This document shows positions 1 through 64,000 of a DNA stretch of 64,000 bases, piece after piece. The stretch spans positions 124,001 through 188,000 of the forward strand of contig JAFRMR010000023.1 of the NCBI GenBank assembly GCA_017430535.1, read 5' to 3'. How positions within the stretch are numbered: position 1 is the first letter of the stretch; each line of letters starts with the position of its first letter. The translations under genes and the position numbers were made by a program. The notes below the pieces were generated by a model. It was not told where the DNA came from. It ran no database searches and worked only from the letters and a program-made list of their open reading frames with translations. This DNA is from Clostridia bacterium (GTDB lineage: Bacteria; Bacillota; Clostridia; Oscillospirales; Acutalibacteraceae).

Positions 1-469
1 GCTTTGCGGCGGCTTCGGGATCAACTGCCTCAAGTTCCTTTAAGAGAACCTCGCCGCCTTCGGCCTCCGCCCGGGCTTTAAGTAGTTCTCTGTATTCAAA
101 ATCGCTTTTCTCCTCAAAGAAGGTTAGCCCCTCTGCAAGAGAGGAGTAGTAAAGACCTGTACCGCCCACGAGAACGGGCACCCTGCCCCGTGAGTGAATA
201 TCATCGATAACCTCTGCCGCTTTTTCGCAGTAATCCGCAACGCTGAAAACTTCATCCGGCTCAAGGAAATCAATAAGATGATGGGGGATACCCTGCATCT
301 CCTTTGCCGTGGGCTTTGCGGTGGCAATATCCATGTGCCTGTAAATCTGCATGGAATCGCAGGAAACAACTTCGCCGCCTATTCTTTTGCAGATTTCAAC
401 ACCCAGGGCGGTTTTGCCGGACGCCGTGGGACCAACTACGGCATAAAGCTTCTTTTTACACTCTTCCAA
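1..469 (-). CDS. miaA: tRNA dimethylallyltransferase MiaA (partial, C-terminus outside window)
   Basis: Transfers a dimethylallyl group to N6 of A37 in tRNAs that read UNN codons; MiaB, encoded in the same operon, then adds the methylthio group. The N-terminal part is visible: a P-loop reading VVGPTASGKTAL, then SCDSMQIYRHMDIATAKPT and VPVLVGGTGLYY, all typical of the family. The reading frame runs off the window at position 1, so roughly the last half is missing. No ATG is available: a stop lies in frame nine codons upstream, and TTG at 469-467, preceded by purine-rich sequence, is the most likely start. It overlaps the end of mutL by about 14 bases, which implies translational coupling. Identity is secure; the exact start is not. 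Confidence 0.93.
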   Translation of the reverse strand, partial: MEECKKKLYAVVGPTASGKTALGVEICKRIGGEVVSCDSMQIYRHMDIATAKPTAKEMQGIPHHLIDFLEPDEVFSVADYCEKAAEVIDDIHSRGRVPVLVGGTGLYYSSLAEGLTFFEEKSDFEYRELLKARAEAEGGEVLLKELEAVDPEAAAK

Positions 470-2411
470 AATTCTTTTCCAGCTCTCTCTGAGTCATTTC
501 AATTATTACGGGACGGCCGTGGGGACAATACCTGATATCCGGCATTGAAAGCACCTGCTTTGCAAATATCTCCATCTCTTTGCGGGTGGTGAAATCCCCG
601 GCCTTTATGGCGCTTCTGCAGGCGACGGAGTGGAAAATCCAATCCAGTTTTTCAAAAGAAACATCCTGCTTTTTTTCAACAAATCTGCCGGCAATCTCCG
701 CAATAACATCGGGAATATCATCCTGAGAAAGCTCCATGGGGCATTCCCTTACCAGCACGCAGCCGCCGCCGAAATCCTCAGCATCAAAACCGGAATTCCT
801 GAGCAGCTCCGTATTCTCTAGAATTGCGGAATATTCATCCTTGGACAGGGTAACCGTAACGGGCATAAGCAGAATCTGGCCGCTCCTCTCCCCGTTGCCG
901 GCTTTAAGGCGCTCATAAATAATCCTTTCATGAGCAGCGTGTTTATCTATGAAAACCAGCTTTTTGCCGTACTGGCAGATGATATATGTTCGGAAAGCCT
1001 CGCCTAAAAGGAAGAATTCATCCTCATTGAATTCGGCATCGTTATTCTGTTCATCATTAACGGAGACCGGCTCTTCTTCCGGTTGCTGAGATGCATTCTG
1101 CGCCGGCCGGGAATTAAGCAGTATGCTTTCAAGAGAATCTACGGGATTTTTATCGGCGAAAGCGGATTCCTCAGGCGAAGAAGCGGTAACGGTTTCTTTT
1201 GCGGGCACAAAAGGTACCGGCTTCTCAGCAGATTCGCGGATTTCACGGGCAAGGTCAATTACCGCCGGGGTATCTTCACCCTGCTTAACGGAAGACCTTT
1301 GCCAGAAATTGGACTTTTCTTCCGCTTTACGGTATGAAAAACGGCCGCCCGTGCCGGTTCCGGATTCCTTGACGGAGGAAACAGCGGGCTTTTTGCCGAT
1401 GGAATCTATCTGCTTGGGTGTGTCACCAAGTGCAACTGCGTTTTTGCAGGCATAGAAAACAGCGTTGAATATGAGCTTTTCATCCGAAAAACGCACTTCT
1501 GTTTTTGCGGGGTGCACATTTACATCCACCGCAGAAGGATCAAGCTCTATATTAAGCACACAGGAAGGAAACTTGCCGACCATTATGCTGTGCTTATATG
1601 CTTCTGACAGGGCCGCGGAACCGGTACCGGTTTTGACGAACCTGTTATTGATGAAGAAATACTGCATATTTCTGTTGGGGCGTGAATACTGAGGCTTGCA
1701 GATAAAACCGGATACCTTAACCCCGTTTATCTCCTGCTCACAGGGGATAAGCTGAGAGGCAAAATCCCTGCCCAGAGTTTCGCCGATGCAGGTGAGCATA
1801 TCGCCTTTGCCGCTGGTAAGGAGCACCTGCTTGCCCTCGCGGATAAAGCGGAAGGAAACACCAGGGTGAGAAAGGGCGATTCTGTCCACAACCTGGGCTA
1901 CGGCGTTAGCTTCGGTAACATCCTTTTTGAGGAACTTCATACGGGCCGGGGTTTTGAGAAACAGGTTGCGTACGATAATCGTGGTGCCCACGGGGCAGCC
2001 CGCATCATCGGTAAGCTTTTCTTCGCCGTATTCAATGCAGTACCGTGTGCCTATATTCTCCTGCCCGGTTCTTGTGAGCATTTCAACGGCGGCAACCGCC
2101 GCAATGCTGGCAAGGGCCTCGCCCCTGAAACCGAGAGTCATAATTGAATTAAGGTTTTCCGCTGTGGTTATTTTGCTTGTGGCGTGGCTTACAAAGGCGT
2201 TTTTGATATCCTCCCTTGCTATGCCGCAGCCGTTATCCGTTACCCTGATATGGGAAATGCCGCCGTTTTTAATCTCAACGGTTACGGTATCTGCGCCGGC
2301 ATCTATGGCATTCTCAAGCAGTTCCTTGACTATGGAGGCGGGCCTTTCAACAACCTCGCCTGCGGCAATAAGCTCGGCAAGATGTTTGGGCATTACTTTG
2401 ATTTTCGGCAC
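456..2411 (-). CDS. mutL: DNA mismatch repair protein MutL (endonuclease type)
   Basis: Couples mismatch recognition by MutS to strand incision. The N-terminal GHKL ATPase motifs are present: KELLENAIDAGA (Glu30 and Asn34), DNGCGI near 60 and GFRGEALASI near 95. A low-complexity linker (about 340-450) leads to the C-terminal dimerisation domain. That domain carries the endonuclease metal motif as DKHAAHERIIYE near 488, plus ACRSAIKAG and CPHGRP. This is the nicking type expected where MutH and Dam methylation are absent. At 651 aa it has normal length. GTG is the start, with GGAAG seven bases upstream. It follows mutS after 26 bases and overlaps miaA. Confidence 0.98.
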   Translation of the reverse strand: MPKIKVMPKHLAELIAAGEVVERPASIVKELLENAIDAGADTVTVEIKNGGISHIRVTDNGCGIAREDIKNAFVSHATSKITTAENLNSIMTLGFRGEALASIAAVAAVEMLTRTGQENIGTRYCIEYGEEKLTDDAGCPVGTTIIVRNLFLKTPARMKFLKKDVTEANAVAQVVDRIALSHPGVSFRFIREGKQVLLTSGKGDMLTCIGETLGRDFASQLIPCEQEINGVKVSGFICKPQYSRPNRNMQYFFINNRFVKTGTGSAALSEAYKHSIMVGKFPSCVLNIELDPSAVDVNVHPAKTEVRFSDEKLIFNAVFYACKNAVALGDTPKQIDSIGKKPAVSSVKESGTGTGGRFSYRKAEEKSNFWQRSSVKQGEDTPAVIDLAREIRESAEKPVPFVPAKETVTASSPEESAFADKNPVDSLESILLNSRPAQNASQQPEEEPVSVNDEQNNDAEFNEDEFFLLGEAFRTYIICQYGKKLVFIDKHAAHERIIYERLKAGNGERSGQILLMPVTVTLSKDEYSAILENTELLRNSGFDAEDFGGGCVLVRECPMELSQDDIPDVIAEIAGRFVEKKQDVSFEKLDWIFHSVACRSAIKAGDFTTRKEMEIFAKQVLSMPDIRYCPHGRPVIIEMTQRELEKNFGRV

Positions 2412-2437
2412 AGAATCACTTCCTTTCTTAAAACGGA

Positions 2438-5050
2438 TTATTCGCCGGCCATTGAAATTAAATCGTAAAGAGTCTGCATTGCTTCAATGGGGGTAAGGGT
2501 ATTTATATCTATCTCTCTGAGCTTTTCACGGATTGACTGCTCCCCGCCGGAAGCAAAGGAGAGCTGGTCCGGCTCACTGCTCGGAACGGAATCCGGATAA
2601 ACGGAAACGGGAACGCCCTGCTGCTCTTCAATCTCTTTAAGAACAGCTTTGGCTCTTTCTACCACGGATGAGGGAACCCCTGCAAGCTTTGCAACCTCAA
2701 TACCGTAGCTGCCGTCGGCGCAGCCGGGAACAATGCGCCTGAGGAAAGTAATGTTATCTCCCCTCTTCTTGACGGCGATGTTGTAATTCTTAACGCCGGG
2801 AACTTTGTTTTCAAGCTCCGTAAGCTCGTGGTAATGGGTGGCAAAAAGGGTTTTGGCGCCGAGTTTCTTTTTATCGGAGGAATACTCCAGCACAGCCCTT
2901 GCTATGCTCATGCCGTCATAGGTGGAGGTTCCTCTGCCTATTTCGTCAAAAATTATAAGGCTTCTTGCTGTGGCGTTTTTGAGAATATCCGCAACTTCGT
3001 TCATCTCCACCATAAAGGTTGAGGAACCGGAGGCAAGGTCATCCGAAGCGCCTATACGGGTATAAATGCCGTCCACTATACACAGCCGGGCGGATGCGGC
3101 GGGAACAAAGGAGCCCGCCTGAGCCATTATACAGATAAGAGCAACCTGGCGCATATAGGTGGATTTACCCGCCATATTGGGCCCGGTGATTATGGCGCAG
3201 CGGTTATCCCCCGAATCAAGGTGAGTGTTATTGGGCACGAAGGGATAGCCGATCATCTTTTCCACCACGGGGTGGCGGCCGTCGGTGATTATTATTTCGC
3301 TGCCGGCGTTCATTTCCGGGCAGACATAGTTATTCTCTGTGGCAACAAAGGCGAAGGAGCAGAGGGTATCAAGAGTAGCAAGGGCCGACGCGGTGCGCTG
3401 AATTTCATAAATCTTTTCGGCGGCCTTGGCCCTGATGGTATTGAATATCTCATACTCGAGGCCCGTGGTTCTTTCCTGGGCGCTGAGCACCTTTGCCTCA
3501 AGCTCTTTAAGCTCCTGGGTTATGAATCTTTCGCAGTTTACAAGGGTCTGCTTCCTGATATAGTCATCGGGCACAAGCTCCTTGAAGGAATTGCTGACCT
3601 CTATATAGTAGCCGAAAACCCGGTTGTAGCCGATTTTCAGCTTTTTGATGCCTGTTCTTTCCTGCTCCCTCATCTGGATATCCGCAAGGAAGCCTTTGCC
3701 GTTCTTTATGATATTGCGGTATTCATCCAGCTCCGAATTGAAGCCGTCCCTTATCATACCGCCCTCTCTGACGGAAAACGGGGGTTCATCAACAATGGCG
3801 TTCTCAATAATTGCGGTTATATCCTCAAGTGGCTCAAGATCTTTGTTTATATCTTTAAGCAAAGAACAGCGGGAGTTTTCAAGCTTTGTTTTTATTTCGG
3901 GAATAATTGCAAGGGAGGATGAAAGGGCTTTAAGCTCTCTTGCGTTTGCTGTGCCGTAGGAAATTCTGGTAATAAGCCGCTCAATATCCTGGCAGCGGCT
4001 GAGAAGCTCGGTAATCTCATCCCGGAGCAGGGAGGAATCGTACAGCTCTTTTACCGCGTTATGACGTTTGGTGATGCCGCCCATATTGATAAGGGGCCTT
4101 TCAATCCATGCTCTGAGCATTCTTTTGCCCATGGAGGTTTTGGTTTTATCAAGCACCCAGAGCAGGGAGCCCTTCTTTTCTCTTGAGCGGAGGGTTTCTA
4201 TAATCTCAAGATTGCGCAGAGATGAAACATCAAGCCTGAGGTAGCTGGTTTCGCCGTAGAAATTGATTGAGCGGATATTTTCAAGCTCGTTTTTCTGAAC
4301 GGATTTAAGATAGGAAAGAGCGCTGCCGATTGCGCCGATAAGGGCGCCGCCGGGTTTTTCCGTTAAATCATCAACGGATTTTACGCCGAAGTGCCTGAGA
4401 ATTATTCCGGTGTTTATTGAAAGATCAAAGCACCCGTCATCAAGCAGCTCGCAGGTTGTGCCGCTGAGACGGTTCTTAATGAATTCGCCGATTTCGGGAA
4501 TGGAAACAACGGCGGAGTTTACGATTATTTCTCTTGGGGCAAATCTGCCAAGCTCGTTTATTATGCTTTTGCCGCAGCTTTTCCTCTCAAATGAGGCGGC
4601 GTACATATCCCCTGTGGAAACATCGGTAAAGCATACGCCTGCACCGTCATCCAGCACGCATACGCTGCCGAGAAAGTTGTTTTTGCCCTCATCAAGCATA
4701 GTGCTCTCAATTACTGTGCCGGGGGTGATAACCCTGGTAACATTGCGCTTAACTATGCCTTTGGCAAGGGCGGGGTCTTCAAGCTGCTCGCAGATAGCAA
4801 CCTTATACCCTTTTGATACAAGGCGGGCTATGTAGCTGTCACAGGCGTGGTAAGGTATGCCGCACATGGGGGCGCGCTCCTGCTGGCCGCAGTCTCTGCC
4901 GGTAAGAACAAGCTCAAGCTCTGCGGATGCGGTTTTGGCGTCCTCAAAAAACATCTCATAAAAATCACCCAGACGAAACATAAGGATAGTATCCGGGTAT
5001 TGCTTTTTAATCTCAAAATACTGTTTCATCATGGGTGTGTACTCTGCCAT
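2438..5050 (-). CDS. mutS: DNA mismatch repair protein MutS
   Basis: Recognises base mismatches and small loops and recruits MutL. The mismatch-wedge motif F-x-E is visible as GDFYEMF (Phe30, Glu32). The connector, lever and clamp regions follow. The ATPase has a Walker A GPNMAGKST near 623, then IFDEIGRGTSTYDG (Walker B and signature) and TLFATHYHEL. Length 870 aa matches MutS1. It lies between ylbF and mutL in the miaB-ylbF-mutS-mutL-miaA operon; 89 bases separate it from ylbF, with no clear terminator. Confidence 0.98.
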   Translation of the reverse strand: MAEYTPMMKQYFEIKKQYPDTILMFRLGDFYEMFFEDAKTASAELELVLTGRDCGQQERAPMCGIPYHACDSYIARLVSKGYKVAICEQLEDPALAKGIVKRNVTRVITPGTVIESTMLDEGKNNFLGSVCVLDDGAGVCFTDVSTGDMYAASFERKSCGKSIINELGRFAPREIIVNSAVVSIPEIGEFIKNRLSGTTCELLDDGCFDLSINTGIILRHFGVKSVDDLTEKPGGALIGAIGSALSYLKSVQKNELENIRSINFYGETSYLRLDVSSLRNLEIIETLRSREKKGSLLWVLDKTKTSMGKRMLRAWIERPLINMGGITKRHNAVKELYDSSLLRDEITELLSRCQDIERLITRISYGTANARELKALSSSLAIIPEIKTKLENSRCSLLKDINKDLEPLEDITAIIENAIVDEPPFSVREGGMIRDGFNSELDEYRNIIKNGKGFLADIQMREQERTGIKKLKIGYNRVFGYYIEVSNSFKELVPDDYIRKQTLVNCERFITQELKELEAKVLSAQERTTGLEYEIFNTIRAKAAEKIYEIQRTASALATLDTLCSFAFVATENNYVCPEMNAGSEIIITDGRHPVVEKMIGYPFVPNNTHLDSGDNRCAIITGPNMAGKSTYMRQVALICIMAQAGSFVPAASARLCIVDGIYTRIGASDDLASGSSTFMVEMNEVADILKNATARSLIIFDEIGRGTSTYDGMSIARAVLEYSSDKKKLGAKTLFATHYHELTELENKVPGVKNYNIAVKKRGDNITFLRRIVPGCADGSYGIEVAKLAGVPSSVVERAKAVLKEIEEQQGVPVSVYPDSVPSSEPDQLSFASGGEQSIREKLREIDINTLTPIEAMQTLYDLISMAGE

Positions 5051-5139
5051 TTATGCTTACCTGACCTTTCAATAAACATCTGAACAAACATCGGAAACCG
5101 GGGCTGACGGATTATATACTCCGCCGGCCCCGACAGTTA

Positions 5140-5553
5140 TCAGTTGCAGCCGCTGCAGCTTTCGCAGTCGCAGGAGCAGCCGTGCTCCTCGTGAGGCTCA
5201 CAGGTTGCGGGATCCTCGCCCTGAAGGCAGAGGGTAAAAATTGCGTTGATGTACTTCATAAGGGAGTCAATCTCTGTTGCGGCCTCTTCGTAAGCCCTCA
5301 TATTGGGGTTTGCCATAATCTGGGCATAAAGCTGACCGAACTCTTTATCAAGTTCCTGAAGCTTTGCTTCGCTTTTATCCGGCTTTGCGGCCTCGGCCTG
5401 AAAAGCGGACTGAGCAAACTGCAACTTTGCAATAAGCTCGTTGAGGGCGGTATCGCTCTCGTTTACCTTCTGGGCCTCGGCAAACTTAAGGTATCTTTCA
5501 TCCTTCTGAAGAAGTGCGCCCAGTTCTCTTGCTTTTTCAACAATAATATCCAT
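5140..5553 (-). CDS. YlbF/YmcA-family protein with cysteine-rich tail
   Basis: A 137-aa, mainly helical protein of the YlbF/YmcA (RicF/RicA) family. In Bacillus subtilis two such proteins form a complex with YaaT that binds Fe-S clusters and influences RNase Y-dependent mRNA processing, competence, biofilm and sporulation. ymcA in that species also sits directly after miaB and near mutSL, so this is the positional counterpart. The last 30 residues hold seven cysteines (ending CSCDCESCSGCN) and two histidines, consistent with metal or Fe-S ligation. Start: ATG at 5553, because GGAGAAAG lies just upstream and a longer reading would run into miaB. Which Ric subunit it equals is uncertain. Confidence 0.85.
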   Translation of the reverse strand: MDIIVEKARELGALLQKDERYLKFAEAQKVNESDTALNELIAKLQFAQSAFQAEAAKPDKSEAKLQELDKEFGQLYAQIMANPNMRAYEEAATEIDSLMKYINAIFTLCLQGEDPATCEPHEEHGCSCDCESCSGCN

Positions 5554-5600
5554 GTCTTTCTCCAATCGTGTTTTTATAAGATTAATGCCGTAAAACTTTA

Positions 5601-7016
5601 TCAGTTGCACAGCTGTCCTCTTAAAATCCAGGTGAGGGATTCCGTAACGGTTACATCCCTGAAAGTGCCTATGCAGTCATCACCGCCGGGGAATTCGATT
5701 ATAACATTGCCTCCGGTTCTTCCGGAAACAAGGCCCTGCTTGCTTCTGCCCTCGCAAAGAACCCTGTAGGTTTTGCCTACGGTTTCTGAGGTGCGCTTTG
5801 TGGCAATCTCCTCCTGCACCGCAAGCAGTTCCCTGAACCATACTCCCTTCTCTTCCTCAGGCACGGGATCCGGCATAGCGGCGGCCTTTGTGCCCGGGCG
5901 GGGTGAATAGATAAAGGAAAACATCGAGGTAAAGCGGGACTGCCGGATGAGATCAAGAGTTTCGCAGAACTCATCATAGGTTTCGCCGGGGAAACCCACA
6001 ATAACATCGGATGTTACGGAAAGCTCCGGCATAACGGAATAGGCGTAATTCAGAAGCTCCAGATATTTTTCACGGGTATAGCCTCTGTTCATCTCTTTAA
6101 GCACCCTGTTGCATCCGCTCTGGAAAGGAAGATGAAGATGCTTTGCAACTTTGCTGCAGGAAGCCATTGTATCAAGCAGCTCCCGGGTGCAGTCCTTGGG
6201 GTGGGAGGTCATAAACCGGATTATGAAATCCCCCTCAATATCATTTATTTCACGGAGCAGGCGGGAAAAGTCATAACCGAAGGAAGGGCTTTTGCCATAG
6301 GAATTCACATTCTGCCCCAGAAGGGTAATTTCTTTATATCCGCTTTTAACAAGATTTTCTGCTTCTTCAATAATAAGGCGGGGGTCTCTGCTTCTTTCGC
6401 GACCCTTTACATAGGGCACTATACAGTAACTGCAGAAATTGTTGCAGCCGTACATTATGGGGAGCCAGGCTTTAAAGCTGCTGTCCCTTACCACGGGGAG
6501 ATCTTCGCAGATAAAGCCGTCGCCCTGAGGTATTTCGCATATCTTTTCGCCTTTGGCAAGGGTTCTGTAAACAAACTCCGGCAGGCGGTGGCCTGCATTG
6601 GTGCCGAAAATAACATCAACAAATGAATAGCTTTTTCTTATCTTTTCGGCAACGGATGCCTGCTGAACCATACAGCCGCAGAGCATTATACGGAGATTTT
6701 TCTTTGCGAGCCTCAGATTTTTGAGAGCCCCCACATTGCCGAAGACTCTGTCCTGAGCGTGCTCCCTGATAGCGCAGGTGTTGTAAAGAATAAGATCCGC
6801 CTCTTCAAGCACATCCGTAAAACCGAATCCCATTTCAGAAAGCATACCTTTGAGCCGTTCGCTATCCGACACATTTGCCTGGCAGCCGTAGGTATGCACA
6901 AAGGCCTTGGGTGAAGGCCCGAAAAGGGAAAGGACCGTTTCACCTGCAAGGAGCATATATTCTTTTTGCTTTTCTCTTTCCTCGGCGGAAACCGAGAATT
7001 TCTGATTATCTGTCAT
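5601..7016 (-). CDS. miaB: tRNA-2-methylthio-N6-dimethylallyladenosine synthase MiaB
   Basis: A radical-SAM methylthiotransferase that converts i6A37 to ms2i6A37. The N-terminal UPF0004 domain has its three auxiliary-cluster cysteines in YGCQAN, NTCAIREHA and LCGCM. The radical-SAM triad is CNNFCSYC near 190, followed by VPYVKGRERSR. A C-terminal TRAM domain ends the protein. Length 471 aa is usual. ATG at 7016 has GGAG eight bases upstream. It is first in the operon that ends with miaA, and a sigma-A promoter lies just upstream, overlapping the end of the metallo-beta-lactamase gene. Confidence 0.98.
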   Translation of the reverse strand: MTDNQKFSVSAEEREKQKEYMLLAGETVLSLFGPSPKAFVHTYGCQANVSDSERLKGMLSEMGFGFTDVLEEADLILYNTCAIREHAQDRVFGNVGALKNLRLAKKNLRIMLCGCMVQQASVAEKIRKSYSFVDVIFGTNAGHRLPEFVYRTLAKGEKICEIPQGDGFICEDLPVVRDSSFKAWLPIMYGCNNFCSYCIVPYVKGRERSRDPRLIIEEAENLVKSGYKEITLLGQNVNSYGKSPSFGYDFSRLLREINDIEGDFIIRFMTSHPKDCTRELLDTMASCSKVAKHLHLPFQSGCNRVLKEMNRGYTREKYLELLNYAYSVMPELSVTSDVIVGFPGETYDEFCETLDLIRQSRFTSMFSFIYSPRPGTKAAAMPDPVPEEEKGVWFRELLAVQEEIATKRTSETVGKTYRVLCEGRSKQGLVSGRTGGNVIIEFPGGDDCIGTFRDVTVTESLTWILRGQLCN

Positions 7017-7049
7017 ATATCATTCTCCAAAATGCGGAGTATCTTATTT

Positions 7050-7078
7050 ATTATATAATAAGCGAGGCGGATATTCAA
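7050..7078 (-). promoter_or_regulatory. Sigma-A promoter of the miaB-ylbF-mutS-mutL-miaA operon
   Basis: On the minus strand TTGAAT (7078-7073) is followed after 17 bases by a perfect TATAAT (7055-7050), about 35 bases before the miaB start codon. The -35 box overlaps the stop codon of the upstream gene, so the operon can be transcribed separately from ftsK-ygiQ. Confidence 0.75.
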
Positions 7079-7998
7079 GGATTATTTGAGGAAGTAACCT
7101 TCATTTTACCGCCGCTGCAGGTAAAGGTTATGCTGCCGCTTAAATCCGTTCTGTAAATATCATCCGTAAAAAGGCGCATACGCTCAAGGGCGGCATCGTG
7201 AGGGTGACCGTAGTCATTATCCCTGCCGCAGGAAATAACGCAGTAATCCGGGGTTGCCGCCTCAAGAAAAGCTTCGCTTGAGGAGCCGGCGGAACCATGG
7301 TGGGCTATTCTGATAACATCGCAGTCAATATCGGCGCCGCTTTCGATAATCTCACGCTCTTCGGCTTCTTCCGCATCGGCGCAGATAAGAAAAGTCTGCT
7401 TGCCGTAGGTTATTTTTGTTACTGCCGAGCTGTTGTTTAAATTTTCATCCTCAAAGGAAACCGGGCCCTCAAACTCCACCTTCGCATCGCCAAGCATGAA
7501 GGAAATCCCCTGCCGGGGCTCTTCAACCCGGGCTCCGCATTCTTCGGCGGCATTCATCATTGCGGAATAGGTTACGGCCGCATCCAGTTCCTTGGGATCT
7601 GTTCTTACGGAGTAAAGTACGCCTGCCCCGAAATAATCAAGCACTTCGGGTATGCCGCCTATGTGGTCGGAATGAGGATGAGTTGCAATAATGTAATCAA
7701 GCTTTTTTATGCCTGCAGAATTAAGTAAGTTGAAAACCTTCTGCTCATATCCGTTTTCGCCCGCATCAATAAGCAGGGACTTGCCGCCGCACACTGCGAG
7801 AGTGCAGTCCCCCTGCCCCACATCGCAGAAGCAGATATAAAACGGCGTATCGTCAAGAGGCTTTTTCTTCTTACTGCCCAGAGTATTTTCAAGGCCTGAG
7901 AGGATACCTCCGTTTGCGGCGAGAAAAACAAGAACCGCTGCGGCAAACGCGATAAAAGCAATTATTTTAAGTGGCTTTTTACTTCTTTTTTCTTTCAT
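7075..7998 (-). CDS. Stand-alone ComEC-type metallo-beta-lactamase-fold hydrolase, membrane-anchored or secreted
   Basis: A 307-aa protein: a basic N-terminus (KEKRSKKPLK), one hydrophobic segment (about 11-32), then a metallo-beta-lactamase domain of the kind normally fused to the end of ComEC. The motifs are intact: CDVGQGD, LLIDAGENG, ATHPHSDHIGG, ICADAE, IAHHGSAGS and YGHPH. The active site should face the cell exterior. Substrate is unknown; related domains are suspected nucleases or phosphodiesterases. Start ATG 7998 is chosen because GGAG lies upstream; it overlaps the end of ygiQ by 20 bases. The ComEC in this window lacks these motifs, so the two may share a role. Confidence 0.88.
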   Translation of the reverse strand: MKEKRSKKPLKIIAFIAFAAAVLVFLAANGGILSGLENTLGSKKKKPLDDTPFYICFCDVGQGDCTLAVCGGKSLLIDAGENGYEQKVFNLLNSAGIKKLDYIIATHPHSDHIGGIPEVLDYFGAGVLYSVRTDPKELDAAVTYSAMMNAAEECGARVEEPRQGISFMLGDAKVEFEGPVSFEDENLNNSSAVTKITYGKQTFLICADAEEAEEREIIESGADIDCDVIRIAHHGSAGSSSEAFLEAATPDYCVISCGRDNDYGHPHDAALERMRLFTDDIYRTDLSGSITFTCSGGKMKVTSSNNP

Positions 7999-9820
7999 TG
8001 GGATGATAATCTCCTCTGCCGCTCTGCCCTCTTCCCGAGGGAGCAACAAGGCATTTTGCAGAGTAGCCTATAAGGTCTCTCCTGCCTGCTTTTATGAGGG
8101 CCTCGCGCACAAGGTCTGCATTCTTGGGATCATAATACTGGAGCAGGGCTCTCTGCAAAGCCTTTTCGTGAGGATTGACCGATACATAAACTTCTTTAAG
8201 GGTGTAGGGATCAAGGCCTGTATAGTACATGCAGGTTGAGATTGTGCCGGGGGTTGGGTAAAAATCCTGCACCTGCTCCGGGCGGATTTTAAGCCGTTTG
8301 AGGAAACAGGCAAGCTCAACCGCCTCTTTAAGGGTACTGCCCGGGTGGGATGACATAAGGTAGGGAACAAGGTACTGATCCTTGCCTGCCTTCTCACTAA
8401 GGGAAAAGTATTTTTTTGAAAACTCAAGGTAGGCCTCAATATGGGGCTTACCCATTTTATCCAGCACGGCGGCGGAGCAGTGCTCCGGGGCAACTCTGAG
8501 CTGACCGCTGACATGGTATTTTACCAGCTCACGCAGGAAAGTATCATCCTTATTCTTAAGAAGATAATCATACCTTATGCCTGAGCGGATAAACACCTTT
8601 TTGATACCCGGCAGGTTTCTTACCGCCCTGAGGATATCAAGATATTCGCTGTGATCCGCCGTAAGGCGGGGGCAGGGCTCCGGGGCAAGGCAGTGTTTGC
8701 CTTTGCACAGGCCCCTTTCCTCCTGACCTTTGCAGGAGGGATTGCGGAAATTGGCGGTGGGGCCGCCTATATCGTGAATATAGCCCTTGAAGCCGGGCTG
8801 ATTTATGAAGCTTTGGGCTTCTCTGATAATTGACTCTTTGCTGCGGGAGGTAACATACCTGCCCTGATGAAAAGCGAGGGAGCAGAAATTGCAGCCGCCG
8901 AAGCACCCTCTGTTATGGGTAATGGAAAAGCGGACCTCATCAATGCCGGGAACACCGGAGTCCTTATCGTAAACCGGGTGCCAGTTTCTTTCATAGGGGA
9001 GCTCATAAACCTCATCAAGCTCATCCTGAGAAAGGGGCATTGATGGCGGATTCTGCACCAGCATTTTACTGCCGTGCCTCTGCTTTACGGCTTTGCCCCG
9101 GAAGAAATCCTGCTCATCCTGCTGAATACGGCAGGATACGGCGTATTCTTTTTTTGAAGCGACAACATTTTCAAAAGAGGGACACTCGGCGCCGGAATAG
9201 GGAGTTTCCCGCACATCGCAGGCGTAGCATGTGCCCCGTATATCTCTTATATCGGATATTTTTTCTCCGCTTTGAAGACGGCGGGCTATTTCAACAACGG
9301 ATTTTTCGCCCATACCGTAGGATATAAGATCCGCCTGGGAATCGAAAAGTATGGAGCGGCGGATTTTATTATCCCAGTAATCATAGTGGGCAAACCTGCG
9401 AAGGGAGGCCTCAAGCCCCCCGATAATAACGGGAATTTCGCCGTAAGCTTCTCTTATCCTGTTGCAGTAAACAATTACGGCTCTGTCGGGCCTTAACCCC
9501 GTTTTGCCGCCGGGGGAATAATAATCAAAGGACCTTTTCTTTTTTGCTACGGTGTAATGGGCTACCATTGAATCAATATTGCCGCTGCTTACAAAAAAGC
9601 CGAGGCGGGGCCTGCCGAAGCGGGTGAAATCGGCGGTGCTTTTCCAATCCGGCTGAGCGAGGACGGCCACACGGAACCCGGCCTTTTCAAGCACGCGGGT
9701 TATGATTGCCATACCGAAGGCGGGGTGATCAACATAGGCATCCCCGCAAACATAGACAAAATCCGGGGCATCCCAGCCTCTTTGCTCCATATCCTGTTTT
9801 GAGATAGGTAAAAAGCCCAT
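7979..9820 (-). CDS. YgiQ-family radical SAM protein
   Basis: A 613-aa protein with the N-terminal UPF0313 region (VYVCGDAYVDHPAFG, VIIGGLEASLRRFAHYDYW), then a radical-SAM core with CFGGCNFC near 305 and a C-terminal part containing QVQDFYPTPGT. The family is widespread in anaerobes. It has a [4Fe-4S] cluster and presumably makes a 5'-deoxyadenosyl radical, but the substrate is not known. Length is usual. It sits 13 bases after ftsK and overlaps the following hydrolase gene, so the three are probably cotranscribed. Confidence 0.93.
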   Translation of the reverse strand: MGFLPISKQDMEQRGWDAPDFVYVCGDAYVDHPAFGMAIITRVLEKAGFRVAVLAQPDWKSTADFTRFGRPRLGFFVSSGNIDSMVAHYTVAKKKRSFDYYSPGGKTGLRPDRAVIVYCNRIREAYGEIPVIIGGLEASLRRFAHYDYWDNKIRRSILFDSQADLISYGMGEKSVVEIARRLQSGEKISDIRDIRGTCYACDVRETPYSGAECPSFENVVASKKEYAVSCRIQQDEQDFFRGKAVKQRHGSKMLVQNPPSMPLSQDELDEVYELPYERNWHPVYDKDSGVPGIDEVRFSITHNRGCFGGCNFCSLAFHQGRYVTSRSKESIIREAQSFINQPGFKGYIHDIGGPTANFRNPSCKGQEERGLCKGKHCLAPEPCPRLTADHSEYLDILRAVRNLPGIKKVFIRSGIRYDYLLKNKDDTFLRELVKYHVSGQLRVAPEHCSAAVLDKMGKPHIEAYLEFSKKYFSLSEKAGKDQYLVPYLMSSHPGSTLKEAVELACFLKRLKIRPEQVQDFYPTPGTISTCMYYTGLDPYTLKEVYVSVNPHEKALQRALLQYYDPKNADLVREALIKAGRRDLIGYSAKCLVAPSGRGQSGRGDYHPNERKKK

Positions 9821-9833
9821 ACTCCGTCCTTAC

Positions 9834-12800
9834 TTAGTTAAAGTAGCTGTCTATATCATCGTCATCGCCCTCATCATCATCGCCGTCATTAAGAATATCA
9901 TCTATATAAACAATGGGGGCTTCGTTTTCATAATCCGTCTCTTCGCTATCGGCGGGTTTTTCGGCGTACTCATAGCCGTCATCAAAAACTTCATACTCAA
10001 CGGGTTCATCATCAAGCTTATCGTAATATGTTTCCTGAGGGGGTTCTTCCTCAGGCAGTTTACTTTCTGCCGGCTCATCCCAGGGTACTTCCTCAGGGGA
10101 AAGCTCAACCTCCTCCGGTTCATCGGAAATATCATCTGCATGTGATTCGCTGAGCTCTTCGGGTTCATCCGGCTCTTCAAGCACGGGGAACTGCAGAATT
10201 TCTTCAGGCTCTTCCGGCTCGTCGAATTCCTCGGGTTCATCGAATTCTTCGGGCTCGTCAAAGATTTCCTCTTCAGCGGGTTCATCCTCAGATTCGTCTT
10301 CAATAAACTCTCCGGTATCTTCCGACTCGTAAATAACCTCTTCATCGGGGGCTTCATATTCCGACTGACTGTTTACGGGGGAGCCGGAAACGCTGAGATC
10401 ATCAAACTCAAGCTGCTCATCTTTGCCGGTGCCGCCTGCAGCAAGAGCCTGGCGCTCATACCACTCCTGCTTTGTAATGAGAACCTTACGGGGCTTTGCG
10501 CCCTCGGAGGGACCTACTATGCCGTTCTCCTCAAGCTGATCCATAACTCTTGAGGCCCTGGCGTAACCGAGCTTCAGCTTTTTCTGAAGCATTGTGGTGG
10601 AAACCTGGCCCATATTTACGGCAACCTCTGCGGCATCATTGAACATGGGATCCGTATCATCACCGGAATCCTCCTGCTCGCCGTTCTTACCGCCCGAAGC
10701 GGCGGCTTTGGCCTCGATTTCCTGCATAATTTCATCATCATACTCGGCAGAGGCCTGAGTTTTGATGTGATTCACAACCGCCTCAACCTCTTCATCGGAA
10801 ATGAAGCAGCCCTGAACTCTGGTGGGCTTTGACGCGCCTACGGGGTTAAAGAGCATATCGCCGTTACCCAGCAGTTTTTCAGCGCCGCCCTGATCGATTA
10901 TTGTGCGGGAATCTGTCTGCGATGAAACAAACAGAGCTATTCTTGAGGGGATATTTGCCTTGATAATACCGGTGATAACATCAACGGAAGGCCTCTGTGT
11001 GGCAATTACAAGGTGAATGCCTGCGGCTCTTGCCATCTGGGCAAGGCGGCAGATACAGTCCTCAACCTCTTTCGGAGAGGCCATCATAAGATCCGAAAGC
11101 TCATCAATGAAAATGACAATCTGGTGCATTTTTTCAAGGCTTTCATCGGTCTGGGCAAGTTTATTGTAGCCCTTGATATCCCTGACACCGGTAGCTGCAA
11201 AAGAAGCGTAGCGTTTTTCCATTTCGCTTACCGCCCAGCTGAGAGCGCCGGCGGCCTTGCGGGGATTTGAAACCACGGGCACCTGAAGGTGAGCTATGCC
11301 GTTATATACGGTAAACTCGACCATCTTGGGGTCAATCATAAGAAGCTTTACATCATCGGGAGATGCGTTATAGAGAATGCTGATAATCATTGTGTTGAGG
11401 CATACGGATTTACCTGAACCCGTGGTGCCCGCCACAAGCAGGTGGGGCATTTTGGCAAGGTCTGCGGTGATAATGTTGCCGGTGATATCCTTGCCAAGAG
11501 CAACATTGAGCTTGCTCTTGAGAGCGCCTGCCCTGTATTGATCGGTATCAATTATTTCACGCATTGATACCATGGACTTTGCGCTGTTGGGAACCTCAAT
11601 GCCTATGGCGGATTTGCCGGGGATGGGAGCCTCAATCCTTACGCTCTCCGCCGCAAGGCGAAGGGCAATATCATCCGCAAGGGATGTGATTTTATTAATC
11701 CTGACGCCCGCTTCGGGGACCAGCTCATACCTTGTGACTGAGGGACCTCTGCTGATATTGGTAACCGTAGCGTTTATCTTGAAGCTTTCAAGGGTGGCGA
11801 TAAGCTTATTGGCGCCGCTCATCATCTCATCCTGATTTCCGGCTCCGCCGGAGGATGCACGTTTTTCGAGGCAGGCAATAGGCGGGAAAACATATTTGCC
11901 TTTTTTGCGTTTTTCAGGCTCGGGAGGAGGAGTGAATTTTTCTTCATCCGGCTTTTCGGGCTTCTGTTTGCCCGATTTTTTATCGGGAACCTTTGCGAGC
12001 TTCTTTTCGGGGGCGGCGCTTTCGCCGGCAGCCATTTCGGGCACAAGAGAACTACCTGTGCCGCTTATGGGCTTTGGCAGAGCATCAACCGCAACGGGAG
12101 GAGCCGCAACAACGGGAGGCATATCCGGCTCTATGAGAACTGCGGGTACTCTTGTTTTACCTCTGTGGGAAGTTCCGTTATCATCGGGGAGCTCGGGAGG
12201 TTTCTTATTTTTCTTTTCTTCCTCTTCCTGCTCTTTTCTTGCCCTTATCTCTTCTCTCTTTTGGGCGTTCTTTTCAAACTGCTCGCCGGTAAACTCGCCG
12301 ACTTTCTTAACGGGCTTCTTTATGTAAGATGCCAGCAGAGGAAGGGTGGTGCCGGTAACAAGCAGTATGAAAACAACCAGCAGCACAACGGTAAGTATGC
12401 CTGCGCCGGTTTTGCCGAGAAGCTTGCAGATGGCTCCGCCGAACACAGCGCCCACAACACCGCCGCCTGTGCCCTTTTCCCAGGCCTCTTTGACCTGAGC
12501 GGCAATTTCACTTGTAAGGAAATACTCGGCAGGGCTGCGGAAAATATGGGCCGTGGCGCACACAAACAGCATAAGGCCCGAGGCGCTTATTACATTGTTG
12601 CTCATTCTGGTATCGGGCCTGTCTTTGGCGCAGACTATTGCAATATACATAAGCACAAAAGGCAGCAGATAGGAGCAGGCGCCGAAAACCCTGAACAGAA
12701 ATGAGTGGCAGAGAGCCCAGCCGCTCTCGCCCTCAATAAAGACAAGGCAGCCCGACAGCACTGCTATACCGAAAAGGATAATGGCCGTTTTCTGCCTGTT

Positions 12801-12902
12801 GAGGGCGGCGGCATTACCTTTGGATTTTTCTTCCGGCTTTTTGGCCGGGGTATTCTTTTTTGCACCTTTGGCCGGTTGCTTTTTCTTCGGAACATCAGCC
12901 AT
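9834..12902 (-). CDS. FtsK/SpoIIIE-family DNA translocase with a long acidic C-terminal tail
   Basis: Pumps chromosomal DNA during septation or sporulation. About four hydrophobic segments lie in the first 200 residues, followed by a K/E/P-rich linker. The motor has Walker [12 protein letters not shown] near 494 and Walker [12 protein letters not shown] gamma winged-helix domain (about 755-800), which reads chromosome orientation, follows. Unusually, another 200 residues rich in Asp, Glu and Pro come after it, including FDEPEE in three tandem copies. Start: ATG at 12902, nine bases after GGAG; an ATG three codons upstream touches the GGAG and is unlikely. FtsK and SpoIIIE cannot be told apart here. 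Confidence 0.96.
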
Positions 12903-12955
12903 TCGGTTCATCTCCCCATATATAAAAATAATAATTAAATATAAAGTGTTATTAT

Positions 12956-12984
12956 ATTATATCATTAAAAAATAAAATATGCAA
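12956..12984 (-). promoter_or_regulatory. Sigma-A promoter of ftsK
   Basis: TTGCAT (12984-12979), 17-base spacer, perfect TATAAT (12961-12956) on the minus strand in a strongly AT-rich stretch between the divergent ftsK and sirtuin genes. A second TATAAT overlaps at 12956-12951. Confidence 0.75.
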
Positions 12985-13016
12985 TATAAAAATACTACAT
13001 TTTGTTGATAAGTGCA

Positions 13017-13045
13017 TTGAAAAGTACAAATTGTGGTGTTATTAT
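13017..13045 (+). promoter_or_regulatory. Possible promoter of the sirtuin gene
   Basis: TTGAAA (13017-13022), 17 bases, TATTAT (13040-13045). The predicted start of transcription, near 13052, falls at the ribosome binding site AGAGGTG, so the leader would be only about 12 bases. Spacing is good but the position is doubtful. Confidence 0.4.
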
Positions 13046-13063
13046 CTATTCAGAGGTGATTTT

Positions 13064-13789
13064 ATGGAAAGCGAAAAAATCAAAAAATTAAACGAGATAA
13101 TCAAAGAGGGAAACAACATTGTATTTTTCGGCGGCGCAGGCGTATCCACCGAGAGCGGAATACCGGATTTCCGCTCTGCCGACGGAATATATATGATGAA
13201 CTACAAATACCCTCCCGAGCAGATAATCAGCAGGAGCTTTTTTGACAGACATCCCAAGGAATTTTTTGAATTTTATAAAAAGTATTTTTACTACCCGGAT
13301 GCAAAGCCGAACATTACCCACCTGAAGCTGGCGGAGCTTGAAAAACAAGGAAAACTCAAGGCCATTGTAACCCAGAATATTGACGGGCTGCACACTGCCG
13401 CCGGCAGCAAAAATGTATTTGAACTGCACGGTTCTGTTTTCAGAAACTACTGCATGAACTGCGGTAAATTTTATGATATCGATTACATAATAAACAGCGA
13501 CGGCATACCGAAATGCTCCTGCGGCGGAACGGTGAAACCGGATGTGGTTTTATATGAAGAATCCCTTGATGAAAGGTGCATTGAAGGGGCTGTAAGAGCC
13601 ATTGAGCAGGCGGATACCCTGATTGTTGCCGGCACGTCCCTCAGGGTTTACCCGGCGGCGGGATTCATAAGATACTTCAGGGGCAGAAACCTTGTGATTA
13701 TCAATAAAGAAAAAACGGATATGGACTCCATGTTTAACCTGTGCATAAACGGCAGCCTGAAGGATGTTATGTCCGAACTGGAAATTTAA
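13064..13789 (+). CDS. NAD-dependent protein deacylase, Sir2 family (sirtuin)
   Basis: Removes acyl groups from lysines using NAD+, giving nicotinamide and O-acyl-ADP-ribose. Visible motifs are GAGVSTESGIPDFRS near 24-38, TQNIDGLH, the catalytic-His motif LHGSVF, and a zinc site made by CMNC near 130 and CSC near 150. NKEKTD closes the NAD site. At 241 aa it is a normal single-domain bacterial sirtuin. Start ATG 13064 is set by AGAGGTGATTTT just upstream; a reading from 13031 has no such site. It diverges from ftsK and is followed by the glycerol-type operon after 99 bases. Confidence 0.95.
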   Translation: MESEKIKKLNEIIKEGNNIVFFGGAGVSTESGIPDFRSADGIYMMNYKYPPEQIISRSFFDRHPKEFFEFYKKYFYYPDAKPNITHLKLAELEKQGKLKAIVTQNIDGLHTAAGSKNVFELHGSVFRNYCMNCGKFYDIDYIINSDGIPKCSCGGTVKPDVVLYEESLDERCIEGAVRAIEQADTLIVAGTSLRVYPAAGFIRYFRGRNLVIINKEKTDMDSMFNLCINGSLKDVMSELEI

Positions 13790-13826
13790 ACCTGGGGCTG
13801 AATAAGGTTACATATAAATAATTTTG

Positions 13827-13855
13827 TTGCATAAATATATATAGTGTGATAGAAT
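13827..13855 (+). promoter_or_regulatory. Sigma-A promoter of the GlpA-like operon
   Basis: TTGCAT (13827-13832), 17-base spacer, TAGAAT (13850-13855), then a leader of about 27 bases to the ATG at 13889. The 99-base gap between the sirtuin gene and this operon shows no terminator. Confidence 0.65.
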
Positions 13856-13888
13856 TATTGATTGGAAAAATATTCGGAGGATGAACAA

Positions 13889-15319
13889 ATGAACTATGAT
13901 GTTGCAATTATAGGCGCAGGCGTAATCGGCGCCTTTGCGGCCAGAGAGCTGAGCCGCTATAACATCAGAACCGCTCTGATTGAACGCTGTAACGATATGG
14001 CAATGGGTACCTCAAAGGCAAACTCTGCCATAGTTCACGCCGGTTTTGATGCCATACCCGGTACCCTTAAAGCCAGATTCAATGTTGAAGGCACGGCCCT
14101 TATGCCCAAGGTGTGCAAAGAGCTTTCCGTACCCTTCAAGCCCATAGGTTCCCTTGTGGTTGCCTTTTCAGATGAAGAAATGAAAACCCTAGAGAAACTG
14201 CTTGAAAGAGGAAACAAAAACGGTGTGCCGGGCCTTGAAATTTACGGCCGGGAAAAACTCAGGGAAGTTGAGCCGAATATAAGCGAAGAGGCCGTAGGTG
14301 CGCTTTTCGCCCCCACAGCCGGCATAGTGTGCCCCTATGAGCTCACAATTGCCGCCACCGAAAACGCGGTTGTAAACGGCGCCGAGTTCATAAGAAACTT
14401 TGAAGTTGCAGGCATAGATTACAGCGGCGATACCTTCACACTGCGCAGTGCAGATAAAGAAATCAAGGCAAAAATCGTTGTAAATGCCGCAGGAGTTTAT
14501 GCGGATAAAATTGCAGCAATGGCCGGTGATAATTCAATAAATATTATTCCCCGTAAAGGCGAATATGTGCTCTGCGACAAGACCTCCGGCTCCCTTGCAA
14601 AACACGTGGTGTTCCAGTGCCCCACCCCCATGGGCAAGGGCGTGCTTGTTACCCCCACCGTGGACGGCAACCTGCTGCTGGGCCCCACCGCAAAGGATAT
14701 TGAGGATAAAGAAAACACAGTTACTACGGCCCAGTCCCTTGCCGAAGTGCTTGAAAAAACGAAAAAATCATTCCCCACAATAAACACAAGAGATATAATC
14801 ACATCCTTTGCAGGCCTGAGAGCCCACGAGGACAGCGATGATTTTATAATAGGCAAGAGCGCTGCAAACCCGAAATTTATAAACGCAGCAGGCATAGAGA
14901 GCCCCGGCCTTTCCGCCGCCCCTGCCATAGGAGCTTATATTGCAGGCCTTGTCAGGGATGAGCTCGGCGCAGATGCAAAGCCGGATTTCACCCCCGTAAG
15001 GGAGGAACCCGTAAGATTCAGAAACATGACAAACGAGCAGCGCAAGGCGCTGATTGAAAAGAACCCCGCCTACGGCAGAATAATCTGCCGCTGTGAAACA
15101 GTTACGGAAGGCGAAATACTTGACGCCATAAAGGCCCCTGCCGGTGCAAGAGATGTGGACGGCGTGAAGAGAAGAACCAGGGCCGGTATGGGGCGCTGCC
15201 AGGGCGGTTTCTGCGGCTCAAAGGTTGTGGAACTGCTGGCAAAAGAGCTTGGAGTTGAAGTAAATGAAATAACCAAGTTCGGCGGAAATTCCAGAATTCT
15301 TTATGAAAGAACAAAGTGA
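13889..15319 (+). CDS. FAD-dependent oxidoreductase with BFD-like [2Fe-2S] domain (anaerobic glycerol-3-phosphate dehydrogenase GlpA-like)
   Basis: A 476-aa flavoprotein. It has an N-terminal dinucleotide fold (IIGAGVIGAFAARELSRY), a DAO-type FAD domain and a C-terminal BFD-like iron-sulfur domain with CRC near 400 and GRCQGGFC near 436. This is the GlpA type of glycerol-3-phosphate dehydrogenase or a close relative. Glycerol-3-phosphate oxidation to dihydroxyacetone phosphate is the likely reaction, inferred from family and operon, because no glpK or glpF is nearby. ATG 13889 has GGAGG eight bases upstream; the TTG nine codons earlier has no ribosome site. It is 14 bases ahead of the next oxidoreductase gene. 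Confidence 0.88.
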   Translation: MNYDVAIIGAGVIGAFAARELSRYNIRTALIERCNDMAMGTSKANSAIVHAGFDAIPGTLKARFNVEGTALMPKVCKELSVPFKPIGSLVVAFSDEEMKTLEKLLERGNKNGVPGLEIYGREKLREVEPNISEEAVGALFAPTAGIVCPYELTIAATENAVVNGAEFIRNFEVAGIDYSGDTFTLRSADKEIKAKIVVNAAGVYADKIAAMAGDNSINIIPRKGEYVLCDKTSGSLAKHVVFQCPTPMGKGVLVTPTVDGNLLLGPTAKDIEDKENTVTTAQSLAEVLEKTKKSFPTINTRDIITSFAGLRAHEDSDDFIIGKSAANPKFINAAGIESPGLSAAPAIGAYIAGLVRDELGADAKPDFTPVREEPVRFRNMTNEQRKALIEKNPAYGRIICRCETVTEGEILDAIKAPAGARDVDGVKRRTRAGMGRCQGGFCGSKVVELLAKELGVEVNEITKFGGNSRILYERTK

Positions 15320-15333
15320 AAGGAGGATGCTGA

Positions 15334-16587
15334 ATGCTTAACTATGATATAGTTGTTGTAGGCGGAGGCCCCGCAGGTATGGCGGCGGCGATACGCGCAA
15401 GAGAATGCGGTATTGACAGTATCCTCATTCTTGAAAGAGCTGAGTGCCTGGGCGGAATACTTGAGCAGTGCATACACACGGGCTTCGGCCTTCAATATTT
15501 CGGCGAGGAGCTTTCCGGCCCCGAATATGCCGACAGATTCATCTGCCGGGTTAACGAAATGGGCATTGAGTACAAAACCGATACAATGGTACTTGATGTT
15601 ACGGAAGATAAAAAAGTTTACGCCATCAACAAGACCGACGGTCTGCTTGAAATACAGGCAAAATCCGTTATACTCGCCATGGGATGCAGAGAGAGACCCA
15701 GAGGTGCCCTGAACATTGCAGGTACAAGGGCTTCCGGCATTATGAGCGCGGGAACTGCGCAGAAATATGTGAACATAGACGGCTATATGCCCGGCAAAAA
15801 AATCGTGATACTGGGCTCCGGCGATATAGGCCTTATTATGGCCCGCCGTATGACCCTGGAAGGGGCAAAGGTTGAGTGCGTATGCGAGCTTATGCCTTAC
15901 TCCAGCGGCCTTACCAGAAACATAGTTCAGTGCCTTGATGATTTCGGCATTCCCCTGAAGCTGAGCCACACCGTAATTGATATTCAGGGAAAAGACAGGG
16001 TAACGGGTGTTACCATAGCGAAGGTTGACGAAAACCTGAAACCCATACCCGGCACAGAAGAGAATATTGAGTGCGATACTCTCATGCTCTCCGTAGGCCT
16101 CATCCCCGAAAATGAGCTTACCAAAAATGCCGGTATTTCCCTTGACAGGGTTACCAGCGGAGCTGTTGTGGACGAATACAGGGAAACCGACCACAAAGGT
16201 ATTTTTGCCTGCGGCAATGTGCTTCATGTACATGACCTGGTTGACTTTGTTACCCAGGAAAGCCAGATTGCCGGCGAAGGCGCCGCAAACTATGTAAAGG
16301 GCCTTAAAAACGAAGCAAAATACATTACCACAAAGGGCGTAGGCGCCGTAAGATATATTGTGCCCCAGAAGGTGAATATACTGAACGAAGGGGATGTAAA
16401 GCTCTTCTTTAGAGTGGGCTCCACATTCAAAAACGCCACGGTTAAGGTAAGCTATAACGGCAGTGAACTTATCAGCCGCAAACGCCCCCGCCTTGCTCCC
16501 GGAGAAATGGAAAATGTTGTAATTAAAAACGATATGCTCAAAGGTTTTTCCGAAGGCGGAGTAATTGAGATTACGGTGGAGGGATGA
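15334..16587 (+). CDS. NAD(P)/FAD-dependent oxidoreductase, second subunit of GlpA-like complex
   Basis: A 417-aa pyridine-nucleotide-disulfide-type flavoprotein. The N-terminal FAD fold reads VVGGGPAGMAAAIRA, followed by LGGILEQCIHTGFG. A second dinucleotide fold reads IVILGSGDIGLIMARRM near 150, and GIFACGNVLHVHDL binds FAD near 290. In Clostridia this gene type regularly stands between a GlpA-like gene and a DUF1667 gene and is thought to pass electrons from glycerol-3-phosphate to NAD(P)+ or another acceptor. Start ATG 15334 has AAAGGAGGA upstream. A 431-aa open frame on the opposite strand is its shadow, not a gene. Confidence 0.9.
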   Translation: MLNYDIVVVGGGPAGMAAAIRARECGIDSILILERAECLGGILEQCIHTGFGLQYFGEELSGPEYADRFICRVNEMGIEYKTDTMVLDVTEDKKVYAINKTDGLLEIQAKSVILAMGCRERPRGALNIAGTRASGIMSAGTAQKYVNIDGYMPGKKIVILGSGDIGLIMARRMTLEGAKVECVCELMPYSSGLTRNIVQCLDDFGIPLKLSHTVIDIQGKDRVTGVTIAKVDENLKPIPGTEENIECDTLMLSVGLIPENELTKNAGISLDRVTSGAVVDEYRETDHKGIFACGNVLHVHDLVDFVTQESQIAGEGAANYVKGLKNEAKYITTKGVGAVRYIVPQKVNILNEGDVKLFFRVGSTFKNATVKVSYNGSELISRKRPRLAPGEMENVVIKNDMLKGFSEGGVIEITVEG

Positions 16588-16589
16588 AT

Positions 16590-16955
16590 ATGACAAGAAA
16601 CATTACCTGCGTTACCTGCCCCATGGGCTGCGGTATAACCGTTGAAATAAACGAAAACGGAGAGGTTACAAGCGTTTCCGGTAACACCTGCAAAAGGGGC
16701 GAAACCTACGCAAAAAACGAGGTAACCAACCCTCAGAGAAGCCTTGCGACAACAGTAAGGGTAAATGACGGCGTGTATAATGTTGTGCCCTGCAAATCCT
16801 CCGCTCCCCTGCCCAAAGATAAGATATTTGACTGTATGAAGGTTATAAACAGCATACAGGCACAGGCCCCCGTGAAGCTCGGGGATGTGCTGGCTGAAAA
16901 CATCTGCTCAACAGGGGTAAACATTGTGGCAACAAACCACTGCCCGGCAAAGTAA
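16590..16955 (+). CDS. DUF1667 iron-sulfur-type protein
   Basis: A 121-aa protein with CVTCPMGCG near its N-terminus and a further cysteine in GNTCKRGETYA, the DUF1667 pattern, which probably holds an Fe-S centre or zinc. In many Clostridia it is the third gene of the glycerol-3-phosphate dehydrogenase module, as here. Start: the upstream gene ends at 16587 and GGAGGG at 16578-16583 lies seven bases before ATG 16590. The ATG at 16584 touches that site and is less likely. It is followed by a clear terminator. Confidence 0.88.
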   Translation: MTRNITCVTCPMGCGITVEINENGEVTSVSGNTCKRGETYAKNEVTNPQRSLATTVRVNDGVYNVVPCKSSAPLPKDKIFDCMKVINSIQAQAPVKLGDVLAENICSTGVNIVATNHCPAK

Positions 16956-16971
16956 TAATACAATGTATAAT

Positions 16972-17007
16972 AAAAGACTTGCAGTTTCTGTTACTGCAAG
17001 TCTTTTT
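16972..17007. terminator. Bidirectional intrinsic terminator
   Basis: Perfect 11-bp stem AAGACTTGCAG (16974-16984) with CTGCAAGTCTT (16994-17004) and a 9-base loop. T-runs flank it on both strands. It separates the convergent DUF1667 gene (plus) and rsgA (minus) and closes the 22-kb minus-strand run. Confidence 0.9.
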
Positions 17008-17010
17008 GTT

Positions 17011-17904
17011 TTATTTTTTGCCGGATTTTTTAAGCTGCTCTTCACGGGACTCCGCCTGCTGCAGAAGAGCAACATAACTGCTGTGCCTTGATGAGGAAAT
17101 ATCCCCTGCCTCAACCGCCTCCAGTATTCTGCAGCCTTTGTCCTTTTCGTGCCTGCAGGAGGAGAAACGGCACTGCCCGAGATAATCCTCAAACTCAGGA
17201 AAAGAGGCGGCAAGAATATCGGTGGGGATATACTCGCTCTCCTCAGAAACTATTGAAGCAAAGCCCGGGGTATCTGCCACATAGCCGCCGCACATTCTAA
17301 AAAGCTCGCTGTGGCGGGTGGTGTGCTTGCCCCTGCCGAGCTTAGCGCTGATTTCTGCGGTTTTAAGACCCAGAGCAGGATCAATGGCATTGAGGAGCGA
17401 TGATTTGCCTACGCCGGAATTGCCCGCAAAAGCGCTTATATGGCCTTCAAGCTCCGGCTTGATTGCTTCAATGCCTTCGCCGGTCTTATTGGAAACACAG
17501 AAGGTTTTTATCCCTGCGCTGCGGTATATTCCGGCGAATTCATCTGCCGAGGCCATATCGCATTTTGTGAAAACAACTATGGGCTCAATATTTTTGCTTG
17601 CGGCAATTGCCGTAAGCTTATCGATAATAAAGGGCACGGGAGCGGGCTCAACGGTGGATGCGATGATGAAAAGCCGGCTTATGTTGGCAACGGGAGGGCG
17701 CATAAGCTCTGATGTTCTTTCCTTTATAACATCAATTGTGTTTTCGGCGCCTTCATTTACGGAGATTGTTACAAAATCCCCTGCAACCGGCTTTTTGCCC
17801 TCTTTGCGGAATATGCCCTTGGCTTTGCACTCATATACCTGACCGGCGGCCTCAACATAGTAGAAGCCGCCGATTCCTTTAATTATTATGCCGTCTTTAT
17901 TCAT
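17011..17904 (-). CDS. rsgA: Ribosome small-subunit-dependent GTPase RsgA
   Basis: A late 30S assembly GTPase. The N-terminal OB fold is followed by a circularly permuted GTPase in which FTKCDMA precedes the P-loop GNSGVGKSSLLN (about 162-173) and DTPGF. A C-terminal zinc finger has CRFSSCRHEKDKGC. Length 297 aa is usual. Its ATG overlaps the last eight bases of prkC. PrkC-type kinases phosphorylate RsgA in B. subtilis, and the phosphatase-kinase-rsgA order is conserved across Firmicutes. Confidence 0.97.
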   Translation of the reverse strand: MNKDGIIIKGIGGFYYVEAAGQVYECKAKGIFRKEGKKPVAGDFVTISVNEGAENTIDVIKERTSELMRPPVANISRLFIIASTVEPAPVPFIIDKLTAIAASKNIEPIVVFTKCDMASADEFAGIYRSAGIKTFCVSNKTGEGIEAIKPELEGHISAFAGNSGVGKSSLLNAIDPALGLKTAEISAKLGRGKHTTRHSELFRMCGGYVADTPGFASIVSEESEYIPTDILAASFPEFEDYLGQCRFSSCRHEKDKGCRILEAVEAGDISSSRHSSYVALLQQAESREEQLKKSGKK

Positions 17905-20131
17905 TGGTTGTTACGGTCTGCTCAGCCTGGACTCCCTCATACTGACCGACTACAATAACTATGGTCTGGGCTGTTGAGACGGTACCCAGAGCAATTCCTC
18001 CAATACCCTTGGTGGAGGGCTCGGGGCTCTGGGAAAGCACCAGGCCGTCCTGTGATGGGCTGTCAACCTTCTTGGTCTGGATTTCAATATTTCTGAAACC
18101 GGCTTCATTAAGAGTTGCCTTTGCTCCGGTCATACTCTGGCCCGTAACATCGGGCAGAGCCTTATATGAACCGATAGAGGGTGAAATGGCGTATTTACCG
18201 TCGCTGACGGAGGGACGGCTGGAGCTGAAATCAACAACGCAGGTATAGTACTCTTTGTTATCAATATATACTTTTACCTTGGTGTTGGCCTGGGTGCCGG
18301 CAACCTTGAAGGAGAAGTCACTGCCGTCCATTATAAGGTTTTTGCTTATCTGGCTCTCGTTATTTACATATACCTCAAAGCTCTGCCTTGTATCGGTGGA
18401 AGGCAGGGTTATTTTTATTTCAGCGGTCTTTTCTTCCGGTCCGCTGCTTACAACAACATTTATACGGGTGCCTTCAATAACCTTATCGCCGGGCTCAGGA
18501 TTCTGGTCTATGATTGTGCCCACGGGCTCTTCGCTGGCTTTCTGCTCAAAGGTGCTGTCAAGGGAAAGACGCATACTTTCAAGCATTTCCTGAGCCATAT
18601 TGGTATCCCAGCCAACTACATTGGGAACCTCTATAAGGTCCTCATCGCTGGCGTAGTAAAGGATAACTGTGCTGCCCTCGGGGGCTTCGGAACCTTCGGC
18701 GGGTGAAGTCTTAATAACCGTGCCGAACTCAACGGTGGCGCTGACGGTGGGAAGAAGCTGAACTACAAAGCCATTTGCTTCAAGCTCTGTTTTGGCGGTT
18801 TCCCACATCTTGCCCGCAACCTCGGGTATTGTAACAGGCTCGCTGTTATCCACAACCCTGATAACTATTTTTGAGCTTGAGGGGTCAATCATTGTTTTTG
18901 CCTTGGGATCCTGATCGAATACTATGCCGTCGGAGAAATTATCGTTTGCTTCGTCAACCTTTTCAAAGGTGAACATGCTGTAATCATTATTGCCGAGAAT
19001 TTCGGTTTCATAGTTTTTACCTATGAAATTGGGCACCTCAACCTTGGCGGATTTGAATATATCCGTAAAGAAATACAGACTGCCAAACACCACAAGGCCC
19101 ACTACCAGAAGGCCCAGAATAACGCCTATGGCGATAAAACCGCCCTTTCCTCTTGAGGGCTCATCCTCATCATCACCGGGAATTACCAGGGGCTCAGGCT
19201 TAACGGGCTCCGGCTTTGCGGGAGCCTGGGGAACGGAAGGCGGATTGGTGGCAAACTTTGTGGGTGAAGAATCCACAAAGTAATTCTGCTGAAATCTGAT
19301 ATTGGGGTTCCTCTTGAATTCCTCAATATCAAGGAGCATTTCGGATGCGGTCTGATACCTTGATTTTGTATCCTTTTCCATAGCCCTTTTTACAATCTGC
19401 TCAAGGCCTACGGGGATATTGGGGTTGATTTCTCTTATGCTCTTGGCGTCATTCTGAAGCTGCATAAGGGCTACGGAAACGCTGTTATCGGATGTGAAAG
19501 GCAGGGTACCCGTAAGCATCTCATACATTACAACGCCTACGGAATAGATATCCGTTCTTTCATCAATGGAGTTTCCTCTTGCCTGCTCGGGGCTGATATA
19601 ATGGACGGAACCGATGGCGGAATCGGTCATAGTCTTGGTGTCACTGTAGCTGAAGCGGGCAATGCCGAAGTCTGATATTTTGATTGTGCCATTTGAAAGC
19701 AGAAGAATGTTCTGTGGCTTGATATCCCTGTGAATTATACCCTTATCGTGAGCGTGCTGAAGGGCGCGGAGAATCTGCATGGTAAAATGTACAGTTTCTT
19801 TGATACCCAGCTTACCCTGCTGCTCAATATACTCTTTGAGAGTGATACCCTCCACATACTCCATAACAATATACTGAAGGCGGTCACCGTAATTAACATT
19901 GAAAACCTTAACAATATTGGGATGAGAGAGCAGAGAAATTGCCTTGGATTCGTTTTTGAACCTGCGGCGGAACTCCTCATTGGCCAGAAATTCATCTTTC
20001 AGGATTTTGACGGCAACGATTCTGTCGTCAATATTATCGTAGGCCTTGTAAACAACCGCCATACCGCCTACGCCGATTACCTCCTGAATTTCATAGCGTC
20101 CGTCAAGCCTTTTACCTGTGTAGTTATCCAT
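17897..20131 (-). CDS. prkC: Membrane Ser/Thr protein kinase with PASTA domains (PrkC/StkP type)
   Basis: A Hanks-type kinase that senses peptidoglycan fragments. The cytoplasmic kinase domain (1-280) shows GVGGMAVVYKA, VAVKIL, HRDIKPQN, DFGIARF and SPEQARG. A Pro-rich juxtamembrane linker precedes one membrane span (about 335-360). Outside are three consecutive PASTA domains (about 367-555), an Ig-like stretch of about 90 residues with no PASTA pattern, and a fourth PASTA domain beginning LPDVTGQ. At 744 aa it is somewhat longer than B. subtilis PrkC because of the insert. It follows its PP2C phosphatase by 23 bases and overlaps rsgA. Confidence 0.96.
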   Translation of the reverse strand: MDNYTGKRLDGRYEIQEVIGVGGMAVVYKAYDNIDDRIVAVKILKDEFLANEEFRRRFKNESKAISLLSHPNIVKVFNVNYGDRLQYIVMEYVEGITLKEYIEQQGKLGIKETVHFTMQILRALQHAHDKGIIHRDIKPQNILLLSNGTIKISDFGIARFSYSDTKTMTDSAIGSVHYISPEQARGNSIDERTDIYSVGVVMYEMLTGTLPFTSDNSVSVALMQLQNDAKSIREINPNIPVGLEQIVKRAMEKDTKSRYQTASEMLLDIEEFKRNPNIRFQQNYFVDSSPTKFATNPPSVPQAPAKPEPVKPEPLVIPGDDEDEPSRGKGGFIAIGVILGLLVVGLVVFGSLYFFTDIFKSAKVEVPNFIGKNYETEILGNNDYSMFTFEKVDEANDNFSDGIVFDQDPKAKTMIDPSSSKIVIRVVDNSEPVTIPEVAGKMWETAKTELEANGFVVQLLPTVSATVEFGTVIKTSPAEGSEAPEGSTVILYYASDEDLIEVPNVVGWDTNMAQEMLESMRLSLDSTFEQKASEEPVGTIIDQNPEPGDKVIEGTRINVVVSSGPEEKTAEIKITLPSTDTRQSFEVYVNNESQISKNLIMDGSDFSFKVAGTQANTKVKVYIDNKEYYTCVVDFSSSRPSVSDGKYAISPSIGSYKALPDVTGQSMTGAKATLNEAGFRNIEIQTKKVDSPSQDGLVLSQSPEPSTKGIGGIALGTVSTAQTIVIVVGQYEGVQAEQTVTTNE

Positions 20132-20154
20132 AAATCAACATCCTTTCCGTAATA

Positions 20155-20889
20155 TCAGACTGAAACGGCAACGACAGTGACATTATCTCCGCCGCCGTTT
20201 TCAATAGAATTTTCAACAAGCTTGCTTACATACTCATCAAGTGATACGCCCTCCGAAAACAGCACCAGCTGAGAAACGGAGGAATAGTTTGTAAGGCCGT
20301 CCGTACAAAGCAGGATTATATCCCCGGGATAAATATTTTCCTGACAGAAGTCTGCCCTGACTGAGCTGTCAACACCGACGGCTCTTGTAATCAGGTGCTT
20401 CTTGGGGTGATCCGCCGCCTGCTCTGCGGTGATGGTGCCGTCCTCCACCATTTTCTGAACAACTGAGTGGTCTCTTGTGAGCTGAACTATATCCCTTTTG
20501 GCGGGATTTATAAGATAGGCGCGGCTGTCACCGGCGTGCACCACATAAACATAATCCTGGGTGATGATTGCGGCTACAACCGTTGTGCCCATACCCTCAT
20601 ACTTTTCATCTTTGAGGGAAAGATTGAAAATCTGCTTGTTTGCAAGGTCAACAGAAGAGGTCATAAGGGCTCTGACGGAACGATCGCTCATACCGTCATA
20701 GAAGCCGTTCTGTATTCTTTCCCGCATAATTCTCACACATTCACGGGAAGCCACAGCCCCCTCCGCGGCGCCGCCCATACCGTCACAGACGATGGCGTAG
20801 CACACACCGGGAAGCAGTTCGCCGAAGGAGTAGGAATCCTGGTTATTCTCTCTCTGAACCCCTACATCGGTTTTGGCTGCAAGTATCAT
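20155..20889 (-). CDS. PP2C-family Ser/Thr phosphatase (Stp/PrpC)
   Basis: A metal-dependent phosphatase that reverses PrkC phosphorylation. It has the usual motifs: NNQDSY, IVCDGMGGAAEG, HAGDSRAY, LLCTDGLTN and GGGDNVTVVAV. Length 244 aa matches the family. ATG 20889 is preferred, ten bases after GGAGG, over a GTG three codons earlier that abuts GGAGGA. The ribosome site lies inside the end of rlmN. The gene order rlmN-stp-prkC-rsgA is typical of Firmicutes. Confidence 0.95.
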   Translation of the reverse strand: MILAAKTDVGVQRENNQDSYSFGELLPGVCYAIVCDGMGGAAEGAVASRECVRIMRERIQNGFYDGMSDRSVRALMTSSVDLANKQIFNLSLKDEKYEGMGTTVVAAIITQDYVYVVHAGDSRAYLINPAKRDIVQLTRDHSVVQKMVEDGTITAEQAADHPKKHLITRAVGVDSSVRADFCQENIYPGDIILLCTDGLTNYSSVSQLVLFSEGVSLDEYVSKLVENSIENGGGDNVTVVAVSV

Positions 20890-20890
20890 A

Positions 20891-21919
20891 TCAATCACTC
20901 CTCCTTTTCTCTTTCAGCCTGAGCTGACCGCAGGATGCGTCAATATCGGACCCCAGCTTGCGCCTTACGGTTACGGTGATACCCTTCTTTTCAAGCACAG
21001 ATGTAAAAGATGCAATTCTTTCGGCTGAGCTTGGCTTGAAGGGGCTCTCTTTAACCTCGTTTATGGGTATAAGGTTAACGTGGCAGAGCATTCCCCGCAG
21101 CCGGGAGGCAAGTTCCCGGGCATTTTCGTCCGAATCATTCAGGCCGTCAATCATGGCGTATTCAAAAGAAATACGCCTGGAAGTTGCGTTTATATATTCT
21201 TTACAGGCAGACAGAAGCTCATCTATATTATACTTTTTATTGATGGGCATCAGCCTGTTTCTTATTTCATTATTGGGGGCGTGCAGAGAAATTGACAGGG
21301 TAAGCTGCAATTTCTTTTGGGCAAGGGCTTTTATGCCCGGCACGACTCCGCAGGTTGAAAGGGAGATGTTTCTCATTGAAAGGTTCTGCCCCTTCTCATC
21401 GGTAACAAGGGTAATGAAGCGGGTAACATTCTCATAGTTATCAAAGGGCTCGCCCATACCCATAAGTACAATGTGGGAAATTCTCTGGCCTAAATCCTTC
21501 TGGGCGGTATAAACCTGAGAAAGTATTTCGCCGGCGCTCAGGGAGCGCTTGAAGCCGCCCAGAGCGGAAGCGCAGAAGGCGCAGCCCATTTTGCAGCCCA
21601 CCTGGGATGAAACGCAGATTGTGTAGCCGTACTTATATTTCATAACCACGCTTTCCACATAATCGCCGTCCGGCAGGGCAAAGAGGTACTTTGCGGTTCC
21701 GTCTTTTGAAACTGCTTTTCTTTCAATGCTGAAAACGGGCACGGGAAAGAGCTCTTTAAGGCTCTCCCTCATATCTTTTGGGAGATTTGTCATTTCATCA
21801 TAATCCGAAACAAGGTGCTTATGGAGCCACTCATAAACCTGGGCGGCTCTGTAAGCCTGCATGGAGTTCTCTTTGAAAACCTCACGCATTTCATCACTTG
21901 TCAGAGATAAAATATCCAT
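20891..21919 (-). CDS. rlmN: 23S rRNA (adenine2503-C2)/tRNA (adenine37-C2) methyltransferase RlmN
   Basis: A radical-SAM enzyme that methylates C2 of A2503 in 23S rRNA. The radical-SAM triad is CKMGCAFC, GMGEPFDNY is present, and the C-terminal region contains RRKLGSDIDASCGQL, the usual RlmN ending with the second methyl-carrier cysteine. Length 342 aa is normal. It is 14 bases downstream of rsmB, so two rRNA methylases are adjacent. Confidence 0.97.
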   Translation of the reverse strand: MDILSLTSDEMREVFKENSMQAYRAAQVYEWLHKHLVSDYDEMTNLPKDMRESLKELFPVPVFSIERKAVSKDGTAKYLFALPDGDYVESVVMKYKYGYTICVSSQVGCKMGCAFCASALGGFKRSLSAGEILSQVYTAQKDLGQRISHIVLMGMGEPFDNYENVTRFITLVTDEKGQNLSMRNISLSTCGVVPGIKALAQKKLQLTLSISLHAPNNEIRNRLMPINKKYNIDELLSACKEYINATSRRISFEYAMIDGLNDSDENARELASRLRGMLCHVNLIPINEVKESPFKPSSAERIASFTSVLEKKGITVTVRRKLGSDIDASCGQLRLKEKRRSD

Positions 21920-21933
21920 AGTCTCTCCCGAAA

Positions 21934-23259
21934 TTACTCTGTTTTGTCAAAAGCCGCTATAAAGAATCCGTCCGTATTGTGAATATGGGGCAGAAGGGTA
22001 AGGTATTTATCATTGGCGGAATATCTGGGAACCTGCGGAAGATACTCCGATATGCGGAAATCCCTATGCTCTTTGAGGAATTTATCGCAGATATTGTCAT
22101 TCTCCTCGGGATTGAGGGTGCAGGTGGAGTAAACCAGCCTGCCGCCGGGTTTCAGGTACCGTACGGAATTGCAGAGAATTCTGTACTGAATATCGGGAAG
22201 ATTGGTAATATCGGCGTTATTTTTATAGCGTATTTCCGGCTTGCGTCTTATGACCCCAAGACCGGAGCAGGGCACATCGCACAAGACTCTGTCCGCAGTG
22301 CCGAAATTTGCGTTGTAAATCATGGCATCGGAAAGAAGGGGGGTAATACAGGTAAGGCCCATTCTTTCTGCGCCTTTGCGGATTAAATCCACACGGGACT
22401 GATATATATCGAAGGCCTTGATACAGCCCTGATTATTCATCATTTCAGCCATGGTGAAGGCTTTGCCCCCGGGGGCGGAGCACATATCAAATACCGTTTC
22501 GCCGGGCTTCGGGTCAAGGGCGGCGCAGCAGAGCTGTGAGGCTCTGTCCTGAGCGTGAAAAAGCCCTTCCTCATAAGCTCTTAAAGAATCCACAGCCCCT
22601 GTATTGCTGAGAATAAGGGTATCCTCCATATCCGGGGATTTTTCGGATATAACCCCCTCCTCCGCCAGCTTCCAGATAAGCTCATCGGGCTCAATTTTAA
22701 TTCTGTTGGCCCTGACGGTTACCGGGGGAACATCCATGGCTTTCTCTGCGATTTTTACTGCGTTATCAAAGCCATAGGAATCAATCCAGAGGGCTACAAG
22801 CCACTCCGGGCAGGAATACTTGATTGCAAGGAACTCCGGGGATGTTTCATCCATTTCGGGATATTTAAGACCATTATCCGCAACCCTTCTCAGCACGGCG
22901 TTCACAAGGGAAGCCGCAAAGGAGGATTTATTCACCTTGGCAAGCTCCACGCTTTCGCTTACGGCGGCGTGGTCGGGAACTCTGTCCATAAAAAGAATCT
23001 GATAAGCTCCGAGAACAAGGATGGTGTGAAGCTCGGGCTTAAGCTTTTTGGAGGGCTGATTGAGGTAAAGGCCCAGGTTGTAATCAATAAGCATAAGCCT
23101 GTCAAGTGAGCCGTAAACCAGATTGCTTAAAAAAGCTTTGTCCCTGTCATCAAGCTGAGGGTTTTCTTTAAGGATACTGTCCACAACCAGGTTGGAATAA
23201 GCTCCGTCTTTATGAATTTTAAGCAGGGCCTCAAAAGCGGCCTGACGTACGCTTTTCAA
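21934..23259 (-). CDS. rsmB: 16S rRNA (cytosine967-C5)-methyltransferase RsmB
   Basis: Methylates C967 of 16S rRNA. An N-terminal NusB-like RNA-binding domain (1-140) precedes the Rossmann methyltransferase. FDMCSAPGGKAF binds AdoMet and the two catalytic-region cysteines are seen in CDVPCSGLGV and YSTCTLNPEEN. Length 441 aa is normal. The start is TTG at 23259, ten bases after AGGTGG; no in-frame ATG fits. It is 15 bases after the YugP-type peptidase gene. Confidence 0.96.
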   Translation of the reverse strand: MKSVRQAAFEALLKIHKDGAYSNLVVDSILKENPQLDDRDKAFLSNLVYGSLDRLMLIDYNLGLYLNQPSKKLKPELHTILVLGAYQILFMDRVPDHAAVSESVELAKVNKSSFAASLVNAVLRRVADNGLKYPEMDETSPEFLAIKYSCPEWLVALWIDSYGFDNAVKIAEKAMDVPPVTVRANRIKIEPDELIWKLAEEGVISEKSPDMEDTLILSNTGAVDSLRAYEEGLFHAQDRASQLCCAALDPKPGETVFDMCSAPGGKAFTMAEMMNNQGCIKAFDIYQSRVDLIRKGAERMGLTCITPLLSDAMIYNANFGTADRVLCDVPCSGLGVIRRKPEIRYKNNADITNLPDIQYRILCNSVRYLKPGGRLVYSTCTLNPEENDNICDKFLKEHRDFRISEYLPQVPRYSANDKYLTLLPHIHNTDGFFIAAFDKTE

Positions 23260-23274
23260 TGGAATAATACCACC

Positions 23275-23982
23275 TTATCTTCTTCTGTTTCCCGTAAATC
23301 TGATAACGAACCTCAAAAGGTTTGCAAGAGCAACAAGCATTGAGGCAACATAGGTCATTGCGGCGGCAAAAAGTACCTTTTTTGCTCCACCTATTTCATC
23401 CTGCTGCAGCAGCCCGGTTTCTTCTATAACTCTGATGGCTCTGCGGCTGGCATCAATCTCAGTGGGGAGAGTGACAAGGTGAAAAAGGAAAACAAAAGCG
23501 TAAAGAGCAAGACCTACATAAATGAGAAACTCAAAAATCTGAGAATACTGACAAAGGAAAAAGCCGATAATTGCAAGGGGAAGGCCCAGGGTTGAGCCGA
23601 TATTGCACACGGGAATTATGGAATTGCGTATCATAATGGGTTTGTAATTATCCGCATGCTGGGCGGCGTGCCCCGCCTCGTGGCAGGCAATACCCACCGC
23701 CGCCACGGTACTGTTATTGAAAACGCCCTCGGAAAGGCTGATAACCTTGCTTGTGGGGTTGAAATTATCCGTAAGGCTGCCGGCTATGCCCTGAATTGAA
23801 ACATCGGTAATACCGTAGTAATCAAGGATTGCTTTTGCGGCCATAGCCCCGGTAACACCCCGGGAATTTAGAACCTTTGAGTATTTTTTGTAAGTTGATT
23901 TAACTTTGACCTGAGCAATAAGAGCAATTACAACCGCGGGAATAACAAGCAGTATGTAATAGATGTCAATACCGTATAACAT
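23275..23982 (-). CDS. Zinc metallopeptidase of the YugP family (membrane)
   Basis: A 235-aa membrane protein with an N-terminal span (about 7-24), the zinc motif CHEAGHAAQHA near 100 and further hydrophobic segments toward the C-terminus. The family (neutral zinc metallopeptidase, Zn-binding type) has an HExxH gluzincin-like site but no well-established substrate. GGAGG lies upstream of ATG 23982. It stands between fmt and rsmB, a frequent arrangement in Clostridia. Confidence 0.92.
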   Translation of the reverse strand: MLYGIDIYYILLVIPAVVIALIAQVKVKSTYKKYSKVLNSRGVTGAMAAKAILDYYGITDVSIQGIAGSLTDNFNPTSKVISLSEGVFNNSTVAAVGIACHEAGHAAQHADNYKPIMIRNSIIPVCNIGSTLGLPLAIIGFFLCQYSQIFEFLIYVGLALYAFVFLFHLVTLPTEIDASRRAIRVIEETGLLQQDEIGGAKKVLFAAAMTYVASMLVALANLLRFVIRFTGNRRR

Positions 23983-23991
23983 AGCAACCTC

Positions 23992-24915
23992 CTATTCGAA
24001 TTTTGCCTGTATTACGGGATTGCCCCGAAGAAAATCCGGCGCAGGCATTGCCTTTTTATTTTCGGCCTGAAGGGTAAGAATCTCAATGCAGCACCCGTCA
24101 CCGCAGGAAACAATAAGGCGTTTGTCTTTTTCGATTATATCCCCCGGCCCTGCTCCTTTTACCGGAGAAAGGCGGGCAGAGTGTATTTTGACTGTTTTGC
24201 CGCCCAGCAGTGCTGTGGCACCGGGCCAGGAATAAAGGCCCCTTATATGATTATGAACCTCTTTTGCCGTCTTTTGCCAGTTAATTGGAGAAATATCCCT
24301 TGACAGCATAGGGGCGTAGGTGGATTTGGCGCTATCCTGTTTAACGGGATTGAGTTCGCCTTTAATAAGAGCCGATATTGTGCTGCTCATAACCTGAGCG
24401 CCGAGGGAGGAAAGGATATCGTGAAGCTCTTCGGCATTCATTTCTTCTGTTATTTCAGTTTCGGCGCTTAAAAGCATATCGCCGGTATCAAGGCCCTCAT
24501 CCATCTGCATGGATGTAACCCCGGTTTTATCAAAACCGTTTATTATGGACCACTGGATGGGTGCGGCTCCCCTTAAAAGAGGGAGAAGGGATGCGTGAAT
24601 ATTGATACAGCCGTATTTGGGGAAATGCAGAATTTCCGCCGGCAGTATTTTGCCGTAGGCCGTTACTATAACAAGCTCCGGATTTGCTTCTTTAAGCATT
24701 TCAAGAGCGGTGCCGTCTTTCATTTTTGAGGGCTGGTAAACCGGAATATCATATTTTACCGCCAGCTCCTTAACGGGAGGAGGGGTAAGAATACCGTGCC
24801 TGCCCTTAAGTTTATCGGGCTGGGTGAATACTCCGGTAACATTATGGCCGTCATCTATAAGCCTCTGAAGGCAGGGCACCGCAAAATCCGGAGTTCCCAT
24901 AAAAACAATGTTCAT
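23992..24915 (-). CDS. fmt: Methionyl-tRNA formyltransferase
   Basis: Formylates initiator Met-tRNA with 10-formyl-THF. The N-terminal domain reads IVFMGTPDFAVPCL and contains HASLLPLLRGAAPIQW, the formate-handling signature, with MDEGLDTGDML following. A C-terminal OB-type tRNA-binding domain ends the 307-aa chain. It shares a single base with def, giving the common def-fmt couple. Confidence 0.97.
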   Translation of the reverse strand: MNIVFMGTPDFAVPCLQRLIDDGHNVTGVFTQPDKLKGRHGILTPPPVKELAVKYDIPVYQPSKMKDGTALEMLKEANPELVIVTAYGKILPAEILHFPKYGCINIHASLLPLLRGAAPIQWSIINGFDKTGVTSMQMDEGLDTGDMLLSAETEITEEMNAEELHDILSSLGAQVMSSTISALIKGELNPVKQDSAKSTYAPMLSRDISPINWQKTAKEVHNHIRGLYSWPGATALLGGKTVKIHSARLSPVKGAGPGDIIEKDKRLIVSCGDGCCIEILTLQAENKKAMPAPDFLRGNPVIQAKFE

Positions 24916-25376
24916 TATGACTCCTTATTATCAATTACCCTGCGGGTAAAGAGAATGCCGTCAAGATGGTCTATTTCGTGGCAGAAGCATCTTGCCTTCA
25001 TTTCGGTTCCCTTGTAAACGCACCATTTGCCGTTTCTGTCCTGCGCTTTGACTTTGACAACAGCGGGGCGGCAGGTTACACCTACTTCACCGGGGAGGGA
25101 AAGGCAGCCCTCGTTTTCAAACTGCTCCCCTTCTTTTTCTATAATTTCGGGGTTTATAAGCTCAAGGTAGCCTGTATGGTCCTCGGTGCAGTCCATAACC
25201 ACAACACGCCTGAGCACGCCTACCTGAACGGCGGCGAGACCTACGCCGTTGGCCTTATACATAGTCTCTCTCATATCATCAAGCAGGGTCCAGAGCCGCT
25301 GATCGAATTTTTCAACGGGCCTTGAACGCTTATAGAGAATATCATCGTCGATTGTAACAATGTTTCTTGTTGCCAT
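24915..25376 (-). CDS. def: Peptide deformylase
   Basis: Removes the formyl group from nascent N-terminal formyl-Met. All three family motifs are present: GVGLAAVQVG, EGCLSLPGEVG (Cys ligand) and CHEIDHLDG (two His ligands and catalytic Glu). Length 153 aa is the short bacterial form. It lies eight bases after priA and abuts fmt. Confidence 0.97.
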   Translation of the reverse strand: MATRNIVTIDDDILYKRSRPVEKFDQRLWTLLDDMRETMYKANGVGLAAVQVGVLRRVVVMDCTEDHTGYLELINPEIIEKEGEQFENEGCLSLPGEVGVTCRPAVVKVKAQDRNGKWCVYKGTEMKARCFCHEIDHLDGILFTRRVIDNKES

Positions 25377-25384
25377 TTTTTACC

Positions 25385-27826
25385 TCACAGCATTGTATCC
25401 GGATTTATATCCGCATAAACGGAAACTGCCCGGAAACGCTTGTCTTTATCAATTTCACGGAGTATTTCGGAAATCATTTTTCTGAAACTCCGGCTATTTA
25501 CGCATTTAATTATTATTCTGTAGCGGAACTTGCCGCCGATTCTGGAAACCCTTGCGGGAACGGGACCGAGAACAATGATTTTTTCGTCCTTATACTCTCC
25601 CCCTGTTTTCTGCCGGAGGAGCTCTATTATTTCAGAAGCGGAGCTTCGCACGGTAATCTCGTTCTCTCCGGTTATTCCCAGCACGCACAAATCGCAGTAG
25701 GGAGGATAAATGAGGCTTTTTCTTATGACAATCTCATTTTTGAAAAAGCTGTCATAATCCTGCCTTGCGGCAATCTGAATAATCTCATTTTCGGGGGTAA
25801 GGGTCTGGATAACGGCAATTCCTTTGCTCTCGCCTCTGCCGCTCCTGCCCACAACCTGAGTAAGCAGGGAGAAGGTTTTTTCAAGGGAGCGGAAATCATC
25901 ATCATAAAGGCGGCGGTCAATGGAAATAACACCCACCAGAGTTACATTGGGGAAATCCAGCCCCTTTGCAACCATCTGGGTACCCAGAAGTATATTGTAT
26001 TCGCCTTTCTCAAAAGCGCCGAGAATTTTTTCGTGGGAATCCTTGGCGGTGGTGGTATCCGCATCCATACGGACAACACCGGCTTCGGGAAAGAGCTGCC
26101 TGATTTCATCTTCAATTTTCTGTGTGCCGAAGCCCGCATATCTTACGGTATGCTCGTGGCACTCCGGGCACTCATCCGTGAAGGGCACGGAATAACCGCA
26201 GTAATGGCACATAAGGCGACGGTTTGCGGAGTGATAAGTCATTGAAATACTGCAGTGGGGGCAGGAAATAACATTTGAGCAGGCATCGCAGACTGCGAAG
26301 GTGTTATATCCCCTGCGGTTTATGAGCAGAATACACTGCTTGCCGCCGTCAATTACGGCCTTTACCTGCTCATAGAGCTCACGGCTTATTTCGCTGCAGC
26401 CGGGCATAACCTCGGCCGTGCGCATATCCACGGTAACAACCTGAGGCATATCCGCATTACCGTAGCGTTTGGTAAGGGTGCAGAGCTCATACCTGCCTTT
26501 AAGGGCTGCAGCATAGCTTTCAACCTTTGGGGTGGCTGAGGCAAGAAGCAGCAGGCAGTTATTATATGATGACCTGAATTTTGCAACCTCGGCGGCATCA
26601 TAACGGGGAGTCTGCTCGGATTTATAGGTATGCTCCTGCTCCTCATCTATTATGATAAGCCCGATATCTTCAAAGGGGGCAAATATGGCGCTCCTTGTGC
26701 CGATAACTATGCGGGCTTTCTTTTCTTTTACTCTTTTCCACTGCTCCCGTCTCTCTCTGACGGAGAGAGCGGAGTGAAACACGGCAACATTGCTGCCGTA
26801 CCTGTTGCAGAAAATGCTGAGGGCCTGGGGAGTAAGGCCGATTTCCGGCACAAGCAGAAGTACGCTTTTGCCGCTGTCAATAACCTTATCCATTACGCTC
26901 ATATAAACAGATGTTTTGCCGCTGCCCGTTACTCCGTAAAGCAGGGCTGTGGACTTTTTGCCTGAAAAAGCCAGCTTTTCAAGCTTATCAGCAGCTTGCT
27001 GCTGCTCATCCGTAAGGTTGATGGGGGTTCTGTTTTCTTCACGGTTTTCCGTAAAGCCGAAATAATCCACGGGGCAGTCAAAATACTCTGCCATTCCCTT
27101 TTTGACAAGTGCCTCAACCACTGCGGGAGTGTAGCCGGTGAAATAGCACAGCTCCTTAACCGTGGCGGCTCCCACATCCTGCAGAACGCTTAAAACTTCC
27201 TTCTGCTTAGGGGTGAGTTTAAGCTCCTCTTCCGTTTCGGCAATGCGGACCATCCTGGTACTTAAATCCTCCATATTGCTGACGGCATCCGCCTGCTCAA
27301 TAATCAGTTTCTTTTTGAGCAGTTTTTCCGGCAAAGCGGAATCGGGATGCATTGCAAGGCCCCGGAATATGACATCGGATTTTACAAAAACGCCTTTTTC
27401 GAGAAGAAAGAGATAAAATTCTTTTTCAGCTCCTTCAAGGGACTCGGCTTTACCGGCCGGGGCATCGGGATTTGCAGCATAGGATTTTATGATTCTGTGA
27501 TTGATGCCGGTGGGCAGCATGGCTTTTGCGGCATCATAAACGGTGCAGAAGTATCTTTCGCTCATATAGCGGGCGAGAGCTATCATTTCACCGCTTAAAA
27601 GAGGGATTTCATCAAGAACCTCAGAAATCTGTTTGAGGCGGATTCCCGGCTCTTCATCGGAAATTTCCGTAACCACACCCAGGGATTTGCGGTTGCCGGC
27701 GCCGAAAGGCACCGTAACCCTCATACCGGGGAGAAGGCGGGAACTGTATTCTTCGGGGACAGCGTAACTGAACTCGGCATCAAATGAATAATTGGCTTTT
27801 GAAACCGCAACCTTTGCACAGTTCAT
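25385..27826 (-). CDS. priA: Primosomal replication-restart helicase PriA
   Basis: A 3'-5' helicase that reloads the replisome at stalled forks. An N-terminal DNA-binding region is followed by the helicase domain with Walker A GVTGSGKTSVYM near 300. Motif II reads DEEQEHTYK, with Gln where most PriA proteins have His. A zinc-binding insert has CDAC, CPHC, CHYC and CPEC. The C-terminal helicase lobe contains LLGTQMVAKGLDFPNV and VVGRSGRG. Length 813 aa is normal. GGGGG precedes ATG 27826. Confidence 0.97.
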   Translation of the reverse strand: MNCAKVAVSKANYSFDAEFSYAVPEEYSSRLLPGMRVTVPFGAGNRKSLGVVTEISDEEPGIRLKQISEVLDEIPLLSGEMIALARYMSERYFCTVYDAAKAMLPTGINHRIIKSYAANPDAPAGKAESLEGAEKEFYLFLLEKGVFVKSDVIFRGLAMHPDSALPEKLLKKKLIIEQADAVSNMEDLSTRMVRIAETEEELKLTPKQKEVLSVLQDVGAATVKELCYFTGYTPAVVEALVKKGMAEYFDCPVDYFGFTENREENRTPINLTDEQQQAADKLEKLAFSGKKSTALLYGVTGSGKTSVYMSVMDKVIDSGKSVLLLVPEIGLTPQALSIFCNRYGSNVAVFHSALSVRERREQWKRVKEKKARIVIGTRSAIFAPFEDIGLIIIDEEQEHTYKSEQTPRYDAAEVAKFRSSYNNCLLLLASATPKVESYAAALKGRYELCTLTKRYGNADMPQVVTVDMRTAEVMPGCSEISRELYEQVKAVIDGGKQCILLINRRGYNTFAVCDACSNVISCPHCSISMTYHSANRRLMCHYCGYSVPFTDECPECHEHTVRYAGFGTQKIEDEIRQLFPEAGVVRMDADTTTAKDSHEKILGAFEKGEYNILLGTQMVAKGLDFPNVTLVGVISIDRRLYDDDFRSLEKTFSLLTQVVGRSGRGESKGIAVIQTLTPENEIIQIAARQDYDSFFKNEIVIRKSLIYPPYCDLCVLGITGENEITVRSSASEIIELLRQKTGGEYKDEKIIVLGPVPARVSRIGGKFRYRIIIKCVNSRSFRKMISEILREIDKDKRFRAVSVYADINPDTML

Positions 27827-27862
27827 CGGCTTACCCCCTTTACACAGTTTACGCGCCGGTTA

Positions 27863-28072
27863 TCAGATATTCTTTATTTCGTCGGGTTCAACTATCACAT
27901 ACTTGCCGTCAAGAATTTCATCAAGGGCAAGGGTAACGGGCTTTTCGGTGATGATTTCGCCGTTGGCCTCGGATTCCTCAGCTATTTCTCTTGCTCTTTT
28001 GGCAGTGGCCGTAACAAGTGAATAACGGCTCAGGTTGCCTTTGAGAACCTTGCTTAAATCGGGATTAAACAT
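27863..28072 (-). CDS. rpoZ: RNA polymerase omega subunit
   Basis: A 69-aa omega subunit that helps assemble beta-prime. The family core is visible in SRYSLVTATAKRAREIAEE followed by KPVTLALDEI. It overlaps the end of gmk by eight bases, and gmk-rpoZ-priA is a standard Firmicutes order. Confidence 0.93.
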   Translation of the reverse strand: MFNPDLSKVLKGNLSRYSLVTATAKRAREIAEESEANGEIITEKPVTLALDEILDGKYVIVEPDEIKNI

Positions 28073-28676
28073 TGTTGATTACCTCGCTTATAACATTTTT
28101 ATTTCTTGACATTCTGAGCTTTTCAGCCCGGATAATGGTTTCAAAATCATCAAGGGCATCGCGGATTTTATCGTTTATAACATAATAGTCAAATTCCCCT
28201 GCCCTTTTGATTTCCTGCTCACCGATATAAAGGCGGTGGGCAAGGGTTTCCTCATCCTCGGTGCCTCTGGTACGCAGGCGGTACTCAAGGGCGTTGAGTG
28301 AGGGCGGCAGCAGGAAAACGCTGACTGCATCCGGATAAAGCTTGCGGATTTTTTCCGCGCCCTGTACTTCAATTTCCAGCACAACGCTTATGCCGTTTCT
28401 GAGCATTTCGTCAACCGGAGCTTTGGGTGTGCCGTAATAATTGCCGTTATACTCGGCATATTCCAGCATACTGCCGTCGGCAATTTTCTTTTCAAAATAT
28501 TCCCGGGTAACAAAGTAATAATCCACGCCGTCGATTTCGCCGGCTCTGGGGGCTCTGGTTGTCATGGAAATTGAAACTTTTATATCTTCATTGCTGTCAA
28601 TAAGCTGTGAGAGCACCGTATCTTTACCGCAGCCGGAGGGCCCGGAAAGAACTATGAGAATTCCTGTTTTATTCAC
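28065..28676 (-). CDS. gmk: Guanylate kinase
   Basis: Phosphorylates GMP to GDP with ATP. The P-loop is VLSGPSGCGKDTVL at about 9-22, and the GMP-binding region reads TTRAPRAGEIDGVDYYF. Length 203 aa is normal. The start is GTG at 28676, seven bases after GGAG that sits at the end of remA; the spacing to remA is only two bases. Confidence 0.97.
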   Translation of the reverse strand: MNKTGILIVLSGPSGCGKDTVLSQLIDSNEDIKVSISMTTRAPRAGEIDGVDYYFVTREYFEKKIADGSMLEYAEYNGNYYGTPKAPVDEMLRNGISVVLEIEVQGAEKIRKLYPDAVSVFLLPPSLNALEYRLRTRGTEDEETLAHRLYIGEQEIKRAGEFDYYVINDKIRDALDDFETIIRAEKLRMSRNKNVISEVINNV

Positions 28677-28678
28677 GC

Positions 28679-28927
28679 TTACACTCCTTCGCCGTCTTTA
28701 TTGAACTTAAGGGCCAGCGCTTCATCCGTAAGATGGGTGAGAATAATCTGGTCGCAATCCGTAAGAATTACGCATTTGGTGCGCCTGCCGTGGGTGCAGT
28801 CTATAAGATTGCCCTTTTCTTTGCCCTCCTGAATAATTCTTTTTACGGGGGCGGAATCCGGGCTTACCACAGCAACAACACGGTCGGCATTTATCATATT
28901 GCCGAATCCGATGTTAATCAGCTTCAT
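28679..28927 (-). CDS. remA: DUF370/RemA-family DNA-binding regulator
   Basis: An 82-aa protein starting [12 protein letters not shown], with [16 protein letters not shown] and [12 protein letters not shown], the RemA pattern. In B. subtilis RemA is a DNA-binding activator of extracellular-matrix genes and of osmoprotection genes. Whether matrix genes exist in this organism is not shown. It sits between yicC and gmk, as in most Firmicutes. Confidence 0.92.
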
Positions 28928-28938
28928 AATTTCAGTCC

Positions 28939-29817
28939 TTACTCAATATTCTGAATCTGCTCGCGGATTTTTTCAATCTCCGCCTTGATATCCACAACTT
29001 TTCTGGCAATGGCAACATCATTGGCCTTTGAGCCGATGGTGTTGGCCTCCCTGTTCATTTCCTGAACAAGGAAATCCATCTTTTTGCCCACAGCCTCTCC
29101 GGAATCAAGGAACGTCCTCATCTGGTCAATATGGCTGCGTAGGCGGACGGTTTCCTCGGCTACGGCAATTTTATCCGCAAATATGGCGGCCTCGGTAAGA
29201 ATACGCTGCTCTTCAATATGGGTATCCTCAAGCAGTTCCTTAAGCCGTGCAACAAGCTTTTCGTTATACTCTTTTACGGTTTCGGGGGACCGCTCCTCTA
29301 TATACGCCACATTTTCAAGGATTGTATCCATACGGCTGTTTACATCGTTTTTAAGCCGCTCGCCTTCCGTCTCTCTCATAGCCACAAACCTATCAAGGGC
29401 GGCCTGGGCCACGGTTTTAACCGCCTGCCAGATTCTCTCCTCATCGGCTTCCTGCTTCCTTACGGTGAATATATCGCTTACCCTGCTTATGCCGGAAACT
29501 TTTATATCGTTTTCCAGCCCGAAATCGCGGGAAAGCTCCTGATAAGCGGCAAGGTAGCTTTTGACAAGAGGCCTGTTGAGCTCGATAACCACATCGGGCT
29601 CCTCAACGGTTTCAATACTGACATAGCATTCCGCTTTACCCCTTACTATGGCGCTCATGAAAAAACTTTTAAGCTTTTCATCAAGGAAGCCGTAGCTTCT
29701 GGGGGTTCTGGATGTGAACTCAAAATACCTGTGGTTTACGCTTTTGAGCTCCACGGTAATATTCATACCGTCAACAACAGACTGAGCTCTGCCGTATCCG
29801 GTCATACTCTTTATCAT
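28939..29817 (-). CDS. YicC/YloC-family endoribonuclease-like protein
   Basis: A 292-aa protein with the YicC N-terminal pattern [12 protein letters not shown] and [15 protein letters not shown]. The C-terminal DUF1732 pattern is [24 protein letters not shown]. coli YicC is reported as an RNase that acts with other decay factors; the role in Firmicutes is less certain. It lies directly upstream of remA-gmk-rpoZ in transcription order. Confidence 0.93.
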
Positions 29818-29823
29818 AAGATA

Positions 29824-30153
29824 TCACTCCGATTTTATTTCGTGCTTACAGCAGGATGAGGTCAGAGCCTCGGGTATCTCCACAGTGAGGCAGGTGCCGG
29901 AAAAACCCAGACGGCTGAGAGCGGGGCACAGCATATCCTCTGCAGCCGAGCAGGTGTAAGCCCCACGGTTGGCCGCATAGTTCATTGCGCTGCGCACAAG
30001 CCCTTCACCGGTAAGGTCATCACCGGAAAGGCCGGTGATTCTCATACAGCTTCCTTCAAATGTGAAACTGCACTCGCCGGTTATATCTCCGTTTTCGTAA
30101 GCTCTGTAAACTGCCTCGCTTTCGGATACAGCAAAAGGAAGAAACTCAATCAC
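29824..30153 (-). CDS. Small GNAT-like protein of unknown function
   Basis: A 109-aa protein I do not recognise as a named family. The middle (about 45-85) reads GEGLVRSAMNYAANRGAY and then SRLGF, which recalls the acetyl-CoA-binding helix and C-terminal strand of a minimal GNAT fold. A C-terminal CCKHE is present. The start is GTG at 30153, overlapping the rluB stop codon as GTGA, so it is translationally coupled. Position between rluB and yicC suggests constitutive expression with translation genes. No function is claimed. Confidence 0.75.
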   Translation of the reverse strand: MIEFLPFAVSESEAVYRAYENGDITGECSFTFEGSCMRITGLSGDDLTGEGLVRSAMNYAANRGAYTCSAAEDMLCPALSRLGFSGTCLTVEIPEALTSSCCKHEIKSE

Positions 30154-30896
30154 CGTTTTTCCTCCTTTTTGCAGCCTGCTGCGGACAGTATGGCATCCTT
30201 TTCCTTTTCCGTAAGTTCCCTGTAGCGGCCTACGGGCAGGGTGCCCAGCCTTACGGGACCCACGGCGGTTCTTTTGAGCCGCGCCACTTCAAGACCGATT
30301 GCCTCGCACATACGGCGGATTTCTCTGTTTCTGCCTTCGTGGAGGATAATCTGCACTACCGCCTTGCCCTCCTCACGGTTAATGACCGTAACCTCTGCGG
30401 GGGCGGTCATACGCCCATCAAGTTCAATACCCTCGGAAAGGCGCTGTACGCCCTCTTTTGTGATATCGGGCTTTACGGTAACCAGATAGGTTTTGGGCAC
30501 ATGGTGGGAGGGGTGCATTACCGCATTGGCAAACTCGCCGTCATTGGTAAGGATAAGGGCGCCTTCAGAAACACGGTCCAGCCGGCCTACGGGATATACC
30601 CTCTCCTTAACATCGGGGAGCAGCTGGGTAACGCACTTCCTGCCCAGGTCATCATCTGTGGTGGTGACATAGCCTCTTGGCTTATTGAGCAGAATATAGC
30701 GCATGGTGCCTGCGCGGAATATTCTTTTGCCCCTGACGGTAACGGTATCTTTGGCGGGGTTTACCGAATCGCCTATTTTTGCCACACGGTTATTTACCCT
30801 GACTGCGCCGGCGGCAATAAGCTCCTCGGATTTCCTCCTTGAAGCCACCCCGGCATCGGCCATAAACTTTTGTAACCTGATTGTTTTTTCGGGCAT
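30150..30896 (-). CDS. rluB: 23S rRNA pseudouridine synthase RluB family
   Basis: An S4 domain (about 5-50, RLQKFMADAGVASRRKSEELI) is followed by the RsuA-type pseudouridine synthase core with the catalytic Asp in VGRLDRVSEGALILTNDG. HEGRNREIRRM also fits. RluB of B. subtilis modifies U2633 of 23S rRNA. Length 248 aa is normal. It follows ytfJ by nine bases, near scpAB, as in other Firmicutes. Confidence 0.94.
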   Translation of the reverse strand: MPEKTIRLQKFMADAGVASRRKSEELIAAGAVRVNNRVAKIGDSVNPAKDTVTVRGKRIFRAGTMRYILLNKPRGYVTTTDDDLGRKCVTQLLPDVKERVYPVGRLDRVSEGALILTNDGEFANAVMHPSHHVPKTYLVTVKPDITKEGVQRLSEGIELDGRMTAPAEVTVINREEGKAVVQIILHEGRNREIRRMCEAIGLEVARLKRTAVGPVRLGTLPVGRYRELTEKEKDAILSAAGCKKEEKR

Positions 30897-30905
30897 AGGT
30901 CGGAA

Positions 30906-31352
30906 TTATTCCTCTTTGGCTGCGGCTTCGGCGCCGTTCTTTTCCATATAATCCGCAACGGCGGCATCAACACTTACATCCTTGTGCTTGAGCTGAGCCA
31001 CAACATCGCTGGCCTTATCAACAAGATCGGGAACCATACCGATAACTCTTTCAACAGAGCCCTCGGAGGCGTTGATATATTTGATTGATACATTGCCGTT
31101 ATTGACAACGAGGAAAGCTACGGGGTTGATGGTAATGCCTGCTCCGCCGCCGCCGCCGAAAAGCTCGTTATTGCTTTTTGAGGGGAAATCGCTGCCGCCG
31201 GAAGCAAAGCCGTAGGATACCTTTGATACGGGTATTACCTGAAGGGTATCGCTGATAACGATGGGATCGCCTACGATAGTGCTTACATCAACAAGATCTT
31301 TGATTTTTTCAATTGAAGTGCCGAGAATTCCTGATGCTGAATTTTCTTTCAT
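30906..31352 (-). CDS. ytfJ: GerW/YtfJ-family sporulation-associated protein
   Basis: A 148-aa protein with the family signature: an N-terminal helix, DPIVISDTLQVIPVSKVSYGFASGG split around a conserved turn, and a Gly-rich loop GGGGGAGITINPVAF. Members are needed for proper spore germination (GerW) in Bacillus. The preceding gene is DUF2953, the YtfI type, the usual partner. It supports a spore-forming or formerly spore-forming lineage. Confidence 0.93.
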   Translation of the reverse strand: MKENSASGILGTSIEKIKDLVDVSTIVGDPIVISDTLQVIPVSKVSYGFASGGSDFPSKSNNELFGGGGGAGITINPVAFLVVNNGNVSIKYINASEGSVERVIGMVPDLVDKASDVVAQLKHKDVSVDAAVADYMEKNGAEAAAKEE

Positions 31353-31394
31353 AATAGTTCACCTTTCAAAATGTATTTATTTTTCCTCTGTGAG

Positions 31395-32051
31395 TCAGGC
31401 CGTTTTTTTGGCTCTTGCGCCTCTGAGGAATTTAATCAGAACTTTGAATACCAGCCTTACGCCCAGCACGATAAACGCGTTGATGAGGCGTATGGGTCTT
31501 ACGGATATTTTTGCGTGAAGTTTTGCCTTGTTGGAGCCGTTTATGAAATCCGGCTGAATTTCAAGATCTGATTTTTTCACGCGCATATGGGTTGTGAGGA
31601 ACCCCATTGCCGGGTACGCTGCGGCGCAGGTTTTGCCGAATTTGACGGCGGTATCTGCGCTGTCCCCGGTACCCACAAGCAGATTTATGAAAAGCTCCTC
31701 GAAAAGGAAGGCTCTGCCTACACCGCGGAACATTCCGCCAAGGGCATCCGTGGTTCTCTTTAACAGCTCCACAACTCCGTCAACGCCGTTGTTGCGGTAA
31801 AACCTGAGAAAGATATTTTCGCCTTTCTTTTTGGGCTCGGGTATTGTTTCATCTTTTTCTTTGGGTTTCTTCTTTTTCTCCTTCTTGGGCTTTTTCTTTT
31901 TCTTCTCCTTTTTGGGAAGAATCTGAAACTTAAGGAAAAGCCAGCCGACGGATAAATCTATTCCGTCTTCGGAATGAACGAAAACCTTCAGCTTAACGGA
32001 TAAAAGCAGTATGAAAAAGAGAATAATACCCAGTATTATCTTCCATACCAA
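31395..32051 (-). CDS. DUF2953 (YtfI-like) membrane protein
   Basis: About 218 aa. One N-terminal membrane span (WKIILGIILFFILLLSVKL) is followed by a short domain, a very lysine-rich stretch (about 45-75, repeats of KKEKKKKPK) and a C-terminal domain. The function is unknown; it pairs with ytfJ in many spore-formers. Start: GTG at 32063 overlaps the GGAGG site, so TTG at 32051, ten bases downstream of GGAGG, is more plausible; the choice is uncertain. scpB ends at 32053, so the two genes abut. Confidence 0.82.
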   Translation of the reverse strand: MVWKIILGIILFFILLLSVKLKVFVHSEDGIDLSVGWLFLKFQILPKKEKKKKKPKKEKKKKPKEKDETIPEPKKKGENIFLRFYRNNGVDGVVELLKRTTDALGGMFRGVGRAFLFEELFINLLVGTGDSADTAVKFGKTCAAAYPAMGFLTTHMRVKKSDLEIQPDFINGSNKAKLHAKISVRPIRLINAFIVLGVRLVFKVLIKFLRGARAKKTA

Positions 32052-32052
32052 A

Positions 32053-32679
32053 TTACTCTTCACCTCCGGCTATGGTTTTTTCCAAATCCGCCTGGAAAAA
32101 GTTCCTTATCTGCTCGCCCTGAGATGAATCGATTTCATCCTCGCTGCCAATAATCTCCTCATCATTTATCTTCTCAGGCAGTTCCGGAAGATCGGAAAGA
32201 GATGAGAGGCAGAAGCATCTGAGAAAGTTGGGAGTGGTGCCGTAGAGCAGAGGCCTGCCCGGTAAATCCAGCCGTCCTCTCTCCTCAAGAAGGCCCTTCT
32301 GGCAAAGGGTGGATACAACACCGGAGCAGTCAACGCCCCTTACCTGCTCAACATAAGCTTTTGTAACGGGCTGGTTATAGGCAACAACTGCCAGGACTTC
32401 GAGAGCCGCGTTTGAGAGAGGAATATTCTTTTTCATATCAAGCACAGCTCTTATCTGGGGAGCATATTCAACCCTTGAGCAGAGCTGATACTTGCTGCCC
32501 AGCTTCAGCAGGCATATACCGCTGCCACGGTTATCCAGCTGAGCCCCCACTTCAAAAAGCAGGGCACGGACTTTTTCCGCATCAATATCAAGGGCATCTG
32601 CAATACGGCTTATTTCCAGCGGCTCGCCGGAAGCAAACAGTATGGCTTCTACTGCCGCTCTTTGCTGCTCATTCGTCAA
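32053..32679 (-). CDS. scpB: Segregation and condensation protein B (ScpB)
   Basis: A winged-helix kleisin partner of the SMC-ScpAB condensin. It shows AAVEAILFASGEPLEISRIA, LSNAALEVLAVVAYNQPVTKAYVEQVRGVD and a GRPLLYGTTPNFL strand, as in the family. Length 208 aa is normal. The start is TTG at 32679, with GGAGGAG about ten bases upstream inside scpA, which it overlaps by 11 bases. Confidence 0.95.
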   Translation of the reverse strand: MTNEQQRAAVEAILFASGEPLEISRIADALDIDAEKVRALLFEVGAQLDNRGSGICLLKLGSKYQLCSRVEYAPQIRAVLDMKKNIPLSNAALEVLAVVAYNQPVTKAYVEQVRGVDCSGVVSTLCQKGLLEERGRLDLPGRPLLYGTTPNFLRCFCLSSLSDLPELPEKINDEEIIGSEDEIDSSQGEQIRNFFQADLEKTIAGGEE

Positions 32680-33400
32680 TTTCTATCTCCTCCCCTCTGC
32701 CCTGAAGCAATGTTATTTCGGGATTATCAAGTTCGCCCTCGGCATAAATCCTTTTTGCTTTTATCATGGCAAGCAGCGCAAGGAAGGTTGCCACCATCTC
32801 TGATTTTGACTCGGACTTTTCAAAAAACGAGGTGAACCTGCATTTTGTTGATTTTTTGAACTTATCCACAATAAAGCCGATTCTTGACTGAACCGATACA
32901 ATCTTGTGGGCCACAATTCCGCGGAAGGCCTCAACCGGAGGCGGCAGACGCCGCATACCTTTGCCTACGGCGGCAATATAGGCCCGGAAAATATCCACGG
33001 GCTCGTGAATTCTGGTATAGGTTAAATCTGCTTCTATCTCTTCCGGCTCCCTGTACATATAGTCGAAGCCGTCCATACTGTTTCTCAGCTTACCGGCAAC
33101 CAGCTTACAGTCACGGTACTCAATAAGCTCGCCGCGAAGCTCCTCAACCAGCTGCTCCGCCTCCTCCTGAACAGGAAGAAGAGAAACAGTTTTTATGTAG
33201 ATAAGCCTTGCGGCCATCTCAAGAAACTCGCTGGCTATATCAAGATTATCTTCCTGAAGGGCTTTTACATAGTCAAGGTACTGCTCGATGATTTCCAGAA
33301 TTGGTACATCGTTTATGCTGACCTGTTTTTTGCTTATGAGCTGAAGAAGCAAATCCATAGGCCCTTCAAAAACTTCAATTTTGTACTGTATCTTTTCCAA
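32669..33400 (-). CDS. scpA: Segregation and condensation protein A (ScpA)
   Basis: The kleisin subunit that closes the SMC ring. The N-terminal signature YKIEVFEGPMDLLLQLI is clear and a C-terminal winged helix (TFLALLAMIKAKRI) is present. Length 243 aa is normal. The start is TTG at 33400, seven bases after GGAG. It is 17 bases after the M50 peptidase gene, a common neighbour of scpAB. Confidence 0.96.
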   Translation of the reverse strand: MEKIQYKIEVFEGPMDLLLQLISKKQVSINDVPILEIIEQYLDYVKALQEDNLDIASEFLEMAARLIYIKTVSLLPVQEEAEQLVEELRGELIEYRDCKLVAGKLRNSMDGFDYMYREPEEIEADLTYTRIHEPVDIFRAYIAAVGKGMRRLPPPVEAFRGIVAHKIVSVQSRIGFIVDKFKKSTKCRFTSFFEKSESKSEMVATFLALLAMIKAKRIYAEGELDNPEITLLQGRGEEIEIDE

Positions 33401-33417
33401 AAGAATTCTCCTGACTG

Positions 33418-34095
33418 CTAATTTATAAACGAGAAAGGCAGGCCGGCAAGTTTCATTATGCCGGTATAGACTACGGACATAAGCGCGCCGAGAGGTCTGC
33501 CCAGGATGCCGGTGAGCAAAAGAACGAAAATAACGATAACGATGTATCTTTCATACTGCATTATCTTGAAATAATACTTTGACGGCAGCACAAGGTTGAG
33601 AATACGGGAGCCGTCCAGAGGCGGAACCGGAATAAGATTGAACACCGCAAGAGAAACATTTATGTAACCGGCGTAGAAGAAAAACCAGTAGGAAACCTGC
33701 GATACGGTGGTGCCGCTTTTTGTGTGCCATATAATGCAGATATTTGCGAGAATTGCCATAACCAGGGCCATAATAAGATTTGCCAGAGGCCCTGCGAAGG
33801 CGGTTAACGCCATACCCTTCTTGGGGTTTTTGAAATTTCTCGGATTTACCGGCACCGGCTTTGCATAGCCGAACCCGGCAAGGAATATCATAAGGGCTCC
33901 GATTAAATCAAGGTGGGCAAGAGGGGCAAGGGTAAGCCTGCCCTGCAGCCTTGCGGTATCATCACCCAGCTTTGTTGCCGTAAGGGCGTGGGCATACTCG
34001 TGAACGGGAAGTATGCAGAACACCACAAAAATCCTTGCGGCAAAATTTACAAGGGTCTGTACCGAGAACCCGTTTCTGATTAAATCCAGAATCAT
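33418..34095 (-). CDS. Site-2 protease family (M50) membrane peptidase
   Basis: A 225-aa polytopic protein. The zinc site is HEYAH near 33, and the third ligand lies in NLIPVPPLDGSRIL near 160. Five to six hydrophobic segments fit the short M50B (YwhC-like) group. Such enzymes cleave within membranes, for example anti-sigma factors or remnant signal peptides; the substrate here is unknown. Its ATG overlaps the prmC stop as ATGA. Confidence 0.93.
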   Translation of the reverse strand: MILDLIRNGFSVQTLVNFAARIFVVFCILPVHEYAHALTATKLGDDTARLQGRLTLAPLAHLDLIGALMIFLAGFGYAKPVPVNPRNFKNPKKGMALTAFAGPLANLIMALVMAILANICIIWHTKSGTTVSQVSYWFFFYAGYINVSLAVFNLIPVPPLDGSRILNLVLPSKYYFKIMQYERYIVIVIFVLLLTGILGRPLGALMSVVYTGIMKLAGLPFSFIN

Positions 34096-34910
34096 TTTAA
34101 ATCTCCTTCGCGAATAACAATCCGGTCAAGCCCGAAATAATCCCTGAGAATATATCCGCCGCCAAATATTGCTTTTACGCTTTCGCCCTGGTCTTCGCCG
34201 CATTCAACAATAACCGGGCACTCAAAGCCTGCGCCGGCAATTGCGCGGTAAAACTCCAGCCCGTCCTCACCGCCGTCAAGGGCGGTTTCCGGCTCAAAGG
34301 ATACTTCCCTCTGAAGAGCGGGGATTTCTCCGGTTTTTATGTAGGGCGGATTTGAGATGATGAGGTCCGCCAGGGGAAGGGCTTTAAGGAAAGCGGTATC
34401 AAGAACATCGCCTTTTATGATTTCGGCGTTCGGTACCCCCTCTGCGTTTTTCCTGAGGAAAGAGAGAGCCGGATCGTATTTTTCAACAAGATAAACCCGG
34501 GCATCCGGCCTTTCAAGGGCAACGGTCAGACCGATACAGCCGGTACCTGCGCACAGGTCAATTACAACGGGGGATGCTTTTTCTTTTATCAGCCTCAGGG
34601 ATTCTTCGGCAAGGATTTCTGTTTCGGGCCTTGGAATAAGCACTCCCTCACCCACAAAAAAACTTCTGCCGTAAAAATCCCATTTGCCTGTGATGTACTG
34701 CACGGGAACTCCGCTTATGCGAAGGCGCAGGTCGTTATCATAATCCGCCTCCTGCTCCGGGGTAATCTGCGCGCCGCCCTTTGCAAGAATACCGGCGCTG
34801 TTTATGCCCAGGCGGTTTTCAAGCAGCCAGAGGGCTTCGGCGGAATAATTATCAATATTACTCTCTTTAAGCAGAGCCCTGCCCTGCTTAAGAGCCTGCT
34901 CAACTGTCAT
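34092..34910 (-). CDS. prmC: Peptide chain release factor N5-glutamine methyltransferase PrmC
   Basis: Methylates the Gln of the GGQ motif in release factors. An N-terminal helical domain precedes a Rossmann methyltransferase with VIDLCAGTGCIGL and the catalytic LIISNPPYIK. IPRPETEILAEE is also typical. ATG 34910 (272 aa) is preferred to a longer frame from 34994, because that extension is antisense-biased overlap with the upstream gene and not conserved in kind. It overlaps the DUF1385 gene by 11 bases. In most bacteria prmC follows prfA; here it does not. Confidence 0.94.
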   Translation of the reverse strand: MTVEQALKQGRALLKESNIDNYSAEALWLLENRLGINSAGILAKGGAQITPEQEADYDNDLRLRISGVPVQYITGKWDFYGRSFFVGEGVLIPRPETEILAEESLRLIKEKASPVVIDLCAGTGCIGLTVALERPDARVYLVEKYDPALSFLRKNAEGVPNAEIIKGDVLDTAFLKALPLADLIISNPPYIKTGEIPALQREVSFEPETALDGGEDGLEFYRAIAGAGFECPVIVECGEDQGESVKAIFGGGYILRDYFGLDRIVIREGDLK

Positions 34911-35991
34911 TTGACGGTGCTTCGGAAGCTTCGCCGGTTTCTGCGGCAGATTCGGCAGAGCTGTCAAATAAGGATTCAAAAACCTCCCCCTCATCTTCGG
35001 TCTGCTCTTTTTCAGCTTCTTTTTCGGGAACCTCGCCGGTGAGCGCGGCTTTCATTGCCTCAATGGCAATCTCAACAATGGGGCCGTCCGGCTCTGCGGT
35101 GGTAATTCTCTGCATTGCAAGGCCGGGGGCGGAAAGAGCCATTGTGAATTTATTGGGGTATTTGCCGGCAAGCTGGATAAACTCAAAGCCCACACCCATA
35201 ATGAGGGGTAAAAGCAAAAGCTTGATGCCTATCCAAATCGGCCGTGTTTCGGTAAGGGAGGGCCAGATTATGGCAACCGCCGAGGAAATAAGAATGCTGA
35301 GAATAATAGTAACGAAAATGAAGCTTGTTCCGCAGCGGGGGTGGAATCTTTTCTCTTTGAGTATATTCTCAACCGTGAGCTCGTGGCCGTGCTCAAAGCA
35401 GAAAATTGTTTTATGCTCGGCGCCGTGGTACATATAAACCCGGTGTATCTCTTTCATCTTTGAGGTGAGGTACATATACGCCACAAAAATGATAATGCGG
35501 ATTATACCCTCAAACAGGGCTCTGAGCCGGGATATATCAACCTGAGCAAACAGGTGCTTGTTTATTAAATCATAGAGGAAGGAAGGCAGCCACATAAACA
35601 GGAAAAAGGCAAGGCCTATGCCCAGCACGGTGCCTATGGTGCCAATAACCGCCATCATCTTGGGGCCGAAATGGTCGCTGAGCCATTTATCGATTTTTGA
35701 CTCGGTATCAAGAGTATCTGTATCAAGGGCGGTTTTTTCGGCGGACTCCATAAGGAGCTTGTAGCCCATTATCATAGATTCGATAAAGGATACGATACCT
35801 CTGAGAATGGGAATATTGAAAAACTTATATTTTTTCCTCAGGGAGGTGAACTCCTTCATCTCCGTATCTATGGTGCCGTCGGGCAGTCTGCAGGACATTG
35901 CGGTACCCTTGGGGCCTCTCATCATTATACCCTCCATAAGGGCCTGACCGCCTACGGCTACATAAGGACATTCTTTTGCTTTTTTACTCAT
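34900..35991 (-). CDS. DUF1385 (YqhQ-like) membrane protein
   Basis: A 363-aa membrane protein starting shortly before CPYVAVGGQALMEGIMMRGP, the DUF1385 signature. It has four or so hydrophobic segments, and YHGAEHKTIFCFEHG is also typical of the family. An acidic Ser/Glu-rich tail ends it. Function is not established. In many Firmicutes it precedes prmC, as here. Start ATG 35991, with GGAAG upstream, overlaps the histidine kinase stop by eight bases. Confidence 0.9.
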   Translation of the reverse strand: MSKKAKECPYVAVGGQALMEGIMMRGPKGTAMSCRLPDGTIDTEMKEFTSLRKKYKFFNIPILRGIVSFIESMIMGYKLLMESAEKTALDTDTLDTESKIDKWLSDHFGPKMMAVIGTIGTVLGIGLAFFLFMWLPSFLYDLINKHLFAQVDISRLRALFEGIIRIIIFVAYMYLTSKMKEIHRVYMYHGAEHKTIFCFEHGHELTVENILKEKRFHPRCGTSFIFVTIILSILISSAVAIIWPSLTETRPIWIGIKLLLLPLIMGVGFEFIQLAGKYPNKFTMALSAPGLAMQRITTAEPDGPIVEIAIEAMKAALTGEVPEKEAEKEQTEDEGEVFESLFDSSAESAAETGEASEAPSNDS

Positions 35992-37447
35992 TATCGTTTT
36001 CTTCCTTCGGTTCAGTATTGTCGGCCTGCTTTGAGGCCTTATCAAGAGGCAGCGTCACGGTAACGGTGGTGCCTTCGCCGTAGACACTGTCAACGGCAAG
36101 CTCCCCGCCATGGTGGCTGAGAATTTCATCGCATACCGCAAGACCTATGCCTGAGCCCCTCACGGTATTGTTGGCTTTATAAAACTTTTCTTTGATATGA
36201 GGCAGATCCTCTTCTTTTATGCCTGCTCCGGTATCGGCAAATGTGATAACCAGAGATTTTTTATCGATTATTTCGGCGGAAACGGTGATTTTGCCGCCTT
36301 CATCCGAATACTTGACGGCGTTGTCGAGTATATTTATGAACACCTGCTTTATCCTTGCAGGGTCCCCCGTGCCCGGGGCGGGCGCATCGGGGAAGTTATA
36401 TACAACCTCAATGCCGTTTTTCATTGTGCGTTCCTTGAAGGAATAAACCACATCGTCAAGCTCGGCAAGAAAATCCATTTTTTCACTTTTGTATTTGAGA
36501 CGGCCGCTGTTCATACGGGAGAAATCAAGAAGCTCCTCAACCATGGAATTGAGCCGCCCGGCTTCGCTGATGATTATTTCCATACCCCGTTTAGTCATAC
36601 CCGGGTCGCTGTCACCTATCTGAATAAGAGTCTCGCCCCAGCCCCGTATGGCGGTAAGGGGTGTGCGCAGCTCGTGGGAGACCGTGGAGATGAAATCGTT
36701 TTTCATGCGGTCTGTTTCGGAAAGCTTGCCTGCCATATCGTTAATGGTGACGCAGAGCTCGCCTATTTCATCGTTATAGGGGTAATCCTCAATCCTTGCA
36801 TTAAAATCGCCGCCGGCAATCTTACCTGCGGTTTCGCCGATTTCTTTAACGGGATTAACGATTGACTTTATGAAAACCATACCGGAAATCATAAGCACGG
36901 CAAACATAAGCACGGCTGTAAAGAATATCAGAAGAGCAATCCTTGCAAGCTGCTGGTCAACGGCGTCAAGGGAAACCATAAACCTTATGCCGCCGCCGAG
37001 GGTGCCGTCGCTGTAGCGGTAAACATTGGTGGAGGCCATAATCTTTTCGCCTGAGGGAAGCTTGCCGGTCCACCGGTCCGTGCCCGTTTCGTTTTTGACA
37101 GCGGAATTGAAATCCGGCATATTAACATTCTCACTTATTGAAAAGCCGCTGGATGTGGCTATGACCTTACCGCTGCTGTCTATTACCCAGACAGCAACAT
37201 GGTCTTTATTGGAAAAATTCTCAACATAACCTCTTGCTGCATCTTCAAAACCGGTATCCGAGGCGCCGTAAAGGCTGAAAACGGAGCTGATATCGTTGGT
37301 ATCGTAATTCTCTATAAACAGCTCCGCGGTGCCGTAATAGTAATTCCTTACGAGAGCGAAGGCAAAAAGGGACACGATAAGAAGAATAACCAGAACTATG
37401 GACGCAACATTTATCGCCCATCTTTTGGTAATTCCCGTAAATTTCAC
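35984..37447 (-). CDS. Sensor histidine kinase (HAMP-HisKA type)
   Basis: A 487-aa sensor. Membrane spans lie near 13-34 and 170-192 and enclose an extracellular sensor of about 135 residues. A HAMP linker, HisKA with FISTVSHELRTPL (phospho-His) and a HATPase with NILDNAVKYSDEG, DTGAGI and GSGIGLAV follow. An acidic tail ends the protein. The start is GTG at 37447 after AGGAGG. It is 35 bases behind its response regulator. The domain plan resembles WalK/PhoR, but PAS is absent, so the signal is unassigned. Confidence 0.94.
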   Translation of the reverse strand: MKFTGITKRWAINVASIVLVILLIVSLFAFALVRNYYYGTAELFIENYDTNDISSVFSLYGASDTGFEDAARGYVENFSNKDHVAVWVIDSSGKVIATSSGFSISENVNMPDFNSAVKNETGTDRWTGKLPSGEKIMASTNVYRYSDGTLGGGIRFMVSLDAVDQQLARIALLIFFTAVLMFAVLMISGMVFIKSIVNPVKEIGETAGKIAGGDFNARIEDYPYNDEIGELCVTINDMAGKLSETDRMKNDFISTVSHELRTPLTAIRGWGETLIQIGDSDPGMTKRGMEIIISEAGRLNSMVEELLDFSRMNSGRLKYKSEKMDFLAELDDVVYSFKERTMKNGIEVVYNFPDAPAPGTGDPARIKQVFINILDNAVKYSDEGGKITVSAEIIDKKSLVITFADTGAGIKEEDLPHIKEKFYKANNTVRGSGIGLAVCDEILSHHGGELAVDSVYGEGTTVTVTLPLDKASKQADNTEPKEENDNE

Positions 37448-37482
37448 CGTTTTGCCTCCTTTCTCAAAACTTGCAGTTTAAA

Positions 37483-38181
37483 TTATTCCTGCCATTTATA
37501 CCCTACGCCCCACACCGTCATAAGGTGCCTGGGCTCGGACGGGTCATCCTCTACCTTCATACGAAGCCGCCTGATATTAACATCAACTATCTTTTCCTCG
37601 CCGAAATAATCCGTGCCCCAGACTTTGCTGAGAATATCGGTACGGCTCAAGGCCTCGCCGGGCTTCATGAAGAACAGCTCCACAATCTGAAACTCCACCT
37701 GGGTAAGCTCTATGCTTTTGCCGTTTTTGGAGAAGGAGCGGGAGCGGGTATTCAGGGTGAACTCGCCCAGCTGTATTTCATCGGACTTCTTTTCATCGCT
37801 CTTATTATTCATGGCAACGCGGCGGTAGACTGCATCCACCCTTGCCACAAGCTCCGTGGGGGAGAAGGGCTTGGTCATATAATCATCCGCCCCCATCATA
37901 AGGCCGGTGATTTTATCCATTTCCTGTGATTTGGCGGTTAGCATAATGATACCGATGTTGGAATTCTTTTCGCGAAGCTCCTTGCAGACCTGAAGGCCGT
38001 CCACATTGGGCATCATAACATCAAGAACGGCAACATCAATATTGCCCCCTTCGGCTTCGTAGAGCTCAAGGGCTTTTTCGCCGTCCTCGGCTTCAACAAC
38101 ATCATATCCGCCGCGCCTGAGATTTATGACTATAAAATCTCTTATGGCTGATTCATCTTCTGCTATAAGTACCTTTTTCAT
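37483..38181 (-). CDS. OmpR/PhoB-family response regulator
   Basis: A 232-aa regulator. The receiver has acidic residues in IAEDES, the phospho-acceptor Asp in AVLDVMMPNVDG and the Lys in MTKPFSP. The C-terminal winged helix contains ELTQVEFQIVELF and DVNIRRLRMKVEDDP. It is the partner of the downstream histidine kinase and lies 15 bases after the VCBS lipoprotein, so all three are likely one signalling unit. Confidence 0.96.
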   Translation of the reverse strand: MKKVLIAEDESAIRDFIVINLRRGGYDVVEAEDGEKALELYEAEGGNIDVAVLDVMMPNVDGLQVCKELREKNSNIGIIMLTAKSQEMDKITGLMMGADDYMTKPFSPTELVARVDAVYRRVAMNNKSDEKKSDEIQLGEFTLNTRSRSFSKNGKSIELTQVEFQIVELFFMKPGEALSRTDILSKVWGTDYFGEEKIVDVNIRRLRMKVEDDPSEPRHLMTVWGVGYKWQE

Positions 38182-38196
38182 ATTCTGTACTCCCGG

Positions 38197-39564
38197 TCAA
38201 GGCAGTTTAACTACCGTTTTTCTTATCTGTTCTGCATCAAAGCCCTGCTTTTCGCCGGCTGCTTCGGTTTTTGCAAGGATAACCTTATCGGTAAACTTCA
38301 GTATGTCAACATCGGAGCTGGAGTTTCCGCTTTCGTAATCCTTGCGGCTTACGGTGAACACACTGAACAGGACGGTTTTGCCGGAGCAGACCTGATAATA
38401 ATGCACGCCGTCTTCTTCGCTTTCACGCACGACATAGTCTTTGCCTTTGTCGTTATCAAGGCGGATATAGTAACCATCCTGAAGGTTTACCCAGGTGCTC
38501 AGCTGCGAAGCGGGCATAAGGCCTACGAAGTAAACCCAGTTTGTTACGGGAAGGGTATCATCGGCCGGTAATGGCTTTGCTTCGGCTGCGCCTTCGGGAG
38601 AGGATGTTTCCTCCGTCTTTTCCGACGGCGGGGACTGAACGGGGATTTCAATCATACCGTCGTTATTGATATCTGCGCAGTGTATCTGCTCATACCTGAG
38701 GGTTACCGAATTTGAATCTGTTTTGCCGTCAAACATAGGGGCAATCAGGGTTTTCTTTTCGGAATCCCAGTAAACCACTTCGGTAATCATCATGTTGCTG
38801 TTTTTCTCGGCATCAAAATAAACCTTCATGGGGTAGTGGGAATTGTACTTTTCTCTCTTTACGGAAACATAGGCGCCCACATTTGGGTCAAGGCTGACGG
38901 AGCCCATGGTGACAAAATCTTTTTTGGAGAGTTTTATCAGGTTGGCGGTGCGTTTTATTATGTTGCCGCTGTTTTCGGAAAGAATATAGAGAACCTCGGA
39001 CTGGCGGTCATCATCCATATCGGCTATTTCAACCGCATCGCAGGTCTGGGTTTTAATCTCTTCATAAGAAGAGCTGTCACTCAGGGAGCGGTAAACAGTA
39101 AAGACCTTGGCGTTGCCTATACCCTGATAATTCCACACAACCACGATTTCGGAAATACCGTCGCCGTCCATATCCTCAACCGTAAGGGAATCCACAACAT
39201 TGCCGTAGCCGTTGAAAGAAACCGACTTTTTCCACACGCCGTCGGCAAAAGAAAATACCGAAAGCTGAACCGTGTTGCTTTCAAGGGTGTTGCGGTAAAG
39301 GATAATTGCATCCTCGGCACTGTCGCCGTTAAGGTCGCTGACGGTTATGGCGGAGAGGTGGTCGCCCCCTGCGGGATTTGAAAGAATAACATTGCCCTCA
39401 AGCTCGGAATTGAAAGCGGAGACCAGACCCTCATATTCGGAGTAGTAAAGAGGCGGGGTAAGAAGAGAATCGACGGTATGTATCAGGCTGCCTTTTTCGC
39501 AGGCAGACATAAGCACTGCCATAAGCAGAATAAACACGGGAAAAACCAAACGCCTGAGCTTCAT
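38197..39564 (-). CDS. Lipoprotein with VCBS/FG-GAP-type calcium-binding repeats
   Basis: A 455-aa exported lipoprotein. The signal peptide ends in a lipobox LMSAC, so Cys near 22 should be lipidated. The mature part has repeated Asp-rich loops typical of VCBS/FG-GAP propeller blades (DLNGDSAEDAII, DMDGDGISEIVV, DMDDDRQSEVLY and DINNDGMIEIPV). It may form a beta-propeller that binds calcium or carbohydrate. Start ATG 39564 is set by GGAGG just upstream. It is the first gene before the two-component pair and may feed it a signal; that is inference. Confidence 0.85.
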   Translation of the reverse strand: MKLRRLVFPVFILLMAVLMSACEKGSLIHTVDSLLTPPLYYSEYEGLVSAFNSELEGNVILSNPAGGDHLSAITVSDLNGDSAEDAIILYRNTLESNTVQLSVFSFADGVWKKSVSFNGYGNVVDSLTVEDMDGDGISEIVVVWNYQGIGNAKVFTVYRSLSDSSSYEEIKTQTCDAVEIADMDDDRQSEVLYILSENSGNIIKRTANLIKLSKKDFVTMGSVSLDPNVGAYVSVKREKYNSHYPMKVYFDAEKNSNMMITEVVYWDSEKKTLIAPMFDGKTDSNSVTLRYEQIHCADINNDGMIEIPVQSPPSEKTEETSSPEGAAEAKPLPADDTLPVTNWVYFVGLMPASQLSTWVNLQDGYYIRLDNDKGKDYVVRESEEDGVHYYQVCSGKTVLFSVFTVSRKDYESGNSSSDVDILKFTDKVILAKTEAAGEKQGFDAEQIRKTVVKLP

Positions 39565-39615
39565 ATTGCCGCCTCCTCTCTTATAAATAAAATAATAAAT
39601 ATATTTGGTCAATGT

Positions 39616-39645
39616 ATTATAGCATAATTGGTTAACCTATTTCAA
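39616..39645 (-). promoter_or_regulatory. Sigma-A promoter before the lipoprotein/two-component genes
   Basis: TTGAAA (39645-39640), 18-base spacer, perfect TATAAT (39621-39616) on the minus strand. It is the only strong promoter I see before the 25-gene minus-strand run that ends at 17011. Confidence 0.7.
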
Positions 39646-39666
39646 TAATAAATTATTAATTTTTAT

Positions 39667-39704
39667 AATAAAATAAGAACTCTCCGCCCTGAGACGGAGA
39701 GTTC
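39667..39704 (-). terminator. Intrinsic terminator after ybbR
   Basis: Perfect 10-bp stem GAACTCTCCG (39677-39686) with CGGAGAGTTC (39695-39704), 8-base loop, followed on the minus strand by TTATTTTATT. It ends the cdaA-ybbR transcript. Confidence 0.85.
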
Positions 39705-39718
39705 ATTGATTCTGAAAT

Positions 39719-40990
39719 TTATCTTACGGTTACCGTTGCGGTGTATTCGCCGTAAATCCAGCAGTTTTCATCCGTAAAGGTAACGGGTACGGTATATGTG
39801 CCCGGCTTTTCGGGATCTATGGTGCTGAGATCTGCGCTGAAATTGGTCTCATCAAAAGTTACGGCTTCCGCCTGCTCTGCGGGGCCCACTATTGCAACCT
39901 CGGCAAAATCGGGAACTACGGACTGGACGTCGGCTCCCCTGGGGGCATTGATATATGCAAGGGTTTCCGGAGCCGCCGTAATCCTGCTAGTAACATCCCG
40001 GGCAGTTACGGTAACGGTGAATTCCTCGGTGCCATCAAGGATAACAACGCCGTTTGTTTCCGCCTTGGAAGCGGGAACGGTAAACTTACTTGTGCCGGCG
40101 TTAATTTCGGTGAAATCCATACGCTTTACAACGAAGGAGCTGATGGAATTCACCCGGCTTTCGGGCACGCCCACCTGAATATTTGCAGGAGAAACAGTGT
40201 ACTCAACTCCGGAGAATCCGGCAGGCTTGCCGGTAAAGGCAACAGCCGTTGAAATATTTACGATTTTATACACAGGCAGAGTGACGGCAGCCTCGGTTAA
40301 CTGAGCCTGACTGCTGCCTTTGAGGATTGAAATATATTTATAATCCACGGTTTCGTCGCTGATGCCGGAAACCGCCGCTGTAAGGTTCTGGGTTTCTGTT
40401 ACCGGAGCAGTAAGAGCGGCCCTTGCCACAATACCTTTTATCTTATGAACCTCGGACTCGGGGCCGGAAACTTTAACCTTTGATGTATCGGCAATAAACG
40501 GCTCCCCTGCCGTATAGCCATCGGGAATGTTTCCATCAAGACCGGTTATCTCCGGCTCAATATCAAACTCTTCCTGAGCCATATAGTCAAAATAAACGCT
40601 GATATTGTTATCGGAAAGAGAATCGATAGTGATGGCCGAATTATCATTGGGCTGGGCATCAATTCTCAGAGAATATACGCCGGGAGCCACTACGGAGCCC
40701 GTATTGGCCGTAACTGTGATTTTATCTTTTATATCGGATGAATCCACAACAAACCGCTGGCCCCTTACCGTGACATTTACGGTGAAATCCTTTTCACCGA
40801 AAGCGGTAAGACCCAGTTTGTTTTCAAGGCCTTTGTAGTCAATGGTGACAGGCACATCTTTTAACACCACGGTAGTCTGAGGTGTTTTTTCAAGGGTTAC
40901 AAGGGCCCATATAAACACGGCGGCTATAAGAGAAAAAACCGCCACAAATTTGTTGTTGTAAAATAAACTACTTATTCTGTGCTTCTTCAT
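39719..40990 (-). CDS. YbbR-like domain protein, CdaA regulator (CdaR)
   Basis: A 423-aa protein with an N-terminal membrane anchor (about 14-32) and a series of four YbbR-type beta domains outside the membrane, ending TYTVPVTFTDEN. In Bacillus and Listeria CdaR binds and adjusts CdaA, the diadenylate cyclase. It overlaps the end of cdaA. The third member, glmM, that usually follows is absent; a terminator ends the transcript here. Confidence 0.92.
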   Translation of the reverse strand: MKKHRISSLFYNNKFVAVFSLIAAVFIWALVTLEKTPQTTVVLKDVPVTIDYKGLENKLGLTAFGEKDFTVNVTVRGQRFVVDSSDIKDKITVTANTGSVVAPGVYSLRIDAQPNDNSAITIDSLSDNNISVYFDYMAQEEFDIEPEITGLDGNIPDGYTAGEPFIADTSKVKVSGPESEVHKIKGIVARAALTAPVTETQNLTAAVSGISDETVDYKYISILKGSSQAQLTEAAVTLPVYKIVNISTAVAFTGKPAGFSGVEYTVSPANIQVGVPESRVNSISSFVVKRMDFTEINAGTSKFTVPASKAETNGVVILDGTEEFTVTVTARDVTSRITAAPETLAYINAPRGADVQSVVPDFAEVAIVGPAEQAEAVTFDETNFSADLSTIDPEKPGTYTVPVTFTDENCWIYGEYTATVTVR

Positions 40991-41855
40991 TTTTTCTGCC
41001 CTTTTTCAGTATTTTAAGCGGGTTGGGTTTATTCTCATCATTTTTATCGGTAATGTAGCCGATAAGCTCATTTCTGAGCTCCGATTCCGTAAGACCTTTG
41101 CGCAGGTTTCCGTTCTGTGCAAGGGAAATTGCCCCGGTTTCTTCGGAAACAACAACCACCATGGCATCGCACACTTCGCTCATACCGAGAGCAGCCCTGT
41201 GCCTTGTGCCGAGCTCGCTTGAAAGCTCGGACTGCCCGGTATTGGGCAGCACGCAGCCGGCGGCAAGGATTCTGTCTTTCCTGACAATAACCGCGCCGTC
41301 GTGCAAAGGTGATTTGGGATAGAAAATATTGCCTATAAGCTCGTGGGTGACCTTGGCATCCATTTCTATGCCGTTATTGGCTATATCGCCCAAAAGGATA
41401 TCCTTTTCAAACACAATGAGAGCCCCGGTTTTGCTTTCGCTCATTCGGTCAACAGCTTTGCAAATTTCAATTATGGCGGTGTTGACTTCTTCGGATGTTT
41501 CGCCCCGGTAGCCCCGCATTATTGCATTGACGAAGCCGAAACGGCTTTTGCCCAGGTGCTCAATAATCTGGCGGATTTCCTGCTGGAATACCACAACAAG
41601 AATAATAAAGATATTGGCAAACAGGAGCTGGAGAATATAGGAGCTTGCCTGCATATCAAACACATAAACCAGAAGGTAGATAATGCCAAGGAACAGCAGG
41701 CCTTTGGCCAGCTGAAAAGCCCTTGAATCCCTTATGATTTTGATGCACTGGTATATAACGAAAGCAACCAGGAATATATCAAGAAAATCCCTTATCCTGA
41801 ACGACAGGGACGGTATTTTTGATATCAGTTCAAATAAGCTGTTAAACTCACCCAT
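40968..41855 (-). CDS. cdaA: Diadenylate cyclase CdaA
   Basis: Makes cyclic di-AMP from two ATP. Three membrane spans lie in the first 100 residues. The DAC domain has the motifs PLHDGAVIVRKDRI and RHRAALGMSE, with the catalytic DGA and RHR groups. Length 295 aa is usual. c-di-AMP controls potassium, turgor and wall balance. It has its own promoter 38 bases upstream and shares the operon with ybbR. Confidence 0.97.
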   Translation of the reverse strand: MGEFNSLFELISKIPSLSFRIRDFLDIFLVAFVIYQCIKIIRDSRAFQLAKGLLFLGIIYLLVYVFDMQASSYILQLLFANIFIILVVVFQQEIRQIIEHLGKSRFGFVNAIMRGYRGETSEEVNTAIIEICKAVDRMSESKTGALIVFEKDILLGDIANNGIEMDAKVTHELIGNIFYPKSPLHDGAVIVRKDRILAAGCVLPNTGQSELSSELGTRHRAALGMSEVCDAMVVVVSEETGAISLAQNGNLRKGLTESELRNELIGYITDKNDENKPNPLKILKKGRKNEEAQNK

Positions 41856-41892
41856 ACCGGATAATATCCTTTCAGAGAATGTATCTTATTCG

Positions 41893-41921
41893 AGTATACA
41901 CTTAAGCCTCAAGTTTTTCAA
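41893..41921 (-). promoter_or_regulatory. Sigma-A promoter of cdaA-ybbR
   Basis: TTGAAA (41921-41916), 17-base spacer, TATACT (41898-41893) on the minus strand, 38 bases before the cdaA ATG. Confidence 0.7.
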
Positions 41922-41935
41922 TAAAGATGAAAACA

Positions 41936-41952
41936 GTTAATAAAAAATTAAC
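41936..41952 (-). terminator. Weak hairpin after ispF
   Basis: GTTAAT (41936-41941) and ATTAAC (41947-41952) form a 6-bp AT-rich stem, with TGTTTTC beyond it on the minus strand. It may slow polymerase at the end of the alaS-ispF transcript, but the stem is weak. Confidence 0.3.
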
Positions 41953-41965
41953 TTAGGATTAAAAA

Positions 41966-42445
41966 TCAGGCCTCATCCTGCACAAGAACCACTGCCCTTG
42001 CCGCTATGCCGAGCCCTTCGCCGGTAAAGCCCAGCCCCTCTTCGGTGGTGGCCTTTACGCTGACAAAGCTTTCATCAATGCCAAGGGCTTTGGAAATATT
42101 CCTTCTCATATCGGGAATATAGGGCGCCATTTTAGGGCTCTGAGCTATTACGGCAGAATCCACATTGACAACCGCAAATCCCTTTGATTTCAGCAGCTTT
42201 GCGGTTTCTTCAAGGAGCATTATACTATCCGCTCCCCTGTATTTTTCATCGGTATCCGGAAAGTGATAACCTATATCGCCGAGTGCCAGTGAGCCCAGCA
42301 GGGCATCTGCCACGGCGTGAGCCAGCACATCCGCATCGGAGTGGCCAAGGAGGCCTTTTTCGTATTCTATCTCCACACCGCCGATAATCAGCTTTCTGCC
42401 GGGAACAAGGCGGTGAACATCATAGCCCTCACCTATTCTTATCAT
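41966..42445 (-). CDS. ispF: 2-C-methyl-D-erythritol 2,4-cyclodiphosphate synthase
   Basis: A step of the MEP isoprenoid pathway. The zinc site is seen in GEGYDVHRL and [18 protein letters not shown], and the C-terminal [16 protein letters not shown] matches the family. Length 159 aa is normal. ispF is here without ispD and overlaps the toprim gene by four bases, which is unusual company. Confidence 0.97.
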
Positions 42446-43044
42446 TCTTCCTTTTCACCTCTTTTAATCGCTTCAAGATCCTGCCTGAACCTGCCGTAAG
42501 TTGTGATGAGATTAAGCACTTTGATAAGGGAATTTGCGCTCAGGCGGGAAGGGAGGCCGTAATATTTAAGCAGGGCTCTGCGCTTTACGGAGCTGTCCGG
42601 CCCCCCGGTAAGGCCCAGCTCATAGAAATCCTGCTTGGTAATGGGCCGCAAGGGCTCTTCCGTTGTTTCACAAAGGACCCCGGCATTTTCAAGGGCCTGC
42701 ATAATAACGGATTCCGGCATTCCCTCAACCCCCAGTTTACCTTCTTTGGAGGGCTCGGTTTTGCGCTTTTCCTTGCCGAAAATATCGGGAATGTAGGCAT
42801 GATATATATTTTTCTGATCCACTGTTGAGCCGATGAATGAGCGGATTTTAAAGCCTGCGGCATCACTGTCCGTAAGCACTAAAATACCGTTTCTTTCCGC
42901 CAGCAGCCGTATCATTTTCTGAAGCTCTTTATCTTTGAAAATGCCAAAGCCGTCGGTCTGGATTATGGGGGCGTCAATAATTGAAGAAAGCTTGATTTTA
43001 TCATACTTGCCTTCAACAATGACCGCCTGTTTGATTTTAACCAC
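42442..43044 (-). CDS. Toprim-domain protein (RNase M5-like)
   Basis: A 200-aa protein with an N-terminal toprim domain: VIVEGKYDK carries the catalytic Glu and [10 protein letters not shown] the Asp pair. The C-terminal half is the DUF4093 type. RNase M5 processes 5S rRNA precursors in Firmicutes and has this layout; the assignment is by family resemblance. The start is GTG at 43044, directly after the holA stop codon, with AGGTG upstream. Confidence 0.88.
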
Positions 43045-44070
43045 TCAGGCACCTGCTTTCCACAGTTTCACAAGGGTTGTTTCAAGTACTGTTCTGCCGT
43101 CGGCGGAAGCGCTTTTAAGGGCAAGATCCGCCCCGGCAAGAATATCAAGGCATATTTTTATATGGGCAAGGGAAAAACGCTGCGCGGATTCGCCGCTCTT
43201 CTTGAGACGGTATGCGGATTTTCCTTTGTAGTCTTTATAGTAATCCCCCAGACTGTCGTAGGGTATATTCTCACCCCTCATAACCTTTGCGCGGTACATA
43301 TCAACATATTTTGATATAAGGGCGGAAAGAATCATAACCTCGCTTTCCCTTTTGGCGAAAAGGTCCGCAAGAATACTGAGAGCGCTGTCAATTTTACCGG
43401 TGAGAATAAAATCCGTCATCTCAAAAACGCTTGCCTCAAGGCTCTTTATGCAAACCGCGTCAACATCCGTATTAGTGATAGTATCACCGGAATATGCGCA
43501 GAGCTTTTCAAGCTCATTGAGCAGGAGATTGAGATTTGAACCTACCGTATTAAGCATGTTGAAAGCGACACCTTTTTCGAAGGTTTTGCCCCGCTTTTTT
43601 GCGCCGTTTTCAAGTATACGGACTATATCGCTCTCCTGTTTTGCGCTAAACTCAACCTTATAGCCGTACTTATCAAAAAGCTTGAGCAGGTCTTTCATTT
43701 TCTTTGCCGGCGCAAGGGAAGTGTAGGAAAAAATCAGGCAGTTTTCTTCGGGATTATCCTGCAAAATCATTTCGATATTTTTAAAGTCCGCATCGGACGC
43801 GTCATCAACGGGATAATCCCTGACAACAACGCACTTTCTGCCCCCGGTAAATGAGAAGGCGGTAACCTCATCATAAACCGAGGAAAGCTCTGTGTTTTCG
43901 CCGTCAAAAACTCTGAGATTGAACTCTTCAAGGTCTTTATCAACTGCGGCGCGCATAAGCTTTTCGGTATATACTTTAACAAGGTAGCTTTCGGCTCCGT
44001 AAAGGATGAAAGCCCCTCCGGGATCGTTTTTTATTTTTTCGGAAAATGCGGATTCGGTGAGAACGGGCAC
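43045..44070 (-). CDS. holA: DNA polymerase III subunit delta
   Basis: The clamp-loader delta subunit. Its pattern includes GGAFILYGAESYLVK, the ALISKYVDMYR helix and LLNELEKLCAYSG. Length 341 aa is usual. The start is GTG at 44070, after a GGGGG site. The comEC-holA pair is a standard Firmicutes arrangement. Confidence 0.95.
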   Translation of the reverse strand: MPVLTESAFSEKIKNDPGGAFILYGAESYLVKVYTEKLMRAAVDKDLEEFNLRVFDGENTELSSVYDEVTAFSFTGGRKCVVVRDYPVDDASDADFKNIEMILQDNPEENCLIFSYTSLAPAKKMKDLLKLFDKYGYKVEFSAKQESDIVRILENGAKKRGKTFEKGVAFNMLNTVGSNLNLLLNELEKLCAYSGDTITNTDVDAVCIKSLEASVFEMTDFILTGKIDSALSILADLFAKRESEVMILSALISKYVDMYRAKVMRGENIPYDSLGDYYKDYKGKSAYRLKKSGESAQRFSLAHIKICLDILAGADLALKSASADGRTVLETTLVKLWKAGA

Positions 44071-44089
44071 TGTAAAGCCCCCTTATATA

Positions 44090-46276
44090 TCAATAGAATT
44101 CATGGCGTATGCCGCCCTTTTTTGCAGTAACAAGAACGCCCGTTTTATCCCCGGGATAAACAGATTCAACTCCCTGTGAGGAAAGCTCATTTGCAAGGGT
44201 ATACCCCCGCAGTTCATCCGCTTCAAAAACCGCCAGCTGAAGGGAATCAAGGGATATTCCCTCGGGATAATCCATCCTGCAAATAAGCATATCGCAGGAA
44301 TAAGCGGGCAGAGAATAATCGCTGTTAAGACCATTTACAATCATTAAGTTTATATCTTCGTTTTTCACTGTGAACGCCTTGCCGGAATCTGCAGATTCAA
44401 TTGAAAAACAAGAGGTTTCAACTGTTTTGGGAAGGGGTTTTACCTCTGCCTTTCCGTAGGCGTCGGGGTATATATCATTACCCGGAAAATAGACTGTTCC
44501 GGGCTCATAGATCGCAGTTATTTCATAAGAATAATCATCGGCGGTTTTGCTTGACTCAGGCAGAATCAGGGCTGTAAGAAAACCCCCGGATTCTTCAACG
44601 CTTTTTCTTATATTGTAAGAACCGCTGAATAAATCGCCGCTGCAGCCGATAAGCAGGGTTTCGTTCTTTTTGCTGAGAACAACGGCAGTGCCGTTGCCTG
44701 TGTTTACCGCCCTTATTTTTGTGGCGCCGTAACCGGAAGCAGAGTAAAAGATCACTGTAACAATCAGCATAGCCGCTACGGCAAAAGCGGCGCCGGGCAT
44801 AACTTTTTTGCCCGTATAAGCCATAAGCACAAACAGAAACGCAAGGGCAAAAGCTCCTGCAAGAATGGTGTAGGCATCGCTCTGTGTAAGGTGAATATTA
44901 AGAAGTTTAAGGGATGCAATCTTATCTGTTATTAAAACAATATATTTGGCGCAAAGGCCTGCAATAAGCGCCGGAATATTTAATACGGATGTACTTATAA
45001 GCGCAATAATACAGCCGGCGGCAGCGCATATCATACATATCTCCGCCGCAAAAACAACAAGTATATTTGAGGGAAACACACTTAAATTGAAACTGCCGTA
45101 AAGCCCCGCGGAAACCGGGAGGCAGAAGCCGGTGGCGGCCACCGTTACAAACAGAAGCTTTGCGGGCTTCTGCAGAATATCAAGCTTTTTACGGCTCTTA
45201 AAGAAAGCTGTTACATAGGGGTTGAAATACTCGGAATACAGTATAATCCCCAGGGTTGAAAGGGCGGAAAGCCGCAGTGAAAGGGAACCCGGGGAATAAG
45301 GATTCCATACCGATACAAGGAGCAGAGCTATGCCCAGGGAATTAAGAGAATCCTTGCGCCTTGAAACAATAACAGACGCAAGATAAATCAGCATCATAAT
45401 TCCGGCGCGTACCACGGAATAGGTCATACCGGCTGTTGCCATAAGGAGAATAACCGCCTGTATTGTAAGCGCCGCAGAAAGAACCCTGCCTGCCCCCAGC
45501 CTTTTTAAAACCCAAAGTATTGCAGCGGCCCACAGCGAAAGATGAAGGCCGGAAACACATACAATATGGGTAATGCCGCAGGCATTGAGATTGCCCGAGG
45601 TTTTGGCTGAAAGCTCACTTCTGTCACCGGTTACAAGGGCAACGCACAGTGCCCCGTAATCATTTGGCAGAAGGGTCATAATATTTCTTTTAAGGGCCTG
45701 CCTTATGTTTATGAAAAGTTTACCCGGCTGCAGGGATTTTCCCGCTTTACTAACCGAATAAGAATCACCGGAAAGGTAAGCGCCGAGAAACCTGTTTTCC
45801 GCTTTATGGGAAGCAAGGAAGCTGTATGAAGAGCTGCCGAGAGTATAGAACTTAAAGGTTCCGCTTATGCTGTCATAGGGTTCTGCCTCAGGCGGTGAAG
45901 AGAAAACAAGACGCACATTTACCTTAACTTTTTCGCCGTCTATCAGAGTGGTTTTTGCCTTGTAATAGTAATTGCCGTATTCCTTTTCCGGCTCCGAAAC
46001 AAGTGTAAAACTTGCGGTATGTTCGACGCCGGAAAGCTGAAGCTGAGGGTAATAATAAAACTCATTTACGCACACAAGCAGCAGGCAGGCGGCTGCGGCG
46101 CTTGCCATAGCCACCGGGAACACTCTTCCCCTGCGAAGTGGGCCTGCAATAAGGCAGATAACGAGAGCGGCGGTAAAGAATATCAGCGCGCCCACCGCAG
46201 CCTTGCCGGAGGCATTATACAGCACGGAAAGAACCAGAAATACGGTTAATCCTATAACGGCAAATGGCCGGGACAT
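44090..46276 (-). CDS. comEC: ComEC/Rec2-type DNA-uptake channel with degenerate C-terminal metallo-beta-lactamase domain
   Basis: A 728-aa polytopic protein. The N-terminal DUF4131 OB-like domain (about 60-190) is followed by the competence channel with GITHIVCVSGLHLSLWAA and about ten hydrophobic segments (220-480). It would carry single-stranded DNA into the cell. The C-terminal 220 residues align with the usual metallo-beta-lactamase domain, but the metal motifs are gone: NTGNGTAVVL replaces DVGQGD, LPESSKTADD replaces HPHSDH, and no HHGS or YGHP is present. The frame is open throughout, so this is not a simple break. A separate intact homologue is encoded at 7075-7998. Confidence 0.92.
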   Translation of the reverse strand: MSRPFAVIGLTVFLVLSVLYNASGKAAVGALIFFTAALVICLIAGPLRRGRVFPVAMASAAAACLLLVCVNEFYYYPQLQLSGVEHTASFTLVSEPEKEYGNYYYKAKTTLIDGEKVKVNVRLVFSSPPEAEPYDSISGTFKFYTLGSSSYSFLASHKAENRFLGAYLSGDSYSVSKAGKSLQPGKLFINIRQALKRNIMTLLPNDYGALCVALVTGDRSELSAKTSGNLNACGITHIVCVSGLHLSLWAAAILWVLKRLGAGRVLSAALTIQAVILLMATAGMTYSVVRAGIMMLIYLASVIVSRRKDSLNSLGIALLLVSVWNPYSPGSLSLRLSALSTLGIILYSEYFNPYVTAFFKSRKKLDILQKPAKLLFVTVAATGFCLPVSAGLYGSFNLSVFPSNILVVFAAEICMICAAAGCIIALISTSVLNIPALIAGLCAKYIVLITDKIASLKLLNIHLTQSDAYTILAGAFALAFLFVLMAYTGKKVMPGAAFAVAAMLIVTVIFYSASGYGATKIRAVNTGNGTAVVLSKKNETLLIGCSGDLFSGSYNIRKSVEESGGFLTALILPESSKTADDYSYEITAIYEPGTVYFPGNDIYPDAYGKAEVKPLPKTVETSCFSIESADSGKAFTVKNEDINLMIVNGLNSDYSLPAYSCDMLICRMDYPEGISLDSLQLAVFEADELRGYTLANELSSQGVESVYPGDKTGVLVTAKKGGIRHEFY

Positions 46277-46288
46277 CAGGTCACATCC

Positions 46289-46828
46289 TTATCTTTCAAT
46301 AAGAGGAATGGTGCCGAGGAAAACAATATCATCTCTGTTTGCCGCATCCCCTTCTGCGAGAACTGCAGCCCGGGCAACCACTTTGCAGCCAAACTTATCC
46401 GCAAGCTCCTGAAGAGCTCTTATTGATTCGCCTGTGCTGATTACATCATCAAGCAGCACAACCCTTTTGCCCTTTATCTCTTCGCCGTCAACGCCGTCCA
46501 TAATAAGGGTCTGGATGCCGCTGGTGGTGATGGACTGAACCTTTACGGTAACGGGAGATTTCATATAGAGCTTTGCCTTTTTTCTGGCAACAAAATATTT
46601 TTTGCCGCTCTGCCTGGACATTTCGTAGGCAAGAGGAATGCTTTTTGCCTCCGGGGTCAGGATACAGTCAAACTCCGGCAGCCTTTTAAGCAGCTCTGTA
46701 GCGGCGTGAATTGTTATATCAACATCGCCGAACATAATGAAGCCGGCAATATCAAGATGCTCATTAAGAGGGCATCTGAGCAGGTCTCTTTTTTTGCCTG
46801 CGATATCAACGGTATAATACTTATCCAT
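46289..46828 (-). CDS. Phosphoribosyltransferase family protein (Apt/Xpt-like)
   Basis: A 179-aa type I phosphoribosyltransferase. The PRPP-binding motif VVLLDDVISTGES is near 122-134, and FDCILTPEAKSIPLAYEMS is the N-terminal core. This shape matches adenine or xanthine phosphoribosyltransferases and PurR-like relatives. Substrate cannot be told from sequence alone. GGAG precedes ATG 46828. It lies between HIT and comEC without obvious pathway partners. Confidence 0.88.
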   Translation of the reverse strand: MDKYYTVDIAGKKRDLLRCPLNEHLDIAGFIMFGDVDITIHAATELLKRLPEFDCILTPEAKSIPLAYEMSRQSGKKYFVARKKAKLYMKSPVTVKVQSITTSGIQTLIMDGVDGEEIKGKRVVLLDDVISTGESIRALQELADKFGCKVVARAAVLAEGDAANRDDIVFLGTIPLIER

Positions 46829-46852
46829 TTTATTCTCCTTTTAAGCCGTCAA

Positions 46853-47191
46853 TCAGCCTGCGGGCCAGCCGAATTCTCTGCCGCTCATAAGATGGAAATG
46901 AAGGTGCTTGACACTCTGGCCGGCGGAATCACCGCAGTTTGAAACTATTCTGAAACCGTCTGCAAAGCCCTTTTCCGCTGCGATTTTTGCGGCTACCTCA
47001 AAGATATGGGCTACAGCTGCGCTGTTTTGCTCATTGATTTCGGCAGCGGAGGCAATATGAACTTTGGGGATAATGAGAATATGAACCGGAGCCTGGGGCT
47101 CGATATCATTAAAAGCAAGGCAGATATCATCTTCATAAACCTTTGTTGAGGGGATTTCACCCGCTGCTATTTTGCAGAAAAGACAATCCAT
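46853..47191 (-). CDS. HIT-family nucleotide-binding protein (HinT-like)
   Basis: A 112-aa protein. It starts DCLFCKIAAGEIPS with the zinc-type cysteines and ends with the histidine triad HLHFHLM, with QSVKHLH just before it. Members hydrolyse nucleoside phosphoramidates and related compounds. ATG 47191 is chosen because GGAG is seven bases upstream; the ATG two codons earlier is only one base from GGAG. It is 12 bases after alaS. Confidence 0.93.
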   Translation of the reverse strand: MDCLFCKIAAGEIPSTKVYEDDICLAFNDIEPQAPVHILIIPKVHIASAAEINEQNSAAVAHIFEVAAKIAAEKGFADGFRIVSNCGDSAGQSVKHLHFHLMSGREFGWPAG

Positions 47192-47203
47192 TTTCATTCT
47201 CCT

Positions 47204-49840
47204 TTATTTCAGCATTCCGGCAAGTATATCCGCAGCACCGGACATAGCTTCGCCTGTTTTATCAACATTTTTTGTGCCCGCCATGGCGCTGTCGGGTCTG
47301 CCGCCGCCGGAGCCCCCGGCTATGGCTGCAACTGCCCTGACTATATTGCCGGCGTGAGCCCCTGCCGCAACAGCAGCTTTACCGCAGGCGCAGGCAAAGT
47401 TGGCGGCTGTTTTTTCGGCGTTAATGCCGCAGATGATAATAACAAGGTCATCTTCATCCTTGGCTTTATCGCACATATTCCTGAGCTCGCCGGGGTTAAC
47501 TCCCTCAAGGGTTACCGCACTCAGACGGATGCCTTTGATATTCTGAACATTATCGGTGAGATCTCCGGCTTTGAAGGCGGAAATTTCGCCGCGGAGCTTT
47601 TCTATCTCTTTTTCGTTTGCTTTTATTTCGCCCATAAGCGCCGACGCTCTCTTATCAATATCCGAAACATTGGTAAGCTTCATAGCGGCGGCTGTGTTTC
47701 TTATAAGCTCATTGTTTTCCGCAATATAATCCAGCACGCCGAAACCGGTAACGCCCTCTATACGGCGTATGCCTGCGGCAACGGATGACTCATAAACTAT
47801 TTTGAAAAGACCTATTTTGCCTGTATTTGATACATGAGTACCGCCGCAGAGTTCGGTTGAGAAATCACCGGCTTTAACTACCCTGACTATATCGCCGTAC
47901 TTTTCGCCGAACAGAGCCATTGCGCCCTGCTTCTTTGCTTCTTCAATGGGCATTTCCGTTACGGTAACGGGAAGGGCGGAGAAAATAACCTCATTAACTC
48001 TGTTTTCAAGAGCGGTTATTTCATCGGGGGTAAGTGCGCTGAAGTGGGTAAAGTCAAACCTTACGGCCTTGCCGTTTACAAGCTGACCGGCCTGCTCAAC
48101 ATGAGAGCCCAGCAGCTCTCTGAGAGCAGCCTGCAGAAGGTGGGCGGAGGTATGGTTGCGGGCGGTGGCTTCCCTTAACTTAACATCAATCCCGGCCCTG
48201 CACTTATCGCCTGCGGCAACGCTTTCGCCTCTGGTGATTCTGCCAATGTGAAGGAATATGCCGTCGGCGGTTTTTGTTACGGTATCAACGGTGAATTCTG
48301 CCGAGCCGAAATCAAGAACGCCTTTATCCCCTGCCTGGCCGCCGCTTTCGCCGTAAAATACGGTTCTGTCAAGCACAAGGGCGGCTTCGGTATCGGGGCC
48401 TATAAAATCAACTCTTTCACCGCCGGAAATCAGGGCTATAACTTCGCTTTCGCAGCTGTAGCTCTCATAGCCCAGGAACTCTGTTGCATTTATATCTTTG
48501 AGGGAGGCTCCGCCGCCTTTCCAGGCCTCTGCTCCCGCATCCTTGCGGGCGGCTCTTGCGGCGGCTCTGCTCTGAGCATAGAGCTTTTCATACTCTTCCA
48601 TATCAACCTTCATGCCCTTTTCCTCAAGGAGCTCTCTTGTGAGATCAATGGGGAAGCCGAAGGTATCCTGAAGCTTGAAGGCATCCGCGCCGGAGAGGGT
48701 GTTATTCTCAGCGCCGTCAATAAGGGTTTCAAGCAGATTAAGGCCGGTATCTATGGTTTTATTGAAGTTTTCTTCCTCGGCCTTTATTACCTTAACGATA
48801 AGATCGTGCTTTTCAACAAGGTTGGGGTATGCGTTTTCATTCTCTTTAATTACGGTTTCCGCAACTTTATAGAGGAACAGGCCGTCAATACCCAGAAGCC
48901 TGCCGTGCCTTGCGGCTCTTCTGAGCAGGCGGCGCAGAACATAGCCCCTGCCTTCGTTTGAGGGCATTACGCCGTCGCCTATCATAAAGGTAGTGCTCCT
49001 TATGTGGTCCGTGATAACGCGAAGGGAAATATCGTTCTTTTCGTTTTCGTGATATTTTATGCCGGAAATATCGATTATGTGCTTCATGATATTCTGCACG
49101 GTATCAACCTCAAAGAGGTTATCAACCCCCTGCATTATGCAGGCGATTCTTTCAAGGCCCATACCGGTATCGATATTGCAGCTTTTAAGCCGTGTGTAAT
49201 TGTTATTTCCGTCGTTTTCAAACTGAGTGAAAACAAGGTTCCAGAATTCGGTGTATCTGTCACAGTCGCAGCCGACTTTACAGTCCGGCTTGCCGCAGCC
49301 GTATTTTTCACCTCTGTCAAAGTACAGCTCGGAGCAGGGGCCGCAGGGGCCTGCGCCGTGCTCCCAGAAGTTATCCTCTTTGCCAAGGCGTGAAATATGA
49401 TCCTCGGCAACGCCGATTTCTTTGGTCCAGATATCATAGGCCTCGTCATCATCGGTATAAACCGTAACATGCAGGCGGTCAACAGGCATTTCCATAACCT
49501 GAGTGCAGAATTCCCAGGCCCAGTTTATGGCTTCCCTCTTGAAATAATCACCGAAGGAGAAGTTGCCCAGCATCTCAAAATAGGTGCCATGGCGGGCGGT
49601 GATGCCTACCCTTTCTATATCAGGGGTACGGATGCACTTCTGGCAGGTGGTGACCCTGGTGCGGGGAGGGGTGAGCTCACCGGTAAAGTATTTTTTTAGG
49701 GGAGCCATACCTGCGTTTATAAGCAGAAGGCTTTTGTCGTTCTGGGGCACAAGAGAGAAACTGGGCATGGCAAGGTGCCCTTTTGATTCAAAAAATTTAA
49801 GATACTTCTCTCTTATTTCGTTTAAGCCCATCCATTCCAT
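47204..49840 (-). CDS. alaS: Alanyl-tRNA synthetase
   Basis: An 878-aa class II synthetase. The N-terminal catalytic core has GHLAMPSFSLVP, MLGNFSFGDYFKREAI and FTQFENDG. The editing domain has HTSAHLLQAALRELLG (HxxxH) and the CGGTHVSNTG zinc/editing site. A C-Ala domain with a GGGRPDSAMAG-type glycine loop ends it. Start ATG 49840 has GGAGGAATTATT upstream; a longer frame to 49999 runs through the T-box and is not translated. It heads the operon through ispF and is under T-box control. Confidence 0.97.
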   Translation of the reverse strand: MEWMGLNEIREKYLKFFESKGHLAMPSFSLVPQNDKSLLLINAGMAPLKKYFTGELTPPRTRVTTCQKCIRTPDIERVGITARHGTYFEMLGNFSFGDYFKREAINWAWEFCTQVMEMPVDRLHVTVYTDDDEAYDIWTKEIGVAEDHISRLGKEDNFWEHGAGPCGPCSELYFDRGEKYGCGKPDCKVGCDCDRYTEFWNLVFTQFENDGNNNYTRLKSCNIDTGMGLERIACIMQGVDNLFEVDTVQNIMKHIIDISGIKYHENEKNDISLRVITDHIRSTTFMIGDGVMPSNEGRGYVLRRLLRRAARHGRLLGIDGLFLYKVAETVIKENENAYPNLVEKHDLIVKVIKAEEENFNKTIDTGLNLLETLIDGAENNTLSGADAFKLQDTFGFPIDLTRELLEEKGMKVDMEEYEKLYAQSRAAARAARKDAGAEAWKGGGASLKDINATEFLGYESYSCESEVIALISGGERVDFIGPDTEAALVLDRTVFYGESGGQAGDKGVLDFGSAEFTVDTVTKTADGIFLHIGRITRGESVAAGDKCRAGIDVKLREATARNHTSAHLLQAALRELLGSHVEQAGQLVNGKAVRFDFTHFSALTPDEITALENRVNEVIFSALPVTVTEMPIEEAKKQGAMALFGEKYGDIVRVVKAGDFSTELCGGTHVSNTGKIGLFKIVYESSVAAGIRRIEGVTGFGVLDYIAENNELIRNTAAAMKLTNVSDIDKRASALMGEIKANEKEIEKLRGEISAFKAGDLTDNVQNIKGIRLSAVTLEGVNPGELRNMCDKAKDEDDLVIIICGINAEKTAANFACACGKAAVAAGAHAGNIVRAVAAIAGGSGGGRPDSAMAGTKNVDKTGEAMSGAADILAGMLK

Positions 49841-49863
49841 AATAATTCCTCCAAACTGTATAA

Positions 49864-50090
49864 AAATGAAAAAAGGTGCAGTATTGCAATTGCTTGGGAC
49901 GATCTTACGACCGCGGTACCACCCAAATTGCGCAGAAACTGCACCACTTGATATCCTTAACGCAGAACTTACGCCGCCCTTCAACAGAGCGGAGCTCAAA
50001 AGCGGCCCTTCCGTTTCGCTTTGCCCGGCGGCTGTCTCAGCAAAAAGCCGTCTCTCTGTGAGCTGAAGCGGAATTCTTCTTTATCAAAGC
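49864..50090 (-). promoter_or_regulatory. T-box riboswitch leader of alaS
   Basis: A transcription-attenuation leader that senses uncharged tRNA-Ala. The conserved T-box core GGGTGGTACCGCGG lies at 49924-49911. Upstream a Stem I-like fold uses AGCTCA and TGAGCT arms around AGAGAG and GCTGAGA. GGTGCAGT (about 49949-49942) pairs with ACTGCACC (about 49881-49874) in the terminator arm, with T-rich sequence after it. The specifier triplet should be an Ala codon (GCC or GCU occurs on the 3' side of Stem I) but I could not fix it by eye. No clear promoter is seen; the leader begins right after the WG gene. Confidence 0.92.
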
Positions 50091-50100
50091 TTTGTTTGTT

Positions 50101-52089
50101 TTATTTTGCCTGCATATATCCTATGGCTACCCAGCCGTATTTGTCGTTATCCATCTTGATTCTCAGCCAGGTTTTGCCGGTATCTTCGGCTTCCTTGGTT
50201 TCATAGCCCTCAACTTCATCGCCGGTGGCAAGGTCGCCAATATCTTCATAGGTTCCGCCGGGGCCGGACCTTACATTGATGCCGCTGTCTGCAACACAGA
50301 TGTAGGTTCTGGCTTCATCGGTATCGGGAGGAGTATTTTCGCCGTTCTCGCCGTTTTCATCAACAATATCAATCTTGACACCGGTGAAGGTATTGATTGC
50401 GTTGCCCACAAGGATAACGCCCCAGGTGCCGTCTTTATTGGCAATAAATACGCCGTTATCGCCTACCATGATGTTTCTGTACTCAAAGGGAACAATAACA
50501 TCATTGCTCATATTGATTATGCCCATAACGCCGTTTTTCTTTACGGCAACAAGGCCGTTATTGACGGGACGGCAGTAATCGCAGAATGAAGCCTCTCCGC
50601 TGGAGAGATCATTAACGGGTTCATATTCATAAGGAACAACTTTTTTATCATCTTCCTGCCTGATATATCCCCATTTGCCGTTCTTTTCGGCGGCGGCGTA
50701 GCCCTCAAAGAAGCGGTCCCTTTCATCATAGGGGGCTTTCTTATCAAGATCCTGAGGAGTAACGCCGTGCTTGCCGTGAGGTGTTTCTGAAATAATGGCG
50801 GTGCCGTTGTCAACGCTGACAAAATACTGCTCGCCTTCTATGGTAACAAGGGTATGGTACTGGCCCTGGCTTTCATAGTCCCTGCCGTAGCCGCAACGCT
50901 GGAATTCATCATAATTGGGCTGAAGAAGTACATTGCCTCTATAATCGATAAGACCGTACTTTTTGGTAACCGAGGAAAGGAATACGCAGCAGTTCTCATC
51001 AAGGTACTGGATATCTGCACAGTTTTCAAATCCGCCGGGAACCCATTTATAATCGCCGGTTTTGATTTCCGCTGCGGTGGTCTGGCCGGCCATTGTGGTA
51101 TTATCGTTGCCTTTGTTCTTTTTGCCGTGGGATGCGGCGGCAACAATAATGATAACAAGAAGAAGGGCGGCGGCGATAATCGCGAGCTTTTTGAAATCCA
51201 GATTGCCGATTCTGATTTTTCTGATATCAAAGCCCTTTTTGCGGGAGCTTACGGGGGCGGGAGTATCGGCAAAGGAATCAAAATCTATTCCGCCGGATTC
51301 CGCGTTATCGGGATCTGTGGGGATACCCGGTGAAGGCGGAACTTTGGGGCCTGAGGAGGGAATGCTGGGCTCCGACCTGAAGTAACCGGAGGGAGCGGGA
51401 GCTTCGCCTGCTTTGACCTCTTCTGTATGTTTGAATGACTTGTAAATTTCAAGAGCGTAGGAGAATATGTCCTTAACCGTTTCGCCGGAAATCTCAACGC
51501 CGCTCATCTGATCCTGAAGGATTCTGGTGAGAACAGGCAGAGCACCGGAAGCCGGTGAGGGATCGCCGCTTTCGCAGGCGGCGAAGATTTCTTCACGGCC
51601 TTTGGCAAGCAGAGAATTGACTGTGCTTTCGGACACGCCCAGCTGCTTTGAGAGGGACTGAACCGGCATACCGCTGAAATAGTGAAGCACTATGGGCAGA
51701 CGGTACTCGGGCCTGAGGGCATCAACGGCATCAAGTGCCGCCGCTGCCTTGCGGCTGTTTTCAAAAACATCCTCTGAGAGGAACTCAAAGGAACCCTCGG
51801 GAACATTGCCCTCGGCATCGTCAAAAACAAAGTTTTCGCCCTCTTTATAGACGGAGGCAACATTCTGCTTCATCCATATTTCAAAAGCCTCGGGCTTTTT
51901 GAGCTTTGTGATTGTGCAGAAAGCCCTTGCATAAGCTTTTTTGGTAATCTCAGCCGCTGCGCTTTCACTGCCGGAAAGCTTCAGGGCAAGAAAATATGAC
52001 ATCTTGAGAGTACCGGAATACAGCCTTGCCAGCGCATCGGTGTTTCCGTTACAGGCTGCGTTTACACAGCTTACGATTTCTTCGTTCAT
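50101..52089 (-). CDS. Sigma-factor-like N-terminus, membrane span, WG repeats and SH3b domain (putative membrane-tethered regulator)
   Basis: A 662-aa protein of unusual layout. Residues 1-170 resemble ECF sigma regions: a sigma2-like stretch DALARLYSGTLKMSYFLALK and a sigma4-like helix-turn-helix with VQSLSKQLGVSESTVNSLL. The DAED-type acidic motif is not conserved. A Pro/Ser-rich linker with RKKGFDIRKIR precedes one membrane span (about 300-320). Then come WG-type repeats (KKYGLIDYRGN, NGKWGYIRQED, NGVMGIINMSND, DGTWGVILVGN), and a bacterial SH3 domain (GINVRSGPGGTYEDIGD, YGWVAIGYM) ends it. ATG 52089 or the adjacent TTG 52092 is the start. A perfect promoter lies upstream. Function is not known. 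Confidence 0.85.
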   Translation of the reverse strand: MNEEIVSCVNAACNGNTDALARLYSGTLKMSYFLALKLSGSESAAAEITKKAYARAFCTITKLKKPEAFEIWMKQNVASVYKEGENFVFDDAEGNVPEGSFEFLSEDVFENSRKAAAALDAVDALRPEYRLPIVLHYFSGMPVQSLSKQLGVSESTVNSLLAKGREEIFAACESGDPSPASGALPVLTRILQDQMSGVEISGETVKDIFSYALEIYKSFKHTEEVKAGEAPAPSGYFRSEPSIPSSGPKVPPSPGIPTDPDNAESGGIDFDSFADTPAPVSSRKKGFDIRKIRIGNLDFKKLAIIAAALLLVIIIVAAASHGKKNKGNDNTTMAGQTTAAEIKTGDYKWVPGGFENCADIQYLDENCCVFLSSVTKKYGLIDYRGNVLLQPNYDEFQRCGYGRDYESQGQYHTLVTIEGEQYFVSVDNGTAIISETPHGKHGVTPQDLDKKAPYDERDRFFEGYAAAEKNGKWGYIRQEDDKKVVPYEYEPVNDLSSGEASFCDYCRPVNNGLVAVKKNGVMGIINMSNDVIVPFEYRNIMVGDNGVFIANKDGTWGVILVGNAINTFTGVKIDIVDENGENGENTPPDTDEARTYICVADSGINVRSGPGGTYEDIGDLATGDEVEGYETKEAEDTGKTWLRIKMDNDKYGWVAIGYMQAK

Positions 52090-52145
52090 CAATAAATCAC
52101 TCCTGTCTGCAATATTTTAAGCAACAATAGACAATAATATATTAT

Positions 52146-52174
52146 ATTATATAAATATATAGCAGTTTTGTCAA
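52146..52174 (-). promoter_or_regulatory. Perfect sigma-A promoter of the sigma-like/WG gene
   Basis: TTGACA (52174-52169), 17-base spacer, TATAAT (52151-52146), both consensus, on the minus strand. The TATAAT is embedded in an AT-rich run. Leader to the start codon is about 50 bases. Confidence 0.85.
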
Positions 52175-52231
52175 GCAGTTTATCAATATATTGGGGAATT
52201 AAATTGCAGGGAACAATATATTTTGTGTAAA

Positions 52232-52269
52232 GAAAATGAAAATCCCCTGCCCGGTTTAAACCGGGCAGG
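52232..52269 (-). terminator. Intrinsic terminator after the zinc-ribbon gene
   Basis: Perfect 24-base palindrome at 52246-52269, arms CCTGCCCGG and CCGGGCAGG around TTTAAA, followed on the minus strand by ATTTTCATTTTC. It lies 17 bases past the zinc-ribbon stop codon. Confidence 0.85.
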
Positions 52270-52285
52270 AGTTTTGCCGTACTGA

Positions 52286-52486
52286 TTATCCGCAGCAGTC
52301 ATAATCTGCGTAAATATAGATGCAGTTATTCAGCTTCAGGTTTTCCGAAAGGTCTGCAATATAGCCGGTTCCGTTTTTTACGGAGTAGGCAATCTTTTCT
52401 CCGCAGCAGGGGCAGACCGTGTATTTGGTTTCGCTGTAATTTGTGTGAGCAAGAAGCTTGCCGCATTTAAGGCACCAGATTTTCAT
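52286..52486 (-). CDS. Small zinc-ribbon protein, unknown function
   Basis: A 66-aa protein with CLKCGK and CPCCGEK, two CxxC knuckles that should bind one zinc, and a short C-terminal part ending YADYDCCG. I do not recognise the family. GGGTGG seven bases upstream of ATG 52486 serves as ribosome site. It follows the WYL regulator by 89 bases and ends at a strong terminator. It could be co-regulated with that gene, because related inverted repeats occur before both. Confidence 0.75.
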   Translation of the reverse strand: MKIWCLKCGKLLAHTNYSETKYTVCPCCGEKIAYSVKNGTGYIADLSENLKLNNCIYIYADYDCCG

Positions 52487-52520
52487 AACATAACCACCCT
52501 TTTGTTATTTGATACTTTAA

Positions 52521-52542
52521 TTGTAATACAAAGGGTGTACAA
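52521..52542. promoter_or_regulatory. Inverted repeats before the zinc-ribbon gene (candidate operator)
   Basis: TTGTAATACAA (52521-52531) is a perfect 11-base palindrome. The wider 22-base unit begins TTGTA and ends TACAA. The words TTGTA, TACAA and ACTTTAAT recur in the palindrome in front of the WYL gene. A possible promoter here (TTGTAC, 17 bases, TAAAGT on the minus strand) is weak. Confidence 0.4.
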
Positions 52543-52543
52543 T

Positions 52544-52566
52544 AAAACCGACTGTAATGCGGTTTT
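52544..52566 (-). terminator. Weak hairpin after the WYL gene
   Basis: AAAACCG (52544-52550) with CGGTTTT (52560-52566), 9-base loop, followed on the minus strand by a short T-rich stretch. It begins about ten bases past the WYL stop codon and may let some transcription through to the zinc-ribbon gene. Confidence 0.4.
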
Positions 52567-52575
52567 GCCGTATTT

Positions 52576-53559
52576 TTAATATTTTTCCGCAACCTTAAGG
52601 GCGGTCTGCTTCAGTTCATCCCTGACAGACTGAGGAGATACTATTTCGCAGGCATTGCCGAAGCCGAAAACCCAGGCAAAAAACTGGGGGCTCACCTGAG
52701 CGCTGACCGTAACAAGGAAAGTGCCGGAGAATTCATCGATAATCATAACATCTTTGCCGAAGCGGTCGATAACCGCATCAATAAGAGAATTATCAAAGCG
52801 CAGTGTGATTTTTTCCTCCTTGCCGCCGAACATACCGAAAACCCCGGTGGTATAGGCGGAAAGATCGGTTTTGCCGAATTCCTCTTTGCCGCTTCTGCTT
52901 TCATCGGATATCTTTATAGAGGTCATTTTATCCACTCTGAAGTGCTTGATTTTGCCGGAAAGATTATCATAGCCCAGCATATAATAATTCTCATTATCCC
53001 AGATAAGGGCGAAGGGGCTGATACTGTAAACCATACCGTCGTGGCGGTACTCGCGGCTTTTATCAAGCTTATATCTGTAATACCTGAAACTTATGGCTTT
53101 ATCATTGTTGATTGCGGCGGAAATGGAGTCCACATTAAGATAAACGCTTTCGTTCATACTCTTGACCCTGCCGTTTACAAGAACCTGCCGCTGAAGGGAG
53201 CCGGCCTGGTAAATGCTGGTAAGGTCCTCAATGCGTTTTATAAGGCTGAAAGTCTTTTTTTCGGTAATGAATTTGGAAGACTGGACGCTGTCCACAAGCA
53301 GCTTGAGCTCGGGCAGCTGAAAGTCCCTGTCCCCTACAAAATAGCCAACATTTTTTCCTCTGCTCATAATGATATCCATGCCGTATTCTTTAAGCAGGGC
53401 AAGGTCGGAATAAACGGTTTTGCGCTCAACCTCAATATCGTTTTTGGCAAGGAATTCTGTTATCTGAGCTACGGTTACGGGATGCTCTTCATCGGAATTT
53501 TTAAGCAGATAATCCCTGAGATAAAGGAGCTTTAATTTCTGATTTCTGGACTTGGGCAC
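52576..53559 (-). CDS. WYL-domain transcriptional regulator
   Basis: A 327-aa DeoR-type regulator. An N-terminal helix-turn-helix (about 1-70, with TVAQITEFLAKNDIEVERKTVYSDL) precedes a WYL domain. That domain holds ISFRYYRYKLDKSREYRHDGM and ISPFALIWDNENYYMLGYD, and a WCX-type C-terminal region follows. WYL proteins bind ligands, often nucleic acids, and regulate defence or stress genes. No defence genes are seen nearby. The start is GTG 53559, seven bases after GGAGG. A palindrome covers the predicted transcription start, so autoregulation is likely. Confidence 0.93.
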   Translation of the reverse strand: MPKSRNQKLKLLYLRDYLLKNSDEEHPVTVAQITEFLAKNDIEVERKTVYSDLALLKEYGMDIIMSRGKNVGYFVGDRDFQLPELKLLVDSVQSSKFITEKKTFSLIKRIEDLTSIYQAGSLQRQVLVNGRVKSMNESVYLNVDSISAAINNDKAISFRYYRYKLDKSREYRHDGMVYSISPFALIWDNENYYMLGYDNLSGKIKHFRVDKMTSIKISDESRSGKEEFGKTDLSAYTTGVFGMFGGKEEKITLRFDNSLIDAVIDRFGKDVMIIDEFSGTFLVTVSAQVSPQFFAWVFGFGNACEIVSPQSVRDELKQTALKVAEKY

Positions 53560-53572
53560 AGTGCCACCTCCG

Positions 53573-53590
53573 AGTACAAATTATTGTACT
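53573..53590. promoter_or_regulatory. Palindromic operator at the WYL transcription start
   Basis: AGTACAA (53573-53579), ATTA, TTGTACT (53584-53590): a perfect 7-bp inverted repeat, three bases downstream of the -10 box and spanning the predicted +1 near 53587. Its place suits repression of the WYL gene, perhaps by its own product. Confidence 0.65.
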
Positions 53591-53593
53591 TTA

Positions 53594-53622
53594 ATTATAT
53601 TGCCCGGGGTTGAAAATGTCAA
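53594..53622 (-). promoter_or_regulatory. Perfect sigma-A promoter of the WYL gene
   Basis: TTGACA (53622-53617), 17-base spacer, TATAAT (53599-53594) on the minus strand, both consensus. A strong promoter with an adjacent palindrome suggests a gene that is normally repressed. Confidence 0.85.
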
Positions 53623-53664
53623 GGAAACAAGCATAAAAAACAGATAAAAAATCTGTGCTTCTTT

Positions 53665-53685
53665 CGCCTATTGACTAAGTAGGCG
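53665..53685. promoter_or_regulatory. Inverted repeat around the GNAT-gene -35 box
   Basis: CGCCTA (53665-53670) and TAGGCG (53680-53685) flank the TTGACT -35 hexamer. A dimeric regulator bound here would block the promoter. It differs in sequence from the WYL palindrome. Confidence 0.45.
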
Positions 53686-53699
53686 ATTGATGATATAAT
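53671..53699 (+). promoter_or_regulatory. Sigma-A promoter of the GNAT-hydrolase operon
   Basis: TTGACT (53671-53676), 17-base spacer, TATAAT (53694-53699), about 30 bases before the GTG start. It is divergent from the WYL promoter with about 50 bases between -35 boxes. Confidence 0.75.
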
Positions 53700-53730
53700 T
53701 ACCGGGAATAATCTTCTGTAAGGTGATAAT

Positions 53731-54180
53731 GTGAAGGAATATACTATAAATGAAACAGAGGACTTTTTATCCCTTTCAACCCTTTTTCACGAAAGCGGAA
53801 TGGGTGTATCGATAGAGGAAAGAATGCCCGACAGAATAATAAAAATGTGGCGAATGGACAGTGCCGGAACCGGCGAACTCATGGCGGCATCAACCCTTGA
53901 AATGCGGGCGGGAGTTTACTGCCTGGGCGATATTGCGGTGCGCAATGACCTGCACTGCAAAGGATACGGCAGGATAATGCAGGATGCCGTATTTGAGGAA
54001 GCAAGAAAAAGAAATATAAAGGAACTCTGGGCCTGCGCCAAGGAACCCGATTACTATATGCACTGCGGCTGGGTAAAAATGAACTGGGATGATGCCCCCT
54101 GCATTGCCGTATACTGCAGCACCTGCGGAAAACGGGGCACGGCCTGCCACCCCGAAATAATGAAATATACACTGGAATAA
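53731..54180 (+). CDS. GNAT-family N-acetyltransferase with a cysteine-rich end
   Basis: A 149-aa acetyltransferase. The core shows LGDIAVRNDLHCKGYGRIMQD, where the R/HxxGxG-type loop binds acetyl-CoA, and HCGWVKMNW. The C-terminal part has CSTCGKRGTACH, a possible small metal site not common in GNATs. Substrate is unknown. The start is GTG at 53731 with AAGGTGA upstream. The alpha/beta hydrolase gene follows after four bases, so the pair is an operon. Confidence 0.88.
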   Translation: MKEYTINETEDFLSLSTLFHESGMGVSIEERMPDRIIKMWRMDSAGTGELMAASTLEMRAGVYCLGDIAVRNDLHCKGYGRIMQDAVFEEARKRNIKELWACAKEPDYYMHCGWVKMNWDDAPCIAVYCSTCGKRGTACHPEIMKYTLE

Positions 54181-54184
54181 TATT

Positions 54185-55021
54185 ATGAACACTGAACTGT
54201 TATTTACCGAATTTGAATCGGACGAAAAAGATACTTCGCCGGAAGTATATGAGCTGAATATAATAAGCGGCGGCTGCCGTATATACGGCTATCTGCTTTC
54301 ACCGGACAAAAGAATACCCGCCCCCTTCCCTGCAGTGATTATGTCACACGGATTCCCCGGTTATACCACAAACAACGACCTGGAGCTTGCGCTTATGAGA
54401 GCCGGATGCGTTGTTATTCACCTGAACCACAGAGGCGCCTGGGGAAGCGAAGGAAACTACCTTTTTACAAACCTTAAGGACGATATGACCGCTGTTGCCA
54501 AATGGGCTCATAACCCTGCAATTGCCGAGCAATATAATATTGATACGGATAATATATTCCTTGTAGGGCACAGTATGGGAGGGCAGACCGTGCTGAATGC
54601 GGCAAAAGAACTGCCGTTTATAAAAGGAACTGCCGCCCTTGCCGCCTACGATATAGGCGCAGCTTTCCGCTGCAATCTGGAAAAAGAACTGTTCCTTATG
54701 ATTGAAACAGAAGGTCAGTGCCTTAAGATGAGCTCTGCAGGGGATGTGTATGAGAATGCCCTTAAAAACAAATTTGAACTGAGCATTCTCAATGATTATG
54801 AAAAGCTGGCCGGGCGCAATATTCTTTTTGTTGAAGCAGCCCTTGATACAGTTGCGCCGGCAGATAAAATGATGAAACCCCTGGCGGAAAAGCTTATGGA
54901 TTTATCGGATAAAGCGGAGTATAAATCCATTGTAAGCGGCCACAGTTTTGCCGGGCAGAGAATGAAGCTTGCGGAAACGGTGGGACAATGGATGGAAAAG
55001 GTTATAGGAAAAGGTGAATAA
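54185..55021 (+). CDS. Alpha/beta hydrolase (serine hydrolase)
   Basis: A 278-aa hydrolase. It shows SHGFPGYTTN and LNHRGAWGSEG, the nucleophile elbow VGHSMGGQTVLN, and a likely acid and His in ALDTVAPADKM and SGHSFAGQRM. No signal peptide is seen. The pattern fits the prolyl-oligopeptidase-like or dienelactone-hydrolase groups; the substrate is unknown. Its ribosome site is weak (GGAATAATATT), which agrees with coupling to the GNAT gene just ahead. Confidence 0.9.
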   Translation: MNTELLFTEFESDEKDTSPEVYELNIISGGCRIYGYLLSPDKRIPAPFPAVIMSHGFPGYTTNNDLELALMRAGCVVIHLNHRGAWGSEGNYLFTNLKDDMTAVAKWAHNPAIAEQYNIDTDNIFLVGHSMGGQTVLNAAKELPFIKGTAALAAYDIGAAFRCNLEKELFLMIETEGQCLKMSSAGDVYENALKNKFELSILNDYEKLAGRNILFVEAALDTVAPADKMMKPLAEKLMDLSDKAEYKSIVSGHSFAGQRMKLAETVGQWMEKVIGKGE

Positions 55022-55047
55022 AAAGAGCACGCCGAAGCGTGCTCTTT
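55016..55047 (-). terminator. Terminator of the tRNA transcript
   Basis: Stem AAAGAGCACGC (55022-55032) with GCGTGCTCTTT (55037-55047), loop CGAA, followed on the minus strand by TTTATTC. It starts three bases past the tRNA-Gln CCA end. On the plus strand it may also end the hydrolase transcript, but there the T-run is short. Confidence 0.85.
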
Positions 55048-55049
55048 GC

Positions 55050-55124
55050 TGGCTGGGACGGCTGGATTTGAACCAGCGGATGCGGGAGTCAAAGTCCCGT
55101 GCCTTACCCCTTGGCTACGCCCCA
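55050..55124 (-). tRNA. tRNA-Gln(TTG)
   Basis: A 75-base cloverleaf on the minus strand. The acceptor TGGGGCG pairs with CGTCCCA, with one G-T pair. The anticodon stem is CGGGA/TCCCG with loop CTTTGAC, giving anticodon TTG (complement of 55090-55092), which reads CAA. The T-loop is GGTTCAAATCC and CCA is encoded. It lies 14 bases after a terminator-like hairpin that follows tRNA-His. Confidence 0.95.
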
Positions 55125-55130
55125 ATATTC

Positions 55131-55159
55131 AAAAAAAACGCAAGACCTGAGCCTTGCGT
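55131..55159 (-). terminator. Terminator-like hairpin between tRNA-His and tRNA-Gln
   Basis: On the minus strand ACGCAAG (55159-55153) pairs with CTTGCGT (55144-55138), and an unbroken run of eight T follows (55138-55131). It looks like a full intrinsic terminator, yet tRNA-Gln begins only six bases after the T-run with no room for a promoter. It may act as an attenuator or as a processing hairpin. Confidence 0.75.
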
Positions 55160-55169
55160 AGTAATTTAA

Positions 55170-55247
55170 TGGGGTGGTTAGAGGGATTCGAACCCTCGAC
55201 CTCCAGGGCCACAACCTGGCACTCTAACCAACTGAGCTATAACCACC
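55170..55247 (-). tRNA. tRNA-His(GTG)
   Basis: A 78-base cloverleaf on the minus strand. It begins GGTGGTTATAGC, with the extra G at position -1 encoded and opposite the C before CCA, as required for HisRS. The anticodon stem is CCAGG/CCTGG with loop TTGTGGC, giving anticodon GTG (complement of 55210-55212). CCA is encoded. A perfect promoter lies 32 bases upstream. Confidence 0.96.
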
Positions 55248-55278
55248 ATAAACTGCATTGGACTTACAGCGTTTACAG

Positions 55279-55307
55279 ATTATACATTATAATTATATGT
55301 TTGTCAA
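55279..55307 (-). promoter_or_regulatory. Perfect sigma-A promoter of the tRNA genes
   Basis: TTGACA (55307-55302), 17-base spacer, TATAAT (55284-55279) on the minus strand, as expected for a stable-RNA transcript. No other promoter is seen before tRNA-Gln. Confidence 0.88.
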
Positions 55308-55318
55308 GATTTTCACGG

Positions 55319-55361
55319 CATAAAATAAACCCGCAGTAACTGAGGTTCAGAACTGCGGGTT
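55319..55361 (-). terminator. Intrinsic terminator after ftsZ
   Basis: Ten-bp stem AACCCGCAGT (55328-55337) with ACTGCGGGTT (55352-55361), 14-base loop, followed on the minus strand by TATTTTATG. It lies 20 bases past the ftsZ stop codon and just before the tRNA promoter. Confidence 0.85.
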
Positions 55362-55381
55362 AGTGTTTATAATTGATTTTA

Positions 55382-56611
55382 TTACTTCTTATCCTTATCG
55401 AGGATATCGCTTACCATAAGGTAAAAATCATCGTCGCCGTAATTGCCTTTGGGAGCTTCGGGAGCAGCTGCAGGAGCTTCGGGAGCCTCAGATGATGATG
55501 AAATATCATTGCCGTCAAACTTGGGGATTGAGGGCAGGCCTGAGGGAGCGGCAGACTTGGAAGCTGCGGGCTTTGCCTCTGCTACGGGCTCAGCTGCGGG
55601 CTTGGATGAAGCATAGAAGGGATTAACGGGAGCTGCTTTGGCCGCATCGCCGGCAACGGACTCAAAACCGGTGGCAATAACGGTGATAACAAGCTCATCA
55701 TCAAGAGCGGAATCAAATACGATACCCCAGGTGATGTTGGCATCTTCACTGGCGGAAGCTGTAATGAGCTCTGCTGCTCTTTCAATCTCTTCGATATCGA
55801 TATCTTCGGATGCGGTGAAGGAGATGATAACGCCCTTGGCGCCGGCAATTGAAGTTTCAAGCAGGGGGCTTGAAATTGCAAGCTGTGCGGCAACCTCGGC
55901 CTTATCTTTACCCTTTGCTCTGCCTACGCCCATGTGAGCGTAGCCGGCATCTTTCATAACGCTGGTAACATCGGCAAAGTCAAGGTTAATGAAACCGGGA
56001 ACTGTGATAAGCTCGGAAATGCTCTTTACGCCCTGAAGAAGAACTTCATCGGCCTTTGCAAAAGCATCTCTGAAATGGGTGGTTCTGTTTTCACCCACAA
56101 GGAGCTTCTGGTTGGGTATAACAACGAGGGAGTCAACATTTTTGGCAAGCTTTTCTATGCCTGCGACTGCCTCGTTCATTTTTCTTTTACCTTCAAAATT
56201 GAAGGGCTTGGTAACAACGCCTATGGTGAGGCAACCCATCTCTTTTGCGATACCTGCGATTACGGGAGCTGCGCCTGTGCCGGTGCCGCCGCCCATACCG
56301 GTGGTAACAAATACCATATCGGTACCTTTGATAGCGTCGGAAATGGAATCCGCGCTCTCTTCGGCTGCTCTTGCGCCTACCTCGGGTTTGCCGCCGGCGC
56401 CCTGGCCGTGGGTGGATTTTTCGCCGATCTGAATCTTATGAGTTGCCTTTGACTGCATAAGAACCTGCTTATCGGTATTTACAGCGATAAACTCCGCGCC
56501 CTGGATGCCTTCGTCAATCATTCTGTTTACAGCGTTTCCGCCGCCGCCTCCTACGCCTATGACTTTTATCTGGACAGCGCTTTCAAACTCTGAATCAATT
56601 TCAAATGCCAT
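55382..56611 (-). CDS. ftsZ: Cell division protein FtsZ
   Basis: The tubulin-like GTPase that forms the Z-ring. [12 protein letters not shown] near 20 and the signature [13 protein letters not shown] near 106 bind [14 protein letters not shown] supplies the T7 loop. A Pro/Ala/Ser-rich linker (about 325-385) leads to the C-terminal peptide [11 protein letters not shown], which would bind partners. Length 409 aa is usual. GGAGG precedes ATG 56611. It is the last gene of the wall cluster and may have its own promoter. Confidence 0.98.
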
Positions 56612-56653
56612 TATTTTTACCTCCGTGTACTAGTTGCATACATACAAGCATAT

Positions 56654-56680
56654 ATTATCATACCTAAAAAGAAAATACAA
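56654..56680 (-). promoter_or_regulatory. Possible promoter of ftsZ
   Basis: TTGTAT (56680-56675) and GATAAT (56659-56654) on the minus strand, with a short 15-base spacer; other registers are possible. The 117-base gap before ftsZ supports a separate promoter, but this assignment is weak. Confidence 0.4.
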
Positions 56681-56709
56681 GAGTAATTTTCTTTATAAAC
56701 ACATTTTTT

Positions 56710-56726
56710 GAAAAACAGTGTTTTTC
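56710..56726 (-). terminator. Weak hairpin after ftsQ
   Basis: GAAAAACA and TGTTTTTC arms form a compact stem two bases past the ftsQ stop codon. The arm itself is T-rich but no T-run follows it, so termination here would be partial. Confidence 0.35.
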
Positions 56727-56728
56727 AT

Positions 56729-57679
56729 CTATTCCTCAGAGGCTTCGCCGGTATCTTCTTCCGATTCTTCTTCGTTTTCCTCCCCTTCCTCTTCCGGGGA
56801 CTCATCTTCGGGGAGCTCTCCGGCCTCTTCAGTATTGGAATTATATGCAACGAGTTCATCCATATTTTTATAATCTTTGGGAGCGAAAACGGCTTTTTCC
56901 GCCTGGGTAACATCCATCTCACCGTACTGGGCTGAGGAAAGCCGGTTTTCTTCGGCTATGGCTTTGCCGGCAAGGGTAATCTTCTGAAGGGCGTCGCTTG
57001 TGCTGCCCATCCTGATGATTATGCGCCCGTCATAAATGAGATAGATATTGTTTTTATCCTCAACATTTATATATTCAATTCCGGTTATCTCACTCTCGGC
57101 AATTGCCTGAGAAACCTGGGAAAGAGCCTGCTTTACGGGGTCGTCTCCCGGCTCATCCGTAAAGGGAAGCTCGCTGCCGGTTTCATAGGAAATTGCGTCG
57201 CTGTGCCCCTCAACAATTACCGTACCCTCTGCGGGAGTGCCGGCAACCTCAAGCACTTTCATATCTTCATTTGTGATTGCGAAAACACCTTTGCCGATGA
57301 TAACCGAATAGGTTACATTGGCCGGAGCGGCATTTATAACAACAGTTGAGGGCAGTTTTTTGGTGATTTTTACATTATCGCAGTAGGGAAGCATTTTTTC
57401 TATGCTTTCACAGGCGGAATCATAATCTGTAAGGAACAGGTTTTTGCCTGTTTCAAGGCCGCTTTTTTCAACAACCTGGGCAGAGGTGTATCTGTCCGGA
57501 GCCTTGACGGTTATGGTTTTTATGCGGAAAAGCGCAAAGAATATAACCACAGCCGCAATTATCAGACAGATAACCAGCACGGCTATGCGCACAAGAGCTT
57601 TTCTCAGCCGCCTTTTTTTGGCTGCAGCGGCTCTTCTCCCGGCGATTATTTCCGCATTATCCGGTGTTTCTCTAAGCAT
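56729..57679 (-). CDS. Cell division protein FtsQ/DivIB
   Basis: A 316-aa bitopic divisome protein. A basic N-terminus (RRAAAAKKRRLRK) and one span (about 30-51) precede a POTRA domain (ITVKAPDRYTSAQVVEKSGL) and a beta domain. The last 40 residues are extremely acidic, mostly Glu, Ser and Asp. It holds FtsB/FtsL-type partners at the septum in other bacteria. It stands between murG and ftsZ with no ftsA in between. Confidence 0.92.
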   Translation of the reverse strand: MLRETPDNAEIIAGRRAAAAKKRRLRKALVRIAVLVICLIIAAVVIFFALFRIKTITVKAPDRYTSAQVVEKSGLETGKNLFLTDYDSACESIEKMLPYCDNVKITKKLPSTVVINAAPANVTYSVIIGKGVFAITNEDMKVLEVAGTPAEGTVIVEGHSDAISYETGSELPFTDEPGDDPVKQALSQVSQAIAESEITGIEYINVEDKNNIYLIYDGRIIIRMGSTSDALQKITLAGKAIAEENRLSSAQYGEMDVTQAEKAVFAPKDYKNMDELVAYNSNTEEAGELPEDESPEEEGEENEEESEEDTGEASEE

Positions 57680-57693
57680 TATAAAACAATCCT

Positions 57694-58815
57694 TTAAACA
57701 ATTTCACACAAAGTATTGTAAATTTTTTCGGTTGCGTCGGTAACAGCCATTGCCTTGGCATTTGCGACGATTGACTGCAGCTTTTCTCTGTTTTCAAGCA
57801 GATCGTTTACGGTTTGCGTAAGCTTTTCAACCGTAAGGTCTTTTTCTTCAATTATCAGCGCCGCTCCGTTATTAACAAGAGCCATGGCGTTATGATACTG
57901 GTGATTTTCAGCAACATAGGGGGAAGGAATCAGGATTGAGGCCTTACCCAGAACCTGAAGCTCGCTTAAAGTGCTGGCGCCGGAACGGCAGATAACGATA
58001 TCCGCCCCGGGAAGGCACTTGGGAATATCAATATATTCACATACCCTGACATTTTCATTTTTGGAAATGCCGGGGGCTTTTTCTTCAAGCTCTTTTCTGA
58101 AATCATCGGCATTTTTGCCTGTAGCGTGAAGGAAAACGCAGTCATTATCCTTATATTTATTGAGGATAAGACCCATAACCGCCTCGTTTATCGGCCTTGC
58201 TCCGAGGGAGCCGCCCATTGATAAAATAAGGGGTTTGCCGTTAAGATTCAGCTCGCTTACGGATTCCTCCCTGCTTGCTCTGAGCAGGTCGCCCCTTACG
58301 GGAAGGCCGGTAACAACACAGGGATTTTTGGGCTGCATATACTTTTCGGCATTGCCGTTTGTAAGCATTACTCTGTCTACCCTTTTGGCAAGGGCCTTGT
58401 TGGTTACGCCGGGGAAGGCGTTCTGCTCGTGAACTGCTGTGGGGATGCCCATTTTTGCGGCCATACGCACTACGGGGCCGCTGACATATCCGCCGAAGCC
58501 GATTACGAGATCGGGCTTGAAATCCTTTATGATTTTCTTTACCGCCGATGATGACCTTAGAAGAAGGAATAACGTTTTAAGGTTATGCTTTATATCCTCC
58601 CATTTGAAAGAGCGGTAAAAGCCCTGAATCTTAATGGTTTTAAGCTCAAACCCCGCTTCGGGAACAAGGCGGGATTCCATCTTTTCCGCAGTGCCCACAA
58701 AAAGTATCTGAGCATCGGGATTCTTTTCTTTTATATATGCCGCAGTTCCGAGGGCCGGGTTTATATGGCCGCCGGTGCCCCCTGCGGAGATAAGTATTCT
58801 TTTATTATTCAGCAT
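57694..58815 (-). CDS. murG: UDP-N-acetylglucosamine-N-acetylmuramyl-pentapeptide transferase MurG
   Basis: Adds GlcNAc to lipid I, making lipid II. The N-terminal glycine-rich loop ISAGGTGGHINPAL, GFGGYVSGPVVR and SMGGSLGARPIN match GT28 MurG. CRSGASTLSEL is in the UDP-GlcNAc site. ATG 58815 (373 aa) is set by GGAAGG about ten bases upstream; the 12-codon extension from 58851 is unlikely. It overlaps ftsW by 11 bases. Confidence 0.97.
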   Translation of the reverse strand: MLNNKRILISAGGTGGHINPALGTAAYIKEKNPDAQILFVGTAEKMESRLVPEAGFELKTIKIQGFYRSFKWEDIKHNLKTLFLLLRSSSAVKKIIKDFKPDLVIGFGGYVSGPVVRMAAKMGIPTAVHEQNAFPGVTNKALAKRVDRVMLTNGNAEKYMQPKNPCVVTGLPVRGDLLRASREESVSELNLNGKPLILSMGGSLGARPINEAVMGLILNKYKDNDCVFLHATGKNADDFRKELEEKAPGISKNENVRVCEYIDIPKCLPGADIVICRSGASTLSELQVLGKASILIPSPYVAENHQYHNAMALVNNGAALIIEEKDLTVEKLTQTVNDLLENREKLQSIVANAKAMAVTDATEKIYNTLCEIV

Positions 58816-60061
58816 TTTTTTCAGGCCTTCCGTCTTCTTTTGATATTGCAAGCATAATGCCCATACTTATAAGGGTAACCACCATTGAGGTACCGCCGTC
58901 GCTGAAGAAGGGAAGACTTATGCCCGTGTTGGGTATAAGGGAGGTGGCAACCGCAACATTTATAAGCACCTGCAGGGCCATCTGGGTACTGATACCCAGA
59001 GCCACAAGGGAGCCGAAATATGACTTTGACTTAAAGGCAATCCTGATGCCCAGAGCCACAAGCAGGCCGTAAAGGATAAGCATTATCATACTGCCTGCAA
59101 AGCCGAGCTCTTCGCCCAGCACGGAGAAAATGAAGTCATTTGCCTTCTCCTGAAGGTTGCTGACCTTCTGGCCGGATTCACCGAAGCCCACGCCGAAAAG
59201 TCCGCCGGAGCCGATGCCGTAAAGGGACTGGAGAACCTGGCGGGCGTTATTCTGCTTTTCACCCGGGGTTATTTCTTTATTGAAAAGAATCTTTTTCCAG
59301 ATAAGTATACGGTCAACCTGATAGTCCCTGAGCGCCGGTATTTTTTCGGGGCTTGTAAGAAGGATGAGCATTGCGATTACCGCAAACACCGTAAGCACAA
59401 CAAACCACTTTTTGCTTAAATTCGCATACCACATCATTGCATAACCTATGGCAAGGAAAAGTATGCAGCCGGAAAGGTGGCTTTCAAGGAATACAAGGCC
59501 GGCGTAAAAAATAATAATTGTAAGATAAACAGCAAAGGCGCTGCCCTTTGCTTTATGCACCCTGTACTTATCCATAAGGTAAGCAAGGAAAAGAATCAAT
59601 GTTACTTTTGCAACCTCGGAGGGCTGAAAGAAAATAAAGGTACGGTGGGTTCCGTTATAATCCACCCTTGTAAAAACAAGAATCAGAAATACTGTGGCAA
59701 CCGCCATTGCAAATGTGGCAAAATCCCTGAAAACTGACAGCCGTAGCTGAGAAACAATCAGCATAAGAATAATACCCGCAAGGGCGAAAATTGCCTGTGT
59801 TTTATTGGAATAGCTGGCGGAATAATGCACCGCAAGGCCGAAGGCCACAAGCAGGATAACAACAACAAAATAATAAACATCAAACAGGCGGAAATTGAAA
59901 ATACCGCCGGGAGATTTTGCAAACCTCCTGAGCACATCCATGGGCCCCGTGAATATCCGGAGAATCTCCGGCTTCAGATATTTGCCGGCAACGGTTTTCG
60001 GCTTTTCTTCCGATGTTTCCTCAGCGGAAAATCCTGAGTATTCATACTCTTCCGTATTCAA
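58805..60061 (-). CDS. FtsW/RodA/SpoVE-family peptidoglycan glycosyltransferase
   Basis: A 418-aa SEDS-family polytopic protein with about ten membrane segments after a hydrophilic N-terminus of 70 residues. The family motifs are ESHLSGCILFLAIGYAMM, YGIGSGGLFGVGFGES and LPFFSDGGTSM. It polymerises lipid II together with a class B PBP. The start is TTG 60061, eight bases after GGAGG; a GTG at 60070 overlaps that site. By position it is FtsW or SpoVE. Confidence 0.94.
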   Translation of the reverse strand: MNTEEYEYSGFSAEETSEEKPKTVAGKYLKPEILRIFTGPMDVLRRFAKSPGGIFNFRLFDVYYFVVVILLVAFGLAVHYSASYSNKTQAIFALAGIILMLIVSQLRLSVFRDFATFAMAVATVFLILVFTRVDYNGTHRTFIFFQPSEVAKVTLILFLAYLMDKYRVHKAKGSAFAVYLTIIIFYAGLVFLESHLSGCILFLAIGYAMMWYANLSKKWFVVLTVFAVIAMLILLTSPEKIPALRDYQVDRILIWKKILFNKEITPGEKQNNARQVLQSLYGIGSGGLFGVGFGESGQKVSNLQEKANDFIFSVLGEELGFAGSMIMLILYGLLVALGIRIAFKSKSYFGSLVALGISTQMALQVLINVAVATSLIPNTGISLPFFSDGGTSMVVTLISMGIMLAISKEDGRPEKNAE

Positions 60062-60081
60062 AGGGCTCACCTCCCTGCCTG

Positions 60082-61446
60082 TTATTTTTCTTCTTCAAAT
60101 CTTGAATAAATTCCTTCTATTACTTCTTCAAGCTTCATACCACGGCTGGCCTTGAAAAGAACGCAGTCCCCTTTTTCAAGGGCAGCGAAAAGCTCCGAAG
60201 TAAGCTCTGCTTTATCAAGAAATACTCTGGTATCTTTTACGCCCCGTTCCTTTGCGGCGGCAGCGCAGAGCTTTGCCCTTTCGCCGTAGGTGAACAGAAT
60301 ATCCACTCCGTTTGCGGCGGCGTAACCGCCCACATCGCGATGGGCTTTTTCGCTGTAATCGCCAAGCTCCAGCATATCGCCTATAACCGCAATTTTTCTT
60401 TTGCAGTCCATAGCCCCAAGCACGGACATAGCCGCCGCCTGGGAATCCGGGCTGGCATTATAGCAATCCTCAATAAATGTGATGCCGTATTTTTTTACAA
60501 TCTTCTGCCTCATACCGGTTGTACGGTAATTCTTAAGCGCCTCAAAGCCCTGAGCGGGGCTAACGCCGAAGCGCTCCCCTACGGCAGCAGCCGCAAGGGA
60601 ATTGTAGATGTTATGGCGGCCCGTAAAGGGAAGGCAGACCCTGACCGGGCCGCCATCGAAACCGCAGGTAAAAACGGTTTCTGCATCTGTGGAGGTAATA
60701 TCAAGCGCCTGATAGGCGCAACCGGAATTCTCAATTGCGTAGCGGATAACGGGATGTGTGCCGCAGTCCGCCTTCAAAAGCATATCGTCATCCCCGTTGA
60801 GTATTACGGGAGAACCGGGTTTCATACTTTCCAGTATCTCAAGTTTGGCTTTTAAAATGCCTTCTCTTGAGCCCAGATTCTCAATATGGGAAACGCCGAT
60901 ATTTGTGATAACAGCGGCATCTGGCTTTACCGCCGCCGTTATGCGGGAAATTTCGCCGAAATTGCTCATACCCATTTCTATAACCGCCGCCTCATAGCTT
61001 TTGTCAAGGCGGAACAGGGTCATGGGAACGCCGATTTCATTGTTGAGATTACCCTCGTTTTTGAGGGTTTTGTATTTTGAACTCATTACCGTCCATATCA
61101 TTTCCTTGGTGGTGGTTTTGCCTACGGAACCGGTAATGCCGATAAAAGGAATATCAAAAAGACTTCTGTAATAGCCCGCCAGTTTAAGCAGGGCATCTCT
61201 TGTGCTTTTTACAAGAATCTGTTTATCACCGAGGCCGCAGTCTTTTTCGGTAACAACGGCGGCAGCGCCAAGCTCAAGGGCTTTCGCGGCAAAATCGTGG
61301 CCGTCGAACCTGTCGCCTTTAAGAGCTATGAAAAGGCAGCCCGGGGTTATTTTACGGGTATCGGTACACACATCTGCAAAGGAGCCCTCAGGCACCCTTA
61401 CATTACCCAGCGGTTCCGATATTTCCTTAAAAGTCAAAGGCAGCAT
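60082..61446 (-). CDS. murF: UDP-MurNAc-tripeptide D-alanyl-D-alanine ligase MurF
   Basis: Adds D-Ala-D-Ala to the wall precursor. It has the ATP loop GITGSVGKTTTKEMI near 105 and IEMGMSNFGEIS, with FIEDCYNASPDS in the C-terminal half. Length 454 aa is normal. It lies two bases after murE and 11 before ftsW; mraY and murD, usual at this point, are missing. Confidence 0.96.
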   Translation of the reverse strand: MLPLTFKEISEPLGNVRVPEGSFADVCTDTRKITPGCLFIALKGDRFDGHDFAAKALELGAAAVVTEKDCGLGDKQILVKSTRDALLKLAGYYRSLFDIPFIGITGSVGKTTTKEMIWTVMSSKYKTLKNEGNLNNEIGVPMTLFRLDKSYEAAVIEMGMSNFGEISRITAAVKPDAAVITNIGVSHIENLGSREGILKAKLEILESMKPGSPVILNGDDDMLLKADCGTHPVIRYAIENSGCAYQALDITSTDAETVFTCGFDGGPVRVCLPFTGRHNIYNSLAAAAVGERFGVSPAQGFEALKNYRTTGMRQKIVKKYGITFIEDCYNASPDSQAAAMSVLGAMDCKRKIAVIGDMLELGDYSEKAHRDVGGYAAANGVDILFTYGERAKLCAAAAKERGVKDTRVFLDKAELTSELFAALEKGDCVLFKASRGMKLEEVIEGIYSRFEEEK

Positions 61447-61448
61447 TT

Positions 61449-62882
61449 TTATACCTGCTTAAGAATAGAATCAACTATTTCTCTTTCGTCATAATGAATT
61501 TTTCCGGTGGAAAGAATCTGATAGGTTTCATGGCCCTTGCCCGCAAGGAGAACCGTATCCCCTTCCTGAGCCAGGGAAAGCGCCTTGGCTATGGCCTTTG
61601 TTCTGTCACACTCCACCACTATTTTTGCAGTGTGTTTTGCGGTGCCCTCAAGCACATCCTCAATAATGGCCATAGGGTCTTCTGTTCTGGGATTATCGGA
61701 GGTTATTACGGCTATATCCGCAAGATTGGCTCCGATACCGCCCATAATGGGACGCTTGGTTTTATCTCTGTCTCCGCCGCAGCCGAATACCGCTATGATA
61801 CGGCCTTCGCAGACTTCTCTGAGTGATTTGAGCACATTTTCAAGGCCGTCCGGCGTATGGGCGTAATCAACGATTACGGTATAGGGTGTGCCTGTGGGCA
61901 AAACCTCCATCCTGCCGGGAACGCCTGTGAAAGTTGAAATGGCATCAAGTACGGCTTTGAAATTAAGCCCAAGCTCCATAACGCAAATTATGGCGGCCAT
62001 TGAATTATAAACATTGAAAAGCCCGGGAACATTGAATTTTACCCTGCCTATATCACTGCTGCTCACAAGCTCATATTTGAGGCCCATAGCGGAGGACCTG
62101 ATATTTTTGGCGGTAAAATCGCTGTTATCCTGCTTTGCGGAATAGGTTACAACCTTAGTGTCTGTGCCGGAAACCATATACTCAGCCGCTTCATCATCGC
62201 TGTTGATTACGGAGATATCCGCATTCTCAAACAGCATGTGCTTTGCGGCCATATAATTCTCAAAAGTGCCGTGATAATCAAGATGATCCCTTGTAAGATT
62301 TGTGAACACGGCGGTTTCAAAGTGAATGCCGTCCACCCTGTACTGAGCGAGAGCCTGGGAGGAAACTTCCATTATGCAGAACTCGCAGCCCGCGGCAGCC
62401 ATCTTTGCCAGGATTGAAAAAAGCTCGTTTGCATCCGGAGTGGTGAAGGCGGCGGGATAATCCTCATTATCTATTACATTCTTAACCGTACCTATAAGCC
62501 CGGATTTAAGGCCCAGACTGTCAAGGATATGTTTGATAACAAAGGTGGTGGTGGTTTTGCCGTTTGTGCCTGTGACGCCCACCATCCTCAGCTTTTTTTC
62601 GGGGTGGCCGTAATAGGCGGCGCAGAGCCTTGTGTAGGCGCTTCTTGTATTCTCAACAAGAATCTGGTTGGGAAGCCCCAGATTTCTGCTGACCACAACA
62701 GCGGCGGCGCCCTTTTCCGTTGCCTCGGCGGCCTTTGTGTGGCCGTCAAAACGCTTGCCCTCAATGCATACGAATATACAGCCCGGGCAGACGGCGGAAG
62801 AGTTATCGGTAATTTCCGTAACCTCCCTGTCGGCGAAGGTTCCGCTGTAAGATATATCTTTAACAAGATCGGAAAGTTTCAT
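61449..62882 (-). CDS. murE: UDP-MurNAc-Ala-Glu ligase MurE (predicted meso-DAP-adding)
   Basis: Adds the third residue to the wall peptide. VTGTNGKTTTTFVI near 107 binds ATP, and YAHTPDGLENVL and GCGGDRDKTKRP are typical. The substrate motif reads SDNPRTED; DNPR is the known signature of meso-diaminopimelate-adding MurE, so this cell wall is predicted to be DAP type. Length 477 aa is normal. GGAGG lies upstream of ATG 62882. Confidence 0.96.
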   Translation of the reverse strand: MKLSDLVKDISYSGTFADREVTEITDNSSAVCPGCIFVCIEGKRFDGHTKAAEATEKGAAAVVVSRNLGLPNQILVENTRSAYTRLCAAYYGHPEKKLRMVGVTGTNGKTTTTFVIKHILDSLGLKSGLIGTVKNVIDNEDYPAAFTTPDANELFSILAKMAAAGCEFCIMEVSSQALAQYRVDGIHFETAVFTNLTRDHLDYHGTFENYMAAKHMLFENADISVINSDDEAAEYMVSGTDTKVVTYSAKQDNSDFTAKNIRSSAMGLKYELVSSSDIGRVKFNVPGLFNVYNSMAAIICVMELGLNFKAVLDAISTFTGVPGRMEVLPTGTPYTVIVDYAHTPDGLENVLKSLREVCEGRIIAVFGCGGDRDKTKRPIMGGIGANLADIAVITSDNPRTEDPMAIIEDVLEGTAKHTAKIVVECDRTKAIAKALSLAQEGDTVLLAGKGHETYQILSTGKIHYDEREIVDSILKQV

Positions 62883-62914
62883 CTTGTTTTCCTCCGTTAA
62901 TAGAAACTCCGGAT

Positions 62915-64000
62915 TTATGTATCTCCCACATCCTGATAGGACTTGAAGTAAACCATTATTATTGAGCCGTATTCCACGGTTTCGCCGGGAGCTGTGCTCT
63001 GATCGTAAGAGACAACTCCGCTGCCGGCATTGCCGAAAATCCTGACATTGAGGCCTTCCGATGCGGCAAAGCGTTTTACTTCGTTTATTCCCCTGCCGGA
63101 TAAATCGGGAACCGTAACCTCAAGGCGTTCCTCATCGGCGGCGGTATAAATGGCCACAACGCCGCCCTTGGGAATGGTCTGGCCGCCGGCGGGGCTCTGG
63201 CTGACTACCTTATCGCCGTCGCCTACAACCCTGACGCTGAACCCGGCCTGCTCAAGGATATCCTCTGCCTCGTTCACATCCTTGCCGATTACACCGGGAG
63301 TGGATGTGTCAAGGTCTTCCATTTCGTTTTCGGTATATTGCCTTTCAACGCCGAGATACTCAAGGACGGTTTCAACAACCTTTGCCGCCGCAGGGGCGCA
63401 AACGGTGCTGCCGTTAATCTCGCCTACGGGTTCATCAACAATGATAAGAACCGCTATCTCGGGATTATCCGCGGGAGCGAAACACCCGAAGGAGGCAATG
63501 TAAGTACCTTTGAGCTGATATTTCTGTGTGGTTCCGGTTTTGCCCGCAACCCTGTAACCGGCTACATAGCCGTTTTTACCGGTACCGCTTTTGACAACAT
63601 CCTCCATCATTGAGGCAACCTGTGCGGCGGTATCCGATGAAATAACCTGACGCCTGACTACGGGCTCGGTTTTGCTGACTACATTGCCTTCGCTGTCAAT
63701 CTCCTGAGCAACAATATAGGGCCTCATAAGATACCCGCCGTTTGCTATGGAGGAAATTGCCGTAATCATCTGCATGGGGGTTATGCTGAAGGTCTGGCCG
63801 AAGGATTCACTGGCAAGGGCAACCCTTGTGAGCTGGTCCTCATTGTAATAAATCGGGTTAGCTTCGCCGGGAAGCTCTATGCCGGTTTTTTCAGTAAAGC
63901 CGAAGGCCTTGAAATATTTGAAAAATCTTTCTGCGCCGAGGGTAAGACCGACTTTGATAAAGAAGGGGTTGCAGGAATGCATAAGGCCTTCTCTTAAATT
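62915..64000 (-). CDS. Class B penicillin-binding protein with two PASTA domains (SpoVD/FtsI type; N-terminus outside window)
   Basis: The C-terminal part of a transpeptidase. The second active-site motif SxN appears as HSCN close to the window edge and the third motif is KTGTTQ. VALASESFGQTFSITPMQM is typical, and two PASTA domains follow (STPGVIGKDVNEAEDIL and VTVPDLSGRGINEVKRFA). The frame stays open to 64000, so the N-terminal part including the catalytic SxxK is not seen. A PASTA tail directly before murE fits SpoVD, or a vegetative PbpB; they cannot be told apart here. Confidence 0.94.
   Translation of the reverse strand, partial: NLREGLMHSCNPFFIKVGLTLGAERFFKYFKAFGFTEKTGIELPGEANPIYYNEDQLTRVALASESFGQTFSITPMQMITAISSIANGGYLMRPYIVAQEIDSEGNVVSKTEPVVRRQVISSDTAAQVASMMEDVVKSGTGKNGYVAGYRVAGKTGTTQKYQLKGTYIASFGCFAPADNPEIAVLIIVDEPVGEINGSTVCAPAAAKVVETVLEYLGVERQYTENEMEDLDTSTPGVIGKDVNEAEDILEQAGFSVRVVGDGDKVVSQSPAGGQTIPKGGVVAIYTAADEERLEVTVPDLSGRGINEVKRFAASEGLNVRIFGNAGSGVVSYDQSTAPGETVEYGSIIMVYFKSYQDVGDT

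Follow-up and report, generated by a model that had tools for sequence, protein, structure and literature searches.

A 662-aa protein encoded on the minus strand of the window, the 64,000-nucleotide stretch of DNA analysed here, carries an ECF-sigma-like domain at its N-terminus and WG repeats and an SH3b domain at the other end, with a membrane span between them. This raises the question of whether the N-terminal domain works as a sigma factor and initiates transcription, or whether a sigma fold has been kept for another role. The protein is real, conserved and unusual, and it is neither a demonstrated sigma factor nor a demonstrated non-sigma. Our best reading, which we hold tentatively, is that the ECF-sigma fold inside the cell no longer reads promoters but has become a sigma mimic, an adaptor that binds other proteins, and that the whole protein is a single-pass wall receptor.

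Domain architecture and topology

The open reading frame (50101-52092, minus strand) was read directly from the window, and its likely start is the ATG at 52089. A probable ribosome-binding site precedes the start (Table 1), and GGAGTG or a similar form is also found 5' of those orthologues whose upstream sequence was listed. The perfect TTGACA-N17-TATAAT promoter described in an earlier note on this DNA is indeed present (52174-52146, 12/12), and 27 of 28 orthologues, the window gene counted among the 28, have a site that scores 10/12 or more at a spacer of 17. These sites sit 74-102 nt upstream of the start used, the exception being L015 with 8/12; as a background, 12 of 177 stretches of 360 nt on the minus strand of the window reach a promoter score of 10/12.

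Table 1. Features of the sigma-like gene and its surroundings, by position in the window
Feature	Positions	Strand	Basis
66-aa ORF, paired cysteines, zinc-ribbon-like by eye	52286-52486	minus	upstream of sigma-like gene
sigmaA-type promoter TTGACA-N17-TATAAT	52146..52174	minus	12/12 match, 17-nt spacer
Probable ribosome-binding site GGAGTG	52098..52103	minus	read directly
Sigma-like/WG/SH3b ORF, 662 aa, ATG start, stop codon included	50101..52089	minus	ORF reading
Sigma2-like domain, aa 1-92, altered region 2.2, shortened region 2.4 basic stretch	51814..52089	minus	predicted fold, substitutions
Sigma4-like helix-turn-helix, aa 112-172, altered recognition helix	51574..51756	minus	Sigma70_r4_2 in 29/29 orthologues (E <=0.01)
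Conserved helix pair after sigma4, aa 186-228	51406..51534	minus	AF2 helices 186-196, 202-228
Pro/Ser-rich linker, aa 229-298	51196..51405	minus	disordered in AF2 model, pLDDT <50 for 230-297
Single transmembrane helix, aa 302-320, N-in by charge bias	51130..51186	minus	Kyte-Doolittle 3.05; model helix 299-320
WG-repeat domain, aa 345-575, all-beta, propeller-like	50365..51057	minus	
SH3b domain, aa 594-662, resembles wall-binding SH3b	50104..50310	minus	
T-box leader before alaS	49892..50096	minus	RF00230, 98.5 bits; begins 4 nt past the stop codon of the sigma-like gene
alaS, conserved downstream neighbour	47204..49840	minus	synteny

Profiles and a single hydrophobic span (302-320) agree with the order of parts that had been proposed, namely an ECF-like N-terminus, one span, WG repeats and an SH3b domain in one frame. 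Residues 7-169 match the ECF family TIGR02954 (E 1.2e-14, 54.4 bits versus a cut-off of 188.5), and the general ECF model TIGR02937 scores just below its own cut-off (40.8 versus 42.9); the NCBIfam cut-off is reached by none of the listed 25 of 39 matches to the window protein. Above cut-off in Pfam are Sigma70_r4_2 (118-167), Sigma70_r4, WG repeats in four stretches (PF14903, 51.9 bits versus a family cut-off of 25.6) and SH3_3 (bacterial SH3b, PF08239; 602-658); a search at E up to 1 gives no Sigma70_r2 match in this protein. The predicted sigma-like fold matches SigW, sigmaE and AlgU. Residues 1-170, whose comparison with sigma2 and sigma4 had been set beforehand as a check, are therefore matched both by profile and by predicted structure, and homology to sigma2 and sigma4 without sigma1 or sigma3, by which ECF proteins are assigned, is what we found in the window protein.

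We aligned 29 orthologues, omitting L024 and L035, which are cut at contig ends, and L043 (G031), in which the sigma part and the outside part are separate ORFs; the orthologues of G005 and G006 (partial or split), G014, G033 and eight later-added genomes also lie outside this alignment. At E <=0.01, Pfam finds WG repeats in all 29 orthologues, as it does Sigma70_r4_2, and SH3_3 in 27, and P185, V186 and F209 in the helix pair region are invariant. One membrane span is present in 29 of 29 orthologues of at least 600 aa, and K and R are richer on its N side in 27 of them, the other two being ties. A single span with an N-side excess of K/R would place the sigma part inside and the WG and SH3b domains outside, and the ends of the protein, as the earlier note had supposed, are thus predicted to lie on opposite sides of the membrane.

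The outer part is also found without a sigma domain. In the same genome, a 414-aa protein (L174:7396-8640, minus strand), whose N-terminal span is accompanied by WG repeats and SH3b, shares 37% identity with the window protein across 114 aa; the two are alike in span, WG and SH3b, but the shorter one has no sigma-like domain, and its gene adjoins those of a GH5 glycoside hydrolase and an alpha/beta hydrolase. Given this stand-alone paralogue, the window protein looks as if a sigma-linker part had been fused to a membrane WG-SH3b module of a kind that also occurs by itself. Among the matches listed, at least 33 of the 36 relatives from the same genus also have WG-only frames.

Altered contact positions in the sigma-like domain

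Genomes of the same genus carry further long ECF-domain proteins (L080-L119, 450-931 aa), the sigma domains of which are linked to those of the orthologues by hhalign (99.9%, E 3.5e-31). Dropping the second L096 ORF and the second L110 ORF reduced 43 paralogue ORFs to 41, 33 of which have a hydrophobic segment of Kyte-Doolittle >=1.8. A Pfam scan of 40 of these fused paralogues, omitting L119 (score and length equal to those of L097), finds Sigma70_r4_2 in 40, Sigma70_r2 in 39, LRR_5 in nine and CAP in four, whereas Sigma70_r2 is found in only one of the 29 orthologues. Beyond the genus, nine other genera of the family (79 genera sampled, own included) have a frame of at least 480 aa whose alignment extends to residue 240 or further at E <1e-19, and similar fusions of at least 390 aa occur at class level in 6 of 196 genomes. 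A hydrophobic segment of >=1.6 is present in 12 of 14 other-genus fusions examined, a set that excludes L122 (a same-genus copy of L085) and draws its class matches from five of the six genomes.

These fused ECF-TM proteins (L080-L119, L123-L131, L164-L168) share with the window protein an ECF domain, a linker, mostly a span and a variable C-terminal part, but differ from it in that Sigma70_r2 is kept in 39 of 40, canonical motifs are kept in nearly all of the 38 aligned, the linker is Ala-rich and the outside domains are others (LRR_5, CAP, or parts without assignment); some same-genus genomes have several. One of them, L080:182-2974 (minus strand, in G011), has 931 aa and resembles the window protein in its altered sigma domain and helix pair but not in its outside part; the two are 29% identical over ~240 aa, and L080 is a single case among 45 genomes. 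The window genome also encodes a 560-aa ECF-type protein with a long C-terminal extension (L003:322-2004, minus strand), and the ORF adjoining it resembles, by eye, an ABC-transporter ATPase.

In ECF sigma factors, an acidic-xx-Q motif in region 2.2 binds core, an N and a basic stretch in region 2.4 contact the -10 element, and K/R in the recognition helix of region 4.2 contact the -35 element; these contacts are known from ECF structures. The sigma2 acidic motif had earlier been called degenerate, and the region 2.2 motif is altered across the 29 orthologues: its Q, present in 38 of 38 aligned fused paralogues, is K in 26, S in two and Q in one, and its D, likewise found in all 38, is E in 21, D in seven and N in one, an acidic residue being retained in 28 of 29. 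The N of region 2.4 is present in 35 of 38 fused paralogues versus 1 of 29 orthologues, and in the latter the segment is less basic (mean K+R 3.21 versus 5.84) and shorter by 3 (hhalign) to 6 (MAFFT) residues. In the recognition helix, K (37 of 38 paralogues) is replaced by N in 26 orthologues, E in two and D in one, R (38 of 38) is replaced by L in 22, V in five and F in two, and mean K+R is 1.72 versus 3.0. Three of the substituted residues are in turn conserved (K 26/29, N 26/29 and L 22/29). Counted over all 41 paralogue rows, the canonical residues are D in 40, Q in 40, N in 37, K in 39 and R in 40, with L080 deviating at all five positions; the 38-row alignment omits L080 and the second L088 protein, both of them divergent, the latter canonical at all five.

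These replacements argue against the view that the protein is a working membrane-tethered ECF sigma with an unusual promoter preference, released or exposed upon wall stress in the manner of ECF52 or IutY, which we consider unlikely. A profile match over the whole ECF length, a helix-turn-helix above the Pfam cut-off and the canonical motifs of the same-layout paralogues are all in keeping with such a sigma, for which ECF48, ECF52, ECF53 and IutY would be precedents, as far as the consulted portion of the source describes them (PMC8999054). However, across the 29 orthologues other residues occupy the contact positions, in most cases a single conserved one, Sigma70_r2 is nearly absent, region 2.4 is shorter and less basic, and the gene's own promoter, scored against the sigmaA consensus alone, is of plain sigmaA type. 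Thus, the sigma-inside, WG-SH3b-outside layout of the earlier note stands with the topology, while its working sigma that initiates transcription is not supported, given the replaced contacts; its fallback, a protein that binds polymerase or DNA but does not initiate transcription, agrees better than an active sigma with the replacement of Q, N, K and R.

Soluble relatives temper this argument. In a rough alignment of six soluble ECF-like proteins of the window genome, taken as a control, Q is present in two of six, K/R at the first helix position in three of six and R/K at the second in three of six. Since these proteins, too, deviate at several contact positions, the replaced contacts are suggestive of a window protein that does not read promoters, and not proof of it, and the variation makes a sigma mimic less probable and a working sigma more so. 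The contrast is sharper in region 2.4 and against the fused paralogues, which among proteins with this layout are the nearest. Among the soluble ECF-like proteins of the window genome at L004-L008, several are without the canonical Q, K or R at contact positions.

Estimates of dN/dS were 0.03-0.11 for the sigma2 part (11 of 12 pairs computable), 0.03-0.19 for sigma4 (12 of 12), 0.03-0.30 for the WG domain and 0.07-0.54 for the Pro/Ser-rich linker (8 of 12), and on this measure the sigma-like domain is shown to be under strong purifying selection. Together, conserved replacements and low dN/dS indicate a sigma-like domain that has been kept but altered. It is very improbable, then, that the protein is simply a wall-binding membrane protein whose sigma-like domain is a relic or an anchor: such a view would accommodate the sigma-less paralogue of the outer part and the replaced contact residues, but a relic would decay, and sigma2 is constrained as strongly as the WG domain, with only the linker looser. 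It is also improbable, if less so, that the protein is a membrane-anchored one-component DNA-binding regulator, with ToxR/CadC-like logic, that uses the helix-turn-helix of sigma4 while sigma2 serves as a scaffold. The universal Sigma70_r4_2 match and the single span with an outside domain are consistent with this, yet the recognition helix has lost its K and R and become less basic, and sigma2 is constrained about as much as sigma4 or more, which is unexpected for a mere scaffold.

Transcript, locus and distribution

Upstream of the sigma-like gene lie the 66-aa ORF and a WYL regulator gene, and downstream lie the T-box and alaS; no adjacent anti-sigma gene is recognised among these neighbours, in agreement with the earlier note. 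The 66-aa ORF has no Pfam match, and a counterpart of it also stands upstream of the orthologue in L017. The transcript of its own that had been ascribed to the gene was not confirmed and is doubtful: with the T-box 4 nt past the stop codon, no terminator listed between the two in the window, and no promoter-like site above background in a 360-nt stretch spanning the end of the gene (the best, 8/12, is the commonest background score), read-through from the sigma-like gene into the T-box is likely in the window, although loci with a wider gap may differ. Of 20 orthologue loci searched, 10 have a T-box at gathering score, which begins between 3 nt inside the stop codon and 97 nt past it. In several orthologues, too, it abuts the stop codon, which suggests read-through from the upstream gene.

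A search of all 45 genomes of the genus gave an orthologue (E 1e-40 or better) in 42; the 15 genomes that are >=90% complete and <=5% contaminated all carry one, and it is partial or split in a few drafts (G005, G006, G009, G028 and G031). G017, G022 and G035 (79, 63 and 86% complete) have no orthologue and no alaS match either, so the locus seems to be unassembled there; the same alaS query matches in 38 of 41 genomes. At order level, one of 295 sampled genomes matches at E 1e-30 or better, and it is the window's own. Among same-genus loci, alaS is next in 24 of 29, and the remaining five stretches stop within ~500 nt of the gene; 14 of 16 named-contig loci (several from the same genomes) show alaS, then HIT, APRT and ComEC, and the other two end near the sigma-like gene. 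No relative was found in any of the 27 other-genus alaS loci with sufficient upstream sequence. Taken together, these results make it a genus-specific core gene, apparently kept by vertical descent. The tree groups the window orthologues in a single clade (SH-aLRT 97) with a long stem (0.8) and resolves no sister group for them.

Known systems and a possible signalling role

ECF sigma, span and extracytoplasmic part are joined in one chain in ECF52 (SCO4117), ECF48 and ECF53 of Actinobacteria, and ECF52 and IutY are precedents for a one-chain membrane layout, according to the portions of the two sources consulted (PMC8999054, PMC5826349). Like ECF52, the window protein has a span and an extracytoplasmic ligand-type domain. 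However, ECF52, ECF48 and ECF53 have a zinc-finger anti-sigma domain, which in the ECF52 type lies between sigma and span, and a sigma regarded as active, whereas the window protein, from Clostridia, has replaced contacts, WG and SH3b outside, and no Pfam match to the zf-HC2 zinc finger at E up to 1. PhyR acts by titration through a sigma fold in which the contacts with promoter and core are degenerate, again as described in the consulted part of the source (PMC8103513). A degenerate N-terminal sigma-like domain, which in PhyR titrates NepR, is common to both, but PhyR is a response regulator, while the window protein is membrane-tethered and has no Pfam match to a receiver domain at E up to 1. 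With neither receiver domain nor zinc finger, the window protein belongs to neither the PhyR nor the ECF52 type, and we found no description of this membrane sigma-like WG-SH3b protein in the literature covered, mostly papers outside subscription.

If the sigma mimic is the right reading, the SH3b and WG domains outside would bind or monitor the cell wall, and their state would be relayed through the single span and flexible linker to the sigma-like domain, so that signalling across the membrane would change how this domain and the following helix pair engage a cytoplasmic partner. That partner may be a surface of RNA polymerase or a regulator whose usual binding partner is a genuine sigma factor. 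A search of the window genome for zf-HC2 anti-sigma factors found none (the same search matched in 3 of 14 controls), and a decoy target of the zf-HC2 class is accordingly unlikely. A fuller version of the sigma mimic, which we regard as possible rather than probable, is that of an ex-ECF wall receptor, tethered to the membrane, promoter-silent and a core gene of its genus, that competes for or recruits a partner of the transcription machinery in a wall-dependent manner.

If this is true, mimicry of sigma factors, as in PhyR, would also occur in a transmembrane receptor made of a single protein, and Clostridia would be using promoter-silent sigma folds as signalling modules. Because canonical ECF-TM fusions, with a range of outside domains, are retained in this genus as well, the altered and the canonical layouts are directly comparable within it.
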